A stretch of 64,000 nt of DNA, taken from the NCBI GenBank assembly GCA_009996615.1, contig JAACZU010000014.1:23941-87940 (forward strand), read 5' to 3'. The DNA is from Rhodanobacteraceae bacterium. GTDB taxonomy: Bacteria > Pseudomonadota > Gammaproteobacteria > Xanthomonadales > Rhodanobacteraceae. The translations under genes were made by a program, and so were the position numbers. Shown here piece after piece: positions 1-64,000 of this stretch (position 1 is its first letter; each line of letters begins with the position of its first letter). Under the pieces are notes generated by a model, which was not told the origin of the DNA, did no database searches, and saw only the letters and a list, made by a program, of their open reading frames with translations.

Positions 1-2145
1 GCGGTTACGTTGTTCGCGACCGAACCGCTCGCGCTCGCCTTGACCGTCGCGGTGTAGCTGACCGCGTACGTGCCTGGCACGGTGCCCGCCGGCAGCGTGC
101 ACTGCAGCGAACCCGTGCAGGTGAAGTTGCCGGCGCTGGTGACGCTGCCGAACGTCAGGCCCGCACCGAGCGTGTCGGTCAGCACCAGGTTCGACGTCAG
201 CGCCGCTTCGCTCACCGTCGCCGTCAACGTGAACGTGATCGTCTCGCCAGCCGCCACGGCCGTTCCGCTGACCGGGTTCGACGCCTTCACGACGCTGATC
301 GCCGGATCCTTCAGCGGATGTGTCGTGCTGCAGCTCGTGCAGGTCGGATCGGTCGGACTGCCACCGGTCGCGGTTACGTTGTTCGCGACCGAACCGCTCG
401 CGCTCGCCTTGACCGTCGCGGTGTAGCTGACCGCATAGGTCCCCGGCGGCGTGCCTGCCGGCAGCGTGCACTGCAGTGCACCGGTGCAGGTGAACGCGCC
501 GGCGCTGGTCACCGAACCGAAGGTCTGATTCGCGCTCAGCGTGTCGGTCAGCACCAGCGGCGAGGTCAGTGCCGCGTCGTCCACCGTCGCGGTCAGCGTG
601 TAGGTGATCGTCTGGCCCGCGCTCACCGCGCTGCCATTCGTCGGGTCGGAGGCTTTGGCCACGCTGATCCGCGGATCGGCGACCGGGTGGGTCGTGCTGC
701 AGCTCGTGCAGGCTGGGTCGGTCGGGCTGCCGCCGCTGGCGGCGACGCTGTTGCCGACGCTGCCGTTCGCATTCGCCTTGACCGTGGCGGTATAGCTCAC
801 CGCATACGTGCCCGGCGCGATACCGGCCGGCAGCGTGCAGCTCAGCGTGCCGGTGCAGGTGAACGCGCCGCTGCTGGTCACCGCGCCGAAGGTCAGGCCG
901 CTGCCGAGCGTGTCGGTCAGCACCAGGTTCGACGTCAGCGCCGCTTCGCTCACGGTCGCGGTCAGCGTGTAGGTGATCGTCTGACCGGGCGTGACCGTCG
1001 AGCCGCTGGTCGGATTGGAGGTCTTGGCGACGCTGATCGCAGGGCTGTTCACCGGATGCGTCGTGCTGCAGCTCGAGCAGGTCGGCGTCGACCCGCCACC
1101 ACTCGCGGCAACGTTGTTGGACACCGTGCCGATCGCGTTCGCACCGACAGTCGCGGTGTAGCTGACCGCGTAGGTACCCGGCGGCGTGCCGGCAGGCAGC
1201 GAGCAGTTGACCGCGCCGTTGCAGGTGAAGCTGCCGGCGCTGGTGACCGAACCGAAGGTCTGGTTCGCGCTGAGCGTGTCGGCCAGCACCAGCGGGGAGG
1301 TCAGTGCGGCCTGGCTGACCGTCGCGGTCAGCGTGTAGTTGATCGTCTGGCCCGCGACCACGGCAGTGCCGCTCGCCGGGTTCGAGGCCTTGGCGACGCT
1401 GATGACCGGGCTGGCCATCGGATGCGTGGTGCTGCAGCTCGAACAGGTCGGCGTTGCGCCGCCGCCGCTGGCCACGACGTTGTTGTACACCGTGCCGGTC
1501 GCGCTCGCGTCGACCGTCGCGGTGTAGGTGACCGGGTACGTGCCCGGCACCGTGCCGGCCGCCAGCGTGCAGACCGAACCGGTGCAGCTGTAGCTGCCGG
1601 CGCTGGTGACCGCGCCGAAGGTCTGGTTCGCGCTGAGTGTATCGGTCAGCACCAGCGGCGCACTCAGCGGTGCATTGGTGATCGTGGTGGTCAGCGTGTA
1701 GGTGATCGTCTGGCCCGCGATCACCGCCGTGCCGCTGACCGGATTCGAGGCCTTGGCCACGCTGATGACCGGCGTCGGCAGCGTGTGCGTGACGCTGCAC
1801 GGACTGCAGTTCGACGTGCCGCCACCGCCGCTGGGCGTGACGTTGTTGGCGACGCTGCCCACCGCGTTGGTGTTGACCGTGGCGGTATAGGTGACCGTAT
1901 AAGTGCCCGTGGCCGTGTTGGCAGGCAGCGTGCAGGTGAGACTGCCGCTGCAGGTGAAGGCCGGACTTTTGCTGCTGACCGCGCCGAAGGTGAGGCCGGT
2001 ACCGAGCACGTCGGTCAGTGTGAACTGGGACTCGAGCGGCGCATTGTCGACCGTGACGCTCACCGTGTAGGTGATGACGTCGTTGATGCTGACCTGCGAT
2101 CCGGCGGTCGGGTCGGCGCTCTTGACCACACTGATGACCGGTTTG
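1..2145 (-). repeat. Tandem DUF11-encoding repeat array, ~363-369 bp period
   Basis: Equivalent positions recur at 1, 370, 739, 1105, 1471 and 1834, giving periods of 369, 369, 366, 366 and 363 bp. All are multiples of three, so the frame is kept. Units near the edge are the most alike at DNA level. The units at 1-369 and 370-738 share long identical stretches, while the unit at 1834-2145 is the most diverged. This suggests the array has been growing toward the 3' end of the gene. Confidence 0.85.
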
Positions 2146-4424
2146 GCGACGACGGTTTGCGCGCTCGCCGTATTGGGCGCGCAGCCCGTGGGAGCCGTAC
2201 ACGTCTCGTTGCCGGCGGAAATGGTCGTGGTGACCGGAATCGGGCCGGGATTGGTCGGCGCGACGACGTAATTGAAATTGAACGTCAGCGTCTGCCCCGA
2301 CGTCAGCGTGGTCGGCATGCCGGCGAAGGTGATCGTGCAGCGCAGGGCGGGCGTCGGATCGGACGCGTTTCGGTAGGTCGCGGTCACGCCGGCCGGGACC
2401 ATCGTGAAATTGACCGACGCCGGGCACGTCGCCGGAGTCGCCACGCTGCCGAGCGTCGCCGCATACGTGACGGCGGTGGCCGTGCTGCTGCCCGCGTTGG
2501 TGAACACGAAGCTGCCGTAGGCGGAATCACCCGAAACCACGGACGGCGTGACCGAAACCATCGTGCCCACGTCGACCGAACTGGCCGGCGGGATGATCTC
2601 GATGGGAAGGCTGTAGGTCTGCGACTTCTGCAGCGCCCACACATCCAGTCCCTTGGCGTCGCCGAAGAACTGGTTGGCGTTGACGCAGTCCGTGCCGGGA
2701 TTGGCGGCGGTTGCGCCGCTGGTCTGGGTATTCGGACTGTTGCTGTTCCAGTAGCGGTAGTACAACGCGTTGATGCCGGTGGCGGGGCCGTTCGTGACCT
2801 GGCTGGAATCCACGCCAACCAGCGAGTACGTGGTCGGTGCCGGCTGCGCCGCCGTGGACGAGGCACCGCAGAGCCTGCCGTTGAGCTGGCCGATGAGCGT
2901 GCCGTTGGCAGTCTTGTAGCCGCGATCGTCGAAATAGACGGTGGTGTCCCCGGCGCCTGCGCCGTTGAGCTTGGTCAGCGTCGGGCCGCCATTGACGTTG
3001 GCCTCGATGTCGGCCATCGGGAAATGGATCTCGCCGTTGCGGCCCACGATCTGGAACGGATAGTTGGTGCCCGCGGCGTTGGCCGGGAACGCGAAACCGC
3101 TGTTGTCCTTGCCGTCCCACAGCACCACGTGGCTGCCTGTGCTGGCGGTGCCGGTCAACACGCGATTGCAGACGTTGGCCGGGTCGAAGTTGTCGACGCA
3201 GCCGGACGGATAGTTGGGATCGACGCCCGCGGCGACCGCGCCGCGCTTGATGACGATCTCGTAGGTCAGCGTGTTGACGGTATCGAAGGTGAAGGTACCG
3301 CCCGCCGACACGGTCGACGTATTGCCCCCGATATTGCCGAGGAAGGCCGGGTTGCTCAGGACGGGCGCGAGCGGCGCCGACGGAATCGACAGCGCCGTCA
3401 ATACGGTGTTGACTTCGGCCGCATTCGGACCGCCCGGCGACACGTCGCTGAAGAAGATCGGATATTGCGGCGGCTGGGGTACGATGCCGGCGCTGGCCGA
3501 CGCGCCGCCGGTGACTGTCTGGCTGCCGCCGCGGAAGTCGTGGTAGAGCGGCGCGCCGTTGGTGTCGAGGAAGCCCGACTGGTTCGCATAGAACGCGGCA
3601 CGGTAGGGATCGACGCCGCGGAATTCCTGCTTGTAGCGATAGCCGTCGAGCGACACGTAGTAGATCGCCGCGCTGATGCGGTACTTGCGGTTGGTGAGCG
3701 TCGTGTTGACGTTGTTGCCGCCGGTATTGACGGTCCAGGCGTAGGTGAACACGCGCCCGTTGATGTCGACGAGCGACTTCGGATTGCTGTTGCGGACCGT
3801 CACGTCCCACGCCGCCACGCCTTCCGACAGGGTCTCCAGCGTTCCATCAATGGTGTCGTTGATGGTGGTGGTGCTGCCCGTGCCGGTGAACATCACCCCA
3901 TAGATGCCGTCGCTCGGCGCCTTGTAGACGCAGGGTGTGTAGCCGTTGGTGACGGTGGCCGTGCCGTCGGCGCTGTTCGGACCAGCCAGTTCGTTGCTGC
4001 GTGTCTGGATACGCCCCGTCGTACCGGAGGTACAGGTAAAAGCAGCTCCGCCGGAAGGAATCGGCTCGCTGCCCTTGCTGCCGAAGTTCTGCGGCGCGTA
4101 GACGTTGATGACGCCGTTTCCGGCGCCTGTGCGGTTGCTCGATCCGAGCAGGATGTATTCGTCCTTCTTCGCATACACGTAGAGGAACTGCCGCCCGTAG
4201 ACGACGCCGCCGGGGAAGTACTGGTCCAGGCTGCCGCCGGTACGCACGTTCATCACGGCGCGCCCCGTGGTCGCATCCGTGGCGCCCGCAGGATGCAGGC
4301 TGCGGCTGCCTTCGGCGAAGGCGGCTCCGCACATCAGCAACAGCAGTAACGTGAACCAACGGCGCAGCGCGTGCGCGGCAATCGGGCGCGTCGGCGCGCA
4401 CCCCGCGGGCGTGGTCGGCAACAT
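1..4424 (-). CDS. Secreted DUF11-repeat surface protein (C-terminus beyond window)
   Basis: The ATG at 4424 opens a frame that stays open to the left edge, about 1,474 codons. The product begins with a signal peptide: a basic N-terminus, then a hydrophobic run FTLLLLLMCGAAFAEG. The first ~600 residues form a unique extracellular region. Next comes one divergent beta-sandwich segment, then six tandem units of about 121-123 residues, the last cut by the edge. Each unit carries DPAISVVKASNPVSGT-like, LVLTDTLGAGLTFG and PAGTVPGTYAVSYTATV motifs plus paired cysteines (CTSCSTTH and FTCTGSLQCTLPAG). This is the DUF11 / conserved-repeat (TIGR01451) pattern of bacterial cell-surface proteins. A role in adhesion or envelope structure is inference. 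The anchoring or sorting C-terminus is not visible. Confidence 0.88.
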   Translation of the reverse strand, partial: MLPTTPAGCAPTRPIAAHALRRWFTLLLLLMCGAAFAEGSRSLHPAGATDATTGRAVMNVRTGGSLDQYFPGGVVYGRQFLYVYAKKDEYILLGSSNRTGAGNGVINVYAPQNFGSKGSEPIPSGGAAFTCTSGTTGRIQTRSNELAGPNSADGTATVTNGYTPCVYKAPSDGIYGVMFTGTGSTTTINDTIDGTLETLSEGVAAWDVTVRNSNPKSLVDINGRVFTYAWTVNTGGNNVNTTLTNRKYRISAAIYYVSLDGYRYKQEFRGVDPYRAAFYANQSGFLDTNGAPLYHDFRGGSQTVTGGASASAGIVPQPPQYPIFFSDVSPGGPNAAEVNTVLTALSIPSAPLAPVLSNPAFLGNIGGNTSTVSAGGTFTFDTVNTLTYEIVIKRGAVAAGVDPNYPSGCVDNFDPANVCNRVLTGTASTGSHVVLWDGKDNSGFAFPANAAGTNYPFQIVGRNGEIHFPMADIEANVNGGPTLTKLNGAGAGDTTVYFDDRGYKTANGTLIGQLNGRLCGASSTAAQPAPTTYSLVGVDSSQVTNGPATGINALYYRYWNSNSPNTQTSGATAANPGTDCVNANQFFGDAKGLDVWALQKSQTYSLPIEIIPPASSVDVGTMVSVTPSVVSGDSAYGSFVFTNAGSSTATAVTYAATLGSVATPATCPASVNFTMVPAGVTATYRNASDPTPALRCTITFAGMPTTLTSGQTLTFNFNYVVAPTNPGPIPVTTTISAGNETCTAPTGCAPNTASAQTVVAKPVISVVKSADPTAGSQVSINDVITYTVSVTVDNAPLESQFTLTDVLGTGLTFGAVSSKSPAFTCSGSLTCTLPANTATGTYTVTYTATVNTNAVGSVANNVTPSGGGGTSNCSPCSVTHTLPTPVISVAKASNPVSGTAVIAGQTITYTLTTTITNAPLSAPLVLTDTLSANQTFGAVTSAGSYSCTGSVCTLAAGTVPGTYPVTYTATVDASATGTVYNNVVASGGGATPTCSSCSTTHPMASPVISVAKASNPASGTAVVAGQTINYTLTATVSQAALTSPLVLADTLSANQTFGSVTSAGSFTCNGAVNCSLPAGTPPGTYAVSYTATVGANAIGTVSNNVAASGGGSTPTCSSCSTTHPVNSPAISVAKTSNPTSGSTVTPGQTITYTLTATVSEAALTSNLVLTDTLGSGLTFGAVTSSGAFTCTGTLSCTLPAGIAPGTYAVSYTATVKANANGSVGNSVAASGGSPTDPACTSCSTTHPVADPRISVAKASDPTNGSAVSAGQTITYTLTATVDDAALTSPLVLTDTLSANQTFGSVTSAGAFTCTGALQCTLPAGTPPGTYAVSYTATVKASASGSVANNVTATGGSPTDPTCTSCSTTHPLKDPAISVVKASNPVSGTAVAAGETITFTLTATVSEAALTSNLVLTDTLGAGLTFGSVTSAGNFTCTGSLQCTLPAGTVPGTYAVSYTATVKASASGSVANNVT

Positions 4425-4756
4425 GCGAGTTCCCCAACGATTCGGCGGGTTCGCGAGGTGGGCCATTCACGCTCGCGAAAAGCGAAATCCGCAAACTGCG
4501 TCACAACGCAGCCTGGGATTGGCGGCAATACTTTCAGGGCCGGTGCGAGGGTACAAATCCCGCCAATCCCGGTCATGCACGCTTTCTAGCTCCCCCTCAC
4601 CGAATCTCACCAGCCAGGACCAGGCCGCCCAGCACCTGCCTCGGGCAAGCGCGCCCTGAGGGTTCCGCGCGCGGTCGTCACAGGTTGAGTGTTGGCGGCA
4701 GCCGACGTCGCGGCCTGTCCCCGATGAGCGGGTGCGACACCATGCCGCACCTGGTT
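4425..4756. other. Intergenic region upstream of the DUF11-repeat gene
   Basis: This 332-bp stretch lies between the end of the histidine kinase gene and the start of the repeat-protein gene, both on the minus strand. I see no convincing gene, RNA or terminator hairpin. It should hold the promoter of the repeat-protein gene, but no clear -35/-10 pair stands out. Confidence 0.5.
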
Positions 4757-6196
4757 TCAGCGCTTTTCGAGCGTGCTGGCGGCGACGCCCTCGGGCGCAT
4801 GGGATCCGCCCAGCTCCGCCGCGGCCAGCACGAGCCGGATGCGGAACGTGGTTCCGCGCCCCGGCGCGCTGTCCGCCTCGATGCTGCCACCGCGGGCGGC
4901 GATGACGTCCGCCGCGACCGCCAGGCCGAGGCCGGTGCCGCGGCCCGCCGGGCGCGTCGTGAAAAACGGCTCGAAGATGCGCTGACGGACCGCCTCGTCC
5001 ATACCCTCGCCGTCGTCGGCGAAACGCAGCTCCACCTGCGCCGGAGCCGTCGCCAGCGGATGCACGGACATCATGAAGCGCCCTCCGGCCGCCAGCGCCT
5101 CGCCGGCGTTCGCGGCGAGGTTCAGCACCACCAGCTCGAACTGGCCGCGGTCCATGCTCACCGGTTGCACCGCATCCGCCGGCTCGAAGCCGATCTGCAC
5201 GCGCGGACCGAGCAGCTGGCGCAGCATCGGCTGCATCTCCGCCAGCGCCGCATTCACGTCGAAGATCTCGATGGCCGCCTCGCCGCGGTGGCTGAAGGTC
5301 AGCAGCTTGCGGCTGACCGCGGCGGCGCGGCGCGCGGCGGAGTCGATGCCCTCCAGCGCCTTGCGCAACTGCGTGCCATCCTCGCTCTGCCGCCCCTGCG
5401 CCGCATAGCCGAGGATCAGCGTCAGCAGGTGGTTGAAGTCGTGCGCGACGCCGGCCGCGAGCCGGCCCACTGCCTCGACCTTCTGCGAATGGATCAGCTG
5501 TCCCTGGATGCGTTCGCGCTCGGCGATCTCCGCCTCCAGGCGCGCCTTGGCGCGCTCCAGCTCGTTGCCGCGCGTCGTCGCCATCGCAAGGCTCTCGCGC
5601 AGCGCGGTCGAGCTGCGGTCGACCACCACGGCGATGAACAGGAAGATCACCGCGCTGACCAGGCCATCGACGCCGATGTCCCGCCAACCGCCCCTGGCAT
5701 GCTCCACATCGACGGCGACGCCGGCCAGCACGGCGAGCAGCAAGCACGCGTACAGCAGCCACAACGCGCGGCGACCGGCCATCAGGCCGGCCATGATCAA
5801 CCACACCGATTGCAACGGTGCCTCGTAACGGTTCGCCGTCAGGCCCTGGGACAGGTACGAGGCACCCAGCGTGACCACGATCAGCGTCAGCAGCAGGCGC
5901 AACGCCAGCTGGAAGCGGCCGCGCCGGATCAACGCCACGCACGCTGCCGCCAGCGCGCTCAGGCCCAGGCTCATCAGCATGCTGCCGAATTCGCCCGGCC
6001 GCCACGGCAGGTCGCTGAGGGTGGCGCGGTACAGCCAGGTCAGCGGCGGCAACGCCGCCAGCATCAACAGCACGACCTGCAGGGTGGGCGCATTGCGGCG
6101 GTCGACGGCATCGGGCACCGGCACGTCGCGCAGCCAGTCACCCAGGCTTCGCCATACCCGTCCAATCGCGTATTGCATCCACCCCACTCGATTCAT
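4757..6196 (-). CDS. Membrane-bound sensor histidine kinase
   Basis: This 479-residue kinase probably senses a signal through its membrane domain and phosphorylates the regulator encoded just upstream. About five or six hydrophobic segments span residues 40-192. A short coiled coil (LERAKARLEAEIAERE) follows, then the H-box GVAHDFNHLLTL with the phosphoacceptor His near residue 252. The catalytic domain shows the N box (LNLAANAGEAL), the G1 box (DDGEGMDE) and the F/G2 boxes (FEPFFTTRPAGRGTGLGLAV). No PAS, HAMP or receiver domain is seen. The ATG at 6196 is chosen because GGGGGAG lies six bases upstream; an upstream in-frame ATG at 6229 lacks this. It is 67 bp downstream of the regulator gene, so they are probably co-transcribed. 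The signal is unknown. Confidence 0.85.
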   Translation of the reverse strand: MNRVGWMQYAIGRVWRSLGDWLRDVPVPDAVDRRNAPTLQVVLLMLAALPPLTWLYRATLSDLPWRPGEFGSMLMSLGLSALAAACVALIRRGRFQLALRLLLTLIVVTLGASYLSQGLTANRYEAPLQSVWLIMAGLMAGRRALWLLYACLLLAVLAGVAVDVEHARGGWRDIGVDGLVSAVIFLFIAVVVDRSSTALRESLAMATTRGNELERAKARLEAEIAERERIQGQLIHSQKVEAVGRLAAGVAHDFNHLLTLILGYAAQGRQSEDGTQLRKALEGIDSAARRAAAVSRKLLTFSHRGEAAIEIFDVNAALAEMQPMLRQLLGPRVQIGFEPADAVQPVSMDRGQFELVVLNLAANAGEALAAGGRFMMSVHPLATAPAQVELRFADDGEGMDEAVRQRIFEPFFTTRPAGRGTGLGLAVAADVIAARGGSIEADSAPGRGTTFRIRLVLAAAELGGSHAPEGVAASTLEKR

Positions 6197-6263
6197 CGGC
6201 GCTCCCCCCGCGCAACCGATGATGCCCAAGCCGGCGACGCGGCGCGACTACCGGAAGGACGAG

Positions 6264-7007
6264 TCAGGCGTCCCCGCCCTCGCGCGCGTCAGCGACCAGC
6301 ACGTAACCGACGCCACGAACCGCGCGCAGCGGCAGCTCCGGCGCGCCCGCCTCGGCCACCTTGCGGCGCAGCCGGTGGACCAGCATGTCGAGCCGGTGCG
6401 GATCGAAGGCGTAGGCATCATCCGTCAGGTGCGCGATCAACCGCTCGCGCGGCACCGGCGTGTGCAGCGCCGCGAACAGCACCCGCAGAAGCTGCCGCTC
6501 GGCCATGTTCAGTTCGAGCGCCTTGCCGTTTGGCGTCACCAGCTGCCAGCCGTCCGCCCCGAGCGACCATCCCCTGTGGGACGGCCCCGCCAGGGCCTGG
6601 GTGGAGGCGAGCCGGCGCGCGAGACTGCGAACGGTCGCGCACAGCACCTCGGTGTCGAAGGGCTTGGGCAAATACACGTCCGCCCCGAGGTCCAGCCCGC
6701 GCACGCGGTCGGCGGCCGATGACCGCCCCGTCAAAAGGATGATGCCGATGCTCGAGTACGCGCGCAGGTGGCGGGCGACCTCGAAGCCGCTCTCGCCGGG
6801 CAGTCCAACGTCGAGTACCACGATGTCGAGCCTGTCGGCGACCAGCGTGCGGTAAAGCTCGACCGCGCTTCCCACGCCAATGACCTGGTGACCGGCCGCC
6901 GCGAGCGCCGGCACCAGGATCGCCTCACGCAATTCGACGTCGTCCTCGACCACGGCAACGCACAGGCGCTGCGGCGGCGCGAGCGCCGGCATATAAGGGT
7001 TCGACAT
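6264..7007 (-). CDS. OmpR-family response regulator
   Basis: A 247-residue two-domain transcription factor. The receiver domain has the acidic pair (VVEDDVELR), the phosphoacceptor Asp in VLDVGLPG (about residue 66), the Thr of LLTGRSS and the Lys of LPKPF (about 115). The C-terminal winged helix runs from about 150 to the end, with MAERQLLRVLF and the HRLDMLVHRLRRKV recognition-helix region. It lies directly upstream of the histidine kinase and is its likely partner. Targets cannot be read from the sequence. The start is uncertain: the ATG at 7007 is preferred because upstream codons do not look protein-like, but no strong ribosome-binding site precedes it. An ATG at 6992 (MPALAPPQ) is also possible. 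Confidence 0.85.
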   Translation of the reverse strand: MSNPYMPALAPPQRLCVAVVEDDVELREAILVPALAAAGHQVIGVGSAVELYRTLVADRLDIVVLDVGLPGESGFEVARHLRAYSSIGIILLTGRSSAADRVRGLDLGADVYLPKPFDTEVLCATVRSLARRLASTQALAGPSHRGWSLGADGWQLVTPNGKALELNMAERQLLRVLFAALHTPVPRERLIAHLTDDAYAFDPHRLDMLVHRLRRKVAEAGAPELPLRAVRGVGYVLVADAREGGDA

Positions 7008-7119
7008 GTCCGGATCATAGATCGGACAGCATGTCGCCGACCATCGGGGGAATTGACGCATGCGGCGCGCAGCCCGCGGCGCCGCAACCGGCGCTCGCGC
7101 GGACGTCGACCGGCGCGGC

Positions 7120-8721
7120 TCAGCGCCGCCGGCGCAGGTCGCCGATCAGCACCTGCGCCGCGTTGTGCCCCGGCGCGCCGGTCACGCCGCCGCCCGGATG
7201 CGTGCCGGCGCCGCACAGGTACAGGCCCGGCAGCGCGCCGCGGTAGCCGGCCTGGCCGAGCATCGGCCGTGCGCTGAACAACTGGTTGAGCGACAGCGCA
7301 CCATGGAAGATGTCGCCGCCGAGCAGGCCGAAGTCGCGCTCGAGGTCGAGCGGCGACTTGATCTGGCAGCCGAGCACCGACGCCTTGAAGCCCGGCGCCC
7401 AGCGATCGACGGTGTCGATCATCAGGTCGGCAACCTCGTCGCGGTGGTCGTCCCAGGACTTTCCGTCCGGCAGCTGCGGCGCGACGTGCTGGCAGAACAG
7501 GCTGGCGACGTGCTGGCCCGGCGGCGCGAGCGAATCGTCCAGCGTCGACGGGATCAGCATCTCGACGATCGGCTCGCGCGACCAGCCGTGCGCGCGCGCA
7601 TCGAGGTACGCGCGGTCCATGTAGGCCAGGCTCGGCGCGAGGATGATGCCGGCGGTCAGATGGTCGCCGGGCGTCGGCAGTGCGGTGAAGCGCGGCAGCT
7701 CGGAGAGCGCGACGTTCATGCGGAACGTGCCCGAGCCGCAGCGCCAGTGCGCCATGCGCTCGCGCGTCGGCGCCGGCACCGCGGCCGGATCGAGCAGGCG
7801 CTCGTACAAGAGCTTCGGGTTCACGTTCGCGACGACCGCACGCGCGCGCAGCGTGTCGCCGTTTTCCGTCACGACGCCGACCGCGCGGCCCTGCTCAACC
7901 AGAACCTCGCGTACGCCACAGCCGGTGCGGATCTGCGCGCCGGCCGCGGTGGCCGCCTTCGCCATCGCCTGCGTGATCGCGCCCATGCCGCCGAGCGCGT
8001 GGCCCCACGCACCCTTCACGCCATTGACCTCGCCGAACACGTGATGCAGCAGCACGTAGGCGCTGCCCGGTGTGTAGGGACTGGCGTAGTTGCCGACCAC
8101 GCCGTCGAAGCCGAACAGCGCCTTGATCGGCTCGCTCTCGAAGAAGCGGTCGAGGTACTCGGCGGCCGACACCGTGAACAGGTCGAGCAGGTCCTGGCGC
8201 AACGTCGCATCGAGTCCGTGCAGCTGGCGGCCGAGGCGGCCGGCGCGCAGCAGCTCCGGCAGCGCCTTGAGCCAGCCGCCGTCGGTCACGTTCGGCGGCG
8301 GCTGCAGCGCCAGCGCGCGCAGCACGTCGGCGATCGCATCGAGCCGGCGCTCGTACTCGGGCAGGCGCTCGGCATCGCGGCGCGAGAACTTCGCGACCTC
8401 CGCCTGCGTGCGGCCGGCGCCGGTGACCAGGTATTTTCCGTCCGGCAGCGGCAGGAAGTTGTTGAGCTTGCGCTGCACGACGGTCAGGCCGTGTTTGGCG
8501 AGCTCCAGCTCGGCGATCACCTTCGGCTGCAGCAGCGAGACCGTGTAGGACGCGACCGAGTTGCGGAAGGCCGGATGGAACTCCTCGGTCACCGCCGCGC
8601 CGCCCACCACGCCGCGCCGTTCGAGCACGCAGACCTTGTAGCCGGCCTGGGCCAGATAGGCGGCGCAGACGAGGCCGTTGTGGCCACCGCCGATCAGGAT
8701 TGCGTCGAATGTCTTGCTCAC
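7120..8721 (-). CDS. FAD-dependent oxidoreductase (PYROXD2 / phytoene-desaturase-like)
   Basis: A 533-residue flavoprotein. The N-terminus carries the dinucleotide-binding motif DAILIGGGHNGLVCAAYLA followed by VLERRGVVGGAAVTEE. The C-terminus has the family signature YLCGAGTHPGGGVTGAPG. The length and both signatures fit the amine-oxidase / phytoene-desaturase superfamily, close to the PYROXD2-like group, whose bacterial substrates are mostly unknown. The start is taken as GTG at 8721, because the Rossmann fold begins at residue 4; codons upstream belong to another frame of the preceding gene. It starts 16 bp after the stop of the FG-GAP gene at 8738. No carotenoid synthesis genes are nearby, so I do not assign a carotenoid role. 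Confidence 0.82.
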   Translation of the reverse strand: MSKTFDAILIGGGHNGLVCAAYLAQAGYKVCVLERRGVVGGAAVTEEFHPAFRNSVASYTVSLLQPKVIAELELAKHGLTVVQRKLNNFLPLPDGKYLVTGAGRTQAEVAKFSRRDAERLPEYERRLDAIADVLRALALQPPPNVTDGGWLKALPELLRAGRLGRQLHGLDATLRQDLLDLFTVSAAEYLDRFFESEPIKALFGFDGVVGNYASPYTPGSAYVLLHHVFGEVNGVKGAWGHALGGMGAITQAMAKAATAAGAQIRTGCGVREVLVEQGRAVGVVTENGDTLRARAVVANVNPKLLYERLLDPAAVPAPTRERMAHWRCGSGTFRMNVALSELPRFTALPTPGDHLTAGIILAPSLAYMDRAYLDARAHGWSREPIVEMLIPSTLDDSLAPPGQHVASLFCQHVAPQLPDGKSWDDHRDEVADLMIDTVDRWAPGFKASVLGCQIKSPLDLERDFGLLGGDIFHGALSLNQLFSARPMLGQAGYRGALPGLYLCGAGTHPGGGVTGAPGHNAAQVLIGDLRRRR

Positions 8722-8737
8722 TGGCCAGGTTCCCGTA

Positions 8738-10828
8738 TCAGTCGAAGCCGTTCGCGAACATCGCATCGAGGCCGACGCGCACGCGCGTGACCATGTAGTC
8801 CGAGCCGATGACCAGATCGAAGTGCTGTCCATCCGGATCGGCGCGCAACACGCCTTGGTTGCCGGCGCCAAGCCGGTAGCCCATGGCGCCGGCCAGAGGA
8901 AGCGCATTGCCATCTGCACCGACCTCGTACAGGTAAGCGCCGCTGGCAGCGACAAAGCGGTTGGCTTGCGCATTGGCCGGCCTGAAGAACACCGTTCCCT
9001 CCGGCATCAGGTACTGGCCGACCGGCAAAAGGTCGTCGCAGCGATGGATCGTCACGACCGCTGCTTCGTCCAGGGCACCAAGGCGACAATCAGTGCCATC
9101 GCCCCACTGTCTGAGGCCGACAAGCCCGGCCGTTGTCTTCGCGCTGGACACCAGGAGCTGGCTGCCCATGTCGAAAACATACAGTGCCGCTCCACGCGCG
9201 ACGACCACCCGCGGCGTTCCATCCGCGGTTCGGAACGCGGCCACGCTCGGCGGCGTATTGCCATAAAGAGTGACTGACTGCCAAAGCAGTGTGCCGTTGC
9301 GGCCATCGAGGACAACCACACGTCCGGCGTTCGTCGTCACCACATCCGGGACACCGTCCGCGTTGACGTCCAGCACAGCCAAACCGGAGGGATTGCAGCA
9401 GACACTGACCCTCCATTGATCCTGCAGCGTGACCCCGTCAAGGACAGCGACCACACCTCCATCCGAGCTGTTGGTGGCGATGACAATCTCCTGTTGCGCA
9501 TCACCGTCCATCTGGGCGATCGCCACGCTCGGCGGCCCGGATGTCCAGGAAAAATAAAGTGCGTCTCTTCGACTGCGCAGCCGCTTGCCGCTGGTTGCGT
9601 CAAGAACATGCACATTCGACCCGCCGTAGCCCGAGTCCGAGGCTCTGGTCAGGTAGACGACCTGATCGCTGCCGCCCCCGGCAATGTCGCCACGTGCCAC
9701 CGCCGTATGCGGACCAATTTCGTCATCCCGCGTGTAGTCATCGCCGCGCGTGCCAAGGTCGACCGCGCGCAACACGTCCTTTCCGCTGCTGAACAGCCCT
9801 GACCCGTAGACGAGTTCCATTCGGCCATCGCCATCCAGATCACCCACGGCGATCGCGTCGACCCCCGATTCCGGTCGGGACACGGTGAGGGCGGGCTGTC
9901 CGGTGCGCGGGTCGTACACGACGACGCCTGGCGCCTGCAATCCGCCGACCGCAATCTGGTCTCCCCCTCCAGGCGTGAGCTGCATCGTGGCGACGGCCCC
10001 CACCTCGATGACCGGAAACTCGGCCAGCCGCGAATACGGCTGCGCACGAAACACTTGAACGCGCTCCGTCCATCGCGATGTCGAGGCAAAGGTCGCCACC
10101 GATGGGTTGGCGGCAAACCGGCCGACAACGATCCGATTCCCGAACCCGGCCGCGTAGGTCCATTCGACCGCATGGCTGGCGCCATCGATGACGCGTCCGG
10201 GGGTGCCGCCCAGGATCAGCTTCTTCGTGGCCGCGCCCTCGATCTGGAGTACGCCGATACTGGAGACCGGCTCTGCGCCCATCCATTTGATCGCGCCACT
10301 GGCGTAATCCAGCACAACCGGGAATTGCTCACTCCCCCAAGCGGTGGCATTCGCCGTCGCGACGATATCCGGATTGCCGTCGCCGTCCACGTCGGTGATG
10401 GCGTAGACTTGGCGCACGAACGGCGCCTCGATCACGCGCAGCACACGCAGCGGCACGCCTCCGAATATCAGGATCTGCGTCCCCTCGCTTGCCACTGCGG
10501 CAAGTCGGTCGGCCGATCCTTCGCGCGGCGCAAGAACCAAGCCGCCGGCCAACGTCGTCGGCAGCATGGTCATGCTGCGCATGTCGAGCTTGCCGGAGCC
10601 GTCCGCGGCGAGCGTTCCAATCAGTTCCGACGAACCGGAATACTCATAGACCGCGTTGCCGGTTACCGCCGCCTCGAGCTTGCCATTGCCATCGAAGTCG
10701 CCGATCGCGATGCCGGCATGGCCCGGCCCCTGGAAGCCCGGGTAGTCCTCCCATGCCGTTGCGGCGGTGGCGTACAGCATGGCCATCAGGCTCAGCCCGG
10801 CCAGCACCCGACTCCCTATCCCCTTCAT
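8738..10828 (-). CDS. Secreted FG-GAP/VCBS beta-propeller protein, copy 1
   Basis: A 696-residue secreted protein. The ATG at 10828 has a strong AAGGAGA site six bases upstream. A signal peptide (hydrophobic run to ATAATAWEDYPG) is followed by repeated FG-GAP/VCBS calcium-loop motifs such as IAIGDFDGNGKLEAAV, ITDVDGDGNPDIV, VGDLDGDGRMELVYGS, IAQMDGDAQQEIV and LDVNADGVPDVV. Such repeats build integrin-like beta-propellers. There is no catalytic motif. The protein ends in GLDAMFANGFD, nearly the same ending as its upstream paralogue. The two are alignable end to end and so arose by tandem duplication. Function is unknown; a cell-surface or extracellular binding role is inference. Confidence 0.85.
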   Translation of the reverse strand: MKGIGSRVLAGLSLMAMLYATAATAWEDYPGFQGPGHAGIAIGDFDGNGKLEAAVTGNAVYEYSGSSELIGTLAADGSGKLDMRSMTMLPTTLAGGLVLAPREGSADRLAAVASEGTQILIFGGVPLRVLRVIEAPFVRQVYAITDVDGDGNPDIVATANATAWGSEQFPVVLDYASGAIKWMGAEPVSSIGVLQIEGAATKKLILGGTPGRVIDGASHAVEWTYAAGFGNRIVVGRFAANPSVATFASTSRWTERVQVFRAQPYSRLAEFPVIEVGAVATMQLTPGGGDQIAVGGLQAPGVVVYDPRTGQPALTVSRPESGVDAIAVGDLDGDGRMELVYGSGLFSSGKDVLRAVDLGTRGDDYTRDDEIGPHTAVARGDIAGGGSDQVVYLTRASDSGYGGSNVHVLDATSGKRLRSRRDALYFSWTSGPPSVAIAQMDGDAQQEIVIATNSSDGGVVAVLDGVTLQDQWRVSVCCNPSGLAVLDVNADGVPDVVTTNAGRVVVLDGRNGTLLWQSVTLYGNTPPSVAAFRTADGTPRVVVARGAALYVFDMGSQLLVSSAKTTAGLVGLRQWGDGTDCRLGALDEAAVVTIHRCDDLLPVGQYLMPEGTVFFRPANAQANRFVAASGAYLYEVGADGNALPLAGAMGYRLGAGNQGVLRADPDGQHFDLVIGSDYMVTRVRVGLDAMFANGFD

Positions 10829-10916
10829 CTCGATCTCCTTCGTGACTGGCAAGCGTCCTGGTACGGGTTCACGTGTGACGATCACTCATCAGCCGGCCCG
10901 TTCCGGCCGCGGCCGT

Positions 10917-13019
10917 TCAATCGAAGCCGTTGGCAAACAGCGCGTCGAACCCGAGCACCTTGCGCGCGATCATGTAGTCCGAGCCGATGATCACGTCGAC
11001 GTGTTGCGGATCCGGCCCGGCACGCACGAGGCCCTTGTTGCCAATTCCGAGCTGGTTGCCCAATGCGGTGGAGATCGGTATCGCCGTGCCATCCGCCGCG
11101 ACCTCGTAGAGATACGGCCCACTGGCCGCGATCAAGCGCGTCGCCGATGCATCGAGCGGGCGAAAGAAGGCGCTGCCCGTCGGCAGCAGCCGCTGCCCTT
11201 CGAGAGCCAGCGTATCGCAACGATGGAGGGTCACGACGGCGGCCTGGTCGAGTGCCGCGAGTCGGCACGCGGCTCCCTCGCCCCACTGCCAGAGGCCAAC
11301 GACGCCGGCGGCGGTCTTGGTAGTCGCAACGAGCAGATGGCTGGCAAGATCGAACACATACAGGCCGGCACCGCGGGCGACCGCGACACCCGGCCCTCCG
11401 GCCGCCAGCCGCAGCGCCGCGAGACTCGGTGGCGTGTTGCCGTTCAGCGTGACCGACTGCCACAGCACCGCCCCGTTGCGGCCATCGAGAACGACCACCT
11501 TGCCGCCGGATGTCGCCACCACGACATCCGGTATGCCATCGCCATTCACGTCGATGGCCGCCAGCGAGCTGATCGTGCCATTGCCGAACACCGAGTTGTA
11601 GCCGCCGACGCGCCACTGGTCCTGCAGGCTGAGGCCATCGAGTACCGCAACCTCACCGGCCCAGGAGCCGCTGCCGGCGAGGATGATTTCCTGCTGGGCA
11701 TCGCCATCGAGCTGGGCCACCGCGATATGCGGCGGTTCGTATGTCCATGAACTGAACACGTCCGATCGTGTCCGTAGCCGCTTGCCACTGGCGGCATCCA
11801 GCACGCGCAAAACGGAACTGCCCGAGCCCGAGCCCGAACTCGAACTGGGCGTCAGATAGGCCAGTTGTTCGGAGCCGTTGCCGGCGAGATCGCCTGGAGC
11901 AATAGCGGTATGGGGGCCGGTCTCGCGGTTTTGTGAGTAGTCATCTGCCTGCGTGGTGAGGTCGATTGCGCGGAGCCCATTGCGGGAGCCATAGACGACC
12001 TCGGCGCGCGCATCGCCATCGATGTCGCCGACGGCCAGCGCCGCAACGTCATTGTCCGGGTAGCCGACGCTGAGGAGGCGCTGGCCGTTGCGCGGATCGT
12101 AGATGGCGACACCGTACCCACTGGTCGCGATCTGGTCGGCGCCGCCCGGACTGAGCCGCACGACGCCGGCGAACCCGTTTCCGTTCGTGGCGAACTCCGA
12201 CACCGGCGAGTAGGGCTGGCCACGGAACACCTGCACGCTGCTCGCATAGGCGACGGCGACGGCGAAGCCCGGGACATTGGGGTCGGCATTGAAACGGCCG
12301 ACCAGGATCCGGCCAACGAAGCCGCTCGGATAGGTCCATTCGACCGCATGCGTCGCACCGTCGACGATGCGCCCCGGCGTGCCGGCCAGGATCAGCTCGA
12401 GGGCCGCGTCGCCGTCGAGCTGCGCCACGCCGATATCGGTCACGGTCTGGGAACCCAGCCACTGAACCGCGCCGGTTTCATAGTCCAGGATCGCCGGATA
12501 GCTGTCGCTCCAGCTGCTGGTGCCGGCCATCGCGACGACGTCCAGACGGCCGTCCGCGTCGACATCGACAATCGCGGTCACTTTGCGCACAAACGGCGCC
12601 TCGATCGTGCGCACCACACGCAGAGGCACGCCGCCCAGGATCAGGATCTGGCTCGCAGCCCCCTCGCCGACCACGGCGGCAAGGCGGTCTGCCTGGCCCT
12701 CGCGCGGCGCCGGGACCAAAGGCCCGACCAGACGCGTCGGCAACATCGAAATCGTGCGGACGCCGAGCTGGCCCGTCACATCGGTACCAAGGACGGCGAG
12801 CAGTTGCGAGCTGAACGAGGAATAGTATACGTCCGTGTTTCCGGTGACGGCCGCGACGAGTTTGCCGCTGCCGTCGAAGTCGCCGATCGCGATACCGGCG
12901 TGGCCCGCCCCCTGAAAGCCCGGATAGTCCTCCCAAGCGGTCGCAGCCCCGGCCTGCAGCGCAGCGGCCAGGATCAGTGCCGCCCGCACTTTTTTCCCTT
13001 TCACGTCCATCCCCTTCAT
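10917..13019 (-). CDS. Secreted FG-GAP/VCBS beta-propeller protein, copy 2
   Basis: A 700-residue paralogue of the protein encoded at 8738-10828, transcribed first in the pair. The ATG at 13019 is preceded immediately by AAGGGAG. A signal peptide (ILAAALQAGAATAWEDYPGF) leads into the same series of Asp-rich loops: IAIGDFDGSGKLVAAV, VDVDADGRLDVV, VAQLDGDAALELI, VGDIDGDARAEVVYGS and AIDVNGDGIPDVV. It ends in FDALFANGFD. An 88-bp spacer with no evident terminator separates the two genes, so they may form one transcript. The role is not known; the Asp-rich loops are expected to bind calcium. Confidence 0.85.
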   Translation of the reverse strand: MKGMDVKGKKVRAALILAAALQAGAATAWEDYPGFQGAGHAGIAIGDFDGSGKLVAAVTGNTDVYYSSFSSQLLAVLGTDVTGQLGVRTISMLPTRLVGPLVPAPREGQADRLAAVVGEGAASQILILGGVPLRVVRTIEAPFVRKVTAIVDVDADGRLDVVAMAGTSSWSDSYPAILDYETGAVQWLGSQTVTDIGVAQLDGDAALELILAGTPGRIVDGATHAVEWTYPSGFVGRILVGRFNADPNVPGFAVAVAYASSVQVFRGQPYSPVSEFATNGNGFAGVVRLSPGGADQIATSGYGVAIYDPRNGQRLLSVGYPDNDVAALAVGDIDGDARAEVVYGSRNGLRAIDLTTQADDYSQNRETGPHTAIAPGDLAGNGSEQLAYLTPSSSSGSGSGSSVLRVLDAASGKRLRTRSDVFSSWTYEPPHIAVAQLDGDAQQEIILAGSGSWAGEVAVLDGLSLQDQWRVGGYNSVFGNGTISSLAAIDVNGDGIPDVVVATSGGKVVVLDGRNGAVLWQSVTLNGNTPPSLAALRLAAGGPGVAVARGAGLYVFDLASHLLVATTKTAAGVVGLWQWGEGAACRLAALDQAAVVTLHRCDTLALEGQRLLPTGSAFFRPLDASATRLIAASGPYLYEVAADGTAIPISTALGNQLGIGNKGLVRAGPDPQHVDVIIGSDYMIARKVLGFDALFANGFD

Positions 13020-13220
13020 CTCCCTTTCCCCTCGCTGCTGGTCAGCGGCCTCGCATGGTACACGCGCCGTGCAGGTTCATTCCGTGGGCGCCATGTCGTT
13101 GCGCGCACCGTTGCGCTGACCCCGGTCAAGGCCGGCGCGCGCGCAGCCTGAGAGCATGCGCGGCACGCCCATGCCGAATCGCGGCATGCGCGATCGCGTC
13201 ACCACTGAAGGAGTTCCGCC

Positions 13221-13619
13221 ATGCTGTTCGATGTCCCCGCCGTGCGCAGCGAGACCTGCGCCTGCGCAATCACCCAAGCCCTGCGCGCGCAGGATCCGAC
13301 TGCCGCCGTCGACGTGAAACTGGATGACCGGCGCGTGCGCGTCGAGGGCCAGCTCAGCGCACAACAGGCGCTGGCGGCGATCCAGGCGCCGGTCGGACCT
13401 GAGTGTCGAGGCGAAAATTCGGCTGCGCGAGGACAGATTTTCGACGCTTCGCCGGCCCATAGTGGTTCTATGGGCCAAGAAGCGGCGGAAATATGGACCG
13501 CGCAGACGGATTTGCAGCCCGGCGACTCAGGTTCGACCGGCGCCCTGGCCGGCTTCGCCGCGGCCGAGGCACCGGCGCACAGCGGCCCCGGCAGCACCTG
13601 TTGCGGCGGCTGCAGCTAG
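13221..13619 (+). CDS. HMA-like metal-binding protein carrying an in-frame palindromic insertion
   Basis: A 132-residue protein with a clear AAGGAG site before the ATG. The N-terminal ~57 residues resemble a heavy-metal-associated fold (VKLDDRRVRVEGQ strand and QALAAIQA helix). A CAC motif (SETCACAITQAL) stands at the usual metal-binding loop, and the tail STCCGGCS is Cys-rich. Between helix and tail lies a 54-residue segment encoded by a long DNA palindrome. Removing exactly 162 bp restores a normal HMA ending (AAIQ-AGFAA) in the same frame. The uninterrupted protein would be 78 residues. Copper or other soft-metal binding is inferred from the cysteines. No efflux pump or regulator is adjacent. 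The canonical CxxC is replaced by CxC, so the metal is uncertain. Confidence 0.62.
   Translation: MLFDVPAVRSETCACAITQALRAQDPTAAVDVKLDDRRVRVEGQLSAQQALAAIQAPVGPECRGENSAARGQIFDASPAHSGSMGQEAAEIWTAQTDLQPGDSGSTGALAGFAAAEAPAHSGPGSTCCGGCS
13387..13548. repeat. ~162-bp palindromic element inserted in frame in a coding gene
   Basis: The two arms (about 13389-13462 and 13468-13540) are imperfect inverted copies around the loop TGGTT at 13463-13467. The centre is the perfect stem GGCCCATAG/CTATGGGCC, and the outer ends are CCGGTCGGACCTGAG and CTCAGGTTCGACCGG. Pairing extends a little further into CCAGG/CCTGG at both ends. The length is 54 codons, and the host frame is open through it. It looks like a miniature inverted-repeat element that keeps coding capacity. 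Confidence 0.8.
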
Positions 13620-13648
13620 AGCGTAGGCGCGACGCCGCCGCGCGATCG

Positions 13649-14950
13649 TCACTCGGTCGCGCGGTCAGCCCAGGCGGCGCCTGGCAGCGACCGCGCCGAC
13701 ACATACACGCCGAGCGCGATGCCGACGAGGCACAGCGCGGCGACGTAGTGCGCCGGTGCGAGCGGCTGGCGCTGCATCGAGATCGTCACGAACAGCGGCG
13801 TGAGGCCGCCGAAGAGCGCGTAGGCGACGTTGTAGGCGAACGACACGCCGGAGAAGCGCACCGCCGGCGGGAACGCACGCACGAGCAGCGTCGGGATCAC
13901 GCCGACGACGCCGACGCAGAAGCCGGCCAGCGCATACAGCGCATGCAGGTGCTCGGGCCCGCGCTGCAAGCCGAGGTAGAGCAGGTAGGTCGTGCACAGC
14001 AGGCTGGCGCAGCCCAGCCGCAGCACGCGCGCAGTGCCGAAGCGGTCGGCCAGCCAGCCGAACACGACGCAGCCGATCGTCAGCGCGAGCGTGGCCAGGC
14101 TGTTCGCGGCGAGCGCGCTCGGCGCCGGGATCGCGAACAGGGTCTGGATCAGTGACGGCGTCATCAGGATCACGACCACGATCGCCGCGGTCAGCAGCCA
14201 GGTCAGCAACATCGACACGACGACCGCGTGGCCGTGGCCGGCCAGCACGACCTTCAGCGGCAGGCCCTCGACCAGTTCGCGGCGGCGGCGCAGCTCCTCG
14301 AACACCGGCGTCTCGGCGAGCAGGCGGCGCAGGAACACCGCGAGCAGGCCGAACACGCCGCCGAGCAGGAACGGGATGCGCCAGCCCCAGGCGAGCACGG
14401 CCTCGGCGCCTAGCTCGCGGTTGACCGCGGTCGCGACCAGCGAGCCGAGCAGGATGCCGGCGGTCAGTCCGGCGGTCAGCACGCCGCAGGCGAAACCGAC
14501 GTGGCGCTCGGGCACGTGCTCGGCGACGAAGGTCCACGCGCCAGGCACCTCGCCGCCGACCGCGGCACCCTGCAGCACGCGCATCAACAGCAGCGCCAGC
14601 GGCGCGGCGTAGCCGATGTCGGCATAGATCGGTAGCAGGCCGATCAGCAGCGTCGGGATCGCCATCAGCAGCACGCTGAGCAGGAACATGCGCTTGCGCC
14701 CGCTGCGATCGCCGAAGTGCGCCATCAGCACGCCACCGAGCGGGCGTGCCAGATACCCCGCGGCGAACAGGCCGAACGTCTGCAGCTGGCGCAGCCAGTC
14801 CGGCGTATCGGGCGGGAAGAACAGCTGCCCGATCGTCGCGGTGAAGAACACGAAGATGATGAAGTCGTAGAACTCGAGCGCGCCGCCGAGCGCGGCGAGC
14901 GCGAGCGTGCGCAGGTCACGGCGGCCGAGCGACGGGGCGGAAGCGGGCAT
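13649..14950 (-). CDS. MFS transporter, metabolite:H+ symporter (MHS) family
   Basis: A 433-residue inner-membrane transporter with twelve predicted hydrophobic segments. The loop between helices 2 and 3 shows the MFS motif as HFGDRSGRKRMF, and the N-terminus has the MHS-typical GGALEFYDFIIFVFFTATIG. LLRVLQGAAVGGEVPGAW-like residues in helix 4 also match the ProP/KgtP/CitA branch. Family members import compatible solutes or di- and tricarboxylates with protons. The substrate here cannot be decided. It is transcribed alone, divergently from the lipoprotein gene at 15072. Confidence 0.85.
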   Translation of the reverse strand: MPASAPSLGRRDLRTLALAALGGALEFYDFIIFVFFTATIGQLFFPPDTPDWLRQLQTFGLFAAGYLARPLGGVLMAHFGDRSGRKRMFLLSVLLMAIPTLLIGLLPIYADIGYAAPLALLLMRVLQGAAVGGEVPGAWTFVAEHVPERHVGFACGVLTAGLTAGILLGSLVATAVNRELGAEAVLAWGWRIPFLLGGVFGLLAVFLRRLLAETPVFEELRRRRELVEGLPLKVVLAGHGHAVVVSMLLTWLLTAAIVVVILMTPSLIQTLFAIPAPSALAANSLATLALTIGCVVFGWLADRFGTARVLRLGCASLLCTTYLLYLGLQRGPEHLHALYALAGFCVGVVGVIPTLLVRAFPPAVRFSGVSFAYNVAYALFGGLTPLFVTISMQRQPLAPAHYVAALCLVGIALGVYVSARSLPGAAWADRATE

Positions 14951-15071
14951 GGGCGGTCCGGGCGGGAGGTCCGGCGCGCAGATATAGCATTGCGCGCGGG
15001 CGTCGCCTACGGTTTGCGGCGTGGCGCGGCGCCCGCAATACTGGGCTTCTCACTGTCCGGAGGACGTTCCG

Positions 15072-15584
15072 ATGCGCCTCGCCTGGTCCACCACCCTGCT
15101 CGCCCTCGCCGTGCTGCTCGCCGGCTGCTTCCAGCCGCTCAAGCTCGACGGCTTCGCCGCGCCACGCGCCGGCCTGCACACCGGCGGCCAGCCGGACGCG
15201 GCGCAGCTGCGCGCGTTCGCGCACGGCGGTGGCCGCGTCGTGATCGACCTGCGCGCGGCCGGCGAGGCGCGCGGTTACGACGAGGCCGCGACCGCGCGCG
15301 AACTCGGCCTGCAGTACGTGAGCCTGCCGATCGCCGGCGCCGCCGACCTCACACCGGCCAACGCGAGCGCGCTGCATGACGCGCTCGCCGCGGCGCGCGG
15401 GCCGGTGCTGCTGCACTGCGCGTCCGGCAACCGCGCCGGTGCGCTGCTTGCGCTCGAAGCCGCACAACACGAAGGACTTGACGCAGCGGCCGCGCTTGAA
15501 CTGGGCCGCCGCGCCGGCCTGAAGTCGCTGGAGCCGGCCGTGCGCGAGCGGCTCGGGCTGGGTGATTCCCTCGAACGCCCGTAG
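15072..15584 (+). CDS. Lipoprotein with dual-specificity-phosphatase-like domain
   Basis: A 170-residue protein. The ATG at 15072 follows GGAGG by nine bases. The N-terminus is a lipoprotein signal with lipobox LLAGC, so it is probably membrane-anchored in the periplasm. The body has VVIDLRAAGEARGY and a phosphatase-type P-loop LHCASGNRAGAL (the CX5R pattern, Cys followed by Arg), as in the DUF442 / TIGR01244 family of tyrosine-phosphatase-like proteins. The catalytic Cys and Arg are present; an Asp general acid is not obvious. Substrate unknown. The stop codon TAG is part of a dispersed GTAGGCTGG repeat. Confidence 0.78.
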   Translation: MRLAWSTTLLALAVLLAGCFQPLKLDGFAAPRAGLHTGGQPDAAQLRAFAHGGGRVVIDLRAAGEARGYDEAATARELGLQYVSLPIAGAADLTPANASALHDALAAARGPVLLHCASGNRAGALLALEAAQHEGLDAAAALELGRRAGLKSLEPAVRERLGLGDSLERP

Positions 15585-15645
15585 GCTGGGCGCGCGCAGC
15601 GCGACCGGCAACGTACGCCGGCCGGCCTGCGGCCGTCCAGCCTAC
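15581..15645. repeat. Dispersed GTAGGCTGG inverted-repeat element
   Basis: It begins GTAGGCTGGGCGCGCGCAGC and ends in CCGTCCAGCCTAC, an inverted copy, with GCCGGCCGGCC between. A related copy lies at 50230-50302. It overlaps and supplies the TAG stop codon of the preceding gene. Confidence 0.75.
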
Positions 15646-15662
15646 GCACGCGCCGCGTCCGT

Positions 15663-16142
15663 TCAGAGCATCGCCGCGAGGTCGTTGCCGATCCGCTCGG
15701 GCGTGTCGGTCGGCGCGTAGCGACGCACCACCGCGCCGTCCTTGTCGACCAGGAACTTGGTGAAGTTCCACTTGATCGACTCGCTGCCGAGTACGCCCTT
15801 GGCCGCCCGCTTGAGGTACTGGTACAGCGGGTGCGCGTTGGCACCGTTGACCTCGATCTTGGCGAACAGCGGGAAAGTGACGCCGTAGTTGAGCGAGCAG
15901 AACTGCTTGATCGCGGCCTCGTCGCCGGGCTCCTGGTGGCCGAACTGGTCGCACGGAAAGCCGAGCACGACCAGGCCGCGCTCGCGCCAGGTTTCGTACA
16001 GTTTCTCGAGGCCGGCGTACTGCGGCGTGAACCCGCATTTGCTGGCGACGTTGACGATCAGCAGGGTCTTGCCGCGCCAGGCGCACAGCGGCTGCTCGAT
16101 GCCGTCGATCGTGGTGGCGCTGAAGTCGTGGACGGTGGTCAT
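15663..16142 (-). CDS. Glutathione peroxidase (Cys type)
   Basis: A 159-residue thiol peroxidase that reduces hydrogen peroxide or lipid hydroperoxides using thioredoxin or glutathione. Family landmarks are present in order: IVNVASKCGFTPQY with the peroxidatic Cys, LGFPCDQFGHQEPG with the second conserved Cys and Gln, and IKWNFTKFLVD with the catalytic Trp-Asn. It has the usual length for a cytosolic bacterial enzyme. The start at 16142 (MTTVHDF) matches the family N-terminus. The longer open frame upstream runs through a GGATTCGGG repeat and is not protein-like. No strong ribosome-binding site is visible, because the repeat abuts the start. Confidence 0.92.
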   Translation of the reverse strand: MTTVHDFSATTIDGIEQPLCAWRGKTLLIVNVASKCGFTPQYAGLEKLYETWRERGLVVLGFPCDQFGHQEPGDEAAIKQFCSLNYGVTFPLFAKIEVNGANAHPLYQYLKRAAKGVLGSESIKWNFTKFLVDKDGAVVRRYAPTDTPERIGNDLAAML

Positions 16143-16150
16143 GGAAAGGC

Positions 16151-16174
16151 CGGGATTCGGGATTGGGGATTCGA
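16151..16174. repeat. GGATTCGGGATTGGGGATT dispersed repeat
   Basis: A short repeat directly upstream of the peroxidase start. Related copies stand at 22447-22480 and, inside fdsB, at 39380-39415 and 39769-39801. Confidence 0.75.
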
Positions 16175-16329
16175 AAGCGGCAGGCGAGCCGCGGAAGCGG
16201 CGCGTCATGCGCGATCGGCGCAGCGTACACCGACGGCGCCGTTCCTGCGCCAGCGTCGTGAGCATGCACAGGGACAGCGCCGCGGGCGCCGCGCTAGGCT
16301 GGGCACTCCTGCACGAAGCGGAGGTTCCC

Positions 16330-18273
16330 ATGCGCCCGATCTGGCTCGCCCTCACCCTCGGCCTCGCCCTCCCGCTTGCCACCGCCGCGCCGTCGGTCGA
16401 GCGCAGCGTGGTCGGCACGCGTACGAGCGAGAACATCCCGCCGATTCCGGCCGAGCTCGCCGAGCAGCTGCGCCGCTATGCGAACACGCGCGGCGCCGCG
16501 CTCGGCGGCTGGACCGCGGACGGCGCCGGCCTGCTGGTCACGACGCGTTTCGGCAGCACCGCGCAGGTGCATCGCGTGAAGGCGCCCGGCGGCGCGCGCG
16601 AGCAATTGACGTTCTACGACGAGCCGATCGCAAGCCTCGCACCGAACCCGAAGCAGGACGGTTTTGTGTTCGGCAAGGACGTCGGCGGCTCGGAGTTCTG
16701 GCAGCTGTACTGGTTCGACCTCGCCACGCGCGCGACGACGCTGCTGACCGACGGCACCTCGCGCAACGACAACCCGCTGTGGTCGCCCGACGGCGCGCAG
16801 CTCGCCTGGAGCAGCACCGCGCGCAACGGCACCGACACCGACGTGTGGGTGCTCGACCGCGCCTGCGGCGCGAAGAAGGCGGTCGTGACCGCCGGCGGCG
16901 CGTGGGTCGCGACCGGGTTTTCGGCCGACGGCAGCAAGCTGCTGGTGCAGAAGCTCGTCTCGGCCAACGAGGCGCATCCGGGCGTCGTCGACCTCGCCAG
17001 CGGCAAGCTGACGCTGTTCCCGGTCGATGGCGGCAAGGCCGCGTTCGGCGCGTTCCGCTTCGCGCCGGACAGTAGCGGCGTGTACTACACCTCCGACGAG
17101 GGCAGCGAGTTCAAGACGCTGCGCTTCCACGACCTCAAGGCGAACAAGGTCGTGTCGCTGAGCGGCGCCATTCCGTGGGACGTCGAGGACTACGCGCTGT
17201 CGCGCGATGGCCGCCGGCTGGCCTTCGTCACCAACGAGGACGGCTTCGGCGTGCTGCACCTGCTCGACACCGCCACGCGCGCGGAGCTGCCGCTGCCGGC
17301 GCTGCCCAAGGGCGTCATCGGCGGCGTCGAATTCAGCCCGGACGGCGCGCGCATCGCGTTCGCGCTGAACTCGGCGGTGTCGCCGAGCGACGTCTACACG
17401 ATCGACCTCGCCACGCAGGCGGTGGCGCGCTGGACCCAGAGCGAGATCGGCGGGCTCGATGCGTCGACCTTCATCGCGCCGGAGCTCGTGCGCTTTGCGA
17501 CCTTCGACAAGGCCGGCGGCAAGCCGCGCACGATCCCGGCGTTCTATTACCGCCCGCACGGCGCCGCCGGCGCGAAGGCGCCGGTCGTGATCCAGATCCA
17601 CGGCGGCCCGGAAGCGCAGGCCAGGCCAGTGTTCAACGCGGACATCCAGTACCTGGTCGGCCAGCTCGGCATCGCCGTGCTGGTGCCGAACGTGCGCGGC
17701 TCGGCCGGTTACGGCAAGCATTACCTGCAGCTCGACAACGGCTTCAGGCGCGAGGATGCGGTCAAGGACATCGGCGCGCTGCTCGACTGGATCGGCACGC
17801 GGCCGGAGCTCGACGCGCAGCGCGTGGCGGTCTACGGCGGCTCTTACGGCGGCTACATGGTGCTGGCGACGATGACGCACTATAACGAGCGCCTGCGTGC
17901 CGGCGTCGACATCGTCGGCATCTCGAACTTCGTGACCTTCCTGACCCATACCGAGAGCTACCGCCGCGACCTGCGCCGGGTCGAATACGGCGACGAGCGC
18001 GATCCGAAGATGCGCGCGTTCCTCGAGAAGATCGCGCCGACCACCAACGCGGGCAAGATCACCAAGCCGCTGTTCGTCGCGCAGGGCGCGAACGATCCGC
18101 GCGTGCCGGCCAGCGAGGCGGCGCAGATCGTGGCGAGCGTGCGCGGCAACGGCGGCGAGGTGTGGTTCCTGCAGTTCAGCGACGAGGGCCACGGCTTCCG
18201 CAAGAAGCCGAACGTCGACTACTTCCGCGCCGCGACGATGCTGTTCTGGCAGAAGCACCTGCTCGGCGGTTGA
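16330..18273 (+). CDS. Secreted prolyl oligopeptidase family (S9) peptidase
   Basis: A 647-residue serine peptidase with a signal peptide (LALTLGLALPLATAAPS). Residues ~50-390 form a WD40-like beta-propeller (LWSPDGAQLAWSS, EFSPDGARIAFAL). Residues ~400-647 are the alpha/beta hydrolase: oxyanion loop VIQIHGGPEAQ, nucleophile Ser in VYGGSYGGYMVLA, Asp in QGANDPRVP and His in DEGHGFRKK. The triad is complete. The ATG at 16330 follows GGAGGTTCCC. S9 enzymes cleave short peptides, here probably in the periplasm for peptide nutrition. It is transcribed alone, divergently from the peroxidase gene. Confidence 0.93.
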   Translation: MRPIWLALTLGLALPLATAAPSVERSVVGTRTSENIPPIPAELAEQLRRYANTRGAALGGWTADGAGLLVTTRFGSTAQVHRVKAPGGAREQLTFYDEPIASLAPNPKQDGFVFGKDVGGSEFWQLYWFDLATRATTLLTDGTSRNDNPLWSPDGAQLAWSSTARNGTDTDVWVLDRACGAKKAVVTAGGAWVATGFSADGSKLLVQKLVSANEAHPGVVDLASGKLTLFPVDGGKAAFGAFRFAPDSSGVYYTSDEGSEFKTLRFHDLKANKVVSLSGAIPWDVEDYALSRDGRRLAFVTNEDGFGVLHLLDTATRAELPLPALPKGVIGGVEFSPDGARIAFALNSAVSPSDVYTIDLATQAVARWTQSEIGGLDASTFIAPELVRFATFDKAGGKPRTIPAFYYRPHGAAGAKAPVVIQIHGGPEAQARPVFNADIQYLVGQLGIAVLVPNVRGSAGYGKHYLQLDNGFRREDAVKDIGALLDWIGTRPELDAQRVAVYGGSYGGYMVLATMTHYNERLRAGVDIVGISNFVTFLTHTESYRRDLRRVEYGDERDPKMRAFLEKIAPTTNAGKITKPLFVAQGANDPRVPASEAAQIVASVRGNGGEVWFLQFSDEGHGFRKKPNVDYFRAATMLFWQKHLLGG

Positions 18274-18310
18274 GCGCGGATCGATTGGGGACAATACGTT
18301 TCGGCGTGAC

Positions 18311-18381
18311 TCGCGCCTGCGGCGCTGCGTCCCACCCTGCCTTGGGCAAACTCGTCGGGTGGGACGCAGCCGCGCGGCGGC
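18311..18381. repeat. Dispersed GGTGGGACGCAG inverted repeat
   Basis: CTGCGTCCCACC and its inverted copy GGTGGGACGCAG flank a ~25-base centre in the gap between the convergent S9 peptidase and heme O synthase genes. It could act as a transcription barrier but has no T-tract. Related copies lie at 38131-38203 and 54147-54190. Confidence 0.7.
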
Positions 18382-18447
18382 GTGCGGTGGACCGCACGCG
18401 TCCGACGGCGAGTCCCACCATGCCGCGGCACGCGGGCCCGCGCGGAG

Positions 18448-19368
18448 CTAGCCGACCCGCTGCAGCGTGATCGCCGGACCCGGCGCGGGCGGCGCCGGCA
18501 GGTAATGGTCGACCAGCAGGAACGCGAACAGCGCCATCAGGTAGATGATGGAGTAGTTGAACACGCGCATCGGGAAGAAGTCGTCCGGCGGGTCGAGCAG
18601 GCGGATCGCGTAGTACAGGAACGCGCCGCCGAGCACGAACGCGCCGCCGAGGTAGAACAGCCCGCTCATGCCGGTCAGGTACGGCAGCACGGTGACGACC
18701 AGCAGCAGCACGGTGTAGAGCAGCACGTGCCAGCGCGTGTAGGTGACGCCGTGCGTGACCGGCAGCATCGGCACCTGCGCGCGCGAGTAGTCCTCGCGGC
18801 GGAAGATCGCCAGCGCCCAGAAGTGCGGCGGCGTCCACACGAAGATGATCAGCACCAGCAACAGCGCATGCGCCCAGTCGCGCGGGCCCTGCATGGCGGT
18901 CACCGCGGCCCAGCCGAGCAGCGGCGGCGCGGCGCCGGCGGCGCCGCCGATCACGATGTTCTGCGGCGTGGCGCGCTTGAGGAAGGCGGTGTAGACGACC
19001 GCGTAGCCGATCAGCGAGCAGAACGTCAGCAGCGCGGTCAGCACGTTGACCAGCGCAACGAGGATCGCCATCGACAGCACGCCGAGCGCCAGCGCGAACG
19101 CGAGCACCTGGTGCGGCGTCAGCGTGCCGGTCGCCAGCGGCCGGTGCGAGGTGCGCGCCATCACGCGGTCGATGCGCTGGTCGATCAGGTGGTTCAGCGC
19201 CGCCGCCGAGGCCGCGGCGAGCCAGATGCCGACCAGGCCGGCGACGGACTCACGCAGCGGCGGCAGCCCCGGCACGGCGAGGAACATGCCGATGACCGCA
19301 GTGAACACGATCAGCGCGACGACGCGCGGCTTGGTCAGTTCGAGGTATTCGGCGGCGAGGCTTCGCAT
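18448..19368 (-). CDS. ctaB: Heme O synthase (protoheme IX farnesyltransferase)
   Basis: A 306-residue polytopic membrane prenyltransferase. It adds farnesyl to heme B, making heme O for the aa3 oxidase encoded upstream. UbiA-family signatures are visible: [16 protein letters not shown], the first Asp-rich motif [15 protein letters not shown], and the second loop with [20 protein letters not shown] and VPMLPVTHG. There are about nine hydrophobic segments. The start at 19368 gives the family N-terminus [14 protein letters not shown]. It is the last gene of the oxidase locus, separated from ctaA by ~500 bp of repeat-rich DNA, so it may have its own promoter. Confidence 0.95.
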
Positions 19369-19870
19369 GGGGTCTTCGCTTTCAAGCCCTCCCCCTCGAG
19401 GGGAGGGTTGGGTGGGGATGGTGCTGTTCCGGTGTTGCTTCGGCGTCGCTTGCGCGTCACTGTCTACTCGAACACGGACCCGCGTCCCTGCGTTTTCCAC
19501 TCGCATCCCTGCGAGCGGGTTACTTTCTCTTGCTTGCCCAACGCACAGTCGTGTCGGCACAAGCATCCATCCTTGGGGCGCCTGCCGCTCGACATCCATG
19601 TCTCGCCCCAGCCGCCTGAGAGCGGCTTCGACCCCAACAGCGGCGCCCTCCGGGCATCCTGCCCTGCGGGTGCGTGGTCGCCGGCCGGGGTTCGCCGACG
19701 GCACGTCCATGTGCCGACGGCGAACGCGCGCGCATCGTGCGCGCGCCCCTGCGGGCCTTGTCGTCCGGCGCCCACCGCCGCTGAACGGGGACCCGGGTAA
19801 AGCGGCGCGCTCCTGCGCGCAGAGGCAGATGCAACAGCAGGTGCAAAGCGAGGCAAGCACGCCTGCATGA
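19369..19870. other. Repeat-rich gap between heme A and heme O synthase genes
   Basis: About 500 bp without a convincing gene. It holds a CCCTCCCCCTCGAGGGGAGGG element followed by TTGGGTGGGGATGG (19384-19421), then CGCTCGCATCCCTGCGAGCG followed by GGTTACTTTCTCTTGC (about 19498-19536), which looks like one arm of another dispersed repeat. Further inverted words (GCCGACGGC, GCGCGCGCATCGTGCGCGCGC) lie at 19690-19750. Open frames across it are Arg/Pro/Ala-rich and have no protein character. Confidence 0.6.
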
Positions 19871-21007
19871 TCATGCGCGCTGCAGCGGTGGCTGCACGCG
19901 CACCAACAGCGCGATCAGCGCCAGCAGCAGCAGCGCGGCAACGCCGTTGTGCGCGGTCGCGACCGGCAGCGGCAGCAGCAGCTTGACGTTGGCGATGCCA
20001 AGCGCGACTTGGGCGCACAGCAACGTGCCGAGCAGTGCGGCGAGCGCGCGCAGGCCGCGCCGCCAGGCGACGGCGGCGAGCGCGAGCAGCCCGCCGAACA
20101 CGACCAGCGCGCCGATGCGGTGCGCGAGCTGGATCGCCGCGCGCGCGGACGCATCGAGCACGCCGCCTTCGTAGTTGACGCCGATGCCGCGCCAGAGCAC
20201 GAAGCCTTCGCGGAAGTCGGTCATCGGCCACCACGAACCGGCGCACGTGGGGAAGTCCATGCCGCAGGCCAGCGCGGCGTAGTTCGCGCTGGTCCAGCCA
20301 CCCAGCGCGATCTGCAGCGCGAGCAGCCCCAGGCCGGCGACGACTAGCGGGCGCAGGCGCTGCTGCGCCGGCTCCGGTGCGCAGTGCCAGCCCAGGCGCA
20401 GCGCGACGTAGCCGAGCAGCGCGAACGTCAGCAGGCCGCCGAGCAGGTGGCCCATCACGACGATCGGCTTGAGCAGCCAGGTGACCGTCCACATGCCGAG
20501 CATCGCCTGGAAGATCACCACGGCGAACGCGACGACGGCGACGCGCCACGGCGCGCTGCGCTGCAGCCATGCTGCCGCGGCCAGCGGCAGCGCGATCGCG
20601 ATCGCCGACAGCAGCGCCGAGACGGCGTAGCTCTGCTTCATGTAGAGCACGATGCCGGCGGCGGCGCACGCGGCCGCGGCCAGCAGCATCGCCACGAGCG
20701 GCCGGCGCCGCCAGGCCGCGCTCAGCGCGAGCGCGAACACGAGCAGGCCGAGCGTGCCGGCGATCATGCGGTGCACCTGCTCGCGCCAGGCCTTGTGCGT
20801 CTCGAATGGCCGCTCCGGGAACGCCTCGTTCGCGCGCGCGATCTCGTGCTCGTGGCCGGGCCAGGTTGCCTTGCCGTAGCAGGTCGGCCAGTCCGGGCAG
20901 GACAGCCCGGCGTTGGACAGGCGCACGAACGCGCCGAACACGATCACGCAGAACGCGAACGCGGTCGCGAATGCAGCCAGGCGCGCCGGCGTAAACAGGT
21001 TGCGCAT
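19871..21007 (-). CDS. ctaA: Heme A synthase (COX15/CtaA)
   Basis: A 378-residue membrane enzyme that oxidises heme O to heme A. It shows eight hydrophobic helices and the paired His-bearing segments of the family: [45 protein letters not shown] and [11 protein letters not shown]. The Cys pairs SCPDWPTC and CGMDFPTC are present. The ATG at 21007 is preferred because GAAGGG lies six bases before it. The ATG at 21013 overlaps the previous stop as ATGA but has no spacing from that site. It is translationally coupled to the Sco-like gene. Confidence 0.94.
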
Positions 21008-21009
21008 GC

Positions 21010-21561
21010 TCATCCCTTCACCAGCCGGGCCAGGTCCTTGCGCAGCTTGCTGCCGTCGTAGCCGGCCGCGTAGCGCAGCACGAGGAAGCCGTGCGGGTCG
21101 GCAAACGCCGCCGCGACCGTGTCGGGTGCGACGGGGCGCAGGCCGCCCAGCTGCCCGCCGCGGTCCTGCGCGGCCTGCACCGGCGCCAGCGCCGCCAGCG
21201 TGTCCGGCGGCAGCGTGGCGTCGAGCACGACCACGCGCACGCGGTGCGCGTTCTGGTTCAGGCTCAGCCGCGCGCGGCGCAGCTCGTCGATGCGCGCCAG
21301 GCACTGCTGCGCGCAATCCGGACCGGCCAGCGCGAAGATCGTCCACGACCAGTCGGCATCCTTCCACGCCAGTGGCGCGCCGTTGGCCAGCACGAACGGC
21401 GCACCCGTCAGGTCCTGCGGCGGCGTCACCAGCTCGCCATAGTTGCGCGTGCCAGCCGGCCGCCAGCCGATCGCGTTGAGCACGATCGCGGCGAGCAGCG
21501 GCGCGGCGAACACCAGCGCCAGCAGCACGAGGCCGAGGCGCTTGCGTGAAGCGGATGTCAT
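21010..21561 (-). CDS. Membrane-anchored Sco-like thioredoxin-fold protein of the cox locus
   Basis: A 183-residue protein with one N-terminal membrane anchor (LGLVLLALVFAAPLLAAIVL) and a periplasmic domain. GAPLAWKDADWSWTIFALA is followed by a CxxxC pair in GPDCAQQCLARID, the spacing used by Sco copper chaperones, and a later DPHGFLVLRYAAGYDG segment carries a His where Sco proteins place their copper ligand. Overall similarity to Sco is weak, so this is inference. Its place between SURF1 and heme A synthase supports a role in CuA assembly. GAGGAA lies seven bases before the ATG at 21561. The stop overlaps the next gene. Confidence 0.7.
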   Translation of the reverse strand: MTSASRKRLGLVLLALVFAAPLLAAIVLNAIGWRPAGTRNYGELVTPPQDLTGAPFVLANGAPLAWKDADWSWTIFALAGPDCAQQCLARIDELRRARLSLNQNAHRVRVVVLDATLPPDTLAALAPVQAAQDRGGQLGGLRPVAPDTVAAAFADPHGFLVLRYAAGYDGSKLRKDLARLVKG

Positions 21562-21572
21562 GGAACGGTTCC

Positions 21573-22286
21573 TCACTTGCGCCAATGCAGGAGCACGAAC
21601 ACCGCCACGACGACCGCGGCGAACGTGAACCAGGTGAATGCATACCCGAAATGCCGCTCGGGGGGAAACACTTCCGGCCGCCACTCGCGCACGAACGCAC
21701 TGCCCGCCTCGGGCAGCAGCAGCAGCACGTGCGCATCGAGCGGGCGGCCGAGGTCGGCGGCGATCTCGGCCGGATCGATGTAGATGCTGGTCTTGGGCCA
21801 GCCCGACTGGCGCGGCAACGCGTTGCCGCCCATGCGCAGGCCGGCGCCGGGCGGCGGCGCATACAGCGCGTCGAGCACCTGCGCGCCGTCCGGCGGCGGC
21901 GGGATCGGCGGCAGCGCGCCGTGCGCGTCGCGCGCAAGGAAGCCGCGGTTGACCAGCAGCGCCGGGCCACCGGCGGCCGGCTCGAACACGTCGAACACCA
22001 TCACGCCGGCGCGACCCGCGCGGACCTGGTTGTCGAGCACGTAGGCGTGCCGCGGATCGTAGCGGCCGTCCACGCGCACGCGCGGATGGCGCGCCGGATC
22101 GGCCTGGCGACGCGCCTGCGCGAGCATGACCGGCGCCTGCTGCGCGGCGTCGGCGAAGCGTGCGAACAGCGCCTGCTTCTCGTGCGCGCGCTCGAGCTGC
22201 CAGCTGCCGAGCGCCAGGAACAGCGCCACGCCCGCCACCATCAACACGATCGCCGGCAACGCCGGCCGCTGCCAGCGCCTAGCCAT
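21573..22286 (-). CDS. SURF1-family cytochrome oxidase assembly protein
   Basis: A 237-residue SURF1 protein, which in proteobacteria assists heme A insertion into subunit I. Two terminal transmembrane helices flank a periplasmic domain. The first helix leads into LGSWQLERAHEKQAL, the middle has YVLDNQVRAGRAGVMVF and LLVNRGFLAR, and the end has RHFGYAFTWFTFAAVV; all are family hallmarks. The start is the ATG at 22286. It ends 11 bp before the Sco-like gene and lies in the usual order downstream of subunit III. Confidence 0.92.
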   Translation of the reverse strand: MARRWQRPALPAIVLMVAGVALFLALGSWQLERAHEKQALFARFADAAQQAPVMLAQARRQADPARHPRVRVDGRYDPRHAYVLDNQVRAGRAGVMVFDVFEPAAGGPALLVNRGFLARDAHGALPPIPPPPDGAQVLDALYAPPPGAGLRMGGNALPRQSGWPKTSIYIDPAEIAADLGRPLDAHVLLLLPEAGSAFVREWRPEVFPPERHFGYAFTWFTFAAVVVAVFVLLHWRK

Positions 22287-22350
22287 CGGCGGCAACGGTC
22301 CTGATCGGGTTGTTCATCACGGCGATCGACTGGAGGCCGAGGGTTGCAGG

Positions 22351-22480
22351 ATCGCGGCCGAAGCCGCTCCTACGAAGCAGCACCGCCGCAGGAGCGGCGC
22401 AGCCGCGACGAGGCGCTGCGGCGCGTCTGCGCGGCGCGCTGCCTTTGCGAATCCCGAATGCCCAATCCCGAATCCCGGCC
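22351..22480. repeat. Two dispersed repeat families between ctaE and SURF1
   Basis: 22351-22412 holds GCGGCCGAAGCCGCTCCTAC and GCAGGAGCGGCGCAGCCGCGA, members of the GTAGGAGCGG..CCGCGA family of REP-like hairpins. 22447-22480 holds an inverted GGATTCGGGATT..GGGATTCG unit that ends two bases before the ctaE stop. Together they fill the 195-bp gap where related operons often carry a small DUF2909 gene. Confidence 0.75.
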
Positions 22481-22481
22481 G

Positions 22482-23351
22482 TTACAGCACGTACACGAAC
22501 AGGAAGAGGCCCAGCCAGACCACGTCGACGAAGTGCCAGTACCAGGCGACCGCCTCGAAGCCGAAGTGGTCGTCGCGCGTGAAGTGGCCCTTGGCGCAGC
22601 GGAACCAGATCACCGCGATCATGATCGCGCCGAGCGTCACGTGCATGCCGTGGAAGCCGGTCAGCATGAAGAACGTCGAGCCATAGATGCCGCTGCCGAG
22701 CGTCAGGTTCAGCTGCTCGTAGGCGTGGTGGTACTCGTAGGCCTGGAAGCCGAGGAAGACCGCGCCGAGCAGCACGGTCGCGGCGAGGAACACCAGCAGG
22801 CGCGTGCGGTGGCCGGCGCGCAGCGCATGGTGCGCGATCGTGATCGTGACGCCCGAGGTCAGCAGCAGCATCGTGTTCAGCAGCGGAATGCCCCAGGCCG
22901 ACATCGTCGAGAACGTACCGCCGACGCTGCCCGGGCCGTTGGTCGGCCACGCGGCGCTGAATTCCGGCCACAGGAAGTGGTTGGTCATCGCGCCGTGGCC
23001 TTCGCCACCGAGCCACGGCACCGACAGTGCGCGCGCGTAGAACAGGGCGCCGAAGAACGCGGCGAAGAACATCACCTCGGAGAAGATGAACCACATCATC
23101 CCCATGCGGAACGAGACGTCGACCTGCTTGTTGTACAGGCCGCGCACCGACTCGCGGATGACCGCGCCAAACCAGCCGAACATCATGACCAGCAGCAGCG
23201 CGACGCCGAGCGCCATCAGCGGCCGGCCGGCCCCGGGATATTCATCCATCCACAGCGCGGCGCCACTGAGCGTGCTGATCAGGCCGAGCGAGCCGACGAT
23301 CGGCCAGTGGCTGCCGTGGGGAACGTAGTAAGCACCTTGTGTTTGCGCCAT
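22482..23351 (-). CDS. ctaE: Cytochrome c oxidase subunit III
   Basis: A 289-residue, seven-helix core subunit of aa3 oxidase. It starts MAQTQGAYYVPHGSHWP. Diagnostic segments include FRMGMMWFIFSEVMFFAAFF with the conserved Glu, NTMLLLTSGVTITIAHHAL, TGFHGMHVTLGAIM and the C-terminal YWHFVDVVWLGLFLFVYVL. All match the family at normal length. It lies 14 bp downstream of ctaG in the oxidase operon. Confidence 0.96.
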   Translation of the reverse strand: MAQTQGAYYVPHGSHWPIVGSLGLISTLSGAALWMDEYPGAGRPLMALGVALLLVMMFGWFGAVIRESVRGLYNKQVDVSFRMGMMWFIFSEVMFFAAFFGALFYARALSVPWLGGEGHGAMTNHFLWPEFSAAWPTNGPGSVGGTFSTMSAWGIPLLNTMLLLTSGVTITIAHHALRAGHRTRLLVFLAATVLLGAVFLGFQAYEYHHAYEQLNLTLGSGIYGSTFFMLTGFHGMHVTLGAIMIAVIWFRCAKGHFTRDDHFGFEAVAWYWHFVDVVWLGLFLFVYVL

Positions 23352-23365
23352 GGCGGCCACTCTCG

Positions 23366-23962
23366 TCAGTCGGTCGTTGCAAGGGATCGGCCCGCCGCTC
23401 GCGGCGACAGGGCGGTTTCGGACAGGCGCTGCGTCGCCGCCTCGTTCGCGAAGAACGTGTACGACAGCGTCAGCTCGCGGATTTCCTTCGGCAGGCGCGG
23501 ATCGACGAAGAACCGCACCGGCATGCGCCGCGATTCGTCCGCCTGCAGCACCTGCTCGGTGAAGCAGAAGCATTCGGTCTTGTTGAAGTACAGCGAGGCG
23601 TTGCTCGGCGCGACGCTCGGCACGGCGTTGCCGACGATCGCCGCCCCGCTCAGGTTGTGCGCGTCGAACCAGACCTCGGTCAGCTTGCCCGGGTGCACGT
23701 CGACGCTGGTCACCTCCGGCACGAACGTCCACGGCAGCTTGCTGTTGACGCTGGCGACGAACTGCACCGTGACCGTGCGGCTGGTGTCCTCGACCAGGCC
23801 GGCCGTGCTGGCCGCGCCGGCGCCGAGCTTGACGCCGAGCACATGCTCGCAGACCACGCGGTACACCGGCACCATCGCGAAGCCGAACAGGAACGCGCAG
23901 ATGCAGACGATCGCGGCGGTCCTGAGCAGCGCGCGGTTGCGCCGGGTCGCTTCGTCGCTCAT
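23366..23962 (-). CDS. ctaG: Cox11/CtaG copper chaperone for CuB
   Basis: A 198-residue protein with a single N-terminal membrane helix (AAIVCICAFLFGFAMVPVY) followed by a periplasmic immunoglobulin-like domain. The copper-binding signature FNKTECFCFTEQ is intact, and MPVRFFVDPRLP follows as usual. It inserts copper into the CuB site of subunit I. The start at 23962 overlaps the stop of the 43-residue gene as ATGA, so the two are translationally coupled. Confidence 0.95.
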   Translation of the reverse strand: MSDEATRRNRALLRTAAIVCICAFLFGFAMVPVYRVVCEHVLGVKLGAGAASTAGLVEDTSRTVTVQFVASVNSKLPWTFVPEVTSVDVHPGKLTEVWFDAHNLSGAAIVGNAVPSVAPSNASLYFNKTECFCFTEQVLQADESRRMPVRFFVDPRLPKEIRELTLSYTFFANEAATQRLSETALSPRAAGRSLATTD

Positions 23963-24090
23963 GACCTCAGCCACGCCCCGATGATCGACGCCAGGAACAG
24001 CGCCACCGCGACCAGCCCGACGACCGCCGCGGTCCGCCGCGCACGCGCGCGGCGTTCCTCGAAGTCCGGATTGTCGTGCCGCTGCGCCAT
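23959..24090 (-). CDS. Small single-helix cytochrome oxidase assembly protein (43 aa)
   Basis: The product starts MAQRHDNPDFEERRARARRT and continues with one hydrophobic helix (AAVVGLVAVALFLASII) ending GAWLRS. Tiny one-helix proteins annotated as cytochrome oxidase small assembly proteins sit between subunit I and ctaG in several proteobacteria. The position, the N-in basic segment and the single helix fit that group. Its stop overlaps the ctaG start by ATGA. No clear ribosome-binding site is visible. The exact role is unknown. Confidence 0.72.
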   Translation of the reverse strand: MAQRHDNPDFEERRARARRTAAVVGLVAVALFLASIIGAWLRS

Positions 24091-24147
24091 GCCGTTATGT
24101 CATTCCAACGATTACGCGTGAATCGAAGCTGCTGTTGTCAAAAAGTG

Positions 24148-24178
24148 CGGCCATGGATGGCCGTTTTTTGATTCCCGC
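24148..24178. terminator. Hairpin with T-runs on both sides, between ctaD and the small assembly gene
   Basis: The core CGGCCATGGATGGCCG is palindromic except for its centre. TTTTTT follows on the plus strand and CACTTTTTG on the minus strand. For transcripts coming from ctaD this could attenuate expression before the assembly genes. The loop is very tight, so the true stem is probably five or six pairs. Confidence 0.45.
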
Positions 24179-24297
24179 GGTCACGGATGACCGCACAAAC
24201 AAACCCGTGGATGGCCGCTTCTGGAGCCGCCGACAAAGCGCTGCCCCCGAAACGGCACGACCACTCAACCCGCAGCGATCACGGACGATCGCACCCA

Positions 24298-25926
24298 TCA
24301 ATGCGTCACGTCGCCGTGCGCGAGCTTGCTCGCATCGATCAGCGGCGGCACCGTGAAGGTGTGGTGCGGAGCCGGCGACGGCACCGTCCACTCCAGGCCG
24401 CGCGCGCCTTCCCACACCTGCATCGTGGCCTTCTGCCTGGAGTAGTAGACGGCATGGATGACCACGCCGACGAAGATCAGCTGGCTGGCGCCGAACCAGA
24501 AGCCGCCGATCGAGCTGATCATGTTGAAGTCGGCGAAGGCGACGTTGTAGTCGGGGATGCGCCGCGGCATGCCGGCCAGGCCCAGGAAGTGCTGCGGGAA
24601 GAACAGCACGTTGACCGAGATCACGCTCGACCAGAAATGGATCTTGCCCCACTTCTCCGAGTGCATGTGGCCGGACCACTTCGGCAGCCAGTAGTAGACC
24701 GAAGCCATGATCGCGAACACCGCGCCGGTGACCAGCACGTAGTGGAAATGCGCGACCACGAAGTAGGTGTCCTGGTACTGGAAGTCGGCCGGCACGATCG
24801 CGCACATGACGCCGGAGAAGCCGCCGATCGTGAACAGGATCACGAACGCGACCGCGAACAGCATCGGCACCTCGAACGTGATCGAGCCCTCCCACATCGT
24901 GGAGACCCAGTTGAACACCTTCACGCCGGTCGGGATCGCGATCAGCATCGTGGCGTACATGAAGAACAGTTCGCCGCCGAGCGGCATGCCGACCGAGAAC
25001 ATGTGGTGCGCCCACACGATGAACGACAGGAACGCGATCGAGGCGATCGCGTAGATCATCGCCTGGTAGCCGAACAGCGGCTTGCGCGAGAAGGTCGGGA
25101 TGATCTCCGAGACGATGCCGAACGCCGGCAGGATCATGATGTAGACCTCGGGATGCCCGAAGAACCAGAAGATGTGCTGGTACATCACCGGGTCGCCGCC
25201 GCCGGCGGCGTTGAAGAAGCTGGTGCCGAAGTACTTGTCGGTCAGCAGCATCGTGACCGCGCCGGCCAGTACCGGCATCACCGCAATCAGTAGGAACGCG
25301 GTGATCAGCCAGCTCCACACGAACACCGGCATGCGCAGCAGGTCCATGCCGGGCGCGCGCATGTTGAGGATCGTGGCGATGATGTTGATCGCGCCCATGA
25401 TCGAGCTGATGCCCATCATGTGGATCGAGAAGATCATGAAGGCGACGTTGAGGCCGCCCTCGAGCGCGAGGGGCGGATACATCGTCCAGCCGCCCTGCGG
25501 GCCGCCGCCGGGCATGAACATCGTCGACAGCAGCATCAGGAACGCGAACGGCAGGATCCAGAACGACCAGTTGTTCATGCGCGGCAGCGCCATGTCCGGC
25601 GCGCCGATCATCAACGGGATCATCCAGTTGCCCAGGCCGACGAACGCCGGCATGACCGCGCCGAAGATCATGACCAGCGCGTGCATCGTGGTCATCTGGT
25701 TGAAGAACTCCGGCTGCACGAGCTGCAGGCCTGGCTGGAACAGCTCGGCGCGGATCACCATCGCGAAGCTGCCGCCGATCAGGAACATGATCAGCGAGAA
25801 CACCAGGTACAGCGTACCGATGTCCTTGTGGTTCGTCGTGAACAGCCAGCGATCCAGGAAGCCTTCCGGCTTGTGGTCGCCGTGGTCGTGCACGTCGTGG
25901 TCGAGGGCGGGATTGACTGCGGCCAT
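24298..25926 (-). CDS. ctaD: Cytochrome c oxidase subunit I (aa3 type)
   Basis: A 542-residue, twelve-helix catalytic subunit. Heme and copper ligands are recognisable: MTTMHALVMIFG (low-spin heme His), FWFFGHPEVYIMILPAFG (CuB His, cross-linked Tyr and the proton-channel Glu), VWAHHMFSVG (two CuB His) and VVAHFHYVLVTG (heme a3 and heme a His). The D-channel entrance residues in GLGNWMIPLMIGAPDMALP are present. It reduces O2 to water and pumps protons. It lies ~100 bp downstream of subunit II. A gap of ~200 bp with a hairpin separates it from the assembly genes. Confidence 0.98.
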   Translation of the reverse strand: MAAVNPALDHDVHDHGDHKPEGFLDRWLFTTNHKDIGTLYLVFSLIMFLIGGSFAMVIRAELFQPGLQLVQPEFFNQMTTMHALVMIFGAVMPAFVGLGNWMIPLMIGAPDMALPRMNNWSFWILPFAFLMLLSTMFMPGGGPQGGWTMYPPLALEGGLNVAFMIFSIHMMGISSIMGAINIIATILNMRAPGMDLLRMPVFVWSWLITAFLLIAVMPVLAGAVTMLLTDKYFGTSFFNAAGGGDPVMYQHIFWFFGHPEVYIMILPAFGIVSEIIPTFSRKPLFGYQAMIYAIASIAFLSFIVWAHHMFSVGMPLGGELFFMYATMLIAIPTGVKVFNWVSTMWEGSITFEVPMLFAVAFVILFTIGGFSGVMCAIVPADFQYQDTYFVVAHFHYVLVTGAVFAIMASVYYWLPKWSGHMHSEKWGKIHFWSSVISVNVLFFPQHFLGLAGMPRRIPDYNVAFADFNMISSIGGFWFGASQLIFVGVVIHAVYYSRQKATMQVWEGARGLEWTVPSPAPHHTFTVPPLIDASKLAHGDVTH

Positions 25927-26030
25927 GGCCTTGGAACCTCAAGTTTATGAGTGCGGCCGCTGCAGGGCCGCTTTGTCTCTTGGCGTCGCGTTCGCGCGGG
26001 AACGCAAGAACCCGATCCGGTGCGTGTCGG

Positions 26031-26927
26031 TCAGCCCTGCGCCGCCGGCGCGGGAGCGACCTGCGCGGTGGCGGCGGCCCTGGCAGCCGCCTCGGCTTCC
26101 TGCGTCGCCAGCCACTGCTCGAACTCGGCCTTCGGCACGGCCTTCACGACGATCGGCATGAAGCCATGGTCCTTGCCGCACAGCTCGGCGCACTGGCCGC
26201 GGTAGGTGCCGGGCTTGTCGATCTGCGTCCAGTTGCTGTTGATGATCCCGGGGATCGCGTCCTGCTTCCAGCCGAGCGTGGGCACCCACCACGAATGGAT
26301 CACGTCGTCGGCGGTGATGACGAAGCGCACCTTGACGCCGACCGGCAGCACCAGCGGCTTGTCGACGTTGAGCAGGTAGGCCGGGTAGTCGCCGTCCATG
26401 ACCGTGCGCGGGTCGATGCCCGAGCCGAGCTGGCGCGTGCGCGCCGAATCGGCATCGAGGCTGGAGATGAAGTTCACCGTCGACGGCTTCTTGTAGTAGT
26501 CGACGTACTCGTAGCGCCACTTCCACTGGTAGCCGGTGACCTTGATCGTCATGTCGGCGTTCTCGACGTTGGCCATGTCGACCAAGAGCCGAGTCGCCGG
26601 CCATGCCATCACGATCAGGATGATGACCGGGATGATCGTCCAGATCGCCTCCATCATGGTGTTGTGGCTCCAGCTCTGGGCCACCGCACCCTTCGACTTC
26701 CGGAAGCGGAACATCGCGTAGATCATCGCGCTGAACACGACGACGCCGATGCCGACGCAGACCCAGAACGCGAGCATGTGCACGCCGTGCACGCGCTCGG
26801 AGATCGACGTCACGCCGGGCGACATGTTGAGCTGCCACGGTACCGGATTGGCCGATGCCGCCGCACTGGCCAGCGACGCGACTACCGCACAGGCGCGCCG
26901 CGCGCGCCGGACCCCCGATGAAATCAT
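26031..26927 (-). CDS. ctaC: Cytochrome c oxidase subunit II
   Basis: A 298-residue subunit that takes electrons from cytochrome c. A signal peptide is followed by two helices (LAFWVCVGIGVVVFSAMIYA and IWTIIPVIILIVMAWPATRL) and the periplasmic cupredoxin domain. The aromatic VTGYQWKWRYEY region and the CuA ligands DVIHSWWVP and GQCAELCGKDHGFM are complete. No fused cytochrome c domain is present. It ends in an Ala/Pro-rich tail. The start at 26927 has AAGGTG upstream; longer open frames upstream are not protein-like. It is the first gene of the oxidase locus, divergent from putA. Confidence 0.96.
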   Translation of the reverse strand: MISSGVRRARRACAVVASLASAAASANPVPWQLNMSPGVTSISERVHGVHMLAFWVCVGIGVVVFSAMIYAMFRFRKSKGAVAQSWSHNTMMEAIWTIIPVIILIVMAWPATRLLVDMANVENADMTIKVTGYQWKWRYEYVDYYKKPSTVNFISSLDADSARTRQLGSGIDPRTVMDGDYPAYLLNVDKPLVLPVGVKVRFVITADDVIHSWWVPTLGWKQDAIPGIINSNWTQIDKPGTYRGQCAELCGKDHGFMPIVVKAVPKAEFEQWLATQEAEAAARAAATAQVAPAPAAQG

Positions 26928-27112
26928 GCCACCACCTTGTCGATTGGCTGTATGCATCCCGCGTCGACGTGACGGCGCCGAACCTCCGGCGCGTGCCGGA
27001 GCGTCGCGATGTCCAAGTGCGGGTTCGCCCCGATCATAGTGGACCGCGCGCGGGCGCGGCAACATGCCGCACTTGCGCAGCGCGGCAAAGACCTTACGCC
27101 GCGGCCGCGCCT

Positions 27113-27140
27113 TTGCCGGCGCTGGCGGCGTCACTACACT
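27113..27140 (+). promoter_or_regulatory. Candidate sigma-70 promoter for putA
   Basis: TTGCCG at 27113-27118 and TACACT at 27135-27140 are separated by 16 bases, about 58 bp before the putA start. It matches four of six bases in each box. This is prediction only. Confidence 0.4.
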
Positions 27141-27197
27141 AGGCGCCTGCGCGCCGCCGCCGGCGCGCGCGCCCTCCTCACAGCGCCGAGAACCACC

Positions 27198-30100
27198 TTG
27201 AGCGACATCCTGATCCCCGACCTGCCGTCCTCCCCCGAGCCGGCGCGGACGCGCATCACGGCCGCCTGGCTGCGCGACGAAACCGAAGCCGTCGACGAAC
27301 TGCTGGCACAAGCCACCCTGCCGCCGGCCGAGCGCGAGCTGGTGCTGGCGCGCGCCTCCGAACTGGTCGCGCGCGTGCGCAGCAAGGCCGGCGAGCAGAG
27401 CGCGGTCGAGTCGTTCATGCGCCAGTACGACCTGTCCAGCGAGGAGGGCGTGCTGCTGATGTGTGTGGCCGAGGCGCTGCTGCGCATCCCCGACAGCGCC
27501 ACCGCCGACAAGCTGATCCGCGACAAGCTCGGCGAGGCGGACTGGAAGAAGCACCTGGGCAGCAGCGACTCGGTGTTCGTCAATGCCTCGACCTGGGGCC
27601 TGATGCTGACCGGCCACCTAGTCAACCTGGCCGAGGAGACGCGGCGCGACTTTACCGGCGCGTTGAAGCGCCTGGTCGGGCGCGCCGGCGAGCCGGTGAT
27701 CCGCCTCGCCGTGCGCCAGGCGATGCGCATCATGGGCCACCAGTTCGTCATGGGCCGCACGATCGGCGAGGCGCTCGACCGCTCGGCCGAGAAGGCCAAC
27801 GCGGTCTACCGCTATTCCTACGACATGCTCGGCGAGGCCGCGCTGACGCAGCCGGACGCCGAGCGCTACCACCAGGCCTACAAGGACGCGATCGCCGCGC
27901 TCGGCGCGCGCGGGCCGTTCGCCAGCGTGCTCGACGCGCCGTCGATCTCGGTCAAGCTGTCCGCGCTGCATCCGCGCTACGAGGTCGCCAAGCGCGCGCG
28001 TGTGCACGCCGAGCTGACCGCCAAGCTGCTCGAGCTGGCGCAGCTGGCCAAGCGGCATGGCATCGGCATGACCGTCGACGCCGAGGAGGCCGACCGCCTC
28101 GAACTCTCGCTCGACGTGATCGGCGCGGTGTTCTCCGCGCCGTCGCTGGACGGCTGGAACGGCTTCGGCCTGGCCGTGCAGGCCTACCAGAAGCGCGCGC
28201 CGTTCGTGATCGACTGGCTCGCCGAGACCGCGCGCAAGGCCGGGCGGCGCTGGTGCGTGCGCCTGGTCAAGGGCGCGTACTGGGATTCGGAGATCAAGCG
28301 CGCGCAGGAACAGGGCCTGTCCGGCTACCCGGTCTACACGCGCAAGCCGAACACCGACGTGTCCTACCTCGCCTGCGCCAGGCGCCTGCTCGATGCCGGC
28401 AGCGCGGCGATCTACCCGCAGTTCGCCACGCACAACGCGCACACGATCGCCGCGATCTACCATCACGCGCAGGGCCGGCCGTTCGAGTTCCAGCGCCTGC
28501 ACGGCATGGGCGCGGACCTGTACGCCGAGGTGATCGGCGACAAGAACCTCGCCGTGCCGTGCCGCGTCTACGCGCCGGTCGGCAGCCACGAGGACCTCTT
28601 GCCCTACCTCGTGCGGCGCCTGCTCGAGAACGGCGCCAACACCTCGTTCGTGAACCGCGTCGTCGACGAGAACGTGTCGATCCGCGACCTCGTCGCCGAC
28701 CCGTGCGAAACGGTTCGCGCATCCACCTCCCGGCCGCACCCGCGCATCCCGCTGCCGGTCGGCCTCTACGGTTACGGTTCTGTGTCTGCGCAGAATCCAG
28801 ATTCGGTATCCAGGAAGAATTCGATGGGCGCCAACCTCGCCAACGACCATGAACTCAAGGCCCTCGCCGACGCGGTCAACGCGCCGCGCGCGCCGTGGAC
28901 CGCCGCGCCGCTGGTGCCGGGCGCCAACAGCGCCGGCGACCTGCGCGACGTGACCGATCCGGCCGACCGCCGCCGCGTGATCGGCCAGTCGCGCCACGCC
29001 GACGCCGCCACGATCGAGCGCGCGCTCGCCAACGCGGTCGCCGCGCAGGAAGCGTGGGACGCGCTGCCGGCAGCCAGCCGCGCGGCGATCCTCGAGCACG
29101 CCGCCGACCTGCTCGAGGCGCGCCGCGGCGAGTTCATCGCGCTGTGCGTGCGCGAGGCCGGCAAGACGATCCCGGCCGCGATCTCCGAGGTGCGCGAGGC
29201 GGCCGACATGTGCCGCTATTACGCGGCGATGGCGCGCAAGCTGTTCGGCGCGCCGGAGACCCTGCCCGGCCCGACCGGCGAGTCGAACCAGCTGTTCCTG
29301 CGCGGTCGCGGCGTGTTCGTCTGCATCAGCCCGTGGAACTTCCCGCTGGCGATCTTCATGGGCCAGGTTGCCGCCGGCCTCGCCGCCGGCAACCCGGTAA
29401 TCGCCAAGCCGGCCGACCAGACCACGCTGATCGGCCACGCCGCGGTCAAGCTGCTGCACGAGGCTGGCGTGCCGGAGGCGGTGCTGCAGTACGTGCCGGC
29501 CAAGGGTTCGCTGATCGGCAGCACGCTGCTGACCCGCCCCGAGGTCGCCGGCGTCTGCTTCACCGGCTCGACCGAGACGGCGTGGACGATCAACCGCACG
29601 CTGGCCGCGCGCAACGCGCCGATCGCCGCGCTGATCGCCGAGACCGGCGGCCAGAACGCGCTGATCGCCGACTCCTCGGCGCTGCCCGAGCAGCTGGTCA
29701 AGGACGTCGTCGCGTCCGCGTTCGACTCCGCCGGCCAGCGCTGCTCGGCCGCGCGCGTCTTGTTCGTGCAGGAGGACATCGCCGAGAAGGTCATCGCGAT
29801 GCTCGCCGGCGCGATGGACGAGCTGGTGGTCGGCGCCCCCGGCCACCTGTCCACCGACGTCGGCCCGGTCATCGACGACGCCTCGAAGAAGATCCTCGTC
29901 GAGCACGGCGAGCGCATGGACCGCGAGGCTCGCCCGATCAACACGGCGCGCCTGGCCGATGGCTGCGAGCACGGCACGTTCGTCGCGCCGCGCGCATGGG
30001 AGATCCCCTCGCTCGCGCTGCTGACGCGCGAGGTGTTCGGCCCGGCCCTGCACGTGGTGCGCTGGAAGGCGAGCGAGCTCGACGCCGTCATCGACGCGAT

Positions 30101-30380
30101 CAACGCGACCGGCTACGGCCTCACGCTCGGCATCCACAGCCGCATCGACGCGACGATCGAGCACATCGCGCGGCGCGCCAAGGTCGGCAACTGCTACGTC
30201 AACCGCAACCAGATCGGCGCGGTGGTCGGCGTGCAGCCGTTCGGCGGCGAGAACCTGTCCGGCACCGGCCCGAAGGCCGGCGGCCCGCACTACCTGCTGC
30301 GCTTCGCCACCGAGCGCACGCTGACCGTCAACACGACCGCCGCCGGCGGCAATGCCTCGCTGCTGACGCTGGGCGAATAG
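27198..30380 (+). CDS. putA: Bifunctional proline dehydrogenase / P5C dehydrogenase
   Basis: A 1,060-residue enzyme that oxidises proline to glutamate in two steps with substrate channelling. Residues ~20-500 are the arm and FAD barrel (YRYSYDMLGEAALT, RWCVRLVKGAYWDSEIKRA, FEFQRLHGMG). Residues ~555-1055 are the aldehyde dehydrogenase: PWNFPLAIFMGQ, Glu815 in AETGGQNALI and Cys849 in AGQRCSAARVLF. There is no N-terminal ribbon-helix-helix domain, so it should not repress its own gene. The TTG at 27198 gives a PutA-like MSDILIPDLPSSPEPARTR start; the upstream codons are Arg-rich and unlike the family. The inter-domain linker contains a less GC-rich stretch (28775-28825). Confidence 0.95.
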   Translation: MSDILIPDLPSSPEPARTRITAAWLRDETEAVDELLAQATLPPAERELVLARASELVARVRSKAGEQSAVESFMRQYDLSSEEGVLLMCVAEALLRIPDSATADKLIRDKLGEADWKKHLGSSDSVFVNASTWGLMLTGHLVNLAEETRRDFTGALKRLVGRAGEPVIRLAVRQAMRIMGHQFVMGRTIGEALDRSAEKANAVYRYSYDMLGEAALTQPDAERYHQAYKDAIAALGARGPFASVLDAPSISVKLSALHPRYEVAKRARVHAELTAKLLELAQLAKRHGIGMTVDAEEADRLELSLDVIGAVFSAPSLDGWNGFGLAVQAYQKRAPFVIDWLAETARKAGRRWCVRLVKGAYWDSEIKRAQEQGLSGYPVYTRKPNTDVSYLACARRLLDAGSAAIYPQFATHNAHTIAAIYHHAQGRPFEFQRLHGMGADLYAEVIGDKNLAVPCRVYAPVGSHEDLLPYLVRRLLENGANTSFVNRVVDENVSIRDLVADPCETVRASTSRPHPRIPLPVGLYGYGSVSAQNPDSVSRKNSMGANLANDHELKALADAVNAPRAPWTAAPLVPGANSAGDLRDVTDPADRRRVIGQSRHADAATIERALANAVAAQEAWDALPAASRAAILEHAADLLEARRGEFIALCVREAGKTIPAAISEVREAADMCRYYAAMARKLFGAPETLPGPTGESNQLFLRGRGVFVCISPWNFPLAIFMGQVAAGLAAGNPVIAKPADQTTLIGHAAVKLLHEAGVPEAVLQYVPAKGSLIGSTLLTRPEVAGVCFTGSTETAWTINRTLAARNAPIAALIAETGGQNALIADSSALPEQLVKDVVASAFDSAGQRCSAARVLFVQEDIAEKVIAMLAGAMDELVVGAPGHLSTDVGPVIDDASKKILVEHGERMDREARPINTARLADGCEHGTFVAPRAWEIPSLALLTREVFGPALHVVRWKASELDAVIDAINATGYGLTLGIHSRIDATIEHIARRAKVGNCYVNRNQIGAVVGVQPFGGENLSGTGPKAGGPHYLLRFATERTLTVNTTAAGGNASLLTLGE

Positions 30381-30728
30381 CGGCACCCCGCGAGGCAGGC
30401 GCCCGGCGCCTGCCTCGTCTGGTCATCGGGTAGGCGCGGACCGTTCGGTCCGGCTATGCTGACTGCTTTCCAGCATGGCGCCCCCTCCGTCCTCGAACGG
30501 GGAAGCAGGACGTCCGTCTCCCATCCGGACTCGACGGCGCTGGATCACGCGGTACTGCGGCAAGGAGCCCAAGCATGCCTGACGAACGACGGTCGTCCCC
30601 GTCCGAAACCCTCCGCTTGGCAGGGACAACATGCAGCGGGGTTGGCGCCAGCCCCGAACCGGACGCGGAGTCCGCCGAAGCGGCGGGCCGCGCTGCGGTG
30701 AATACGTCGAATCTTCGCGCATTTGCCC
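30381..30728. other. Gap between putA and the glycosyltransferase gene
   Basis: About 350 bp. Apart from the hairpin at 30391-30417 I see no gene or dispersed repeat. The last part presumably holds the promoter of the next gene, but no clear boxes are visible. Confidence 0.5.
30391..30417 (+). terminator. Strong GC hairpin after putA
   Basis: CGAGGCAGGCGC and GCGCCTGCCTCG form a 12-bp perfect stem around CCG, ten bases past the putA stop. There is no T-tract, so it could terminate weakly or protect the 3' end of the mRNA. Confidence 0.55.
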
Positions 30729-31481
30729 ATGGCTGACGGCGCCAAGCGCGCGAACGCGCCGGTCAACGTCATATGCATGAAGTGGGGCGACAAGTATGGC
30801 GACGAGTACGTCGTCATCCTGCGCAACATGGTCGCGCGCCATCTTGCGCGGCCGCACCGCTTCGTCTGCCTGACCGATTCCGCCGGGGGCCTGCCGGCCG
30901 ACCTCGAGACGCTGCCGCTGCCGGCCTGCCCGGTCATCGCCGGGCGCGAACAGGAGGCGTGGCGCAAGCTGTCGCTGTTCGGGCCCGGACTGGGCGACCT
31001 GAGCGGCCCGACGCTGTTCCTCGACCTGGACCTGATCGTCGTCGATGCGCTCGATCCGCTGTTCGATTTCGAACCCGGGCGTTTTTGCATCATCCACAAC
31101 TGGACGCATCCCGACCGCCGCGTCGGCAACTCGTCGGTGTTCCGCTTCGAGGCCGGACGCCACCCACAGGTGTTCGAGCGCTATGCGCGCGATCCGGCCA
31201 CGGTGGTCGCCGCGCACCGCAACGAGCAGATCTTCCTGACGCAGCGGATCGACAAGGCCGAAGGCGCCGTCTGGTGGCCTGCGCCGTGGTGCGTCAGCTT
31301 CAAGAAGCACTGCCTGCCTCGCGGACCGGCCAAGCTGCTCGTACCGGCGCGGATTCCCGCCGGCGCGCGCGTGGTCGTGTTCCATGGCGAACCGAACCCG
31401 CCGCAGGCCGCGCGCGAATGGCGCTACAAGGGCCATCACTTCATGCGGCCGGCGCGCTGGATCCTGGACTACTGGTATTGA
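30729..31481 (+). CDS. Glycosyltransferase, GT8-like, cytoplasmic
   Basis: A 250-residue protein without signal peptide or membrane segments. It begins VNVICMKWGDKYGDEYVVIL and has the DxD-type metal and sugar-nucleotide motif in TLFLDLDLIVVDALDPLF. Later it has QIFLTQRI and VVVFHGEPNPPQA, a pattern seen in small nucleotide-sugar transferases of the GT-A fold. Acceptor and donor are unknown. The ATG at 30729 is chosen; a TTG two codons upstream is possible. No good ribosome-binding site is seen. It is isolated from the glycan cluster at 54-64 kb. Confidence 0.72.
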   Translation: MADGAKRANAPVNVICMKWGDKYGDEYVVILRNMVARHLARPHRFVCLTDSAGGLPADLETLPLPACPVIAGREQEAWRKLSLFGPGLGDLSGPTLFLDLDLIVVDALDPLFDFEPGRFCIIHNWTHPDRRVGNSSVFRFEAGRHPQVFERYARDPATVVAAHRNEQIFLTQRIDKAEGAVWWPAPWCVSFKKHCLPRGPAKLLVPARIPAGARVVVFHGEPNPPQAAREWRYKGHHFMRPARWILDYWY

Positions 31482-31500
31482 AGGCCTCGGCCGTGGCGCC

Positions 31501-31598
31501 TGTCGCGGCTGTGCTGCTCCTGCAGGAGCGCCGCAGGCGCGACAGGGCTGCCGCGACACCGTAACGCCTCGTCGCGGCTGCGCCGCTCCTGCGACGAT
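31501..31598. repeat. REP-like GCAGGAGCG / CGCTCCTGC hairpin cluster
   Basis: CTCCTGCAGGAGCG, CGCAGGCGCGACAGG and GTCGCGGCTGCGCCGCTCCTGC form nested inverted repeats of the GTAGGAGCGG family in the convergent gap between the glycosyltransferase and FadL genes. Confidence 0.7.
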
Positions 31599-31599
31599 C

Positions 31600-31627
31600 G
31601 AAAAACGACGGGCACCCTAAGGTGCCC
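31600..31627 (-). terminator. Rho-independent terminator of the FadL-like gene
   Basis: On the minus strand GGGCACC-TTAG-GGTGCCC forms a perfect 7-bp stem. It is followed, after a short spacer, by TTTTT (AAAAA at 31601-31605 on the plus strand), about 30 bp past the stop. Confidence 0.8.
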
Positions 31628-31655
31628 GCCGCGCGCTCCCCAAAACGTGAAACGG

Positions 31656-32990
31656 TCAGAACAGGTACTGGCCCGAGATGCCGAGCACGTTGCCCGAGTT
31701 CTTGAAGCGGCCGGTCAGGCGGCTGAACGTGGCCGAGGTGTGGTCGATGTCGCCGTCCTTCACGAACAGGTGCACGAAGCCGGCATCGAACTTGAGCTGC
31801 TCGCTCATCTTGTAACCGGCGCCGAAGGCCACCCAGGTGCGGTGGCCGTCCGGCACGCGCGGCGTGCGCGTGTCGATGTGCGTGGGCGACCGGTCGTAGG
31901 CGACGCCGGCGCGCAGCGTCCACTGGTCGTTCAGGCGGTAGTCGCCGCCGACCGAGAAGAACCAGGTGTCGTGCCAGTCGAACAGCGAGACCGAGTCGGG
32001 CTGCAGCGGATTGGCGTAATGCACGGTCAGGTCCTTGAAGCTCGACCAGTGCGTGTAGCTGACGTCGAGGCCGAGGCTCAGGCGGTCGTTGACCGTGTGC
32101 CACCAACTGCCGCTGACGAACCACGGCGTGGTGAAGTCGGCCTCGCCCTTGCTGTTGACGAAGCGGCCGCCGAGCAGCGGCTGGATGTTCGACGGCACGA
32201 GGAAGGTGCCGTCGCCGCTGATCGTGTGGTCGATCTTGGAGTGGAAGTTCACGCCGATGCGGTCGGCCTCGGTCGGCTTCCACAGCGCGCCGACGATGAA
32301 GCCGTAGCCCCAGTCGTCGCCCTTCAGGCCGCCGAAGCCGTCAGCCTCCTGCGGCAACAGCGCGCCGTTGGTCGGCACCGCGAGGATCGTGCCGAAGTCG
32401 ATCGCCTGGGTCAGCTCGGCGCTGGTGCGCTGCGCGATCACGCTGCCGCCGAGCGAGAACTGGTCGTTGAGCTTGAACGAGGTCGAGAAGTTCAGGTCGA
32501 TCGACTCGAGCTTGGACAGCAGCGCGTCGTAGCGGCCGGCCCAGCCGGTGTCGAACTCGGTCTGGAAGCCGAACGGCACGTTCAGGCTGGCGCCGATCGC
32601 CCAGCGGTCATTGATCGGCCGCGCGTAGTACATCGCCGGCACCGGCTTGGTCAGGCCGCCATTGCCGCCGTCGCTGCCGGTCAGCGGGCGGCCGAGCAGA
32701 TCGGTGCCGCTGCCGTGGAACTTGGTCGAGAAGTTGATGACGTTGAGGTCGGCCTGGAAGCAGCTCTTGTCGCCGAGGTCGCTCATGGCGGCCGGGTTGT
32801 TGACGACGACCGAGCAGTCGTCCGGTGCCGCGGCGCCGCCGGCGAAGGCACGGCCGAGGCCCTGCGCGCTGTTTTCCTTGAGCTGGAAGCCGCTGGCCTG
32901 CGCGTCCTGGCCGCCCAGCGCAAGCGCCAGCGCGAACGGCAAGGCAGCGAGCGACAGTGCGACCGGGTGGCGATGGAAGTGACGCTGCAT
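31656..32990 (-). CDS. OmpP1/FadL-family outer-membrane transporter
   Basis: A 444-residue outer-membrane beta-barrel for long-chain fatty acids or other hydrophobic compounds. A signal peptide (ALPFALALALGGQDAQA) is followed by the plug-domain signature SGFQLKENSAQGLGRAFAGG and VVNNPAAMSDLG. Alternating strand patterns continue to the C-terminal aromatic residue (VLGISGQYLF), required for barrel insertion. The ATG at 32990 follows AAGGAGCGTCCGT. It is a single-gene unit with its own terminator. FadL family membership is firm; the substrate is not. Confidence 0.92.
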   Translation of the reverse strand: MQRHFHRHPVALSLAALPFALALALGGQDAQASGFQLKENSAQGLGRAFAGGAAAPDDCSVVVNNPAAMSDLGDKSCFQADLNVINFSTKFHGSGTDLLGRPLTGSDGGNGGLTKPVPAMYYARPINDRWAIGASLNVPFGFQTEFDTGWAGRYDALLSKLESIDLNFSTSFKLNDQFSLGGSVIAQRTSAELTQAIDFGTILAVPTNGALLPQEADGFGGLKGDDWGYGFIVGALWKPTEADRIGVNFHSKIDHTISGDGTFLVPSNIQPLLGGRFVNSKGEADFTTPWFVSGSWWHTVNDRLSLGLDVSYTHWSSFKDLTVHYANPLQPDSVSLFDWHDTWFFSVGGDYRLNDQWTLRAGVAYDRSPTHIDTRTPRVPDGHRTWVAFGAGYKMSEQLKFDAGFVHLFVKDGDIDHTSATFSRLTGRFKNSGNVLGISGQYLF

Positions 32991-33284
32991 ACGGACGCTC
33001 CTTGAGATGGGCAACGATTTCTTGCCGGGTTCATAACGAATTGGTAGCGATCTTAGCCACAAGTTCGCCGAACCTTCCATCGTGCGCCGCCGCAAATCGC
33101 GGCAAAGCGCGCCACGACGCGGGCTGCACATGGCTCGGACCCTACGATTCCGTATGGCCGCGACGGGCGAACGGGCTGATTGCCCCGCCGGCTGACAGCA
33201 GCGTGCGCCGCGGTTACGCTGCGCCGGCGTGCCGGCGGCGCGTCCCCGGCATCGATGGCTGCAACCATTCCGGCGGAGGGGAAC

Positions 33285-33680
33285 ATGGGTTTCGACCGCA
33301 AGTACCTGATCTGGGCCCTGGGCTATGTCGCGTTCGGCATGTGCGTGGGCATCTACATGGCCGCCTCGAAGAACCACGGCCAGCTCGTCGCGCACGCGCA
33401 CATCCTGCTGGTCGGCTTCGTGGTGTCGTTCGTCTACGCCATCATCCACAAGCTGTGGCTGCCGCAGCCCGGCAGGGCGCTGGCGACGGCGCAGTTCGTG
33501 CTGCACCAGGCCGCCGCGCTCGTCATGTTCGCCGGCTTGCTGCTGCTCTACGGCGAGGTGCTGCCCGAGCCGACGCTGGCGCCGATGCTCGGCATCGCCT
33601 CGATCGGCGTGCTGGTGGCGGCGCTGCTGATGAGCTTCATGGTGCTGCGCGCGGGGCGCGGCCAGATGGTCGCGCGCTGA
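33285..33680 (+). CDS. Four-helix membrane protein with His-rich second helix
   Basis: A 131-residue protein with a strong GGAGGGG site before the ATG. Four hydrophobic segments are visible: YLIWALGYVAFGMCVGIYM, AHAHILLVGFVVSFVYAIIH, FVLHQAAALVMFAGLLLLYG and MLGIASIGVLVAALLMSFMV. Helix 2 carries HAH and a later His, and helix 3 one His. This recalls the heme-ligating helices of heme-copper oxidase subunit I and NorB-like proteins, but no full copper site exists. I do not recognise a characterised family. A small heme-binding protein or oxidase-related subunit is possible. It is divergent from the FadL gene. Confidence 0.6.
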   Translation: MGFDRKYLIWALGYVAFGMCVGIYMAASKNHGQLVAHAHILLVGFVVSFVYAIIHKLWLPQPGRALATAQFVLHQAAALVMFAGLLLLYGEVLPEPTLAPMLGIASIGVLVAALLMSFMVLRAGRGQMVAR

Positions 33681-33688
33681 GCGCGCTC

Positions 33689-33768
33689 TTAGCCCTCCCC
33701 TTCAAGGGGCGAGCCGGGATTCCGATCGCTGCCGCAGCGATCGCCGGCGAGCGGCCGCACGGGGAATG
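33689..33768. repeat. Composite CCCTCCCC / GATCGC hairpin repeat (intergenic copy)
   Basis: AGCCCTCCCCTTCAAGGGG, then GAGCCGGG, then the hairpin CGATCGCTGCCGCAGCGATCG, then CCGGCGAGCGGCCGCAC. The same order of parts occurs inside fdsA at 37437-37515, so these are two copies of one composite element. Confidence 0.8.
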
Positions 33769-33789
33769 AGCGCGCGGCGCGGCGCAAGC

Positions 33790-33960
33790 GGTGCACTTGC
33801 GGCCCTTTTCCACGGACGCGCCCCACGAGAAGCATCGCGCCTGCCGGCGCTCCCACCGGGTTGCCGCAAGCTCGACCTCGACCGCGATGCGCGGCCCCTG
33901 TGGGAGCGGCGGAAGCCGCGATGCTCGTCCGGTGCCAGCGCTCCCACCGGGACAGCCATG
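33790..33960. repeat. GTGGGAGCGGCGGAAGCCGCGATG family repeats
   Basis: Several related units (AAGCATCGCGCCTGCCGGCG-CTCCCAC and GTGGGAGCGGCGGAAGCCGC) stand in opposite orientations in the gap before the fds operon end. They belong to the same REP-like family as 50430-50545 and 55394-55416. Confidence 0.7.
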
Positions 33961-33963
33961 CGC

Positions 33964-34197
33964 TCACCCCGGCGGCGCGGACTCGCTCGCCGCCAGCTGC
34001 GCGATCGCCTCGCGCGCGAGTTCGCTGAGGCCAGCGCCGCCGGCGTCGAGATGGGCGAAGATCTGCCGGCGCATGCGCGGCGCCCAGTAGCGGCGCAGGT
34101 GCGTGGCGATCGCGTCGACCGCGGATGCGCGATCGGGCTCGGCGGCGAAGAACGCGGCGATGTCGTTGGCCATCTGGACCAGGTGTTCGATGCTCAC
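33964..34197 (-). CDS. fdsD: Formate dehydrogenase subunit delta
   Basis: A 77-residue protein, IEHLVQMANDIAAFFAAEPD.. with a C-terminal helix-rich region, matching the small FdsD subunit that ends soluble NAD-linked formate dehydrogenase operons. Its role is accessory and it is thought to help assembly or stability of the molybdenum enzyme. The GTG start at 34197 overlaps the fdhD stop (GTGA), so the two are translationally coupled. The longer open frame upstream is antisense-type noise inside fdhD. Confidence 0.85.
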   Translation of the reverse strand: MSIEHLVQMANDIAAFFAAEPDRASAVDAIATHLRRYWAPRMRRQIFAHLDAGGAGLSELAREAIAQLAASESAPPG

Positions 34198-35036
34198 GGG
34201 ACAGGCTCCGCTGCGGTCGCGACGATGCGCTGCGGCCCGCTGTAGACGACATGACCTTCGCGCCGCGCGAAGCCGACCAGGGTCAGGCCGGTCGTCTCGG
34301 CCAGCTGGATCGCCAGCGCGGTCGGCGCCGAGATCGCGGCGAGCAGGCCGACGCCGAGCGTGGCGGCCTTCTGCACCATCTCGTAGCTGGCGCGGCTGGT
34401 GACGACGAGGAAGCCGCCGTGCAGGTCCGCGCCGGCGCGCGCGAGCGCGCCGATCAGCTTGTCGAGCGCGTTGTGGCGGCCGACGTCCTCGCGCACCAGC
34501 ACGAGTTCGCCGTCGACGCGCGCCCACGCGGCCGCGTGCGTGGCGCCGGTGGCGAGGTTCAGCGGCTGGCGTTCGTGCAGCTCGGCAAGCGCGCGCTGCA
34601 GCGCCGCAGGCGTGATGCGCGGGCCGTCGCCGACCGGCGGCGGCTGGCGCAGCGCGTCCTCGAGCACCTGCGCGCCGCACAGGCCGCAGCCGCTGCGGCC
34701 GGTCAGGTTGCGCCGGCGCGCATCGAGCGCGGCCGCGCGCGCGGCCGGCACGCGCAGGCGCAGCTCGATGCCTTCGAGCAGGTCGTGGCGGCTGACGCCC
34801 TCGAGCTCGCGCGCCTGCCCGATCACCGCCTCGCTGAGCGAGAAGCCGAGCGCAAAGTCGTCCAGGTCGCACGGCGTGGCCATCATCACGACGTGCGGCG
34901 CGTCGTTGTAGAGCAGCGCGACCGGCACTTCCTCGGCGACGCGGTCGGTCGCCACCTCGACCGCGCCGTGGCGCCAGCGGCGCACCTCGCGCAGCGCGTA
35001 GCCGCGCGCGCCCGTCTCAGTGATCGGCGGGCGCAT
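34194..35036 (-). CDS. fdhD: FdhD sulfurtransferase for formate dehydrogenase (FdsC)
   Basis: A 280-residue accessory protein that transfers sulfur from a cysteine desulfurase to the molybdenum cofactor before insertion into FdsA. The key CxxC is in GRSGCGLCGAQVLED. Other family landmarks are EEVPVALLYNDAPHVVMMAT, LVREDVGRHNALDKLIG and GGFLVVTSRASYEMVQKAA. The start at 35036 (MRPPITETG) overlaps the end of fdsA by 20 bp. A 12-codon upstream extension would be Arg-rich and unlike the family. Confidence 0.95.
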   Translation of the reverse strand: MRPPITETGARGYALREVRRWRHGAVEVATDRVAEEVPVALLYNDAPHVVMMATPCDLDDFALGFSLSEAVIGQARELEGVSRHDLLEGIELRLRVPAARAAALDARRRNLTGRSGCGLCGAQVLEDALRQPPPVGDGPRITPAALQRALAELHERQPLNLATGATHAAAWARVDGELVLVREDVGRHNALDKLIGALARAGADLHGGFLVVTSRASYEMVQKAATLGVGLLAAISAPTALAIQLAETTGLTLVGFARREGHVVYSGPQRIVATAAEPVP

Positions 35037-38000
35037 GCGCCGCCTCCGGCAGCAGCGCCTGCTGCTGCGCATCGAGCGCGTGGAAGCGCTGCTGCCACGC
35101 CGACGGCTGCTGCACGCGCGTGACCTCGACCGCGGTGACCTTGTACTCGGGGCAGTTGGTGGCCCAGTCGGAGTTGTCGGTCGTGATCACGTTCGCGCCG
35201 GAGCCGGGGAAGTGGAACGTCGTGTAGACCACGCCCGGCTGCATGCGCTCGCTGAGCTGCGCGCGCAGCACGGTTTCGCCGGCGCGACTGGCAATGCCGA
35301 CCCAGTCGCCGTCGGCAATGCCGCGGTCCTCGGCGTCCTGCGGATGGATCTCGAGGCGGTCCTCGGCGTGCCAGGCGACGTTGCCGGTGCGGCGCGTCTG
35401 TGCACCGACGTTGTACTGGCTGAGGATGCGCCCGGTGGTCAGGATCAGCGGGTACTTCGCGTTGACCTTCTCGCGCGTGGGCACGTACTCGGTGACGAGG
35501 AAGCGGCCCTGCCCGCGCACGAACGTGCCCACGTGCATGGTCGGCGTGCCGTCCGGCGCCTGCGCGTTGCACGGCCACTGGATGCTGCCGAGTTCGTCCA
35601 GGTGCGCGTAGCTGATGCCGGCGAAGGTCGGCGTCAGGCGCGCGATCTCGTCCATGATCTGCGACGCATGCGCGTAGTGCATCGGGTAGCCGAGCGCGTT
35701 GGCGAGGAGCTGCGTCACCTGCCAGTCGGCGTAGCCGCTGCGCGGCGCCATCACCGCGCGCACGCGCGAGACGCGCCGCTCGGCATTGGTGAACGTGCCG
35801 TCCTTTTCGAGGAAGGTGGAGCCCGGCAGGAAAACGTGCGCGAACTTGGCCGTCTCGTTGAGGAACAGGTCCTGCACGACCACGCATTCCATCGCGCTCA
35901 GCGCGGCGGTCACGTGCTGCGTGTTCGGGTCCGACTGCGCGATGTCCTCGCCTTCGATGTAGAGCGCCTTGAAGCTGCCGTCGAGCGCCGCTTCGAACAT
36001 GTTCGGGATGCGCAGGCCCGGCTCGGCCTGCAGCGGCACGCCCCAGGCCTGCTCGAAGCTCGCGCGCACGGCGGCGTCGGCGACGTGTCGGTAGCCGCTG
36101 AACTCGTGCGGGAACGAGCCCATGTCGCACGAGCCCTGCACGTTGTTCTGCCCGCGCAGCGGATTGACGCCGACGCCCTCGCGGCCGAGGTTGCCGGTCG
36201 CCATCGCGAGGTTCGCGATCGCGATCACCGCGGTCGAGCCCTGCGCGTGCTCGGTCACGCCGAGGCCGTAGTAGATCGCCGCATTGCCACCGGTCGCGTA
36301 CAACCGCGCGGCCGCGCGCACGTCGCCGGCCGGCACGCCGGTGACCGCCTCCATCGCCTCGGGCGAGTTGCGCTCCTCGGCCACGAACGCGCGCCAGCGC
36401 TCGAACGGCGCGCGCTCGCAGCGCGCCGCGACGAATGCCTCGTCGACCAGTCCTTCGGTCACGATCACGTGCGCGAGCGCGTTCAGCAGCGCGACGTTGG
36501 TGCCGGGGCGCAGCTTCAGGTGCACGTCCGCGGCGACGTGCGGCGTGCGCACGAGGTCGATGCGGCGCGGATCGGCGACGATCAGCCGCGCGCCTTGGCG
36601 CAGGCGCCGCTTCATCTGCGAGGCGAACACCGGGTGCGCGTCGGTCGGGTTCGCGCCGATCACGAAGATCACGTCGGCCTGCATGACCGAATCGAAGCTC
36701 TGCGTGCCGGCCGACTCGCCGAGCGTGTTCTTCAGGCCGTAGCCGGTCGGCGAATGGCACACGCGCGCGCAGGTGTCGACGTTGTTGTTGCCGAACGCGG
36801 CGCGCACGAGCTTCTGCACGAGGTAGGTTTCCTCGTTCGTGCAGCGCGAGGAGGTGATGCCGCCGACCGCGTCGCGGCCGTACTTCGCCTGGATGCGCCT
36901 GAACTCGGACGCGGCGTGCGCGATCGCCTCATCCCACGACACCTCGCGCCACGGCTCGGAGATCGTCGCGCGCACCATCGGCTTGAGGATGCGGTCCGGA
37001 TGCGTCGCATAGCCGGTCGCGAAGCGGCCCTTCACGCACGAGTGGCCGTGGTTCGCGCGGCCGTCCTTGTCCGGCACCATCCTGACCAGCGTGTCGCCCT
37101 GCATCTCGGCGCGGAACGAGCAGCCGACGCCGCAGTAGGCGCAGGTCGTGACGACGCTGCGCGCGGCCGGGCCGAGCGCGAGCAGCGACTTCTCGCTCAG
37201 CGCGGTGGTCGGGCAGGCCTGCACGCAGGCGCCACAGGAGACGCATTCGGAATCGAGGAACGACTCGTCCTGGCTCGCGACCATGCGCGAGGCGAAGCCG
37301 CGGCCCTCGATCGTCAGCGCCAGCGTGCCCTGCTGCTCGTCGCAGGCGCGCACGCAGCGCGAGCAGACGATGCAGGCGGCCGGGTCGAACGTGAAATACG
37401 GGTTCGACGCATCCAGCGGCCGGAACAGCGGATTCAAGCCCTCCCCTTCAAGGGGGTGAGCCGGGCTTTCGATCGCGGCCGTCGGGCCGCGATCGCCGGC
37501 GAACGGCCGCACAGGGATGTGCGGACCGGACTCGCGAGCGCAGGATGCGCGAGGGGTGGGTGGGGATGGTGTCGGGCTCGCGTCGCGCTTCAATGCCGGG
37601 TAGACATGATTCGCGCCGTCGAAGCCATAGCGGACTTCCTCCACGCCGACCAGCGCCGCCATCTGCGCCATCTCGGTCTGCGCGGCGACGCCGGGGTTGG
37701 CCGCGTCGAGCGGGTAGTCGGACAGGTACAGCTCCATCACGCCGCGGCGCAGCCGGCCGAGCGTATCGCCCTGCGTGGTCACCTGCATGCCGGGCGCGAC
37801 CGGGGTCGTGCACGAGGCCGGGTAGCCCTTCATGCCCTCGACCTGCACCAGGCACAGCCGGCACGAGCCGAACGCATCGAGCAGCTCGGTCGCGCACAGC
37901 TTCGGGATCGTGATGCCGGCCTCGGCCGCCGCGCGCAACACCGAGGTACCGGCCGGCACCGTCACCGCGCGGCCGTCGATCGTCAGCGTGACGGTTTCGC

Positions 38001-38049
38001 TGGATGGCGACTTCGGCGTGCCCAGATCGGCTTCGGCGAGTGAACGCAT
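35017..38049 (-). CDS. fdsA: NAD-dependent formate dehydrogenase, molybdenum alpha subunit (with repeat insertion)
   Basis: A 1,010-residue catalytic subunit that oxidises formate to CO2 at a bis-MGD molybdenum site. Residues ~18-100 form a 2Fe-2S domain (CATELLDAFGSCRLCLVQVE). 4Fe-4S sites are ACIVCSRCVRACDE and CVSCGACVQACP. The Mo domain begins TTCAYCGVGCSF and has the metal-ligand Cys in CARVCHSPTGYGL. GGAGG precedes the ATG at 38049. Between KRDAS and NPYFTFDPA lie ~57 extra residues (PTPSPPTPRAS..HPLEGEGL) encoded by a dispersed intergenic-type repeat; without it the protein would have the usual family length. The insertion sits in a linker between iron-sulfur domains, so the enzyme may still work. 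Confidence 0.95.
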   Translation of the reverse strand: MRSLAEADLGTPKSPSSETVTLTIDGRAVTVPAGTSVLRAAAEAGITIPKLCATELLDAFGSCRLCLVQVEGMKGYPASCTTPVAPGMQVTTQGDTLGRLRRGVMELYLSDYPLDAANPGVAAQTEMAQMAALVGVEEVRYGFDGANHVYPALKRDASPTPSPPTPRASCARESGPHIPVRPFAGDRGPTAAIESPAHPLEGEGLNPLFRPLDASNPYFTFDPAACIVCSRCVRACDEQQGTLALTIEGRGFASRMVASQDESFLDSECVSCGACVQACPTTALSEKSLLALGPAARSVVTTCAYCGVGCSFRAEMQGDTLVRMVPDKDGRANHGHSCVKGRFATGYATHPDRILKPMVRATISEPWREVSWDEAIAHAASEFRRIQAKYGRDAVGGITSSRCTNEETYLVQKLVRAAFGNNNVDTCARVCHSPTGYGLKNTLGESAGTQSFDSVMQADVIFVIGANPTDAHPVFASQMKRRLRQGARLIVADPRRIDLVRTPHVAADVHLKLRPGTNVALLNALAHVIVTEGLVDEAFVAARCERAPFERWRAFVAEERNSPEAMEAVTGVPAGDVRAAARLYATGGNAAIYYGLGVTEHAQGSTAVIAIANLAMATGNLGREGVGVNPLRGQNNVQGSCDMGSFPHEFSGYRHVADAAVRASFEQAWGVPLQAEPGLRIPNMFEAALDGSFKALYIEGEDIAQSDPNTQHVTAALSAMECVVVQDLFLNETAKFAHVFLPGSTFLEKDGTFTNAERRVSRVRAVMAPRSGYADWQVTQLLANALGYPMHYAHASQIMDEIARLTPTFAGISYAHLDELGSIQWPCNAQAPDGTPTMHVGTFVRGQGRFLVTEYVPTREKVNAKYPLILTTGRILSQYNVGAQTRRTGNVAWHAEDRLEIHPQDAEDRGIADGDWVGIASRAGETVLRAQLSERMQPGVVYTTFHFPGSGANVITTDNSDWATNCPEYKVTAVEVTRVQQPSAWQQRFHALDAQQQALLPEAAHAPADH
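37434..37570. repeat. Composite dispersed repeat inserted in frame within fdsA
   Basis: On the plus strand: AAGCCCTCCCCTTCAAGGGG, GAGCCGGG, the hairpin CGATCGCGGCCG/GGGCCGCGATCG, CCGGCGAACGGCCGCACAGG, and GGTGGGTGGGGATGG at the far end. The first four parts match the intergenic copy at 33689-33768 in the same order. The GTGGGGATGG end matches 19384-19421. The encoded residues are not conserved in FdsA. Confidence 0.85.
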
Positions 38050-38358
38050 ATCAACCTCCGACGAAGCGGCTCAAGCCCCTCCCCCCTCGGGAGAGGGGTT
38101 GGGGAGAGGGTCCGGGCGAGTGCGAGGCCTCAAGCCTGCGCGAGTCCCACCGTCGTTGCGCGCAGACGGTGGGACTCGCCGCTGCGCGGCTGCGGCCCAC
38201 CCTACTTAATATCGAGCGCATGTCAGCCTCCGGCGCACCGCGCGCGACGATGATGGCCGTCATTCCGGCGTAGGCCGGAATCCAGCTTTTCAACACCAAC
38301 GACAGGAACTGGATCCCGGCCTTCGCCGGGATGACGGCAATCCAAGGTGCGTTCACTG
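38050..38358. repeat. Cluster of three repeat families in the fdsB-fdsA gap
   Basis: This 309-bp gap inside the operon holds CCCCTCCCCCCTCGGGAGAGGGG (38071-38122), GAGTCCCACCGTC..GACGGTGGGACTC (38131-38203), and GTCATTCCGGCGTAGGCCGG with CTGGATCCCGGCC..GGGATGACGG (38258-38338). fdsB and fdsA normally lie almost adjacent. No gene is present; the last 15 bases carry the fdsA ribosome-binding site. Confidence 0.8.
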
Positions 38359-39978
38359 TCATGCCCGCCCCCCGAAGTCTTCCGGAAAATGCGCCAGCGC
38401 GCTGCGCACCGGGTCCGGCGTGAGGCCGCCGAGCGCGCACAGCGAGCCGAAGCGCATCGTCTCGCACAGGTCCTCGAGCAGCGCGAAATTCTTCTCGCGC
38501 TCGATGCCGGCACGGATGCGCTCGAGCACCTCGACGCCGCGCGTCGAGCCGATCCGGCACGGCGTGCACTTGCCGCACGATTCGGCCGCGCAGAACTCCA
38601 TCGCGTAGCGCGCCTGCTCGGCCATGTCGACCGTGTCGTCGAACGCGACGACGCCGCCGTGGCCGAGCATCGCGCCGATCGCGGCGAACGCCTCGTAGTC
38701 GAGCACGGTGTCGAACTGCGAGGCCGGCAGGTACGCGCCGAGCGGGCCACCAACCTGCACCGCGCGCAGCGGCCGGCCGGACAGCGAGCCGCCGCCATAG
38801 TCGTACAGCAGTTCCCGCAGCGTCACGCCGAATGCGAGCTCGACGAGGCCGGTGCGCTTCAAGTTGCCGGCGAGCTGGATCGGCAGCGTGCCGCGCGAAC
38901 GGCCGGTGCCGTAGTCGCGGTAGAACGCGGCACCGCGCTCGAGGATGAGCGGCACCGAGGCGAGCGAGATCACGTTGTTGACCACGGTCGGGCGGCCGAA
39001 CAGGCCCTTCAGCGCCGGCAGCGGCGGCTTGAAACGGACCTGGCCGCGCTTGCCTTCGAGGCTGTCGAGCAGCGCGGTTTCCTCGCCGCAGATGTAGGCG
39101 CCGGCGCCGAGGCGCACTTCCAGCTCGAAGCGCTTGCCGCTGCCGCCGATGTCGGCGCCGAGCCAGCCGGCCGCGTAAGCGGCCGCGATCGCCGCGTCGA
39201 GCGCGCGCCGCGCATGCGGGTATTCGCTGCGCAGGTAGATGTAACCCTGCGTCGCACCGACCGCGAGGCCGGCGATCGCCATGCCCTCGACCAGGCATAG
39301 CGGATCGCCCTCCATCAGCATGCGGTCGGAGAACGTGCCGGAGTCGCCCTCGTCGGCGTTGCAGACGATGTATTTGGACGGCCGGGATTCGGGATTGGAG
39401 ATTGGGGATTGGGAAGAGCGGGCCGCCTCGAGGACCGTCTTCCACTTGATGCCGGTCGGGAACGCGGCGCCGCCGCGGCCGCGCAGGCCGGAGTCGATGA
39501 CCGTCTGCACGATCGCGGCCGGCGCCATGTCGAGTGCCTTGCGCAGGCCGCGGAAGCCGCCGTGCGCGACGTAGTCGGCGACGCTGAGCGGATCGGTCAC
39601 GCCAACGCGCGCGAAGCACAGGCGCTGCTGGCGCTTGAACCAGTCCAGTTCCTCGACCGCGCCGAGGCGCAGCGCGTGCGCGGCCCCCTCTCCCGCAACG
39701 GGAGAGGTGAAGACGCCGGCGTCGAACAGGCTCGGCACGTCGGCGGCGCGCACGGGTCCGTACGCCGTCCGAATCCCCAATCTCGAATCCCCAATCCCGG
39801 CTTCAACCTCCACCAATGGCTCAAGCCACAGCATCCCGCGCGAGCCGGTGCGCACGAGTTCGATCGCGATGCCGCGCCGCTGCGCCTCGGCCGCCAGCGC
39901 CTGCGCGGTGCGCTCGGCACCGAGCGCGAGCGCGCTGGCGTCGCACGAGACGCACACGCGAAGCGGAGCGGCACTCAT
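38359..39978 (-). CDS. fdsB: NAD-dependent formate dehydrogenase beta subunit, FMN/NAD-binding (with repeat insertions)
   Basis: A 539-residue NuoF-like subunit passing electrons from FdsA to NAD+. An N-terminal ferredoxin-like region (VCVSCDASALALGAE) is followed by the FMN/NADH domain (SGLRGRGGAAFPTGIKW, YIVCNADEGDSGTFSDR, AYICGEETALLDSLEG) and the C-terminal 4Fe-4S motif AAESCGKCTPCRIGSTRG. GGAGG lies nine bases before the ATG, which overlaps the fdsG stop as ATGA. Three short non-conserved inserts are encoded by dispersed repeats: AGIGDSRLGIR, FTSPVAGEGA and SSQSPISNPESRPS. Apart from these, all cofactor motifs are intact. Confidence 0.95.
   Translation of the reverse strand: MSAAPLRVCVSCDASALALGAERTAQALAAEAQRRGIAIELVRTGSRGMLWLEPLVEVEAGIGDSRLGIRTAYGPVRAADVPSLFDAGVFTSPVAGEGAAHALRLGAVEELDWFKRQQRLCFARVGVTDPLSVADYVAHGGFRGLRKALDMAPAAIVQTVIDSGLRGRGGAAFPTGIKWKTVLEAARSSQSPISNPESRPSKYIVCNADEGDSGTFSDRMLMEGDPLCLVEGMAIAGLAVGATQGYIYLRSEYPHARRALDAAIAAAYAAGWLGADIGGSGKRFELEVRLGAGAYICGEETALLDSLEGKRGQVRFKPPLPALKGLFGRPTVVNNVISLASVPLILERGAAFYRDYGTGRSRGTLPIQLAGNLKRTGLVELAFGVTLRELLYDYGGGSLSGRPLRAVQVGGPLGAYLPASQFDTVLDYEAFAAIGAMLGHGGVVAFDDTVDMAEQARYAMEFCAAESCGKCTPCRIGSTRGVEVLERIRAGIEREKNFALLEDLCETMRFGSLCALGGLTPDPVRSALAHFPEDFGGRA
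39380..39415. repeat. GGATTCGGGATTGGAGATTGGGGATT repeat inside fdsB
   Basis: A tandem-like GGATT(C/G)GGGATTGG unit of the same family as 16151-16174 and 22447-22480, read in frame as SQSPISNPESRP directly before the conserved KYIVCNADEGDSG. Confidence 0.85.
39684..39708. repeat. CCCTCTCCC..GGGAGAGG hairpin inside fdsB
   Basis: CCCCTCTCCCGCAACGGGAG is an inverted repeat of the family seen at 38071-38122 and 50331-50380. It encodes the SPVAGEGAA segment of FdsB. Confidence 0.75.
39769..39801. repeat. Second GGATT-family repeat inside fdsB
   Basis: CCGAATCCCCAATCTCGAAT and the following CCCCAATCCC form a double unit of the GGATTCGGGATT family, encoding AGIGDSRLGIR between LVEVE and AYGPVRA. 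Confidence 0.85.
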
Positions 39979-40499
39979 GCGCCCGCCTCCTCGCGCAAGC
40001 GGCCGACCAGCGCGTCGAACGCGTCCGCGGTCACGTTCGCATGCAGCTCATCGGCATCGAGCAGCAGCGAAGGCCCGCAGCCGCAGTTGCCCAGGCAATA
40101 GACCGGCTCCAGCGTGAGCGCGCCGTCGGCGGTGGTCTGGTGGAAATCGATGCCGAGCGTGCGCCTGGCATGCGCCTCGAGCGCGCGCGCGCCGCGTGCC
40201 TGGCAGGCCTCGGCGCGGCACAGGCGCAACACGTGCCGGCCCGGCGGCGTGCTGCGGAAATGGTGGTAGAAGCTGACCACGCCGTGCACCTCGGCGCGCG
40301 TGAGGTTGAGCGCCTGCGCGATCACCGGCAGCGCCGCCGGCGGCACATGGCCAAGCGCATCCTGCACCGCATGCAGCAGCGGCAGCAGTGCGCCGGGCCG
40401 CGCGGCATGCTCGGCGATCGCGCGCTGCACCGCCTGCGCCTGATCGGCCGGCAAGGCCGGCGACGGCGCGGCGCCGGAGCGCGCAGGCAATGGCTTCAT
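39975..40499 (-). CDS. fdsG: NAD-dependent formate dehydrogenase gamma subunit (NuoE-like)
   Basis: A 174-residue 2Fe-2S subunit and first gene of the fds operon. It shows the NuoE fold signatures LLPLLHAVQDALGHVPPAAL, GVVSFYHHF and the four cluster cysteines: LCRAEACQARGARAL contributes two, and YCLGNCGCGPSLLLD the others. It relays electrons within the FdsGBA complex. GAGGAA lies before the ATG at 40499; upstream in-frame codons belong to a repeat region. The stop overlaps fdsB. Confidence 0.93.
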   Translation of the reverse strand: MKPLPARSGAAPSPALPADQAQAVQRAIAEHAARPGALLPLLHAVQDALGHVPPAALPVIAQALNLTRAEVHGVVSFYHHFRSTPPGRHVLRLCRAEACQARGARALEAHARRTLGIDFHQTTADGALTLEPVYCLGNCGCGPSLLLDADELHANVTADAFDALVGRLREEAGA

Positions 40500-40601
40500 G
40501 GCAGTTTCCTCGGGCCCGTGTTTGCTCGATGCCGTTCGCCGCCCGCGCCACCTTGCCTGCCGGCCACGGTACGCGCGGCCAGTCCGGCCTCGGCGGCTCT
40601 T

Positions 40602-40628
40602 CACGCCCTCCCCCTCAAGGGGAGGGTC
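40602..40628. repeat. CCCTCCCCCTCAAGGGGAGGG repeat upstream of fdsG
   Basis: A short inverted repeat of the family at 19384, 37437, 43070 and 55470, in the divergent gap between fdsG and the methyltransferase gene. Confidence 0.75.
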
Positions 40629-40760
40629 GGATGCGTTGGCGCGAAAACCAATCCGCACCCCAGCGCTTACAATAGTCTTTTCACGCCGCGCCTGCGCAAG
40701 GCGGTCGCGCGGGCGCTCCGTCGCGGCGACTCACCCTGCGCCGCCGCACCGGAACGCTAC

Positions 40761-41357
40761 ATGAGCAAGCTCTACGACCGCGCCTATTTCGACAAGTGGT
40801 ACCGCCAGTCCGAGCACCGCGTCGGTTCGCGCGGCGCGCTCGCGCGCAAGGTCGCGATGATCGTGCACCTGGCCGAGTACTACCTCGGGCGGCCGCTGCA
40901 CAACGTGCTCGACGTCGGCTGCGGCGAGGCGCCGTGGCGCGCGCCGCTGCTGAAGCTGCGCCCGAAGCTGGACTACCGCGGCCTCGATGCGAGCGAGTAC
41001 GTGGTCGGCCGCTACGGCCGCACGCGCAACATCGGCCTGGCGCGCTTCGGCCAGCTCGCCGAGCTGCGCTTCGACACGCGCTTCGACCTGATCGTGTGCA
41101 GCGACGTGCTGCACTACGTCGAGGCGCGCGAGCTGCGCCGCGGCCTGTCCGGCTTCGGCGAACTGCTCGAAGGCATCGCGTTCCTCGAACTGTTCACCTC
41201 GCGCGACCTGGTCGACGGCGACCACGACGGCTTCATCGCGCGCACGCCGGCGTGGTACCGCGCACGCTTCCTCGACGCCGGCCTGCTGCCGTGCGGCTCG
41301 CACGCCTACCTCGGCCCGCGCCTGATGCGCACGGTCGCCGCACTCGAGTGCCTGTGA
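40761..41357 (+). CDS. Class I SAM-dependent methyltransferase
   Basis: A 198-residue soluble protein. It starts MSKLYDRAYFDKWYRQSE and has the SAM-binding glycine motif NVLDVGCGEAPWRAPLL, an acidic residue in LDASEYVV at the end of strand 2, and the post-II motif FDLIVCSDVLHYV. This is the small-molecule methyltransferase fold. The substrate is unknown. GGAACG precedes the ATG at 40761. It is divergent from the formate dehydrogenase operon, with no evident link. Confidence 0.8.
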   Translation: MSKLYDRAYFDKWYRQSEHRVGSRGALARKVAMIVHLAEYYLGRPLHNVLDVGCGEAPWRAPLLKLRPKLDYRGLDASEYVVGRYGRTRNIGLARFGQLAELRFDTRFDLIVCSDVLHYVEARELRRGLSGFGELLEGIAFLELFTSRDLVDGDHDGFIARTPAWYRARFLDAGLLPCGSHAYLGPRLMRTVAALECL

Positions 41358-41430
41358 GGCCATCGACGCGCGGCGCGTTCGGGCGCATGATGACGCACTG
41401 GTTCCCGTTACTTCCGCTGCATCGACTTCC

Positions 41431-41640
41431 ATGGCCGGCAAGATCCTGATCGTCGCGGCACTCGCCGCCATCCTCTACAACCTCGGCGCCGGCCTGTACT
41501 ACATGATGGTCGACAAGGGCGGCACCGACCGCACGCTGAACGCGCTGACGCGCCGCATCGCGCTGTCGGTCGGGCTGATCCTGCTGGTCATCCTCGGCAT
41601 CGGCCTCGGCTGGATCCAGCCGCATGGCATCGGCGGCTGA
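41431..41640 (+). CDS. DUF2909-like twin transmembrane protein
   Basis: A 69-residue protein with two hydrophobic helices (ILIVAALAAILYNLGAGLYY and ALSVGLILLVILGIGLGWIQ) joined by DKGGTDRTLNALTRRI. The length and layout match the DUF2909 / twin-transmembrane family, often encoded near SURF1 and subunit III of cytochrome oxidase. Here it sits about 15 kb from the oxidase locus, while a repeat-filled gap occupies the expected place (22296-22481). The function is unknown. No clear ribosome-binding site is seen. Confidence 0.72.
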   Translation: MAGKILIVAALAAILYNLGAGLYYMMVDKGGTDRTLNALTRRIALSVGLILLVILGIGLGWIQPHGIGG

Positions 41641-41705
41641 GCGATTGGCGCGCCGGCGCGCGCCGGCGTATCGTCGCGCCCCCTTCCGGCACCCGCGCTC
41701 CTGCC

Positions 41706-42413
41706 ATGATCGAACTGGTCGGCTTCGACGGCGACGACACGCTCTGGCACAGCGAGGGCTATTACCAGCATGCCGGCGCCGAGTTCGAGCGCATCGTCGG
41801 CGCCTGGATCGACGTCGCCGACGCCGGCGTGCGCAGCCGCCTGCAGGCGGTCGAGCGGCGCAACCTCGCGCTGTTCGGCTACGGCGCGAAGGGCATGACG
41901 CTGTCGATGATCGAGGCCGCGATCGAGCTGACCGGCGGCCGCATTCCCGCCGCCGACCTGCACCGCATCGTCGAACTCGGCAAGCGCATCCTCGAGCACC
42001 CGGTCGAACTGCTGCCCGGCATCCGCGCCGCGGTGCAGGCGGTCGCCGAACGCCACCGCGTCGTGCTGATCACCAAGGGCGACCTGTTCCACCAGGAGCG
42101 CAAGGTCGAGCAGAGCGGCCTCGGCGACCTGTTCCAGCGCATCGAGATCGTGTCGGAGAAGGACACGCGCAGCTACGCGCGCGTGCTGGCCGAGGTCGGC
42201 GTCGACGCGCGCGCGTTCGCGATGGTCGGCAATTCGCTGCGCTCGGACATCGAGCCGGTCATCGCGCTCGGCGGCTGGGGCATCCACATGCCCTACCACG
42301 TCACCTGGGAACACGAACTCGAACACAACGTCGAGCGCGGCCACCCGCGCGTGCGCACCGTCGCCGGCCCGGACGGGATTGCCGAAGCAGTGACGCAGCT
42401 GGCGTCTGGCTGA
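41706..42413 (+). CDS. HAD-superfamily hydrolase
   Basis: A 235-residue phosphatase-like protein. Motif I is ELVGFDGDDTLWHSE, with the nucleophile Asp and the +2 Asp. Motif II is VVLITKGD. Motif III has a Lys in IVSEKDTRSY, and motif IV is AMVGNSLRSDIEP. A helical cap domain lies at ~20-100. The Thr/Leu-Trp after DGDD resembles the YjjG/phosphoglycolate-phosphatase branch. The substrate cannot be assigned. Confidence 0.85.
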   Translation: MIELVGFDGDDTLWHSEGYYQHAGAEFERIVGAWIDVADAGVRSRLQAVERRNLALFGYGAKGMTLSMIEAAIELTGGRIPAADLHRIVELGKRILEHPVELLPGIRAAVQAVAERHRVVLITKGDLFHQERKVEQSGLGDLFQRIEIVSEKDTRSYARVLAEVGVDARAFAMVGNSLRSDIEPVIALGGWGIHMPYHVTWEHELEHNVERGHPRVRTVAGPDGIAEAVTQLASG

Positions 42414-42458
42414 CCCGCCGCGCGCCGCCACACGGCGGCGCGCGGCGGCAACGAACCG

Positions 42459-42898
42459 TCAGGTCCTGGCGGGATGCGCTTGCAGGAACGCCTTCAAAGC
42501 AGCCAGCAGACGTTCCTTCGCCGCTAGCACCTCCTCGCCCAGCTCGCGCATTCCCTCCGGGTAGTGCTTGAGCAACGGCCTGGACGCGTCGACATCCCGG
42601 GACAGCGCAAACTCGATGGCCCAGACGACCTCCTGCGGGGAGGACATGCCGTTGAGCGATGCCTCGACTTCCCGGCTCGGTCCGACTCATCCTGTGCGAG
42701 GCTCGCCAGCAGTGCCCGATCGCGCTTGCCGAGCTCGACGGGATCCATACCCAACTGCGCACGCCGTTGCAGCGCCCTGGCTGGCAGGTCGTCGAGCAGA
42801 TCATCCAGTTTCCCGGCGAGCAGAAGCGCCTCCTGGAGCGCTGCGACAACCGCGTCTTCCTCCGCCTTGCCGACTGCAATCCGCACGTAACCTTTCAT
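42459..42898 (-). pseudogene. Small hypothetical gene broken by a single-base frameshift
   Basis: GGGGAG precedes the ATG at 42898, which opens MKGYVRIAVGKAEEDAVVAA. This frame reads sensibly to about 42690 (LLASLAQDESDRA), then turns Arg/Ser-rich. The neighbouring frame continues sensibly as REVEASLNGMSSPQEVVWAI to the stop at 42459. One missing base in GCCGGGAAG (about 42680-42690) would join both parts into a 146-residue helical protein. It may be a real mutation or a sequencing error. The rejoined protein looks soluble and charged; I recognise no family. Confidence 0.65.
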
Positions 42899-43039
42899 TG
42901 GACTCCCCGCTGAAGTGATCCGCCCAAGATCGGGGGCAGGTTCACTTCCTGACATTCGATACGTGAACCTGACTCCGATCCTGCTTGCCCCATCGCGAGA
43001 TCAAGATCGGCGCGCGGGGGCGAATCGGTCTCTGTGGCG

Positions 43040-43092
43040 ATGGCGTGAGAACAACACCATGCCCACCCAACCCTCCCCTTGAGGGGGAGTGC
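43040..43092. repeat. CCATGCCCACCCAACCCTCCCC dispersed repeat
   Basis: GCGTGAGAACAACACCATGC is followed by CCACCCAACCCTCCCCTTGAGGGGGAG. Nearly the same sequence, including the GCGAGAACAACACCAT lead, stands at 55449-55501. Confidence 0.8.
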
Positions 43093-43148
43093 TGAAAGCG
43101 CGCTCTACAGAGAAGGTCTACGCGCTGACGCGCGCGAAAAGGCGGGCA

Positions 43149-43221
43149 TGCCGGCACCCGGATTCGAACTGGGGACCTACCGCTTACAAGGCGGTTGCTC
43201 TACCAACTGAGCTATGCCGGC
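43149..43221 (-). tRNA. tRNA-Thr (anticodon TGT)
   Basis: The minus-strand cloverleaf is clear. The acceptor stem GCCGGCA pairs with TGCCGGC, the D arm is GCTCAGTTGGTAGAGC, the anticodon stem-loop is CCGCCTTGTAAGGCGG with anticodon TGT, and the T arm is CCCAGTTCGAATCCGGG. The discriminator base is A. The CCA end is not encoded (TGC follows), so it must be added after transcription. It stands alone. Confidence 0.96.
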
Positions 43222-43308
43222 ACGGGCGCGCATTCTAGCCCGGAAGGCCGGGCCTGTCTCGGCGCGCGCCGGGCGCGCGGCCAGCGCCGCGCTTGCCCCC
43301 AAGCCCTC

Positions 43309-43974
43309 TCAGAAGCACGCGATCGTCTCCTCGCGCAGGTCGCGCGCGCTCACGCGCTCGCGCCAGTCCAGCGGCGCGGCGCCGGCGAGCGCGACGTCGA
43401 GCCAGTACTGCGGCAGCTCCTCGGTGCGCGTGGCGACCTGCGGCGTGAAGCCGAGCGCGGCGATCTCGGCGCGGCGGCGCTCGGCGTTGCCCTGGTCGCG
43501 GAACAGGCCGAGCGAGACGGTGTTCTGCTGCTCGCCGGCGGTGACCACGTAGTAGTCGCGCACGCCCTTCTGCTGCAGCGTGCGCGCGGCGCCGAGCGCC
43601 TGTTCGCGGTTGTTCATCGCCGGCAGGTGCACCCAGTAACCGCGCGTCTGCGTCGCGCGCGTCTCGCGCATGCGGATGCGCCGCGTCAGCGGCGCCAGCG
43701 CGTTCAGCGCGGCGCGCGTGTCGGACTGGGTCGCGAACGGGCCGATCGTGCGGCATTCGTCGCTGGCCAGCTCCGCGCCGCTCTCCGGCGCGCTGGCCAG
43801 CTCGGCGGTGGCGGCGACGCCTTCGCCCTCGCGTTCGGACAGCAGCACCAGCGCCGGCACGCCTGGGTCGGCCACCGCCGCGGGAGCCTGCGCCGGGCGC
43901 TGGGCGAACAACAGCCAGGCCGCCCCACCGAGGTTGAGCGCAAGCAGCAGCGTGAACAGGGCGCGGACGAACAT
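43309..43974 (-). CDS. SPOR-domain membrane protein
   Basis: A 221-residue protein with one N-terminal hydrophobic segment (ALFTLLLALNLGGAAWLLF), a variable linker rich in Ala and Glu, and a C-terminal SPOR-like domain (~120-195): GYWVHLPAMNNREQALGAAR, GVRDYYVVTAGEQQNTVSLG and LFRDQGNAERRRAEIAALG. SPOR domains bind denuded peptidoglycan at division sites. It is 33 bp downstream of coaX in the birA-coaX operon, an arrangement typical of this order of bacteria. Confidence 0.82.
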   Translation of the reverse strand: MFVRALFTLLLALNLGGAAWLLFAQRPAQAPAAVADPGVPALVLLSEREGEGVAATAELASAPESGAELASDECRTIGPFATQSDTRAALNALAPLTRRIRMRETRATQTRGYWVHLPAMNNREQALGAARTLQQKGVRDYYVVTAGEQQNTVSLGLFRDQGNAERRRAEIAALGFTPQVATRTEELPQYWLDVALAGAAPLDWRERVSARDLREETIACF

Positions 43975-44006
43975 CGGGGTCGGCGGCGACGGGGGGAACC
44001 CCGATT

Positions 44007-44756
44007 CTAGCCGTCCGCCCCGGCCGCGTTCATGGCCCAGCGCGCAAGCCCGTGCAGGACCAGGTCGTGCGCCGGTTCGGCCTGCGGCAACAGCGGCGCG
44101 AGGTCGCCGCCGCCGCCGCCGGTCAGCACCAGCGCCGGCGTGCTGCCGAGGTGGCGCGCAGCGGCCATGTGGAAGCGGTCGATCGCGCCGGCCGCGGCGT
44201 ACAGCGAGCCGGTGTAGACCGCATCGGCGGTGTTGCACGGCAGGTCGCGCCAGTGGCCGTCGCCGGCGCCGACGCGCGCGGTACCGCCGAGCACCGCCTG
44301 GCGCATCAGCGCCGGGGACGGCACGATCACGCCGCCCAAGTGCGCGCCGTCGGCGGCCAGCGCGTCGAGCGTCAGCGCGGTGCCGACGCTGGCCAGCACC
44401 TGCGCGCGCGACTGCGCGGCGTGCAGCGCGACCAGCGCGAGAAAGCGGTCGACGCCGAGCCGCGCCGGCTCGGCGTAGGCGTTGCGCACGCCGAGCGCGG
44501 CGGCCGGGCTGCGCACGAACTCGGTGCGCACGCCGAAGCGCTCGCGCACGAACAGCGCCAGCTCGTGCTCGCGCGCGTCGCTGGCGACGCTGGCGACCCA
44601 CACGTGGCGCGGATGCGCCAGGTCGATCCACTCGCGCCGCAGTTCGGTTGCCAGCACCTTGCCGACATGCGCGAACACGCCGCGCGGCTGCAGGCGCGTG
44701 CCGTCGAGCAGCGCCCACTTCAGGCGCGTGTTGCCGAAATCGATCAACAGGTTCAT
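44007..44756 (-). CDS. coaX: Type III pantothenate kinase
   Basis: A 249-residue enzyme that phosphorylates pantothenate, the first step of coenzyme A synthesis. It begins MNLLIDFGNTRLKWALLDG, the ASKHA-fold phosphate-1 motif with the catalytic Asp. LGVDRFLALVAL and the phosphate-2 motif VLASVGTALTLDAL follow, then GGVIVPSPALM and the late VLTGGGGGDLAPLL. All are family hallmarks at normal length. The ATG overlaps the birA stop as ATGA, so the two genes are coupled. Confidence 0.95.
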   Translation of the reverse strand: MNLLIDFGNTRLKWALLDGTRLQPRGVFAHVGKVLATELRREWIDLAHPRHVWVASVASDAREHELALFVRERFGVRTEFVRSPAAALGVRNAYAEPARLGVDRFLALVALHAAQSRAQVLASVGTALTLDALAADGAHLGGVIVPSPALMRQAVLGGTARVGAGDGHWRDLPCNTADAVYTGSLYAAAGAIDRFHMAAARHLGSTPALVLTGGGGGDLAPLLPQAEPAHDLVLHGLARWAMNAAGADG

Positions 44757-45787
44757 GGCGTCCCTCGCACGCTGACCTCGCCGCTGTCCACTGCCCGTTC
44801 GCCGTCGGCGAACACGACGCGCAACGCGCCGCGCGCATCGACGCCGGCGGCGACGCCCTCGCGCGCGCCGTCGGCGCGCAGCACCTGCACGCGCCGGCCG
44901 GCCAGCACGTCGTGCTGCGCCCAGGCGTCGGCGAACGCGCCGAAGCCGTCGCGGGCGAAGCGCTCGAGCGCGTCGAGCAGGCGTTCGAGCAAGGCCGCGG
45001 CGAGCCGGTTGCGCGACGGCGGCGCGCCGTCGGCGAGCGTGGCGAGGTCGATCCACGGCTGGTCGATCGAGGCGCCGGCGCGCGCGTCGAGGCGCACGTT
45101 GAGGCCGAGGCCGATCACCGCGTGGCACGGCCCGAGCGCATCGCCGCCGAGCTCGACCAGGATGCCGCCGAGCTTGCGCCCGCGCGCGACGAGGTCGTTC
45201 GGCCATTTCAGGCCGATCTCGCCGATGCCGCAGTCGGCCAGCGCCTGCACCGCGGCGATGCCGACGACCAGACTCAACCCGGCCAGCGCGGCCATGCCGC
45301 CGTCGAAGCGCTTGAGCAGCGACAGCGCGATGCCGCCGCCGAGCGGCAGGCGCCACGCACGCCCTCGGCGGCCGCGGCCGGCGCTCTGCAGTTCGGCCAG
45401 GCAGGCCAGGCCGTCGCGCGGATCGGTGGCGGCCGCGCGCAGCAGCGCGCTGTTGGTCGAATCGAGTTGCCAGTGCACGGCCAGCGCGCCGAGCCGCGCG
45501 TGCGCGGCGACGGACAGGCCGGCCGCGATCGCGTCGGCGTCGAGCAGGTCGAGCGGCGCATCGAGCCGGTAGCCACGCCCGGCCTGGGCCGAGATGCCCA
45601 GGCCGAGCGCGCGCAGGCGCTCGACCTGCTTCCACACCGCCGCGCGCGTCACGCCCAGGCGCGCCGCCAGCTCGCTGCCGGAGATCGCCGGCGCCGCCGC
45701 CAGCGCGGCCAACAGCGCGGCCGGCGCAGGCCCGTCCGCGCGCGGCGCGGACGGCGGAGGCTGGGCAGTGGCGGCATCGGCGGACAT
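44753..45787 (-). CDS. birA: Biotin-[acetyl-CoA-carboxylase] ligase / biotin operon repressor
   Basis: A 344-residue bifunctional BirA. The N-terminal ~80 residues form a winged helix (ISGSELAARLGVTRAAVWKQ) for repression of biotin genes. The catalytic domain has the biotin- and AMP-binding loop SAGRGRRGRAWRLPLGGG, the Lys-bearing GLKWPNDLVARGRKLGGIL and AVIGLGLNVRLDA. The C-terminal ~55 residues form the small cap domain. Its start at 45787 gives a ~20-residue Pro/Ala-rich lead before the helix-turn-helix. It is the first gene of birA-coaX-SPOR. Confidence 0.94.
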   Translation of the reverse strand: MSADAATAQPPPSAPRADGPAPAALLAALAAAPAISGSELAARLGVTRAAVWKQVERLRALGLGISAQAGRGYRLDAPLDLLDADAIAAGLSVAAHARLGALAVHWQLDSTNSALLRAAATDPRDGLACLAELQSAGRGRRGRAWRLPLGGGIALSLLKRFDGGMAALAGLSLVVGIAAVQALADCGIGEIGLKWPNDLVARGRKLGGILVELGGDALGPCHAVIGLGLNVRLDARAGASIDQPWIDLATLADGAPPSRNRLAAALLERLLDALERFARDGFGAFADAWAQHDVLAGRRVQVLRADGAREGVAAGVDARGALRVVFADGERAVDSGEVSVRGTP

Positions 45788-45960
45788 GGCCGCAGTGTAG
45801 CCGCGGCGGTGACGGCCGCGTGCAACGTTTGCGCAGCCTCGCGCATCCTCCATCGGGCAGGTGTGGCGTGCGCCGGAACGTGTCCGGTCCTGTCCGTGCG
45901 ACTGTCCGGCGGACGCCCGCTGCGGCCACCGCAGCCATTGGCCGCGCGATAAGCGATTGA

Positions 45961-45976
45961 TGGCACGAAGAATGCA
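45961..45976 (+). promoter_or_regulatory. Candidate sigma-54 promoter
   Basis: TGGCACGAAGAATGCA matches the sigma-54 consensus TGGCACG-N4-TTGCW with one mismatch and exact GG-GC spacing. It lies 85 bp upstream of the small secreted gene's ATG. Upstream, at 45880-45912, three TGTCC words could serve as an activator site. This is prediction only. Confidence 0.55.
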
Positions 45977-46060
45977 GGTGGGCTTTGCGTCCGCTGGAGT
46001 CCAACGATGGTTCGTGCGAGCATTGCCGTCTGCCCTGGCGCCCGAGCAGGGATCCATCCG

Positions 46061-46420
46061 ATGAAAAAGCCCGTTTCCGCACTCGCGGTCCTGGTGGCCG
46101 CATGGTCCTGCACCGCTGCGTTCGCGCAGGAGGCGCCGCTGCGCGGCGTCGGCCTGCTGGCGCTGAACACGAGCGAGCCGAGCAGCCACAGCACGCTGGT
46201 CGAACCGTCGGATGGCGGCGGCGGCACGGTCGGCGCCCGCGCGCTGCGCGGCGGCGACGGCGTGCGCCCCGGCAGCGGCCAGGCGGACGACGACGATGGT
46301 GCCTCCGCCGATGCGCTGCCGGCCAAGGCGGGCACGCCGGCCGACCCGGCCCCGCCGGTAGCCGCACCGCGGCGCCCGAGCTACCGCTGGCAGTCCCTGG
46401 TCCCCGGCGCAATCAAGTGA
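46061..46420 (+). CDS. Small secreted protein of unknown function
   Basis: A 119-residue protein. A signal peptide (MKKPVSALAVLVAAWSCTAA, cleavage near AFA-QEA) is followed by a low-complexity Gly/Asp/Ala/Pro-rich body and the C-terminal RRPSYRWQSLVPGAIK. I recognise no domain. It is the first gene after a sigma-54-like site, and its stop lies ~10 bp before a 60-bp tandem repeat. The start at 46061 is chosen for the signal peptide; an ATG 18 codons upstream gives an implausible leader. Confidence 0.65.
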   Translation: MKKPVSALAVLVAAWSCTAAFAQEAPLRGVGLLALNTSEPSSHSTLVEPSDGGGGTVGARALRGGDGVRPGSGQADDDDGASADALPAKAGTPADPAPPVAAPRRPSYRWQSLVPGAIK

Positions 46421-46430
46421 CTCCAGGATG

Positions 46431-46610
46431 GAGTCATCCCGTGCAGTACAGGGATGTACGTCGACACGGGATCCAGCCTTTGACCCGATGCGCTCATCCC
46501 GTGCGGTACAGGGACGTACGACGACACGGGATCCAGCCTTTGATCCGATGCGCTCATCCCGTGCAGCACAGGACGTACGACGACACGGGATCCAGCGCCT
46601 CACCCGATCA
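46431..46610. repeat. Three tandem 60-bp units with internal hairpin
   Basis: CATCCCGTGC recurs at 46435, 46495 and 46555, an exact 60-bp period. Each unit holds CATCCCGTG..CACGGGATCC, a stem able to enclose GCAGTACAGGGATGTACG. The copies differ at only a few positions. No reading frame is apparent. Confidence 0.88.
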
Positions 46611-46638
46611 CATGCATGCCAAAGCGTGAGCCGCACGC

Positions 46639-47424
46639 GTGAGCCGTAGCTGGCTGGCGCGCCTGCGCGGCACATTCGCTGGCGCGCCACGCATCGATGA
46701 TGCCGAGTGGAACGCGCTGCTGGCCGGCTCGGCGCTGTTCGAACCGCTGTCCGCCGACGAGCGCCGCACGCTGCGCGCGCTGGCCGAGCGCTTCCTTGCG
46801 AAGAAGACCTTCAGTGCCGCGGCCGGCCACGAACTGAGCGCGCCGCAGTGCCTGGCGATCGCCGCGCTGGCCTGCCTGCCGGTGCTGCACCTGGGCTTCG
46901 ACTGGCTCGCCGGCTGGCGCGAGGTGATCGTCTATCCGGGCGAGTTCCGCGTGCGCCGCGAGCACCACGACGAGCACACCGGCGTCGTCACCGAGGGCGA
47001 CGACGAGCTGATCGGCGAGGCGTGGGAGCATGGCCCGCTGATCCTGTCGTGGGCCGACGTCGCGACCGACCTCGCGCAGCCGTTCGACGGCTTCAACGTG
47101 GTCGCGCACGAGATCGCGCACAAGCTCGACATGCTCGACGGCGCGATGAACGGCGTGCCGCGGCTGCCCGCGCACGTCACGCGGCGCGACTGGATCGGCG
47201 CGATGCAGCCGGCCTACGACACGCTGGTACGCGCGGTCGAGCGCGGCCGCGACACGCTGATCGACCCGTACGCGGCCGAGAGCGTCGACGAGTTCTTCGC
47301 CGTCACCAGCGAGCTGCATTTCTCCGACCCGGCCCTGCTCGCCGAGGCGGCGCCGAAGGTCGCCGCGCTGCTGGCGCGCTTCTACGGCGCGGCCGCGGTT
47401 GCGGCGCCCGGATCGCGCCGTTAG
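46639..47424 (+). CDS. mtfA: MtfA-family zinc peptidase
   Basis: A 261-residue soluble metalloprotein. The zinc-peptidase motif HEIAHKLDMLDG (HExxH at residues 157-161) and the third ligand region VDEFFAVTSELHF fit MtfA (DUF980). In E. coli, MtfA binds the glucose repressor Mlc and has aminopeptidase activity. The WREVIVYPGEFRVRRE and GEAWEHGPLILSW segments are also typical. The GTG at 46639 gives the expected N-terminus (MSRSWLARLRG). No Mlc gene is visible here. Confidence 0.9.
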   Translation: MSRSWLARLRGTFAGAPRIDDAEWNALLAGSALFEPLSADERRTLRALAERFLAKKTFSAAAGHELSAPQCLAIAALACLPVLHLGFDWLAGWREVIVYPGEFRVRREHHDEHTGVVTEGDDELIGEAWEHGPLILSWADVATDLAQPFDGFNVVAHEIAHKLDMLDGAMNGVPRLPAHVTRRDWIGAMQPAYDTLVRAVERGRDTLIDPYAAESVDEFFAVTSELHFSDPALLAEAAPKVAALLARFYGAAAVAAPGSRR

Positions 47425-47485
47425 CCTTCGGCATCCACTCCTGCTGGCGCGCCGGCCGCATCCGCGGCGCGGCGCCTTCTTGCCG

Positions 47486-50233
47486 ATGCCCACGATGTCC
47501 CCTGCCCGCGCGCTCGCGCTCGCCCTGTTTGCCTCGCCGCTGCCCGCGCTCGCCTGCAGCGGCCAGCTGCACATCGAACTCGAACACGCCGGCGTGTACG
47601 CGCTCGACCACGCCGCGATCGTCGCCGCGCAGCCGGGCCTGGCCGATTGCGCCGCCGACGAGTTGGTGCTGACGCAAGGCGGCACCGAGGTGCCGATCCG
47701 CGTGGTCGCCAGCGGACCGCGCTTCGGCGCCGGCGATCGCATCGAATGGGTCGGCCAGGCGCTGCATGGCCCGCAGAGCTGGTTCGATCCGTTCAGCGTC
47801 AACAACGTCTACCTGCTCGGCGCGGCGCCCGGCGCGCATGCGCGCCTGCGCGACGTCGAGGCGAGCGGCAGCGGGCGCGCCGCGCTCGCGCGCTTCGCGC
47901 ACCTGGAGCAGGAAAACCTGATGATCCGGCTCGACCAGACCCAGCAGCAGCCGGGCGAGGAGTCGGACGTGTGGCAATGGGCCAAGCTGACCCACGTCGA
48001 CGCGCAGCCGTTCGAGACGCGCTTCGACCTGCCCGACCTCGACGCGCGCGGCGTCGAGGTCAAAGTGACCTTGAACTTCCGCGGCCTGTCCGAGGCGGTC
48101 CCGCCGCCGCAGCACAAGGGCGACAAGCCGGACGACCACGTCGTCGCGGTCGCGCTGAACGGCCATGCGCTGGCGCCGCTGCACTGGGACGGCCGCGACG
48201 AGGTGCGCCGCGAGCTGAGCGTGCCGGCCGCGCTGCTGAAGGCCGGCGGCAACGTGCTGCGCCTGTCGGTGCCCAAGCGCGCGACGCCGTGGGATGCGAG
48301 CGCGCACGTCGTCGACGTCGTCATGTTCAACTGGATCGAGCTGACCTGGCCGCTGGCTGGCGACCTCGATGCCGGCCAGCGGCCGCTGCGCGTGCGCGCC
48401 GACGCGGCGCAGCCGCTGCAACTGAGCTGGCGCGGCGCCGGCACGCCGGTGCTGTACGGCCTCGACGGCCTGCGCCGGCCCGGCCGCGCGCTCGGCGGCG
48501 GCCGTTACGCGTTCGCGCCGGCGCCGGCCGGCGTCGAGCTGTTCCCGGCGCTCGACGGCCGCCTCGCGCGGCCGCTGGCGCTGCGCGCGGTGCGCGGCGA
48601 GGAATGGCGCCAGCCCGCGGACGGCTACGACTACCTGATCGTGGCGCACCCGAAACTGATCGAGGCGATCCGTCCGCTCGCCGCGTTCCACGAGCAGCGC
48701 GGACTCAAGGTGGCGATCCTCGACGTCAACGACGTCTACGACCAGTTCAACCACGGCCTCACCCACCCGCAGGCGATCCGCAACCTCGCCGACGCGGCCT
48801 ACCACCGCTGGCCGAAGCGCGCGCGCTTCCTGCTGCTGGTCGGCGACGCCAGCTTCGACATCCGCCACGACACCTACGACGACGCCAACTACGCCAAGTG
48901 GACGCACACGGAGCTGCTGTATCCGAACCACTTCGGCACGGTGGCGAGCTCGGGCTATGCGAACAAGCCGAAGAAGCTGGCCGACCGCAACCTGATCCCA
49001 ACCTGGCAGTACCCCTCGCCCGAGGGCCAGTCGGCCAGCGACAACTGGTTCGGCGCGGTCGACGGCGACGACTGGCATCCGGTTGTGGCGGTCGGCCGCT
49101 TCCCGGTGGTCGAGCCGGCCGAGGTCAGCGCGATCGTCGACAAGACGATCGACTACCTGTCCAAGCCGCAGCTCGGCGCGTGGCGGCGCGACGTGATGTT
49201 CATCACCGACGAAATCGATTCGTTCAAGAAGGCCTCCGACGAGATCGCCACCGCGCTTGGCAAGGACGGTTTCGTCGCCGACAAGGTCTACGCCAGCCCG
49301 AAGGAATCGGACAACGCCGCGCACCAGAACGCGATCCGCAGCGGCATCGACGACGGCCGCCTGCTGGTGCACTTCATCGGTCACGGCGGCCGCTACATCT
49401 GGCGCACCGGCCCGCCGGACCTGAGCAAGAACCACGACCTGTTCACGCTCGACGACGTGTCGAAACTCGGCAACAGCGAACGCCTGCCGATGGTGCTGTC
49501 GATGACCTGCTACTCGGCGCCGTTCGACAACCCGACCGAGGACTCGATCGGCGAGAAGTTCCTGCGCGAGCCGGGCAAGGGCGCGGTCGCGGTGTTCGCC
49601 GCGTCGTGGCGCAACTCGCCCTCGCCCGCGTTCAGCAAGAGCATCATCAGCGCGCTGCTCGAACCCGGCGCGACGATCGGCGAGGCGATCGTGCGCGCGA
49701 AGCAGCAGTCGCAGGACCGCACGCTGGTGGAGATGTACAACCTGCTCGGCGACCCGGCGGTCGTGCTCGAGCGCCCGCGCGACGCGGCCAAGGTCGTGGC
49801 CGACCCCGGCCGCTGGAACCCGGGCGTGCTGGTCGACCTGCAGCAGCCGCGCTTTTCCGGCCACGTCAACGTCGACTGGCTCGACGCCAAGGGCACCCGC
49901 CTGGCGCGCACCGAGTTCCATAGCGACACGCCGCGCTTCCGCCTGCCGCTGCCGGTCGAGGCGCGCGAACGGGCGACCGAGGTGCGCGTCTACGCCGCCG
50001 CGCCGAGCACCGGCCGCGACGCCGTCGGCGGCGCCTCGCTGGTGCCGCCGGCCGCGACGCCATCGGTCCCGTGGCACGTCGCGCTGGCCGACTGGTGGCG
50101 CGAATTCCGCCGCCCGCCGTACCAGCCGCCGGTGTGGCATGCGGACACGATTTTCATCGCCGATTTCGACGACCCGAATCCGGCGCAGACGGCGGCGGCA
50201 CGCAAGGCGGCCGCCTCCGCGCCCTCGCCGTAG
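47486..50233 (+). CDS. Secreted gingipain-like (C25) cysteine peptidase
   Basis: A 915-residue secreted protein with a signal peptide (ALALALFASPLPALA-CSG). The N-terminal half forms beta-rich domains (GDRIEWVGQALHG, SWFDPFSVNNVYLLG). From about residue 370 to 780 lies a C25 peptidase domain: YDYLIVAHPKLIEAIRPLA, LLLVGDASFDI, the catalytic His633 in LLVHFIGHGGRY, and the catalytic Cys675 in VLSMTCYSAPFD. The end includes HADTIFIADFDDPN. C25 enzymes are best known from Bacteroidetes, where a type IX system exports them; here only a Sec signal is visible. The start could also be the ATG at 47495. The TAG stop lies in a GTAGGCTGG repeat. Confidence 0.85.
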   Translation: MPTMSPARALALALFASPLPALACSGQLHIELEHAGVYALDHAAIVAAQPGLADCAADELVLTQGGTEVPIRVVASGPRFGAGDRIEWVGQALHGPQSWFDPFSVNNVYLLGAAPGAHARLRDVEASGSGRAALARFAHLEQENLMIRLDQTQQQPGEESDVWQWAKLTHVDAQPFETRFDLPDLDARGVEVKVTLNFRGLSEAVPPPQHKGDKPDDHVVAVALNGHALAPLHWDGRDEVRRELSVPAALLKAGGNVLRLSVPKRATPWDASAHVVDVVMFNWIELTWPLAGDLDAGQRPLRVRADAAQPLQLSWRGAGTPVLYGLDGLRRPGRALGGGRYAFAPAPAGVELFPALDGRLARPLALRAVRGEEWRQPADGYDYLIVAHPKLIEAIRPLAAFHEQRGLKVAILDVNDVYDQFNHGLTHPQAIRNLADAAYHRWPKRARFLLLVGDASFDIRHDTYDDANYAKWTHTELLYPNHFGTVASSGYANKPKKLADRNLIPTWQYPSPEGQSASDNWFGAVDGDDWHPVVAVGRFPVVEPAEVSAIVDKTIDYLSKPQLGAWRRDVMFITDEIDSFKKASDEIATALGKDGFVADKVYASPKESDNAAHQNAIRSGIDDGRLLVHFIGHGGRYIWRTGPPDLSKNHDLFTLDDVSKLGNSERLPMVLSMTCYSAPFDNPTEDSIGEKFLREPGKGAVAVFAASWRNSPSPAFSKSIISALLEPGATIGEAIVRAKQQSQDRTLVEMYNLLGDPAVVLERPRDAAKVVADPGRWNPGVLVDLQQPRFSGHVNVDWLDAKGTRLARTEFHSDTPRFRLPLPVEARERATEVRVYAAAPSTGRDAVGGASLVPPAATPSVPWHVALADWWREFRRPPYQPPVWHADTIFIADFDDPNPAQTAAARKAAASAPSP

Positions 50234-50302
50234 GCTGGACGACCGCAGGTCGGCCGGCGCTCTGCCGGATCCCTGCCGGTCGCGCTGCGCGCGCCCAGCC
50301 TA
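50230..50302. repeat. GTAGGCTGG dispersed inverted repeat, supplies a stop codon
   Basis: It runs from GTAGGCTGGACGACCGCAGG to GCGCGCCCAGCCTAC, the same family as 15581-15645. The TAG stop of the C25 peptidase gene is within its first four bases. Confidence 0.8.
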
Positions 50303-50554
50303 CTGGCTGATCAGCGTCGAACCCCAGCTGCTTCAAGCCCCTCTCCCTCTGGGAGAGGGGTTGGGGAGCGGGTTCGGGCGAAGCACGACGCACGAGTCTT
50401 GAGCCGCATGTGATACCTCGCTTCTGTGGGAGCGGCGGCAGCCGCGATGCTTGGCTTTGATTCGCGCAAAAAAGCATCGCGCCTTCCGGCGCTCCCACCA
50501 GAGCAACGCCACCGTGCCTCGTCGCGGCTGCGCCGCTCCTACAAGCGGCGACGC
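50234..50554. other. Repeat-filled convergent gap
   Basis: About 320 bp between convergent genes. Besides the element at 50230-50302 it holds CCCTCTCCCTCTGGGAGAGGG with TTGGGGAGCGGG (50331-50380), and a long REP-like inverted repeat GTGGGAGCGGCGGCAGCCGC..GCGCTCCCAC (50429-50502) followed by CGTCGCGGCTGCGCCGCTCC (about 50520-50540). No gene is seen. Confidence 0.7.
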
Positions 50555-51538
50555 CTACTCGCCAGCCTCCTCCCCACCCTCCAGCGCCTCGCTGCGCGCG
50601 GCGTCGAGCGGCGCGGCCAGCGTGGCGGCGTCGCCGAAGAACGCCTCGGCGCTGCGCGCCGGCGCCAGCCGCAGCACCGGCGGCGCAAGGCGCTGCAGCG
50701 TGGCGACCTGGCCGCTGTTCGTGCGCGCCTCCGACTCGCTCAGGCTGTGCAGCGTGATGCCGAGCACGGCCAGCGCGGCTGTCGCCAGCGCCTTCAGGCG
50801 CAGCCGCGCCGGCCCGAGCACGCGCAGGTGCGCGTAGCAGACCGCGGCGAACAGCAGCCACGCGACGACGGTCGGCGTTCGCGCCAGCGCGGTCCACGCC
50901 AGCGCGTACGCGCCGAGCGCGGCGAGCTGCTCCCACGCCTGGTACAGCACCACGCCGGCACACACGACCAGGAGGTGCAGGCCGAAGCGCAGGCGGCCGT
51001 CGAACACGCGCGTCAGCACGCTCCAGCCGAGCGCCCACACCAGCAGCAGCCCCGCGTTGGCCAGCGCCGGCGCGAGGTAGCGCAGCAGCTTCGGCTCGCC
51101 GGTTTCGGCCAGCCACAGTTCGAGCAGGGTCAGCGCGCTCGTCGCGGCCAAGCCGGCGAGCGCCAGCGGCCATGCCGGCCGGCCGCGCGCGAGGGGGCGT
51201 TCGGCCGGCACCGGCTCGGCCGACGTGCGCAGGCGCAGCTGCGTCTGGCCGATGCGCAGCACGCTCGCCGCCGCGAGTTCGACCGGCGCCGACACGCGCA
51301 CGTCGTCGACGAACAGTCCATTCACGCTGCCGAGGTCCTCGGCACGCCAGGCGCCGTCGGCATCGCGCGTCAGGCGCAGGTGATGCGCAGCGACGTGTGG
51401 ATCGTCGAGCACGAGATCGTTGTCCCAGGCGCGGCCGACCGTCAGCGTCGGGCCGGCGACGCGCTGGCGCAGCGCGACCTCGCGCGACGGCGTCAGCACC
51501 TCGATCCACGCGGCCGCGGGCAGCGTCACGGCGTCCAT
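50555..51538 (-). CDS. FHA-domain membrane protein
   Basis: A 327-residue protein. Residues ~10-105 form a forkhead-associated domain for binding phosphothreonine: TLTVGRAWDNDLVLDDPHVA-AHHLRL and LGSVNGLFVDDVRV. The usual GR..S..H pattern is altered, with AAHHL in place of the common SRxH. Four to five hydrophobic segments follow (PLALAGLAATSALTLLELWL, YLAPALANAGLLLVWALGWS, FGLHLLVVCAGVVLYQAW, VVAWLLFAAVCYAHL). The start overlaps the protease gene end by 13 bp, so the pair is translationally coupled. The partner is unknown. Confidence 0.82.
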   Translation of the reverse strand: MDAVTLPAAAWIEVLTPSREVALRQRVAGPTLTVGRAWDNDLVLDDPHVAAHHLRLTRDADGAWRAEDLGSVNGLFVDDVRVSAPVELAAASVLRIGQTQLRLRTSAEPVPAERPLARGRPAWPLALAGLAATSALTLLELWLAETGEPKLLRYLAPALANAGLLLVWALGWSVLTRVFDGRLRFGLHLLVVCAGVVLYQAWEQLAALGAYALAWTALARTPTVVAWLLFAAVCYAHLRVLGPARLRLKALATAALAVLGITLHSLSESEARTNSGQVATLQRLAPPVLRLAPARSAEAFFGDAATLAAPLDAARSEALEGGEEAGE

Positions 51539-52881
51539 GCGATCGCTCCGACGAAGCGCCGGCCGAAGGCGAGCGCGTTGGCATAGCTGACGCCCTGCAT
51601 CGACAGGCGCGAGACCAGCGCCTCGCCGGCGCGGTCCTGCGTGACCGTGGTCAGCGCGACGTCGTACAGTCCGGCGAAGTCGCGGTAGGCGCGCGCGCAC
51701 CAGACCGCGCGCAGCGGCGGCGCACTGGCCGCGTCGGCCGGCGCGACGAACGCCTCGCGGCACTCGGGCGCGGTCAGGCGCTTGCGCGACCAGCCGCCCG
51801 GCAGCGCACTGCCCTGGTATTTCGACACGAATGTGGCGAACTGGAACGCATTGAGGTCGCGGCTGCGCGCATACGCGTGGCTGTACTCGAGGCTGCCGCT
51901 GCCGATGTCGTCGGCGACGAACAACGTGCTCTGCGAGCTGCAGCTGGAACCGTCCAGCGACGCGCGCGGCTTCGGCCGCTGCTCGGTGTTCGTGCGCGCC
52001 CAGCAGGTGAACCAGGGCGACGCGCTCTCCGGCGCGCGGTACGGGCCGAACGCGCTCGTGCGCAGGCCGCCGGCGTCGAGCGCGCTGTAGAAGCCGTCCT
52101 GCCAGGCGAGCAGCTGGCGGCCGATCTCGGTGCGCACCTCGGCGAGGTCGAGCGGCGCCTCGCTGCGCGCGCGTTCGAGCAGCGCGGCGGCGTGGCGCGC
52201 CGGCACCAGGAAGCTGACCAGTTCGCCGTCGAGGCGCTTGGCGACGTTGATGCCGACCACCGTGCCGCCGGCGCCCACCGCCGGGCCGCCGCTCATGCCC
52301 GGATTGATCGCGCCGGTGAAATGCACGCGCTCGTCGTAGCTGCGCTCGACGCGGCCGTTCCAGGTGCCTTCGACGATCGTGAAGCCGAGGTCGAGCGGAT
52401 TGCCCATCGCCCAGGCGCGCTCGCCGCGCGGCAACTCGCCGGCCACGGCGGCCGCGTCGAAGCGCAGGTACGGCAGCTCCGCACCATCGAGGCGGACCAC
52501 CGCGAGGTCGTGCGCGACGTCGATCGCGAGCAGGCGCAGCGCGCCCTGCGTGCCGTCCGGCCGCGCGTACTCGAGCCGGTAGGTGGCCGGCTCCAGCGCG
52601 TACTGCGCGACCACGTGGTAGTTCGTGATAGCCAGCCCGTCGGCGCCGACCAGGAAACCCGAACCGATCGACGACTGCCGCCCGGCCGCCTCGACCAGCG
52701 TGCGCACCTGCAGCAGGCTCGGCCGCGCCGCCGCGTAGACGCGCTCGGCCGCAGGCGAGACCGCGCCCTCCGGCGGCGCCGGTGGCGGCACGAGCGACTG
52801 CGCCGCCGCCGGTACCGCTGCGAACAGTGCCGCGCATATCCATCCACGCCACGCGCCGGCGCCGCGTCGTCGATCCATCAT
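51526..52881 (-). CDS. Secreted trypsin-like (S1C) serine protease
   Basis: A 451-residue protein with a signal peptide (ICAALFAAVPAAAQ). The protease domain (~residues 50-240) carries the triad: His89 in AITNYHVVAQ, Asp125 in AHDLAVVRLD and Ser197 in INPGMSGGPAVG, in HtrA-like context. The C-terminal ~200 residues have paired cysteines (SPWFTCWAR, SSCSS, APECREAF, VWCARAYRD) and no PDZ domain. GGGGAG lies seven bases before the ATG at 52881. It probably acts in the periplasm or outside the cell. It overlaps the FHA gene, suggesting a linked function. Confidence 0.85.
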   Translation of the reverse strand: MMDRRRGAGAWRGWICAALFAAVPAAAQSLVPPPAPPEGAVSPAAERVYAAARPSLLQVRTLVEAAGRQSSIGSGFLVGADGLAITNYHVVAQYALEPATYRLEYARPDGTQGALRLLAIDVAHDLAVVRLDGAELPYLRFDAAAVAGELPRGERAWAMGNPLDLGFTIVEGTWNGRVERSYDERVHFTGAINPGMSGGPAVGAGGTVVGINVAKRLDGELVSFLVPARHAAALLERARSEAPLDLAEVRTEIGRQLLAWQDGFYSALDAGGLRTSAFGPYRAPESASPWFTCWARTNTEQRPKPRASLDGSSCSSQSTLFVADDIGSGSLEYSHAYARSRDLNAFQFATFVSKYQGSALPGGWSRKRLTAPECREAFVAPADAASAPPLRAVWCARAYRDFAGLYDVALTTVTQDRAGEALVSRLSMQGVSYANALAFGRRFVGAIAWTP

Positions 52882-53241
52882 CGTCAGGCTCCCCAAGGGT
52901 TCGAGGGCAGCTTAGCTTGAAAGGGCTGAGGGCCGAGTGCTCGAAGCATCGTGCCCGGCCCACAGGCTGGACGACCGCAGGTCGGCCGGCGTCTGCATCG
53001 TCGATGCCGGTCTCGCGGCGCGCGCCTGCACTCGCACTCGCACTCGCACTCGCACCCGCACCCGCGCCCGCGCCCGCGCCCAATGGTCCGAACCCGGGCC
53101 GCCCATCGGCGTCATGCCCGCGAACGCGCGGCATCCATGTTGCTTTGATCGGCCGCAAGAACATGGATTCCCGCTTGACCAGCCCTTCGGCTGTTGAAAA
53201 GCGCCTCGCGGGAATGACGTCTTCCTCCGATAGGACCTGAA
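52882..53241. other. Intergenic region with repeat tracts
   Basis: About 360 bp. 52972-53018 carries CAGGCTGGACGACCGCAGGT-CGGCCGGC, part of the GTAGGCTGG family. 53028-53090 is a hexanucleotide run, (CACTCG)n grading into (CGCCCG)n, a slippage-prone tract. 53095-53220 holds CGTCATGCCCGCGAACGCGC and GCGGGAATGACG words, an inverted pair like the repeat at 38258-38338. No gene is seen. Confidence 0.65.
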
Positions 53242-53679
53242 TTAATCCGATCCGCGAAGCCGCGTCGGCTTGATCGAATCGTGTGGCCCCGCCACTCGCA
53301 TTGGATGGTTCGGATTATCCCGAATGAATGCTTCCACTTGGGACAACCTGACGGGAAGCGGCGGGCAATCAAAGCTGCGGTAGCTGAAGAAGCGGAACCC
53401 GGCCTCGTAGAGGGCCTGGACTTTGGCCCATTGTTCCAGGTCGCGGGAAGCCGGGGCCTTGAACGAACGTCCCATCTCGTGCGCTGGGCCTCCACAGTCT
53501 GGACAAACGGCCTTGCGCTCCGGACGAGGCGCGATTTTGAAGCTCTTGCGGCAGACAAAGCATGCATGCGCAATCAGGTACGAACCTGCGCTGCTACGCA
53601 CAGGCTTGGGAGCCGGCGGGAGGCGGTTTCCCGCGTTGCGCCGGAGAGCCATACGCCGGGATTTCTCGTCTGCTTTCAT
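53242..53679 (-). CDS. Hypothetical protein with treble-clef-like zinc ribbon
   Basis: A 145-residue soluble, basic protein. The middle has two CxxC knuckles (HACFVCRKSFKI and AVCPDCGGPAHEM), probably one zinc site. The C-terminal half reads WAKVQALYEAGFRFFSYRSF and VRLSQVEAFIRDNP. It starts MKADEKSRRMALRRN, overlapping the stop of the membrane-protein gene upstream. I do not recognise a characterised family; nucleic-acid or protein binding through the zinc ribbon is possible. Codon use is less GC-biased than its neighbours. Confidence 0.7.
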   Translation of the reverse strand: MKADEKSRRMALRRNAGNRLPPAPKPVRSSAGSYLIAHACFVCRKSFKIAPRPERKAVCPDCGGPAHEMGRSFKAPASRDLEQWAKVQALYEAGFRFFSYRSFDCPPLPVRLSQVEAFIRDNPNHPMRVAGPHDSIKPTRLRGSD

Positions 53680-54002
53680 GCAGCTTGCGCCGCCTGTGCC
53701 AGCAGCTCCGAGAGCCTGCCAGCCTCGGTCTGACTGAGGGTGAGCGGACTGTTCTGCCACGACTCGCCGTTGAACCGTTCGAGCTCAACGCCGACCCAGT
53801 TGGTCCCGCTCCTTGCAAGGGTATGGACCCTGATGCGGAGCTTCGGCGACGAGGCGTTGATGATCTCGACGCTGCCGAGCGTGTGGCTGATCCGAGCCTT
53901 GAAAAGCGCACCCGTCGCGCTCTTGTACTTCAGGATGCGACCCGCAAGGACGGCGAGCAGCAGCAGGAATACGACGACCGGGATTGCTATTAGCCAGTCC
54001 AC
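53676..54002 (-). CDS. Hypothetical single-pass membrane protein
   Basis: A 108-residue protein. The GTG at 54002 is preferred: GGAG lies eight bases upstream, and the product begins directly with a helix (DWLIAIPVVVFLLLLAVLAG). A cytoplasmic domain follows (ARISHTLGSVEIINASS, ELERFNGESWQNSPLTLSQT). An ATG start as far up as 54104 is possible but adds a non-conserved leader with extra cysteines. Its stop overlaps the zinc-ribbon gene by four bases, so the two are coupled. The function is unknown, and base composition is lower in GC than the surroundings. Confidence 0.62.
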   Translation of the reverse strand: MDWLIAIPVVVFLLLLAVLAGRILKYKSATGALFKARISHTLGSVEIINASSPKLRIRVHTLARSGTNWVGVELERFNGESWQNSPLTLSQTEAGRLSELLAQAAQAA

Positions 54003-54146
54003 AATAGAGACTCCAAAGCAGCCTAACTCCGAGCAGATCCCGCATCCGAGGAATAGCGCAGCATCGTTCCTCGGCTCACGCATCACGTCAAGCTGGAAAG
54101 GCACTGGGTCCCCGCTTGCGCGGGGACGACGAAAGCAGGTTCGAAG

Positions 54147-54190
54147 CCTCGTAGGGTGGGACGCAGCGCCGAAGGCGCGAGTCCCACCGC
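54147..54190. repeat. GTAGGGTGGGACGCAGC..GAGTCCCACC repeat
   Basis: An inverted repeat of the GGTGGGAC family (copies at 18311-18381 and 38131-38203) between the small membrane gene and the glycan cluster. Confidence 0.75.
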
Positions 54191-54214
54191 CGCCGCGCGT
54201 GATCCGTCATCCGC

Positions 54215-55375
54215 TCAGCGCGGCGCCACCAGCACTTCGCGGTACGCCGCCACCGTCGCGTCGACGCACTGCGTCCAGGTCAGCGGTCGTGCGCGTGCGA
54301 GCCCGCGCGGTACGGCCTGCGCGCGCCACGTGGTGTCCTCGAGCAGGCGCGCGAGGCCTGCGTGCAGCGCGTCCTCGTCGAGCGGTTCGACCAGCAGCGC
54401 GACCTCGCCTTGTGCGTCGCGCGCGACCTCGGCCAGCGACGAGCCGTTCGAGCTCAGCACCGGTACGCCGCTCGCCATCGCCTCGAGCAATGGCAGGCCG
54501 AAACCTTCGTACAGCGACGGGAACGCGAACGCATGGGCGCCGGCGTACAGCAGCGGCAGTTCGTCCTCGGCGACGTAGCCGAGCCGGCGCACTTCGCCGC
54601 GTGCCTCGAGCGGGCGCAGCGTGCGCTCGAGGTCGGCGCTGAGCCAGCCGCGCGCGCCGACCACGACCAAGGGATGCGCCGCACGCTGCGCATCGGGCAG
54701 GCGCGCGTAGGCGCGCGCGAGGCGCACGAGGTTCTTGCGCGGCTCCTGCGTCGCGACGACAAGCAGGTAGGCGCTGTCGGCGAGGCCGTGCTTGGCCAGT
54801 GTCGGCAGCAGCTCCTCGCGCGGCCGCGGCCGGTACGCCGCGTCGACGCCGAGCGGGATCACGCGCAGCTTCGCGCGCGGGACCGCGAGCTTCGCCGCTA
54901 TCTCGTCGGCGATGAAGGCCGAGTCGGTCAGCACCAGCGCGGCCTGCTCGAGCGAGCGCGGCAGGTGGCGGTCGAGGAAGCGCACGCGCTCGACCGGATG
55001 CGCGTCGGGGTAGTTCAGCCACGACAGGTCGTGCACGGTGGTCAGCGCCGGCCCGCCGAACGGCATCAGCACGTAGTTGGGCGTGTGCAGCAGCCAGTCC
55101 TGCAGGCGGCGCGTGTGCACGCGGAACAGCGCCGAGCGCAGCTGTGTGTAGGCCTCCAGCGCCGCGCTCTTGAACGGCACGCGCCGGCGCACCGCGGCGA
55201 TCGTGCGGTTCGCGTGCAGCGCATGGTCGGGATCGTCGACCCAGCGGTAGGCCGAATACAGGCGCAGCGCCTCGACCTCGCGATGGCGCGCCAGCCCGCG
55301 CGCGAGTTCCAGCGCATAGCGGCCGATGCCGGTCAGCGGCGCGGTGATCGCGTCGACGTTGAAGATGACTTTCAT
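54215..55375 (-). CDS. GT4-family glycosyltransferase
   Basis: A 386-residue GT-B enzyme and the last gene of the glycan cluster. It begins MKVIFNVDAITAPLTGIGRY, the acceptor-side loop of this family. It continues with LTTVHDLSWLNYPDAHP, LTDSAFIADEIA, VIPLGVDAAYRP, VVATQEPRKNLVRLARAYA, and the nucleotide-sugar EX7E signature FPSLYEGFGLPLLEAMASGVPV. No membrane segment is present. It probably adds a sugar such as mannose to the exported polysaccharide; donor and acceptor are inference. A ~240-bp repeat region separates it from the dehydratase gene. Confidence 0.9.
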   Translation of the reverse strand: MKVIFNVDAITAPLTGIGRYALELARGLARHREVEALRLYSAYRWVDDPDHALHANRTIAAVRRRVPFKSAALEAYTQLRSALFRVHTRRLQDWLLHTPNYVLMPFGGPALTTVHDLSWLNYPDAHPVERVRFLDRHLPRSLEQAALVLTDSAFIADEIAAKLAVPRAKLRVIPLGVDAAYRPRPREELLPTLAKHGLADSAYLLVVATQEPRKNLVRLARAYARLPDAQRAAHPLVVVGARGWLSADLERTLRPLEARGEVRRLGYVAEDELPLLYAGAHAFAFPSLYEGFGLPLLEAMASGVPVLSSNGSSLAEVARDAQGEVALLVEPLDEDALHAGLARLLEDTTWRAQAVPRGLARARPLTWTQCVDATVAAYREVLVAPR

Positions 55376-55393
55376 GCGCGGCGGGTCTGCTTT

Positions 55394-55605
55394 TGTAGGA
55401 GCGGCTTCAGCCGCGATGCCTTTCGCGGCGAGGAATGCCGAGACGATGACGCGAGAACAACACCATCCCCACCCAACCCTCCCCTTGAAGGGGAGGGCTC
55501 AAGAGCGAAGCGCGAGCGCTGGTTGGTAGGAGCCCACCCTGTGGGCGACCGATGGGTCGCGACGTGCCATCGCGCCGGTCGCGCACAGGGTGCGCTCCTA
55601 CAGGG
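55394..55605. repeat. Three dispersed repeats between glycan genes
   Basis: TGTAGGAGCGGCTTCAGCCG at 55394-55416 is a classic REP-like unit. 55449-55501 repeats GCGAGAACAACACCATCCCC-ACCCAACCCTCCCCTTGAAG (compare 43046-43092). 55525-55605 is an inverted repeat with ends TAGGAGCCCACCCTGTGGGC and GCGCACAGGGTGCGCTCCTA. Confidence 0.8.
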
Positions 55606-55613
55606 CGCGGCGC

Positions 55614-56648
55614 TCATGCGGCGCGCTCGCGCGCGAGGTCGGCCTCGACCATGCGCCGGGCCAGCGCGGCAAGATCCAGGCTCGGCGCGAAGCCGAGTTC
55701 GCGGCGCGCCTTGCTCGCGTCGCCAACCAGGAGTGGTGCGTCGAACGGGCGCAGCAGCGCCGGGTCGATGCGCACGCGCACGGTGTCGCTGCCATGCTCG
55801 ACGCCGACCTCGTCGACGCCGTCGCCGAACCAGTCCAGCGTGAGGCCCGCGGCGGCGAACGCGGCGGCGGCGAAGTCGCGGATGCTGGCGGCGACGCCGG
55901 TGGCGAGCACGAAGTCGTCGCCCTGCGCGCGCGCGGCCATCGCCGCCATCGCGGCGACGTGGTCGGGCGCGTAGCCGAAGTCGCGCTGCGCATCGAGGTT
56001 GCCGAGCGCGAGCGTGCGCTCGCGGCCGAGCGCGATGCGCGCGACCGCACGGCTGATCTTGCGCGTGACGAAGGCCGGGTCGCGCCACTCCGATTCGTGG
56101 TTGAACAGGATCGCGCTGGACGCGCGCAGGCCGTAGCTGGCGCGCCAGCTGCCGACCGCGGCGTGCGCGACGAGCTTGGACAGGCCGTACGGCGTGCGCG
56201 CAGCGAGCGGCGTCGCCTCGTCCTGCGGCGCCTGCGTCGGCGCGCCGAAGATCTCGGCGCTGGCGGCGAGCACGACGTGCGCGTTGGGCGCGCGCGTGCG
56301 CACCGCCTCGAGCAGGTGCACCGTGCTGGTGCCGTTGGCGGCCAGGCTCGCAGCCGGATCGCGGAACGCCTCGGCCACGCGCGACTGCCCGGCGAGGTGG
56401 AACAGCGCGTCCGGCGCAAGCGCGCCGACCAGCTCGGCGCAGGCCGTGGCATCGGCTGGATCGAGCGCGACCAGGCGCAGGCGTGGATGCGCGGCGACGC
56501 CGAGGCCGCGCAGGCGCCACAGGTCCGGCGTGCCGGGCCGGTGCGTGCCGGTCACGGCGACGCCGGCGGCGAGCAGGTGCGCGGCGAGCAGCGCGCCGTC
56601 CTGGCCGCTGATGCCGGTGACCAGGGCGCGTGCATAGGGCAGGTTCAT
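55614..56648 (-). CDS. gmd: GDP-mannose 4,6-dehydratase-like NAD(P)-dependent SDR
   Basis: A 344-residue extended SDR. The Rossmann start is ALVTGISGQDGALLAAHLL, the form typical of Gmd. FHLAGQSRVAEAF and AASAEIFGAPTQAPQDEATP follow. The catalytic YxxxK is in TPYGLSKLVAH, and ILFNHESEWRDPAFVTRKIS and DAQRDFGYAPDHV are Gmd hallmarks. It would convert GDP-mannose to GDP-4-keto-6-deoxymannose for fucose, rhamnose or perosamine-type sugars. No GDP-fucose synthase or aminotransferase is seen in the window. It starts four bases upstream of the stop side of the glycosyltransferase gene, in one operon. Confidence 0.86.
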   Translation of the reverse strand: MNLPYARALVTGISGQDGALLAAHLLAAGVAVTGTHRPGTPDLWRLRGLGVAAHPRLRLVALDPADATACAELVGALAPDALFHLAGQSRVAEAFRDPAASLAANGTSTVHLLEAVRTRAPNAHVVLAASAEIFGAPTQAPQDEATPLAARTPYGLSKLVAHAAVGSWRASYGLRASSAILFNHESEWRDPAFVTRKISRAVARIALGRERTLALGNLDAQRDFGYAPDHVAAMAAMAARAQGDDFVLATGVAASIRDFAAAAFAAAGLTLDWFGDGVDEVGVEHGSDTVRVRIDPALLRPFDAPLLVGDASKARRELGFAPSLDLAALARRMVEADLARERAA

Positions 56649-56652
56649 GGCG

Positions 56653-58215
56653 TCACTCCGCGAACGTGCGCAGGGCCGGTTCGACCGCGGCCAGCGCCGC
56701 GCGCGCCGTCGGCGCGAACGGCACCGCGACCTCGGCCACCGGGATGGCGAGCAGCCGGCACAGGATCTCGGCGGCCGATTCCGTGCGTGCCGGCACGACC
56801 AGCCGCTCGATCGCGTAGACCTGCAGCCAGTCCCACAGCGCACGATACGACGTCTCGGGCGTGTCGGCGTGCCACAGGTTCACGGCGACGACGCGGCCGT
56901 CGAACACCAGTTCGTTGCGCGCGCCGACCGCGCGCAGGACCCAGAGCTCGGCGTCGGGCCAGTCCGGCGCATTGGCGCCGACCCACAGCAGGCGCGGACG
57001 CGGCGGCGCGGACGCGGCGAACGCGCGCCGCACGCGCCAGTCGAGCACGCGCCGCTCGAACGAGAACAGGCTCGCGCCGACGTCGCGCTCGTAGTCCGGC
57101 CAGCGCGCGCGCAGCACGGCCATGCCGGCCTCGCCGAGCACGCGCCGGCGCTCCTCGCCGAAGCTCTGGCTGCGCGCGTGGCGCACCAGCACGTTGCCGG
57201 CGATGACGTGGCGCAGGCCGTGGCGCGCGGCGCGCTGGCAGAAATCGTTCTCCTCGCCGTAGCCCTGCGGGAACGCCGCCTCGTCGAGCGCGCCGACCGC
57301 GTCGAGCACGGCGCGACGGATGTACAGGCAGAAGCCGTTGCCGGTCGGCAACTGCGGATAGGCCAGGCCGGCCTGCTGCCACAGCGCGCGCGCGGCCGCG
57401 TCGGCCGGCCAGCCGGCCGGCAGCGCGTTGGCCTGTTCGAGCTCGGGCACCGAGAACGCGCCGGCGTTGTCGGACACCGCGGTCGCGGTGGCGACATCGT
57501 CGGCCGAGTAGGCGGCGCGGCGCAGGCCGGTCAGCCAGTGCGGACCGACCTCGGTGTCGGCGTTGAGCAGCACGACGTCGGCGCGCCCGGCGGCGGCGAT
57601 GCCACGGTTCGCGGTCGCGGTGAAGCCGTGGTTGGCCTCGTTGCGCAGCACTTCGATGCCTTCGCGGCCGGCGTAGCGCGCGAGTAGCGGCGCGACCGCG
57701 GGATCCGGGCTGGCGTCGTCGATCACGATCAGGCGCGCGCGGCCGCTGGTGTGCGCGAGCACGGCGTCGAGGCAGCGCTCGACCAGCGCCGGCGCGTTGT
57801 AGACCGGCACCACGATCGCGACCTCGATCGCGCCGACGTCGAGGCCGAACGGCACGCAGTGCTCGACCGCGCCGGGCGGCGCCAGCGGCAGCGGCGCGGC
57901 CGCCGGCGCGGCGGCGAGGCCGGGCCGGCCGAGCGTCAGCCGCCACGGCCGCGCGAGCAGCGGCGTACCGTCGCGGCCGCGCCGCGGCAGCACGTCGAGC
58001 GCGAGGTGGCCGGACGGCGTGAACGCGAACACGAAGCGCACGCGGCGTTCGTCGTCCGGGTGCGCGGCGCTGAAGAACACGCCGTCGAGATCGAGCGCGA
58101 CCTGGCCGACGTCGGCCGCGAACGTCAGCGTGAGCGCGCGGCCGTCCCACTCGGCCGAATGCAGCGGCGGCCGCAGCGCCGGCTTGCGCGAGAACGCGCG
58201 CAGGAACCCGAACAT
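56653..58215 (-). CDS. GT2-family glycosyltransferase with extra N-terminal domain
   Basis: A 520-residue protein; GGAGG lies seven bases before the ATG. The first ~115 residues form a beta-rich domain (WDGRALTLTFAADVGQVALD) not typical of GT2. Residues ~120-370 are a GT-A domain: VAIVVPVYNAPALVERCLD, LIVIDDASPDPAVAPLL, ANHGFTATANRGIAAA, VVLLNADTEVGPHW (DxD) and GYGEENDFCQRA (acceptor base region). The C-terminal ~150 residues resemble a short glycosyltransferase-like Rossmann segment. It lies between the fusion glycosyltransferase and gmd. The sugar is unknown. Confidence 0.86.
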   Translation of the reverse strand: MFGFLRAFSRKPALRPPLHSAEWDGRALTLTFAADVGQVALDLDGVFFSAAHPDDERRVRFVFAFTPSGHLALDVLPRRGRDGTPLLARPWRLTLGRPGLAAAPAAAPLPLAPPGAVEHCVPFGLDVGAIEVAIVVPVYNAPALVERCLDAVLAHTSGRARLIVIDDASPDPAVAPLLARYAGREGIEVLRNEANHGFTATANRGIAAAGRADVVLLNADTEVGPHWLTGLRRAAYSADDVATATAVSDNAGAFSVPELEQANALPAGWPADAAARALWQQAGLAYPQLPTGNGFCLYIRRAVLDAVGALDEAAFPQGYGEENDFCQRAARHGLRHVIAGNVLVRHARSQSFGEERRRVLGEAGMAVLRARWPDYERDVGASLFSFERRVLDWRVRRAFAASAPPRPRLLWVGANAPDWPDAELWVLRAVGARNELVFDGRVVAVNLWHADTPETSYRALWDWLQVYAIERLVVPARTESAAEILCRLLAIPVAEVAVPFAPTARAALAAVEPALRTFAE

Positions 58216-58218
58216 CGC

Positions 58219-60837
58219 TCAACCTCCGGCCGCGAACGGCGCGGCGTCGTCGAGGATGCGCCGCTCGACGATCGCGGTCCACAGCGCCTGCTGCGCGGCG
58301 TCGAGCGGGTGCGGCGCGGACGGGCGCGGCGGCGACGGCTCGATCCAGTCGCGCACGACGGCGGCGTCCGGCGCGGCGAGGCCGCTGACGCCGAGCGCGC
58401 CGAGCTCGGCGTGCAGGCGCTGCGCGGTGCCGAGCGGGTCGGCCAGCAAGTCGGCGTAATCGACGAGCACACGCGGCCAGCCGCGGCTCGCCTCGAACGC
58501 GGCGCGGTTGTAGTGCGTCCACAGCGCCAGCGCATCGGCCGGCGCCATGCCGTCGCGCGTGGCCAGCGAGGCCGCGACCGCGTGCGGGTCGCGCACGACG
58601 TGCACGAACACCGGCCGCGTCAGCAGCGGTAGCAGCTCGCGCGCGAGCAGGCACAGGCGCGGCTCCTTGATCAGCCACGGCCGCTGCGCCTCGAAGCCGT
58701 CGAGCAGCGCGGCGACCTCGCGCCGGAACGCATCGACCGCGGCCGCCGGCGCGGCGGTCGGTGGATTCTTCCAGTCGCCGCCGGCGGCGGCGAGCCGGCG
58801 CAGACACGCGCCGTGCAGACGGCCCGATTCGTAATGGCCCTTCGGGTTGTCCGGCCCGACCAGCAGGTCGTCCTCCGGCCCGGCCGAGACGCCCAGCCGC
58901 GCGAGCAGGCCGGCCACGCTCGAGGTGCCGGAGCGGTGCATGCCGAGCACGACGAGCTGGCCGCTGGCCGGGCGTGCGAGGCGTACCGGCCGATGCGGCG
59001 GCGGCGCGGCGCGCGGCGGCGCCAGCGTGCCGCCGCGTGCGAGCAGTTCGACCAGGCGGTCGGCGCTGGCGTCGATGTCGTGCGCGGCGCCGAACGCGGC
59101 GGCGCGTGCCGGTGCCTCGCCGGCGAGGCGCTCGCGCTGCGTGAACGCGGCGGCGAGCTGCGCGGCGAGCGCGTCGGCGTCCGGCTCGGCCCACAGCTGG
59201 CCGGGCCGGGCCGGATCCTCGACCAAGCCGGCCGGCGCGACCGCGAAGCCGTGCGCGGTCACCAGCTCGGCCTGGCTGCCGAACGCGGTCGCGACCAGCG
59301 CCTTGCCGCAGGCCAGCGTATCGGCGGCGAACGGATCCCAGCCGCCGCCGCGGCGCGCCGACACGTAGGCGTCGGCGGCCGACAGCAGCTGCGCGCGCTG
59401 GTGCCAGGCAAAGCCCCAGCCGGCGAGCACGCGCACGCGCGGATCGGCGGCAGCGAGCGGCGCCAGTGCGGCCGCGGTCGCCGCGCTGCGCGGGCCGGGG
59501 CGGACGTGCAGCAGCAGTTCGACCGGCGCGTCCGGCGCGAACGCACGCGCGAACGCGGCCAGCAAGGTTTCCGGCGCATCGCGCACGGGGTCCTCGACGA
59601 CGGCGAGAAACACGAACGTGCCGGATGGCGCGCGCACGCTCGGCACCGCCGCATGGCAGTAGTCGCGGTCGACGCCGAGCGGCAGGATCTCGATCGGCAC
59701 GCGCACGCCGGCGGCGCGGAACGCATCACGCTGGAACGCGTCGGGCACCAGCAGCAGGTCGAGCGTGTCCGCATCGCGCGCCCACGCAGCCGGTACGCGC
59801 GTCCACTCGCCGAAGCCGAGGCCGACGCGGAAAGCGCCGTCGGCCTGCGCGAACGCGTCCGGCGCGGCGACCAGCGCGACCTCGGCCGGATTCGCGCCGC
59901 GGCGGCGCGCGGCGAGTTCGAGCCGGCGGTCCTGCGCATCGGCCAGTTCCGGCGCGACGGGCGCGTAGCGCAGGCGCAGGCCGCGCGCGTCGAGGCGGCG
60001 ACCGAGCAGGCGCGCGAGCGCCGCATACGCCGGCGGCGTGCGCGTGACGCCGTGCCAGAGCACGTCGCCGCGATAGGCCGCGCGCAGCGGGGCCTGCCAG
60101 CGCGCGGCGAACGTCGCGCGGCTTTGCGCGAACAGGCGCGCGCGGAAGCCGCCGTCGTCCTGGGTCGAGCCGTGCTGGTCGTGGCGCAGCGTGACCGCGC
60201 CGGCGACCACGCTGGCGATGCCAACCTCGGCCGCGCGCAGGCAGTAGTCGGTGTCCTCGAAATAGCTGTGGAACGCCTCGTCGAGGCCGCCGATGCGCTC
60301 GAGGCAGTCGCGGCGCAGGTAGGCGACGGCGAACGCGACCGCCTGCACGCGGCGCAGGCGCGGGTACTGGCCGACCTCGCGCTCGACGTGGCCGGCCTCG
60401 GTCTGCTCGCCGTGCAGGTCGTCCGGCTCGATGTAGCCGCCGACGTGGTAGACGCGGCCCTCGGCCTCCGGCCCGAGCAGGCGGCAGCCCACGATGCCGT
60501 GCTCGGGCGCGGCGTAGGCGGCGTCGCGCAGGCGGCCGAGCCAGTCGCGCTGCGTGAACAGGAGGTCGTTGTTGAGCAGCACGACGTCGTCGTCGGATCG
60601 CGCCGCGGCGATGCCGGCGTTCATGCCGCGCACGAAGCCGAGGTTCTGCGACAGCGTGACGACGCGCACGCGGCCGGCGTAGGCGGCCAGCGCGCGCGGC
60701 GTGTCGTCGGTGCTGCCGTTGTCGACGACGATGATCTCGTCGGCCGCGTCACGTTCGCTCGCCAGCAGCGAGTCGAGGCAGCGGCGCGTCAGCGGCCACT
60801 GGTTCCACGCCAGCACGATCAACGCCGCGCCGCGCAT
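58219..60837 (-). CDS. Three-domain fusion: GT2 glycosyltransferase, GT-B glycosyltransferase, sulfotransferase
   Basis: An 872-residue fusion. Residues 1-240 are a GT2 domain (LIVLAWNQWPLTRRCLDSLL, IIVVDNGSTDDTPRALA, VVLLNNDLLFTQRDW, FEDTDYCLRAAEVG). Residues ~310-610 look like a GT4-type GT-B domain (IEILPLGVDRDYCH, TFVFLAVVEDPVRDAPETLL, RRGGGWDPFAADTLACGKAL). Residues ~635-860 are a sulfotransferase-like domain with the PAPS 5'-phosphosulfate loop LGMHRSGTSSVAGLLARLG and the 3'-phosphate segment HVVRDPHAVAASLATR. One chain may therefore build and sulfate a glycan. The ATG at 60837 lies two bases after the previous stop. Confidence 0.85.
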   Translation of the reverse strand: MRGAALIVLAWNQWPLTRRCLDSLLASERDAADEIIVVDNGSTDDTPRALAAYAGRVRVVTLSQNLGFVRGMNAGIAAARSDDDVVLLNNDLLFTQRDWLGRLRDAAYAAPEHGIVGCRLLGPEAEGRVYHVGGYIEPDDLHGEQTEAGHVEREVGQYPRLRRVQAVAFAVAYLRRDCLERIGGLDEAFHSYFEDTDYCLRAAEVGIASVVAGAVTLRHDQHGSTQDDGGFRARLFAQSRATFAARWQAPLRAAYRGDVLWHGVTRTPPAYAALARLLGRRLDARGLRLRYAPVAPELADAQDRRLELAARRRGANPAEVALVAAPDAFAQADGAFRVGLGFGEWTRVPAAWARDADTLDLLLVPDAFQRDAFRAAGVRVPIEILPLGVDRDYCHAAVPSVRAPSGTFVFLAVVEDPVRDAPETLLAAFARAFAPDAPVELLLHVRPGPRSAATAAALAPLAAADPRVRVLAGWGFAWHQRAQLLSAADAYVSARRGGGWDPFAADTLACGKALVATAFGSQAELVTAHGFAVAPAGLVEDPARPGQLWAEPDADALAAQLAAAFTQRERLAGEAPARAAAFGAAHDIDASADRLVELLARGGTLAPPRAAPPPHRPVRLARPASGQLVVLGMHRSGTSSVAGLLARLGVSAGPEDDLLVGPDNPKGHYESGRLHGACLRRLAAAGGDWKNPPTAAPAAAVDAFRREVAALLDGFEAQRPWLIKEPRLCLLARELLPLLTRPVFVHVVRDPHAVAASLATRDGMAPADALALWTHYNRAAFEASRGWPRVLVDYADLLADPLGTAQRLHAELGALGVSGLAAPDAAVVRDWIEPSPPRPSAPHPLDAAQQALWTAIVERRILDDAAPFAAGG

Positions 60838-60839
60838 GC

Positions 60840-61109
60840 TCAGGCGTCCGGATGCAGGCGCGCCGGCCACAGGCCGGCCAGCGCGCGGTCGACCTCGTCC
60901 TGCGCGAAGTCGGCGATCGGCGTCGCCAGCAGCAGCGCGGCATCGCTGTTGGCGGCGCCACGCGCGGCGTCGATCAGCGCACGGCGGCGCGCGGCATCGA
61001 CCGGCGCCGGTTCGCGCGCGAGGCGCGCCGCGGCGAGCGCGAGGCCGCGCGGCGACAGGCCAAGCCGGCGCGCGAGCGCGGCGAGGCGCGCTGGATCGGG
61101 CGCGCTCAT
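60840..61109 (-). CDS. Small hypothetical protein in the glycan export operon (89 aa)
   Basis: An Ala/Arg/Leu-rich, helical protein (DPARLAALARRLGLSPRGLA, LIDAARGAANSDAALLLATP, IADFAQDEVDRALAGLWPAR). It starts by ATGA overlap with the ABC ATPase stop and ends two bases before the fusion glycosyltransferase, so it is tightly embedded in the operon. No membrane segment, signal or known domain is recognised. Its codon use matches its neighbours, which supports a real gene. Confidence 0.65.
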   Translation of the reverse strand: MSAPDPARLAALARRLGLSPRGLALAAARLAREPAPVDAARRRALIDAARGAANSDAALLLATPIADFAQDEVDRALAGLWPARLHPDA

Positions 61110-61846
61110 GCGACGACGCCGTCCACGCTCGGGACGGGCGCGGCGCCGGCCAGGTGCAGGTCGCGGTGGTAGGCGGCGAACACCTCGTCGCGCGGTCCTT
61201 CGCACACGCTCTTGCCGTGCTCGACCCACAGCACGCGGTCGCACAGCCGCGCGACCTGCGCCTCGTCGTGGCTGACCAGCACGACCGTGTGGCCCTCGGC
61301 CATGCGCGCGCGCAGCGCGGCGCCGGACTTCTGCTGGAACTCGGCGTCGCCGACGGCGAGTACCTCGTCGATCAAGAGCACGTCCGGCTCGACCTGGATC
61401 GCGACCGAGAACGCCAGCCGCATCGTCATGCCGGCCGAGTAGGTCGCGATCGGCTGCTCGAAGAAGTCGCCGAGCTCGGAGAATTCGCGGATCGCCGGCA
61501 GCCGCGCGACGATGTCGCGCCGGCGCAGGCCGAGCATCAGGCCCGACAGCACCGCGTTGTCGCGCCCGGACAGGTGCGGCGTGAAGCCGAGCGCGAGCGA
61601 CAGCAGCTGGCACGACACCGGCGCGCGCCGCACGCTGCCGCGGTCCGGCGCGAGGATGCCGGCGATCACGCGCAGCAGCGTGCTCTTGCCGGCGCCGTTG
61701 CGGCCGATCACGCCAAGGCGCTCGCCGCGGCGCAGGGTCAGGCTGACGTCCTCGAGCGCCCAGAAGCGGCTGCCGGCGAGGCGCCGCTGCGCGCTGAACG
61801 CGACGCCGACGTGGCGCAGTTCGACCAGGATGTCCGGCGTATCCAT
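61106..61846 (-). CDS. wzt: Polysaccharide ABC exporter, ATP-binding subunit
   Basis: A 246-residue ATPase. Walker A is GVIGRNGAGKSTLLR, the Q-loop region is CQLLSLALGFTPHLSGRDN, the signature is IATYSAGMTMRLAFSVA, Walker B is VLLIDEVLAVGDAEF, and the H-loop is VVLVSHDEAQV. The YSAGM signature and GDAEF are typical of the Wzt/KpsT/TagH group that exports O-antigen, capsule or teichoic acid. The C-terminal glycan-recognition domain found in many Wzt proteins is absent, so chain recognition must be done otherwise. The start is three bases past the permease stop. Confidence 0.92.
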   Translation of the reverse strand: MDTPDILVELRHVGVAFSAQRRLAGSRFWALEDVSLTLRRGERLGVIGRNGAGKSTLLRVIAGILAPDRGSVRRAPVSCQLLSLALGFTPHLSGRDNAVLSGLMLGLRRRDIVARLPAIREFSELGDFFEQPIATYSAGMTMRLAFSVAIQVEPDVLLIDEVLAVGDAEFQQKSGAALRARMAEGHTVVLVSHDEAQVARLCDRVLWVEHGKSVCEGPRDEVFAAYHRDLHLAGAAPVPSVDGVVA

Positions 61847-61848
61847 GC

Positions 61849-62610
61849 TCAGGTCGCCAGCTTCGGATAGCGCGGCGCGAGGCGCGCGACCACCGCCGCG
61901 CCGATCAGGCAGGCGGCGATCGAGATCAGCGTGACCTTGCCCAGGCCGACCCAGTTCGGCCACTCGCCGCGCATCAGGATGCCGCGCGAGGCGTCCATGA
62001 TCACCGCGACCGGGTTCAGCGCCATGATCTCGCGCAGCGGCGAGGGCACGTTGCCGAGCGAGAACACGACGCCGGACAGGAACATCACCACCGTCAGCAC
62101 CTGCTCGATCACGAAGCGCAGGTCCGGCAGCAGCGGCACCACCGCCGCGATCACGAAGCCGACGCCGGCGGCGAACAGCAGCACCGCGACGAACAGCGGC
62201 GGCAGCGCGAGGTAGGCCATGTTCGGCGGATAGCCGGCGATCCACAGGATCACGACCAGCAGCGCGAAGATGTAGAAGAACTTCACCGTGTCCGACAGCA
62301 TCGCCACGATCGGGAACACCAGCGGCGGCAGGTGCACCTGGCGCACGAGGCCGAGGTTGCTCCAGATCGCGTAGCCGCCATGCGTCATGCACGACTTCAT
62401 CCACTGCCACAGGGTCAGGCCGATCAGCAGCGACGGCAGGTAGCCGGGGCCGCCGCTCTTCATGATCACGTCGAACACGAGCCAGAACGTGCCCATCATC
62501 AGCGCCGGCTCGAGCACCCACCAGATCAGGCCGAGGTAGCTGCGCGCGCGCTCGGCGCGCAGCTCGGCGTAGGTGCTGAACAGGACGAGTTCGATCAGGT
62601 GCTGTCGCAT
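61849..62610 (-). CDS. wzm: Polysaccharide ABC exporter, permease subunit
   Basis: A 253-residue ABC-2 type permease with six hydrophobic helices. It begins MRQHLIELVLFSTYAELRAE, then RSYLGLIWWVLEPALMMGTF, LRFVIEQVLTVVMFLSGVVF and the late GEWPNWVGLGKVTLISIAAC, matching Wzm/KpsM-type exporters. It forms the channel that, with the ATPase encoded just downstream, moves a lipid-linked glycan across the inner membrane. The ATG at 62610 gives the family N-terminus. Confidence 0.9.
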   Translation of the reverse strand: MRQHLIELVLFSTYAELRAERARSYLGLIWWVLEPALMMGTFWLVFDVIMKSGGPGYLPSLLIGLTLWQWMKSCMTHGGYAIWSNLGLVRQVHLPPLVFPIVAMLSDTVKFFYIFALLVVILWIAGYPPNMAYLALPPLFVAVLLFAAGVGFVIAAVVPLLPDLRFVIEQVLTVVMFLSGVVFSLGNVPSPLREIMALNPVAVIMDASRGILMRGEWPNWVGLGKVTLISIAACLIGAAVVARLAPRYPKLAT

Positions 62611-62657
62611 GAGGGCCGCAATCGGGAAAGCCGCGCGAGGATACCGGATTCGGCGGC

Positions 62658-64000
62658 TCAGGCCGCGCACAGGTGGTCGAGCGCGGGCCCGGCGAAGGCG
62701 AGGAACAGCAGCAGCGCGGCGAGCAGCGCGCCGAGCGCGAAGCGCGGCGGGGTCAGCTCCAGCGCCGGCGGCGTGGCCGCGGCGATGACGGAGGGCTGAG
62801 CGTTGAACAACCGCGCACGCAGCGCGGCGAGGAAGCTGCCGGCGAAGCCGCACAGGAACGGCAGCATCGGCACGAGGAAGCGCGCCTTCACGTGGATCAG
62901 CGCGAACAGCGCGAGCTGGTAGGCGAGGAACAAGGCGACGACGACGGCGAGCCGGTCCGGCCGCCGGCGCCAGCAGGCGAGGCCGAACGCGGCCGCGGCC
63001 AGCAGCAGCGCGTGGAAGAAGGCATTGGCGAAGGTCAGCGTGCGCGTCAGCCACGGCGGCGTGCGGTACACCGACAGGTGGCCGGCGCAGGCCGCGCCGG
63101 GCAGTTGCGACACCAGCAGCGTCTTCGCCGAGAACAGGCGGAAATACTGGCGGCCGAGCTGCTCGCCCAGCGTCGCGACGAGGCCGCGCTCGGCGACCAG
63201 CGCGCGCACCTTGGCCAGGTACACCGCGTTGCGCTCGGCCGGCGTCGCGCCGCTGGCGAGGTACGCCGGCAGCGTCGCGCCGCCCATGTCCTCGACGTAG
63301 TCGCTGCGCCAGCGGTCGGTCAGGCCGACCCACAGGTTGTAGACCGAACTGTCGGCGATCATCGGCCGGCCGTAGCTGCGCCAGCCGTGCACGAGCGCCG
63401 GCGCGGTGACGAGCGCCAGGCCGAGCACGCACAGCGCGGCCGGGCGCCAGGCCAGGTACGGCCGTTCGCGGCGCACGAACACGAGGAGGAACAGCGGCCA
63501 GAACGCCGACAGCAGGCTCTTGGCGAGGATCGCCAGGCCCACGCAGGCACCGGCCGCGAACGCGCGCCACGCCGACGCGGCGCGCGCGAGCAGACACAGC
63601 GCGGCCAGCAGCAGGGCCAGGTGCGGAATCTCCGGCCACAGCCACTGCGCGTACGCCGCGATGGCGGGATTGAGCAGAAACAGCGCGGCGGCCGTGTTCG
63701 CCGCCGCGACGCTGCCGCCGAGGCGGCGCCAAAGGTCGCGCAGCAGCGCCGCGCAGGCGATCAGCAGCAGCGTCTGCACGAGCTGCACGGCCAGCAGGTG
63801 CGGCCCGGCCAGCGCATACGTCGCCGCCAGCAGCAGCGGCTGCAGCGGCGGCCAGATCGCGCTCGGCATCCAGTCGCCGCCGGCGAGGATCGCCTGCGCG
63901 CTCGCCTGGTAGTGCTGCTCGTCGCCGATCAGCGCCTTCGCGCCGCGGCCGTAGTAGGCGTACCACAGCAGCGCCTGCGTCGCCGCGAACAGCGCGAGGA
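62658..64000 (-). CDS. ArnT/PMT-like polytopic glycosyltransferase (N-terminus beyond window)
   Basis: At least 447 residues remain, with about ten hydrophobic helices. Near the right edge GDEQHYQASAQAILAGGDW carries the acidic DExxY-type motif of GT39/GT83 (PMT_2) membrane glycosyltransferases, which use polyprenyl-phosphate sugars. GLAILAKSLLSAFWPLFLL and HVKARFLVPMLPFL follow the family pattern. The start codon lies beyond the window: the frame is open to 64000 and an ATG at 63869 would remove the catalytic motif. It probably belongs to the glycan cluster. Confidence 0.82.
   Translation of the reverse strand, partial: LALFAATQALLWYAYYGRGAKALIGDEQHYQASAQAILAGGDWMPSAIWPPLQPLLLAATYALAGPHLLAVQLVQTLLLIACAALLRDLWRRLGGSVAAANTAAALFLLNPAIAAYAQWLWPEIPHLALLLAALCLLARAASAWRAFAAGACVGLAILAKSLLSAFWPLFLLVFVRRERPYLAWRPAALCVLGLALVTAPALVHGWRSYGRPMIADSSVYNLWVGLTDRWRSDYVEDMGGATLPAYLASGATPAERNAVYLAKVRALVAERGLVATLGEQLGRQYFRLFSAKTLLVSQLPGAACAGHLSVYRTPPWLTRTLTFANAFFHALLLAAAAFGLACWRRRPDRLAVVVALFLAYQLALFALIHVKARFLVPMLPFLCGFAGSFLAALRARLFNAQPSVIAAATPPALELTPPRFALGALLAALLLFLAFAGPALDHLCAA

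Follow-up and report, generated by a model that had tools for sequence, protein, structure and literature searches.

Rickettsia palindromic elements (RPEs) were reportedly described by Ogata and co-workers in 2000 and 2002. In the available sections of two later papers, RPEs are palindromic sequences of 100-150 bp present in many copies, some of them in frame in unrelated proteins, and they are also found at the same place in orthologues (PMC10969869, PMC3767692); in R. conorii, nearly half of the copies are coding (PMC10969869). GTAG- and CGTC-tagged REPs, according to the available text of PMC3733652, lie mainly between genes and in some cases within ORFs; their hosts include RNA helicases and DNA repair genes, and recB carries different REPs at roughly the same position in two Xanthomonas. 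Additionally, MITEs such as ERIC, which are short and non-autonomous, are able to form in-frame fusions with genes (PMC10969869, available part). In-frame palindromic repeats are, on the accessible portions of these papers, already established in Rickettsia (PMC3767692, PMC10969869) and, as tagged REPs, in several bacteria (PMC3733652). Formate dehydrogenase is not named among the intragenic REP hosts in the available part of PMC3733652, and the titles and abstract openings searched, with most subscription papers outside the coverage, named no such insert in formate dehydrogenase.

In this study, we analyzed a 64,000-nucleotide stretch of DNA (the window) carrying fdsA, the gene for the alpha subunit of NAD-dependent formate dehydrogenase, and a dispersed element that lies inside it. 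We conclude, with a probability of roughly 0.87, that a multi-copy palindromic repeat, apparently non-autonomous, entered fdsA in frame and is now read as a loop. Similar to RPEs as described in the sections cited, the element is 137-140 bp long, has at least 19 copies that reach 100 bp in length, forms a foldable palindrome (z = -4.36) and has in-frame copies in unrelated genes, here those for FdsA and HrpA. In contrast, a minority of its copies is coding, against nearly half in R. conorii (PMC10969869, available part), and the host, judged from FdsA, is a gammaproteobacterium near Rhodanobacteraceae; the likeness to RPEs drawn here is one of description. The element shares with REPs a palindromic build, a mainly intergenic location, some copies in ORFs and an RNA helicase among the hosts, but it measures 137-140 bp against 20-40 bp for REPs (PMC3733652, available part), and by eye its 18-copy consensus has no GTAG or CGTC tag at the ends. 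Like a MITE, it is a short, apparently non-autonomous repeat fused in frame with a gene (PMC10969869, available part), whereas its ends, AGCCCTCCCC and ACACCATCCCC, resemble inverted repeats only roughly, and inspection of the flanks of its copies by eye showed no target-site duplication. Outside Rickettsiales, the locus offers a clear case in which repeat DNA is predicted to have become protein sequence.

An in-frame repeat in the FdsA linker

The protein matches the TIGR01591 profile with 927.9 bits (cut-off 666.25) and contains the Fer2_4, Fer4, Molybdop_Fe4S4 and Molybdopterin domains. The extra codons and the other features of the region are collected in Table 1. Compared with a linker of 22 residues, the FdsA linker has an excess of 47 residues, or 141 nt, against 137 nt for the element, and the extra residues are almost exactly explained by the 137-bp element sitting there. 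The original prediction had placed the element at 37434..37570 with about 57 extra residues; the location was right, the exact extent is 137 bp at 37436-37572, and the number of residues had been overestimated by comparison with the 47 codons at 37435-37575.

Table 1. Positions of the coding frames and repeat copies discussed in the text
Feature	Position	Strand	Remarks
fdsA, NAD-dependent formate dehydrogenase alpha subunit	35017..38049	minus	single open frame, 1010 aa
47 extra codons of fdsA	37435..37575	minus	residues 159-205; linker between N-terminal region and 4Fe-4S domain
complete copy of the ~137-140 bp dispersed repeat, inside fdsA	37436..37572	minus	137 bp; aligned with other copies
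truncated copy of the element (L023)	33691..33765	minus	84% over query 74-154; 10 bp past the end of ORF 33180-33680
fdsB	38359..39978	minus	539 aa; three repeat-like insertions, from an alignment of 83 rows
GGATTCGGGATTGG-type repeat inside fdsB	39380..39423		read as SQSPISNPESR; extra residues relative to relatives
CCCTCTCCC-GCAAC-GGGAGAGG palindrome (CTCTCCC) inside fdsB	39684..39709		read as TSPVAGEGAA; extra residues relative to relatives
second GGATTCGGGATTGG-type repeat inside fdsB	39768..39801		inverted relative to the 39380 copy; match at C14:63708-63741 minus; extra residues

In 9wxb_B, a solved FdsA and the first of the PDB homologues listed, the insert falls between residues 152 and 158, where 5 residues separate the two parts aligned to our FdsA. 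The AlphaFold model has a mean pLDDT of 67.5, with values near 28 in the insert and below 50 for most of residues 137-287, and around these residues it is too weak for judging the insert loop. The repeat probably reads as a 47-residue loop without function of its own; both the translation of the insert and the neutrality of the loop are presumed.

To compare the linker across relatives, we used 110 FdsA loci in total (L054 and L059 partial): 30 from a kinship search that matched 33 of 100 genomes, our own included, and the best 80 from a search of named genomes. Linker length was counted from the residue that follows RYG up to the four residues that precede NPYF or TPYF and was obtained for 101 of the 110 loci; L110, L122 and L126, for which the pattern gave 60, have 10 by eye. 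Our FdsA has 69 residues here, three genomes with the same genus label (G006, G013, G014) have 22, as does Dyella, another relative (G015) has 8, and most Pseudomonas and Burkholderia-like rows have 10. The insert peptide is encoded at one of the 110 loci scanned, our own, so the 47 residues are conserved at none of the others, in line with the earlier view that they have no known FdsA counterpart. An ancient FdsA domain is rejected on the same grounds, namely absence from the other loci scanned and a 22-residue linker in same-genus relatives, and these 22-residue linkers look like the state before insertion.

Copies, anatomy and fold of the element

In our genome (3.91 Mb, 40 contigs), a 161-bp query gave at least 72 matches at E up to 10 and no fewer than 19 places where the match reaches 100 bp, with 91-100% identity, the query's place included; the copy count is a lower bound, with 40 of the 322 first-look candidates scored. 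Together with the 24 of 26 long-element places that appear non-coding, this upholds the view of a dispersed, mostly non-coding repeat that has come to lie within the open frame of a central redox enzyme. The intergenic sequence at 33689-33768, proposed as the same element, is indeed related, but it is a truncated, 84%-identical copy at 33691-33765; better full-length copies occur elsewhere in the genome, and one of them (L002) has 97% identity to the fdsA copy. The parts named in the original prediction are present in fdsA and in this intergenic copy. A chance likeness is rejected by the count of CCCTCCCCTTCAAGGGG: the window has 11 occurrences when up to 3 mismatches are allowed, and shuffles average 0.10. 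As this pattern is almost its own reverse complement, one place may count twice.

The full element measures 137-140 bp in an alignment of 18 copies, with the consensus ACACCATCCCCACCCAACCCCTCGCG...CGATCGCTGCCCGACGGCAGCGATCG...CCCCCTTGAAGGGGAGGGCT in the coding orientation of fdsA. Its ends by themselves form a shorter repeat, AGCCCTCCCCTTCAAGGGG...GGTTGGGTGGGGATGGTGTT, and its middle is rich in hairpins. With up to 1 mismatch, the pattern of this short palindrome gave 160 forward and 155 reverse matches, and the reversed control gave none in either direction; since the pattern is nearly self-complementary, the short palindrome occupies about 160 places in all. In two long copies (L012 and L013), the flank and the left palindrome are present twice. 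This doubling hints that a short repeat may receive a copy of the middle part, within it or next to it, as if by template switching. Further short palindromes, of the CCCTCCCC...AAGGGG type, lie in the window at 19387, 40606, 43071 and 55477.

The element strand folds better than each of 200 shuffles. In a 19-copy alignment (16 of our own and 3 from G006), from which L074 was excluded after being taken in the wrong orientation in one alignment, 5 of 32 consensus pairs are kept with both sides changed, and the RNAalifold covariation term is near zero (-0.06). A known RNA family is rejected, as Rfam at gathering thresholds gave no match over 33500-40700. The collection of sequenced plasmids searched gave no match to the element at E 1e-3. 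At least 7 of the 100 genomes examined, our own included, contain a match; the negatives among relatives are weak, with at most 8 candidates scored per genome.

Coding copies in other proteins of the genome

With a codon-based score, two of the 26 long-element places, fdsA and L007, have a frame that is open across the element and coding-like on both sides. The other 24 lack a coding-like frame across it; four of the 26 (L013, L019, L020, L021) are at contig ends, where one flank is very short or missing, and L027-L030 stood outside the test. L007 lies in the RNA helicase HrpA (TIGR01967, 1495.7 bits; cut-off 722.75), where the element has the same orientation and frame as in fdsA, and 42 of 47 residues are identical to the FdsA insert. 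Each of the two coding copies measures 137 nt, but this length modulo 3 is found in 6 of the 18 copies, which leaves a filtering of frames by copy length unsupported.

The two nearly identical peptides, in the same frame and both open, would also be expected if the insert were an adaptive, exapted segment retained for its peptide, such as a novel FdsA loop for docking or regulation. However, DNA copies without a coding frame are equally similar (97% for L002), so the likeness follows from recent copying, and two frames per strand are open in most of the 18 copies, which makes the common frame weak evidence. FdsA and HrpA are, moreover, unrelated host proteins, and relatives carry unrelated sequence at the same spot. 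We therefore regard exaptation as very unlikely and favor a loop derived from a repeat that was not kept for its peptide.

The HrpA copy also bears on a possible assembly artefact, in which a short-read assembler would have joined a repeat copy into fdsA. The element does trouble assembly, as contigs C6, C9 and C30 end in copies of it. Nevertheless, the frame is exactly preserved across the insert, no other aligned copy has the combination of variants found in it (best match 97%), and HrpA independently shows the same in-frame element. Such a misjoin is thus extremely improbable, and the insertion in fdsA is taken as genuine.

The short palindrome was examined at 55 sites, taken from the first listed places (contigs C1 through part of C4) and from the window, and three frames were flagged (L193, L201 and L202), of which we take that of L202 (218 aa, low score) as spurious. 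The test missed the known fdsA site and the second palindrome of L201, so genic short-palindrome sites are undercounted. L201 encodes HrpB (TIGR01970, 1017.9 bits), which carries an inverted pair of short palindromes in frame. L193 encodes a large helicase with a short palindrome in frame, matched below their cut-offs by two ATP-dependent helicase models and presumably Lhr-like.

Repeats of other types lie in frame inside the neighboring fdsB, whose product has the Complex1_51K and NADH_4Fe-4S domains and matches TIGR01959 with 423.4 bits, under the cut-off of 558.65. The alignment that reveals its three insertions comprises our own sequence, our own locus and 81 relatives, some of them partial. 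A 66-bp query from the repeat at 39380..39423 had at least 56 matches in our genome at E up to 1, itself included, a lower bound with 40 of 98 candidates scored.

The FdsA core and the A4 cluster motif

Compared with 46 named relatives, our FdsA departs from 14 of 451 near-invariant positions, while the median over all 47 rows is 5 and the maximum 21; two rows have more than 14 departures and two others exactly 14. Twelve of the 14 fall within residues 112-137, and the other two are M38L and V256M. The remainder thus fits a normal FdsA, as the original prediction held, and the protein otherwise looks sound.

In the available part of the RcFDH structure paper, His117, Cys121, Cys124 and Cys130 are the ligands of A4, a [4Fe-4S] cluster situated at the dimer interface, and the authors left the purpose of this cluster to future studies (PMC7171172). 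In our reading, the His and three Cys that relatives have at FdsA residues 112-125 correspond to the A4 ligand positions, given the common H-x3-C-x2-C-x5-C spacing. This motif is absent from our FdsA, which has SDYPLDAANPGVAAQTEM instead (residues 112-128, 37666-37716). The motif is also missing in G007, G010, G013, G014, G015, L136 and L138; in G066 and G076 it is altered. Of 108 rows, 17 were flagged by the motif test, among them five in which the motif is visible (L047, L048, L092, L121, L122) and two for which the wrong stretch was displayed (L098, L120). Among the relatives with a missing or altered motif, linker repeats were seen only in G010, and G046 has repeats with the motif kept. 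Loss of the motif and insertion into the linker are thus not tied. FdsA proteins that naturally lack A4 offer a test of the purpose of the dimer-interface cluster.

The lost A4 ligands, the 14 departures against a median of 5 and the insertions in FdsB as well could be read as signs that fdsA is decaying and tolerates the repeat as a gene that no longer matters. Yet all 1010 codons are open, and FdsA retains 437 of the 451 near-invariant positions. A single module accounts for 12 of the 14 changes, and relatives that have no insert lack this module too. FdsB, with 539 aa, is likewise open. We consider decay highly unlikely and set the pseudogene reading aside on the strength of the 437 kept positions; an intact enzyme with a tolerated loop is the reading we retain.

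Recurrent use of the same linkers in relatives

In two relatives, G046 and G010, this FdsA linker contains copies of the short palindromic repeat, which has 5 and 10 further matches, respectively, in their own genomes. In the FdsA core tree, these two group together (93/81), whereas our FdsA groups with G014, G007, G013 and G015 (100/98), apart from them; G010 bears the genus label of our genome yet branches apart on this tree. A third relative, G044, has a different repeat in the linker, with four further matches in its genome, and the linker inserts of L083 and L086 are similar. At least two unrelated repeat families are found at one FdsA loop. PNP-type insertions are also present at the FdsB site in G046 and G010. 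The case marks permissive insertion points in NAD-dependent formate dehydrogenase.

The corresponding HrpA stretch was read in 20 of 29 rows from 16 genomes, four of which contribute a second locus. Its length ranges between 39 and 124 residues, with 121 in ours. Its DNA contains other palindromes in G006 and a GGGAACGGGGAATGG-type repeat in G017; judged from the peptide, G004, G007 and G009 also appear to carry repeats, and HrpB linkers appear to vary like those of HrpA. Collectively, the linker loops of FdsA, FdsB and HrpA look like permissive, re-used landing sites. For this bacterial group, we see an even chance that the linkers of FdsA, FdsB, HrpA and HrpB are standing landing sites, repeatedly entered by several selfish repeat families, so that non-coding repeats would be a steady source of new protein loops, with the FdsA site lying close behind the [4Fe-4S] module A4 that has been erased in several of these lineages.

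Proposed origin and spread

We infer the following order of events. A REP/RPE-like repeat of 137-140 bp would have inserted into the ancestral fdsA linker of about 22 residues in the lineage of this species. The gene would have stayed open for two reasons: the added length is divisible by three and contains no stop codon, and a linker joining two domains tolerates a change in length. The young repeat would survive mainly outside genes and occasionally inside genes where length is free. Genic places are far rarer than under random placement (binomial, with an assumed coding share of 88%; 2/23 and 2/55), and this scarcity fits removal by selection.

The element may have spread by transposition or by copying between repeats through recombination or template switching. 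No empty site was seen within the same species, and no mobilizing enzyme was found for the element; the genome contains two Y1_Tnp matches (L261 and L262). An ORF of 243 codons for a RAYT-like Y1 transposase lies at L261:1429-2157, flanked by inverted copies of ACGGGGTCAGGTTCACTT. These flanking repeats differ from the element, and RAYT as its mobilizer is unsupported for L261.

Other direct repeats were observed in the window. Its left edge (1-2075) contains tandem-like direct repeats spaced 363-369 bp apart, and a 38-bp direct repeat is present at 46452-46608 in three copies about 60 bp apart.
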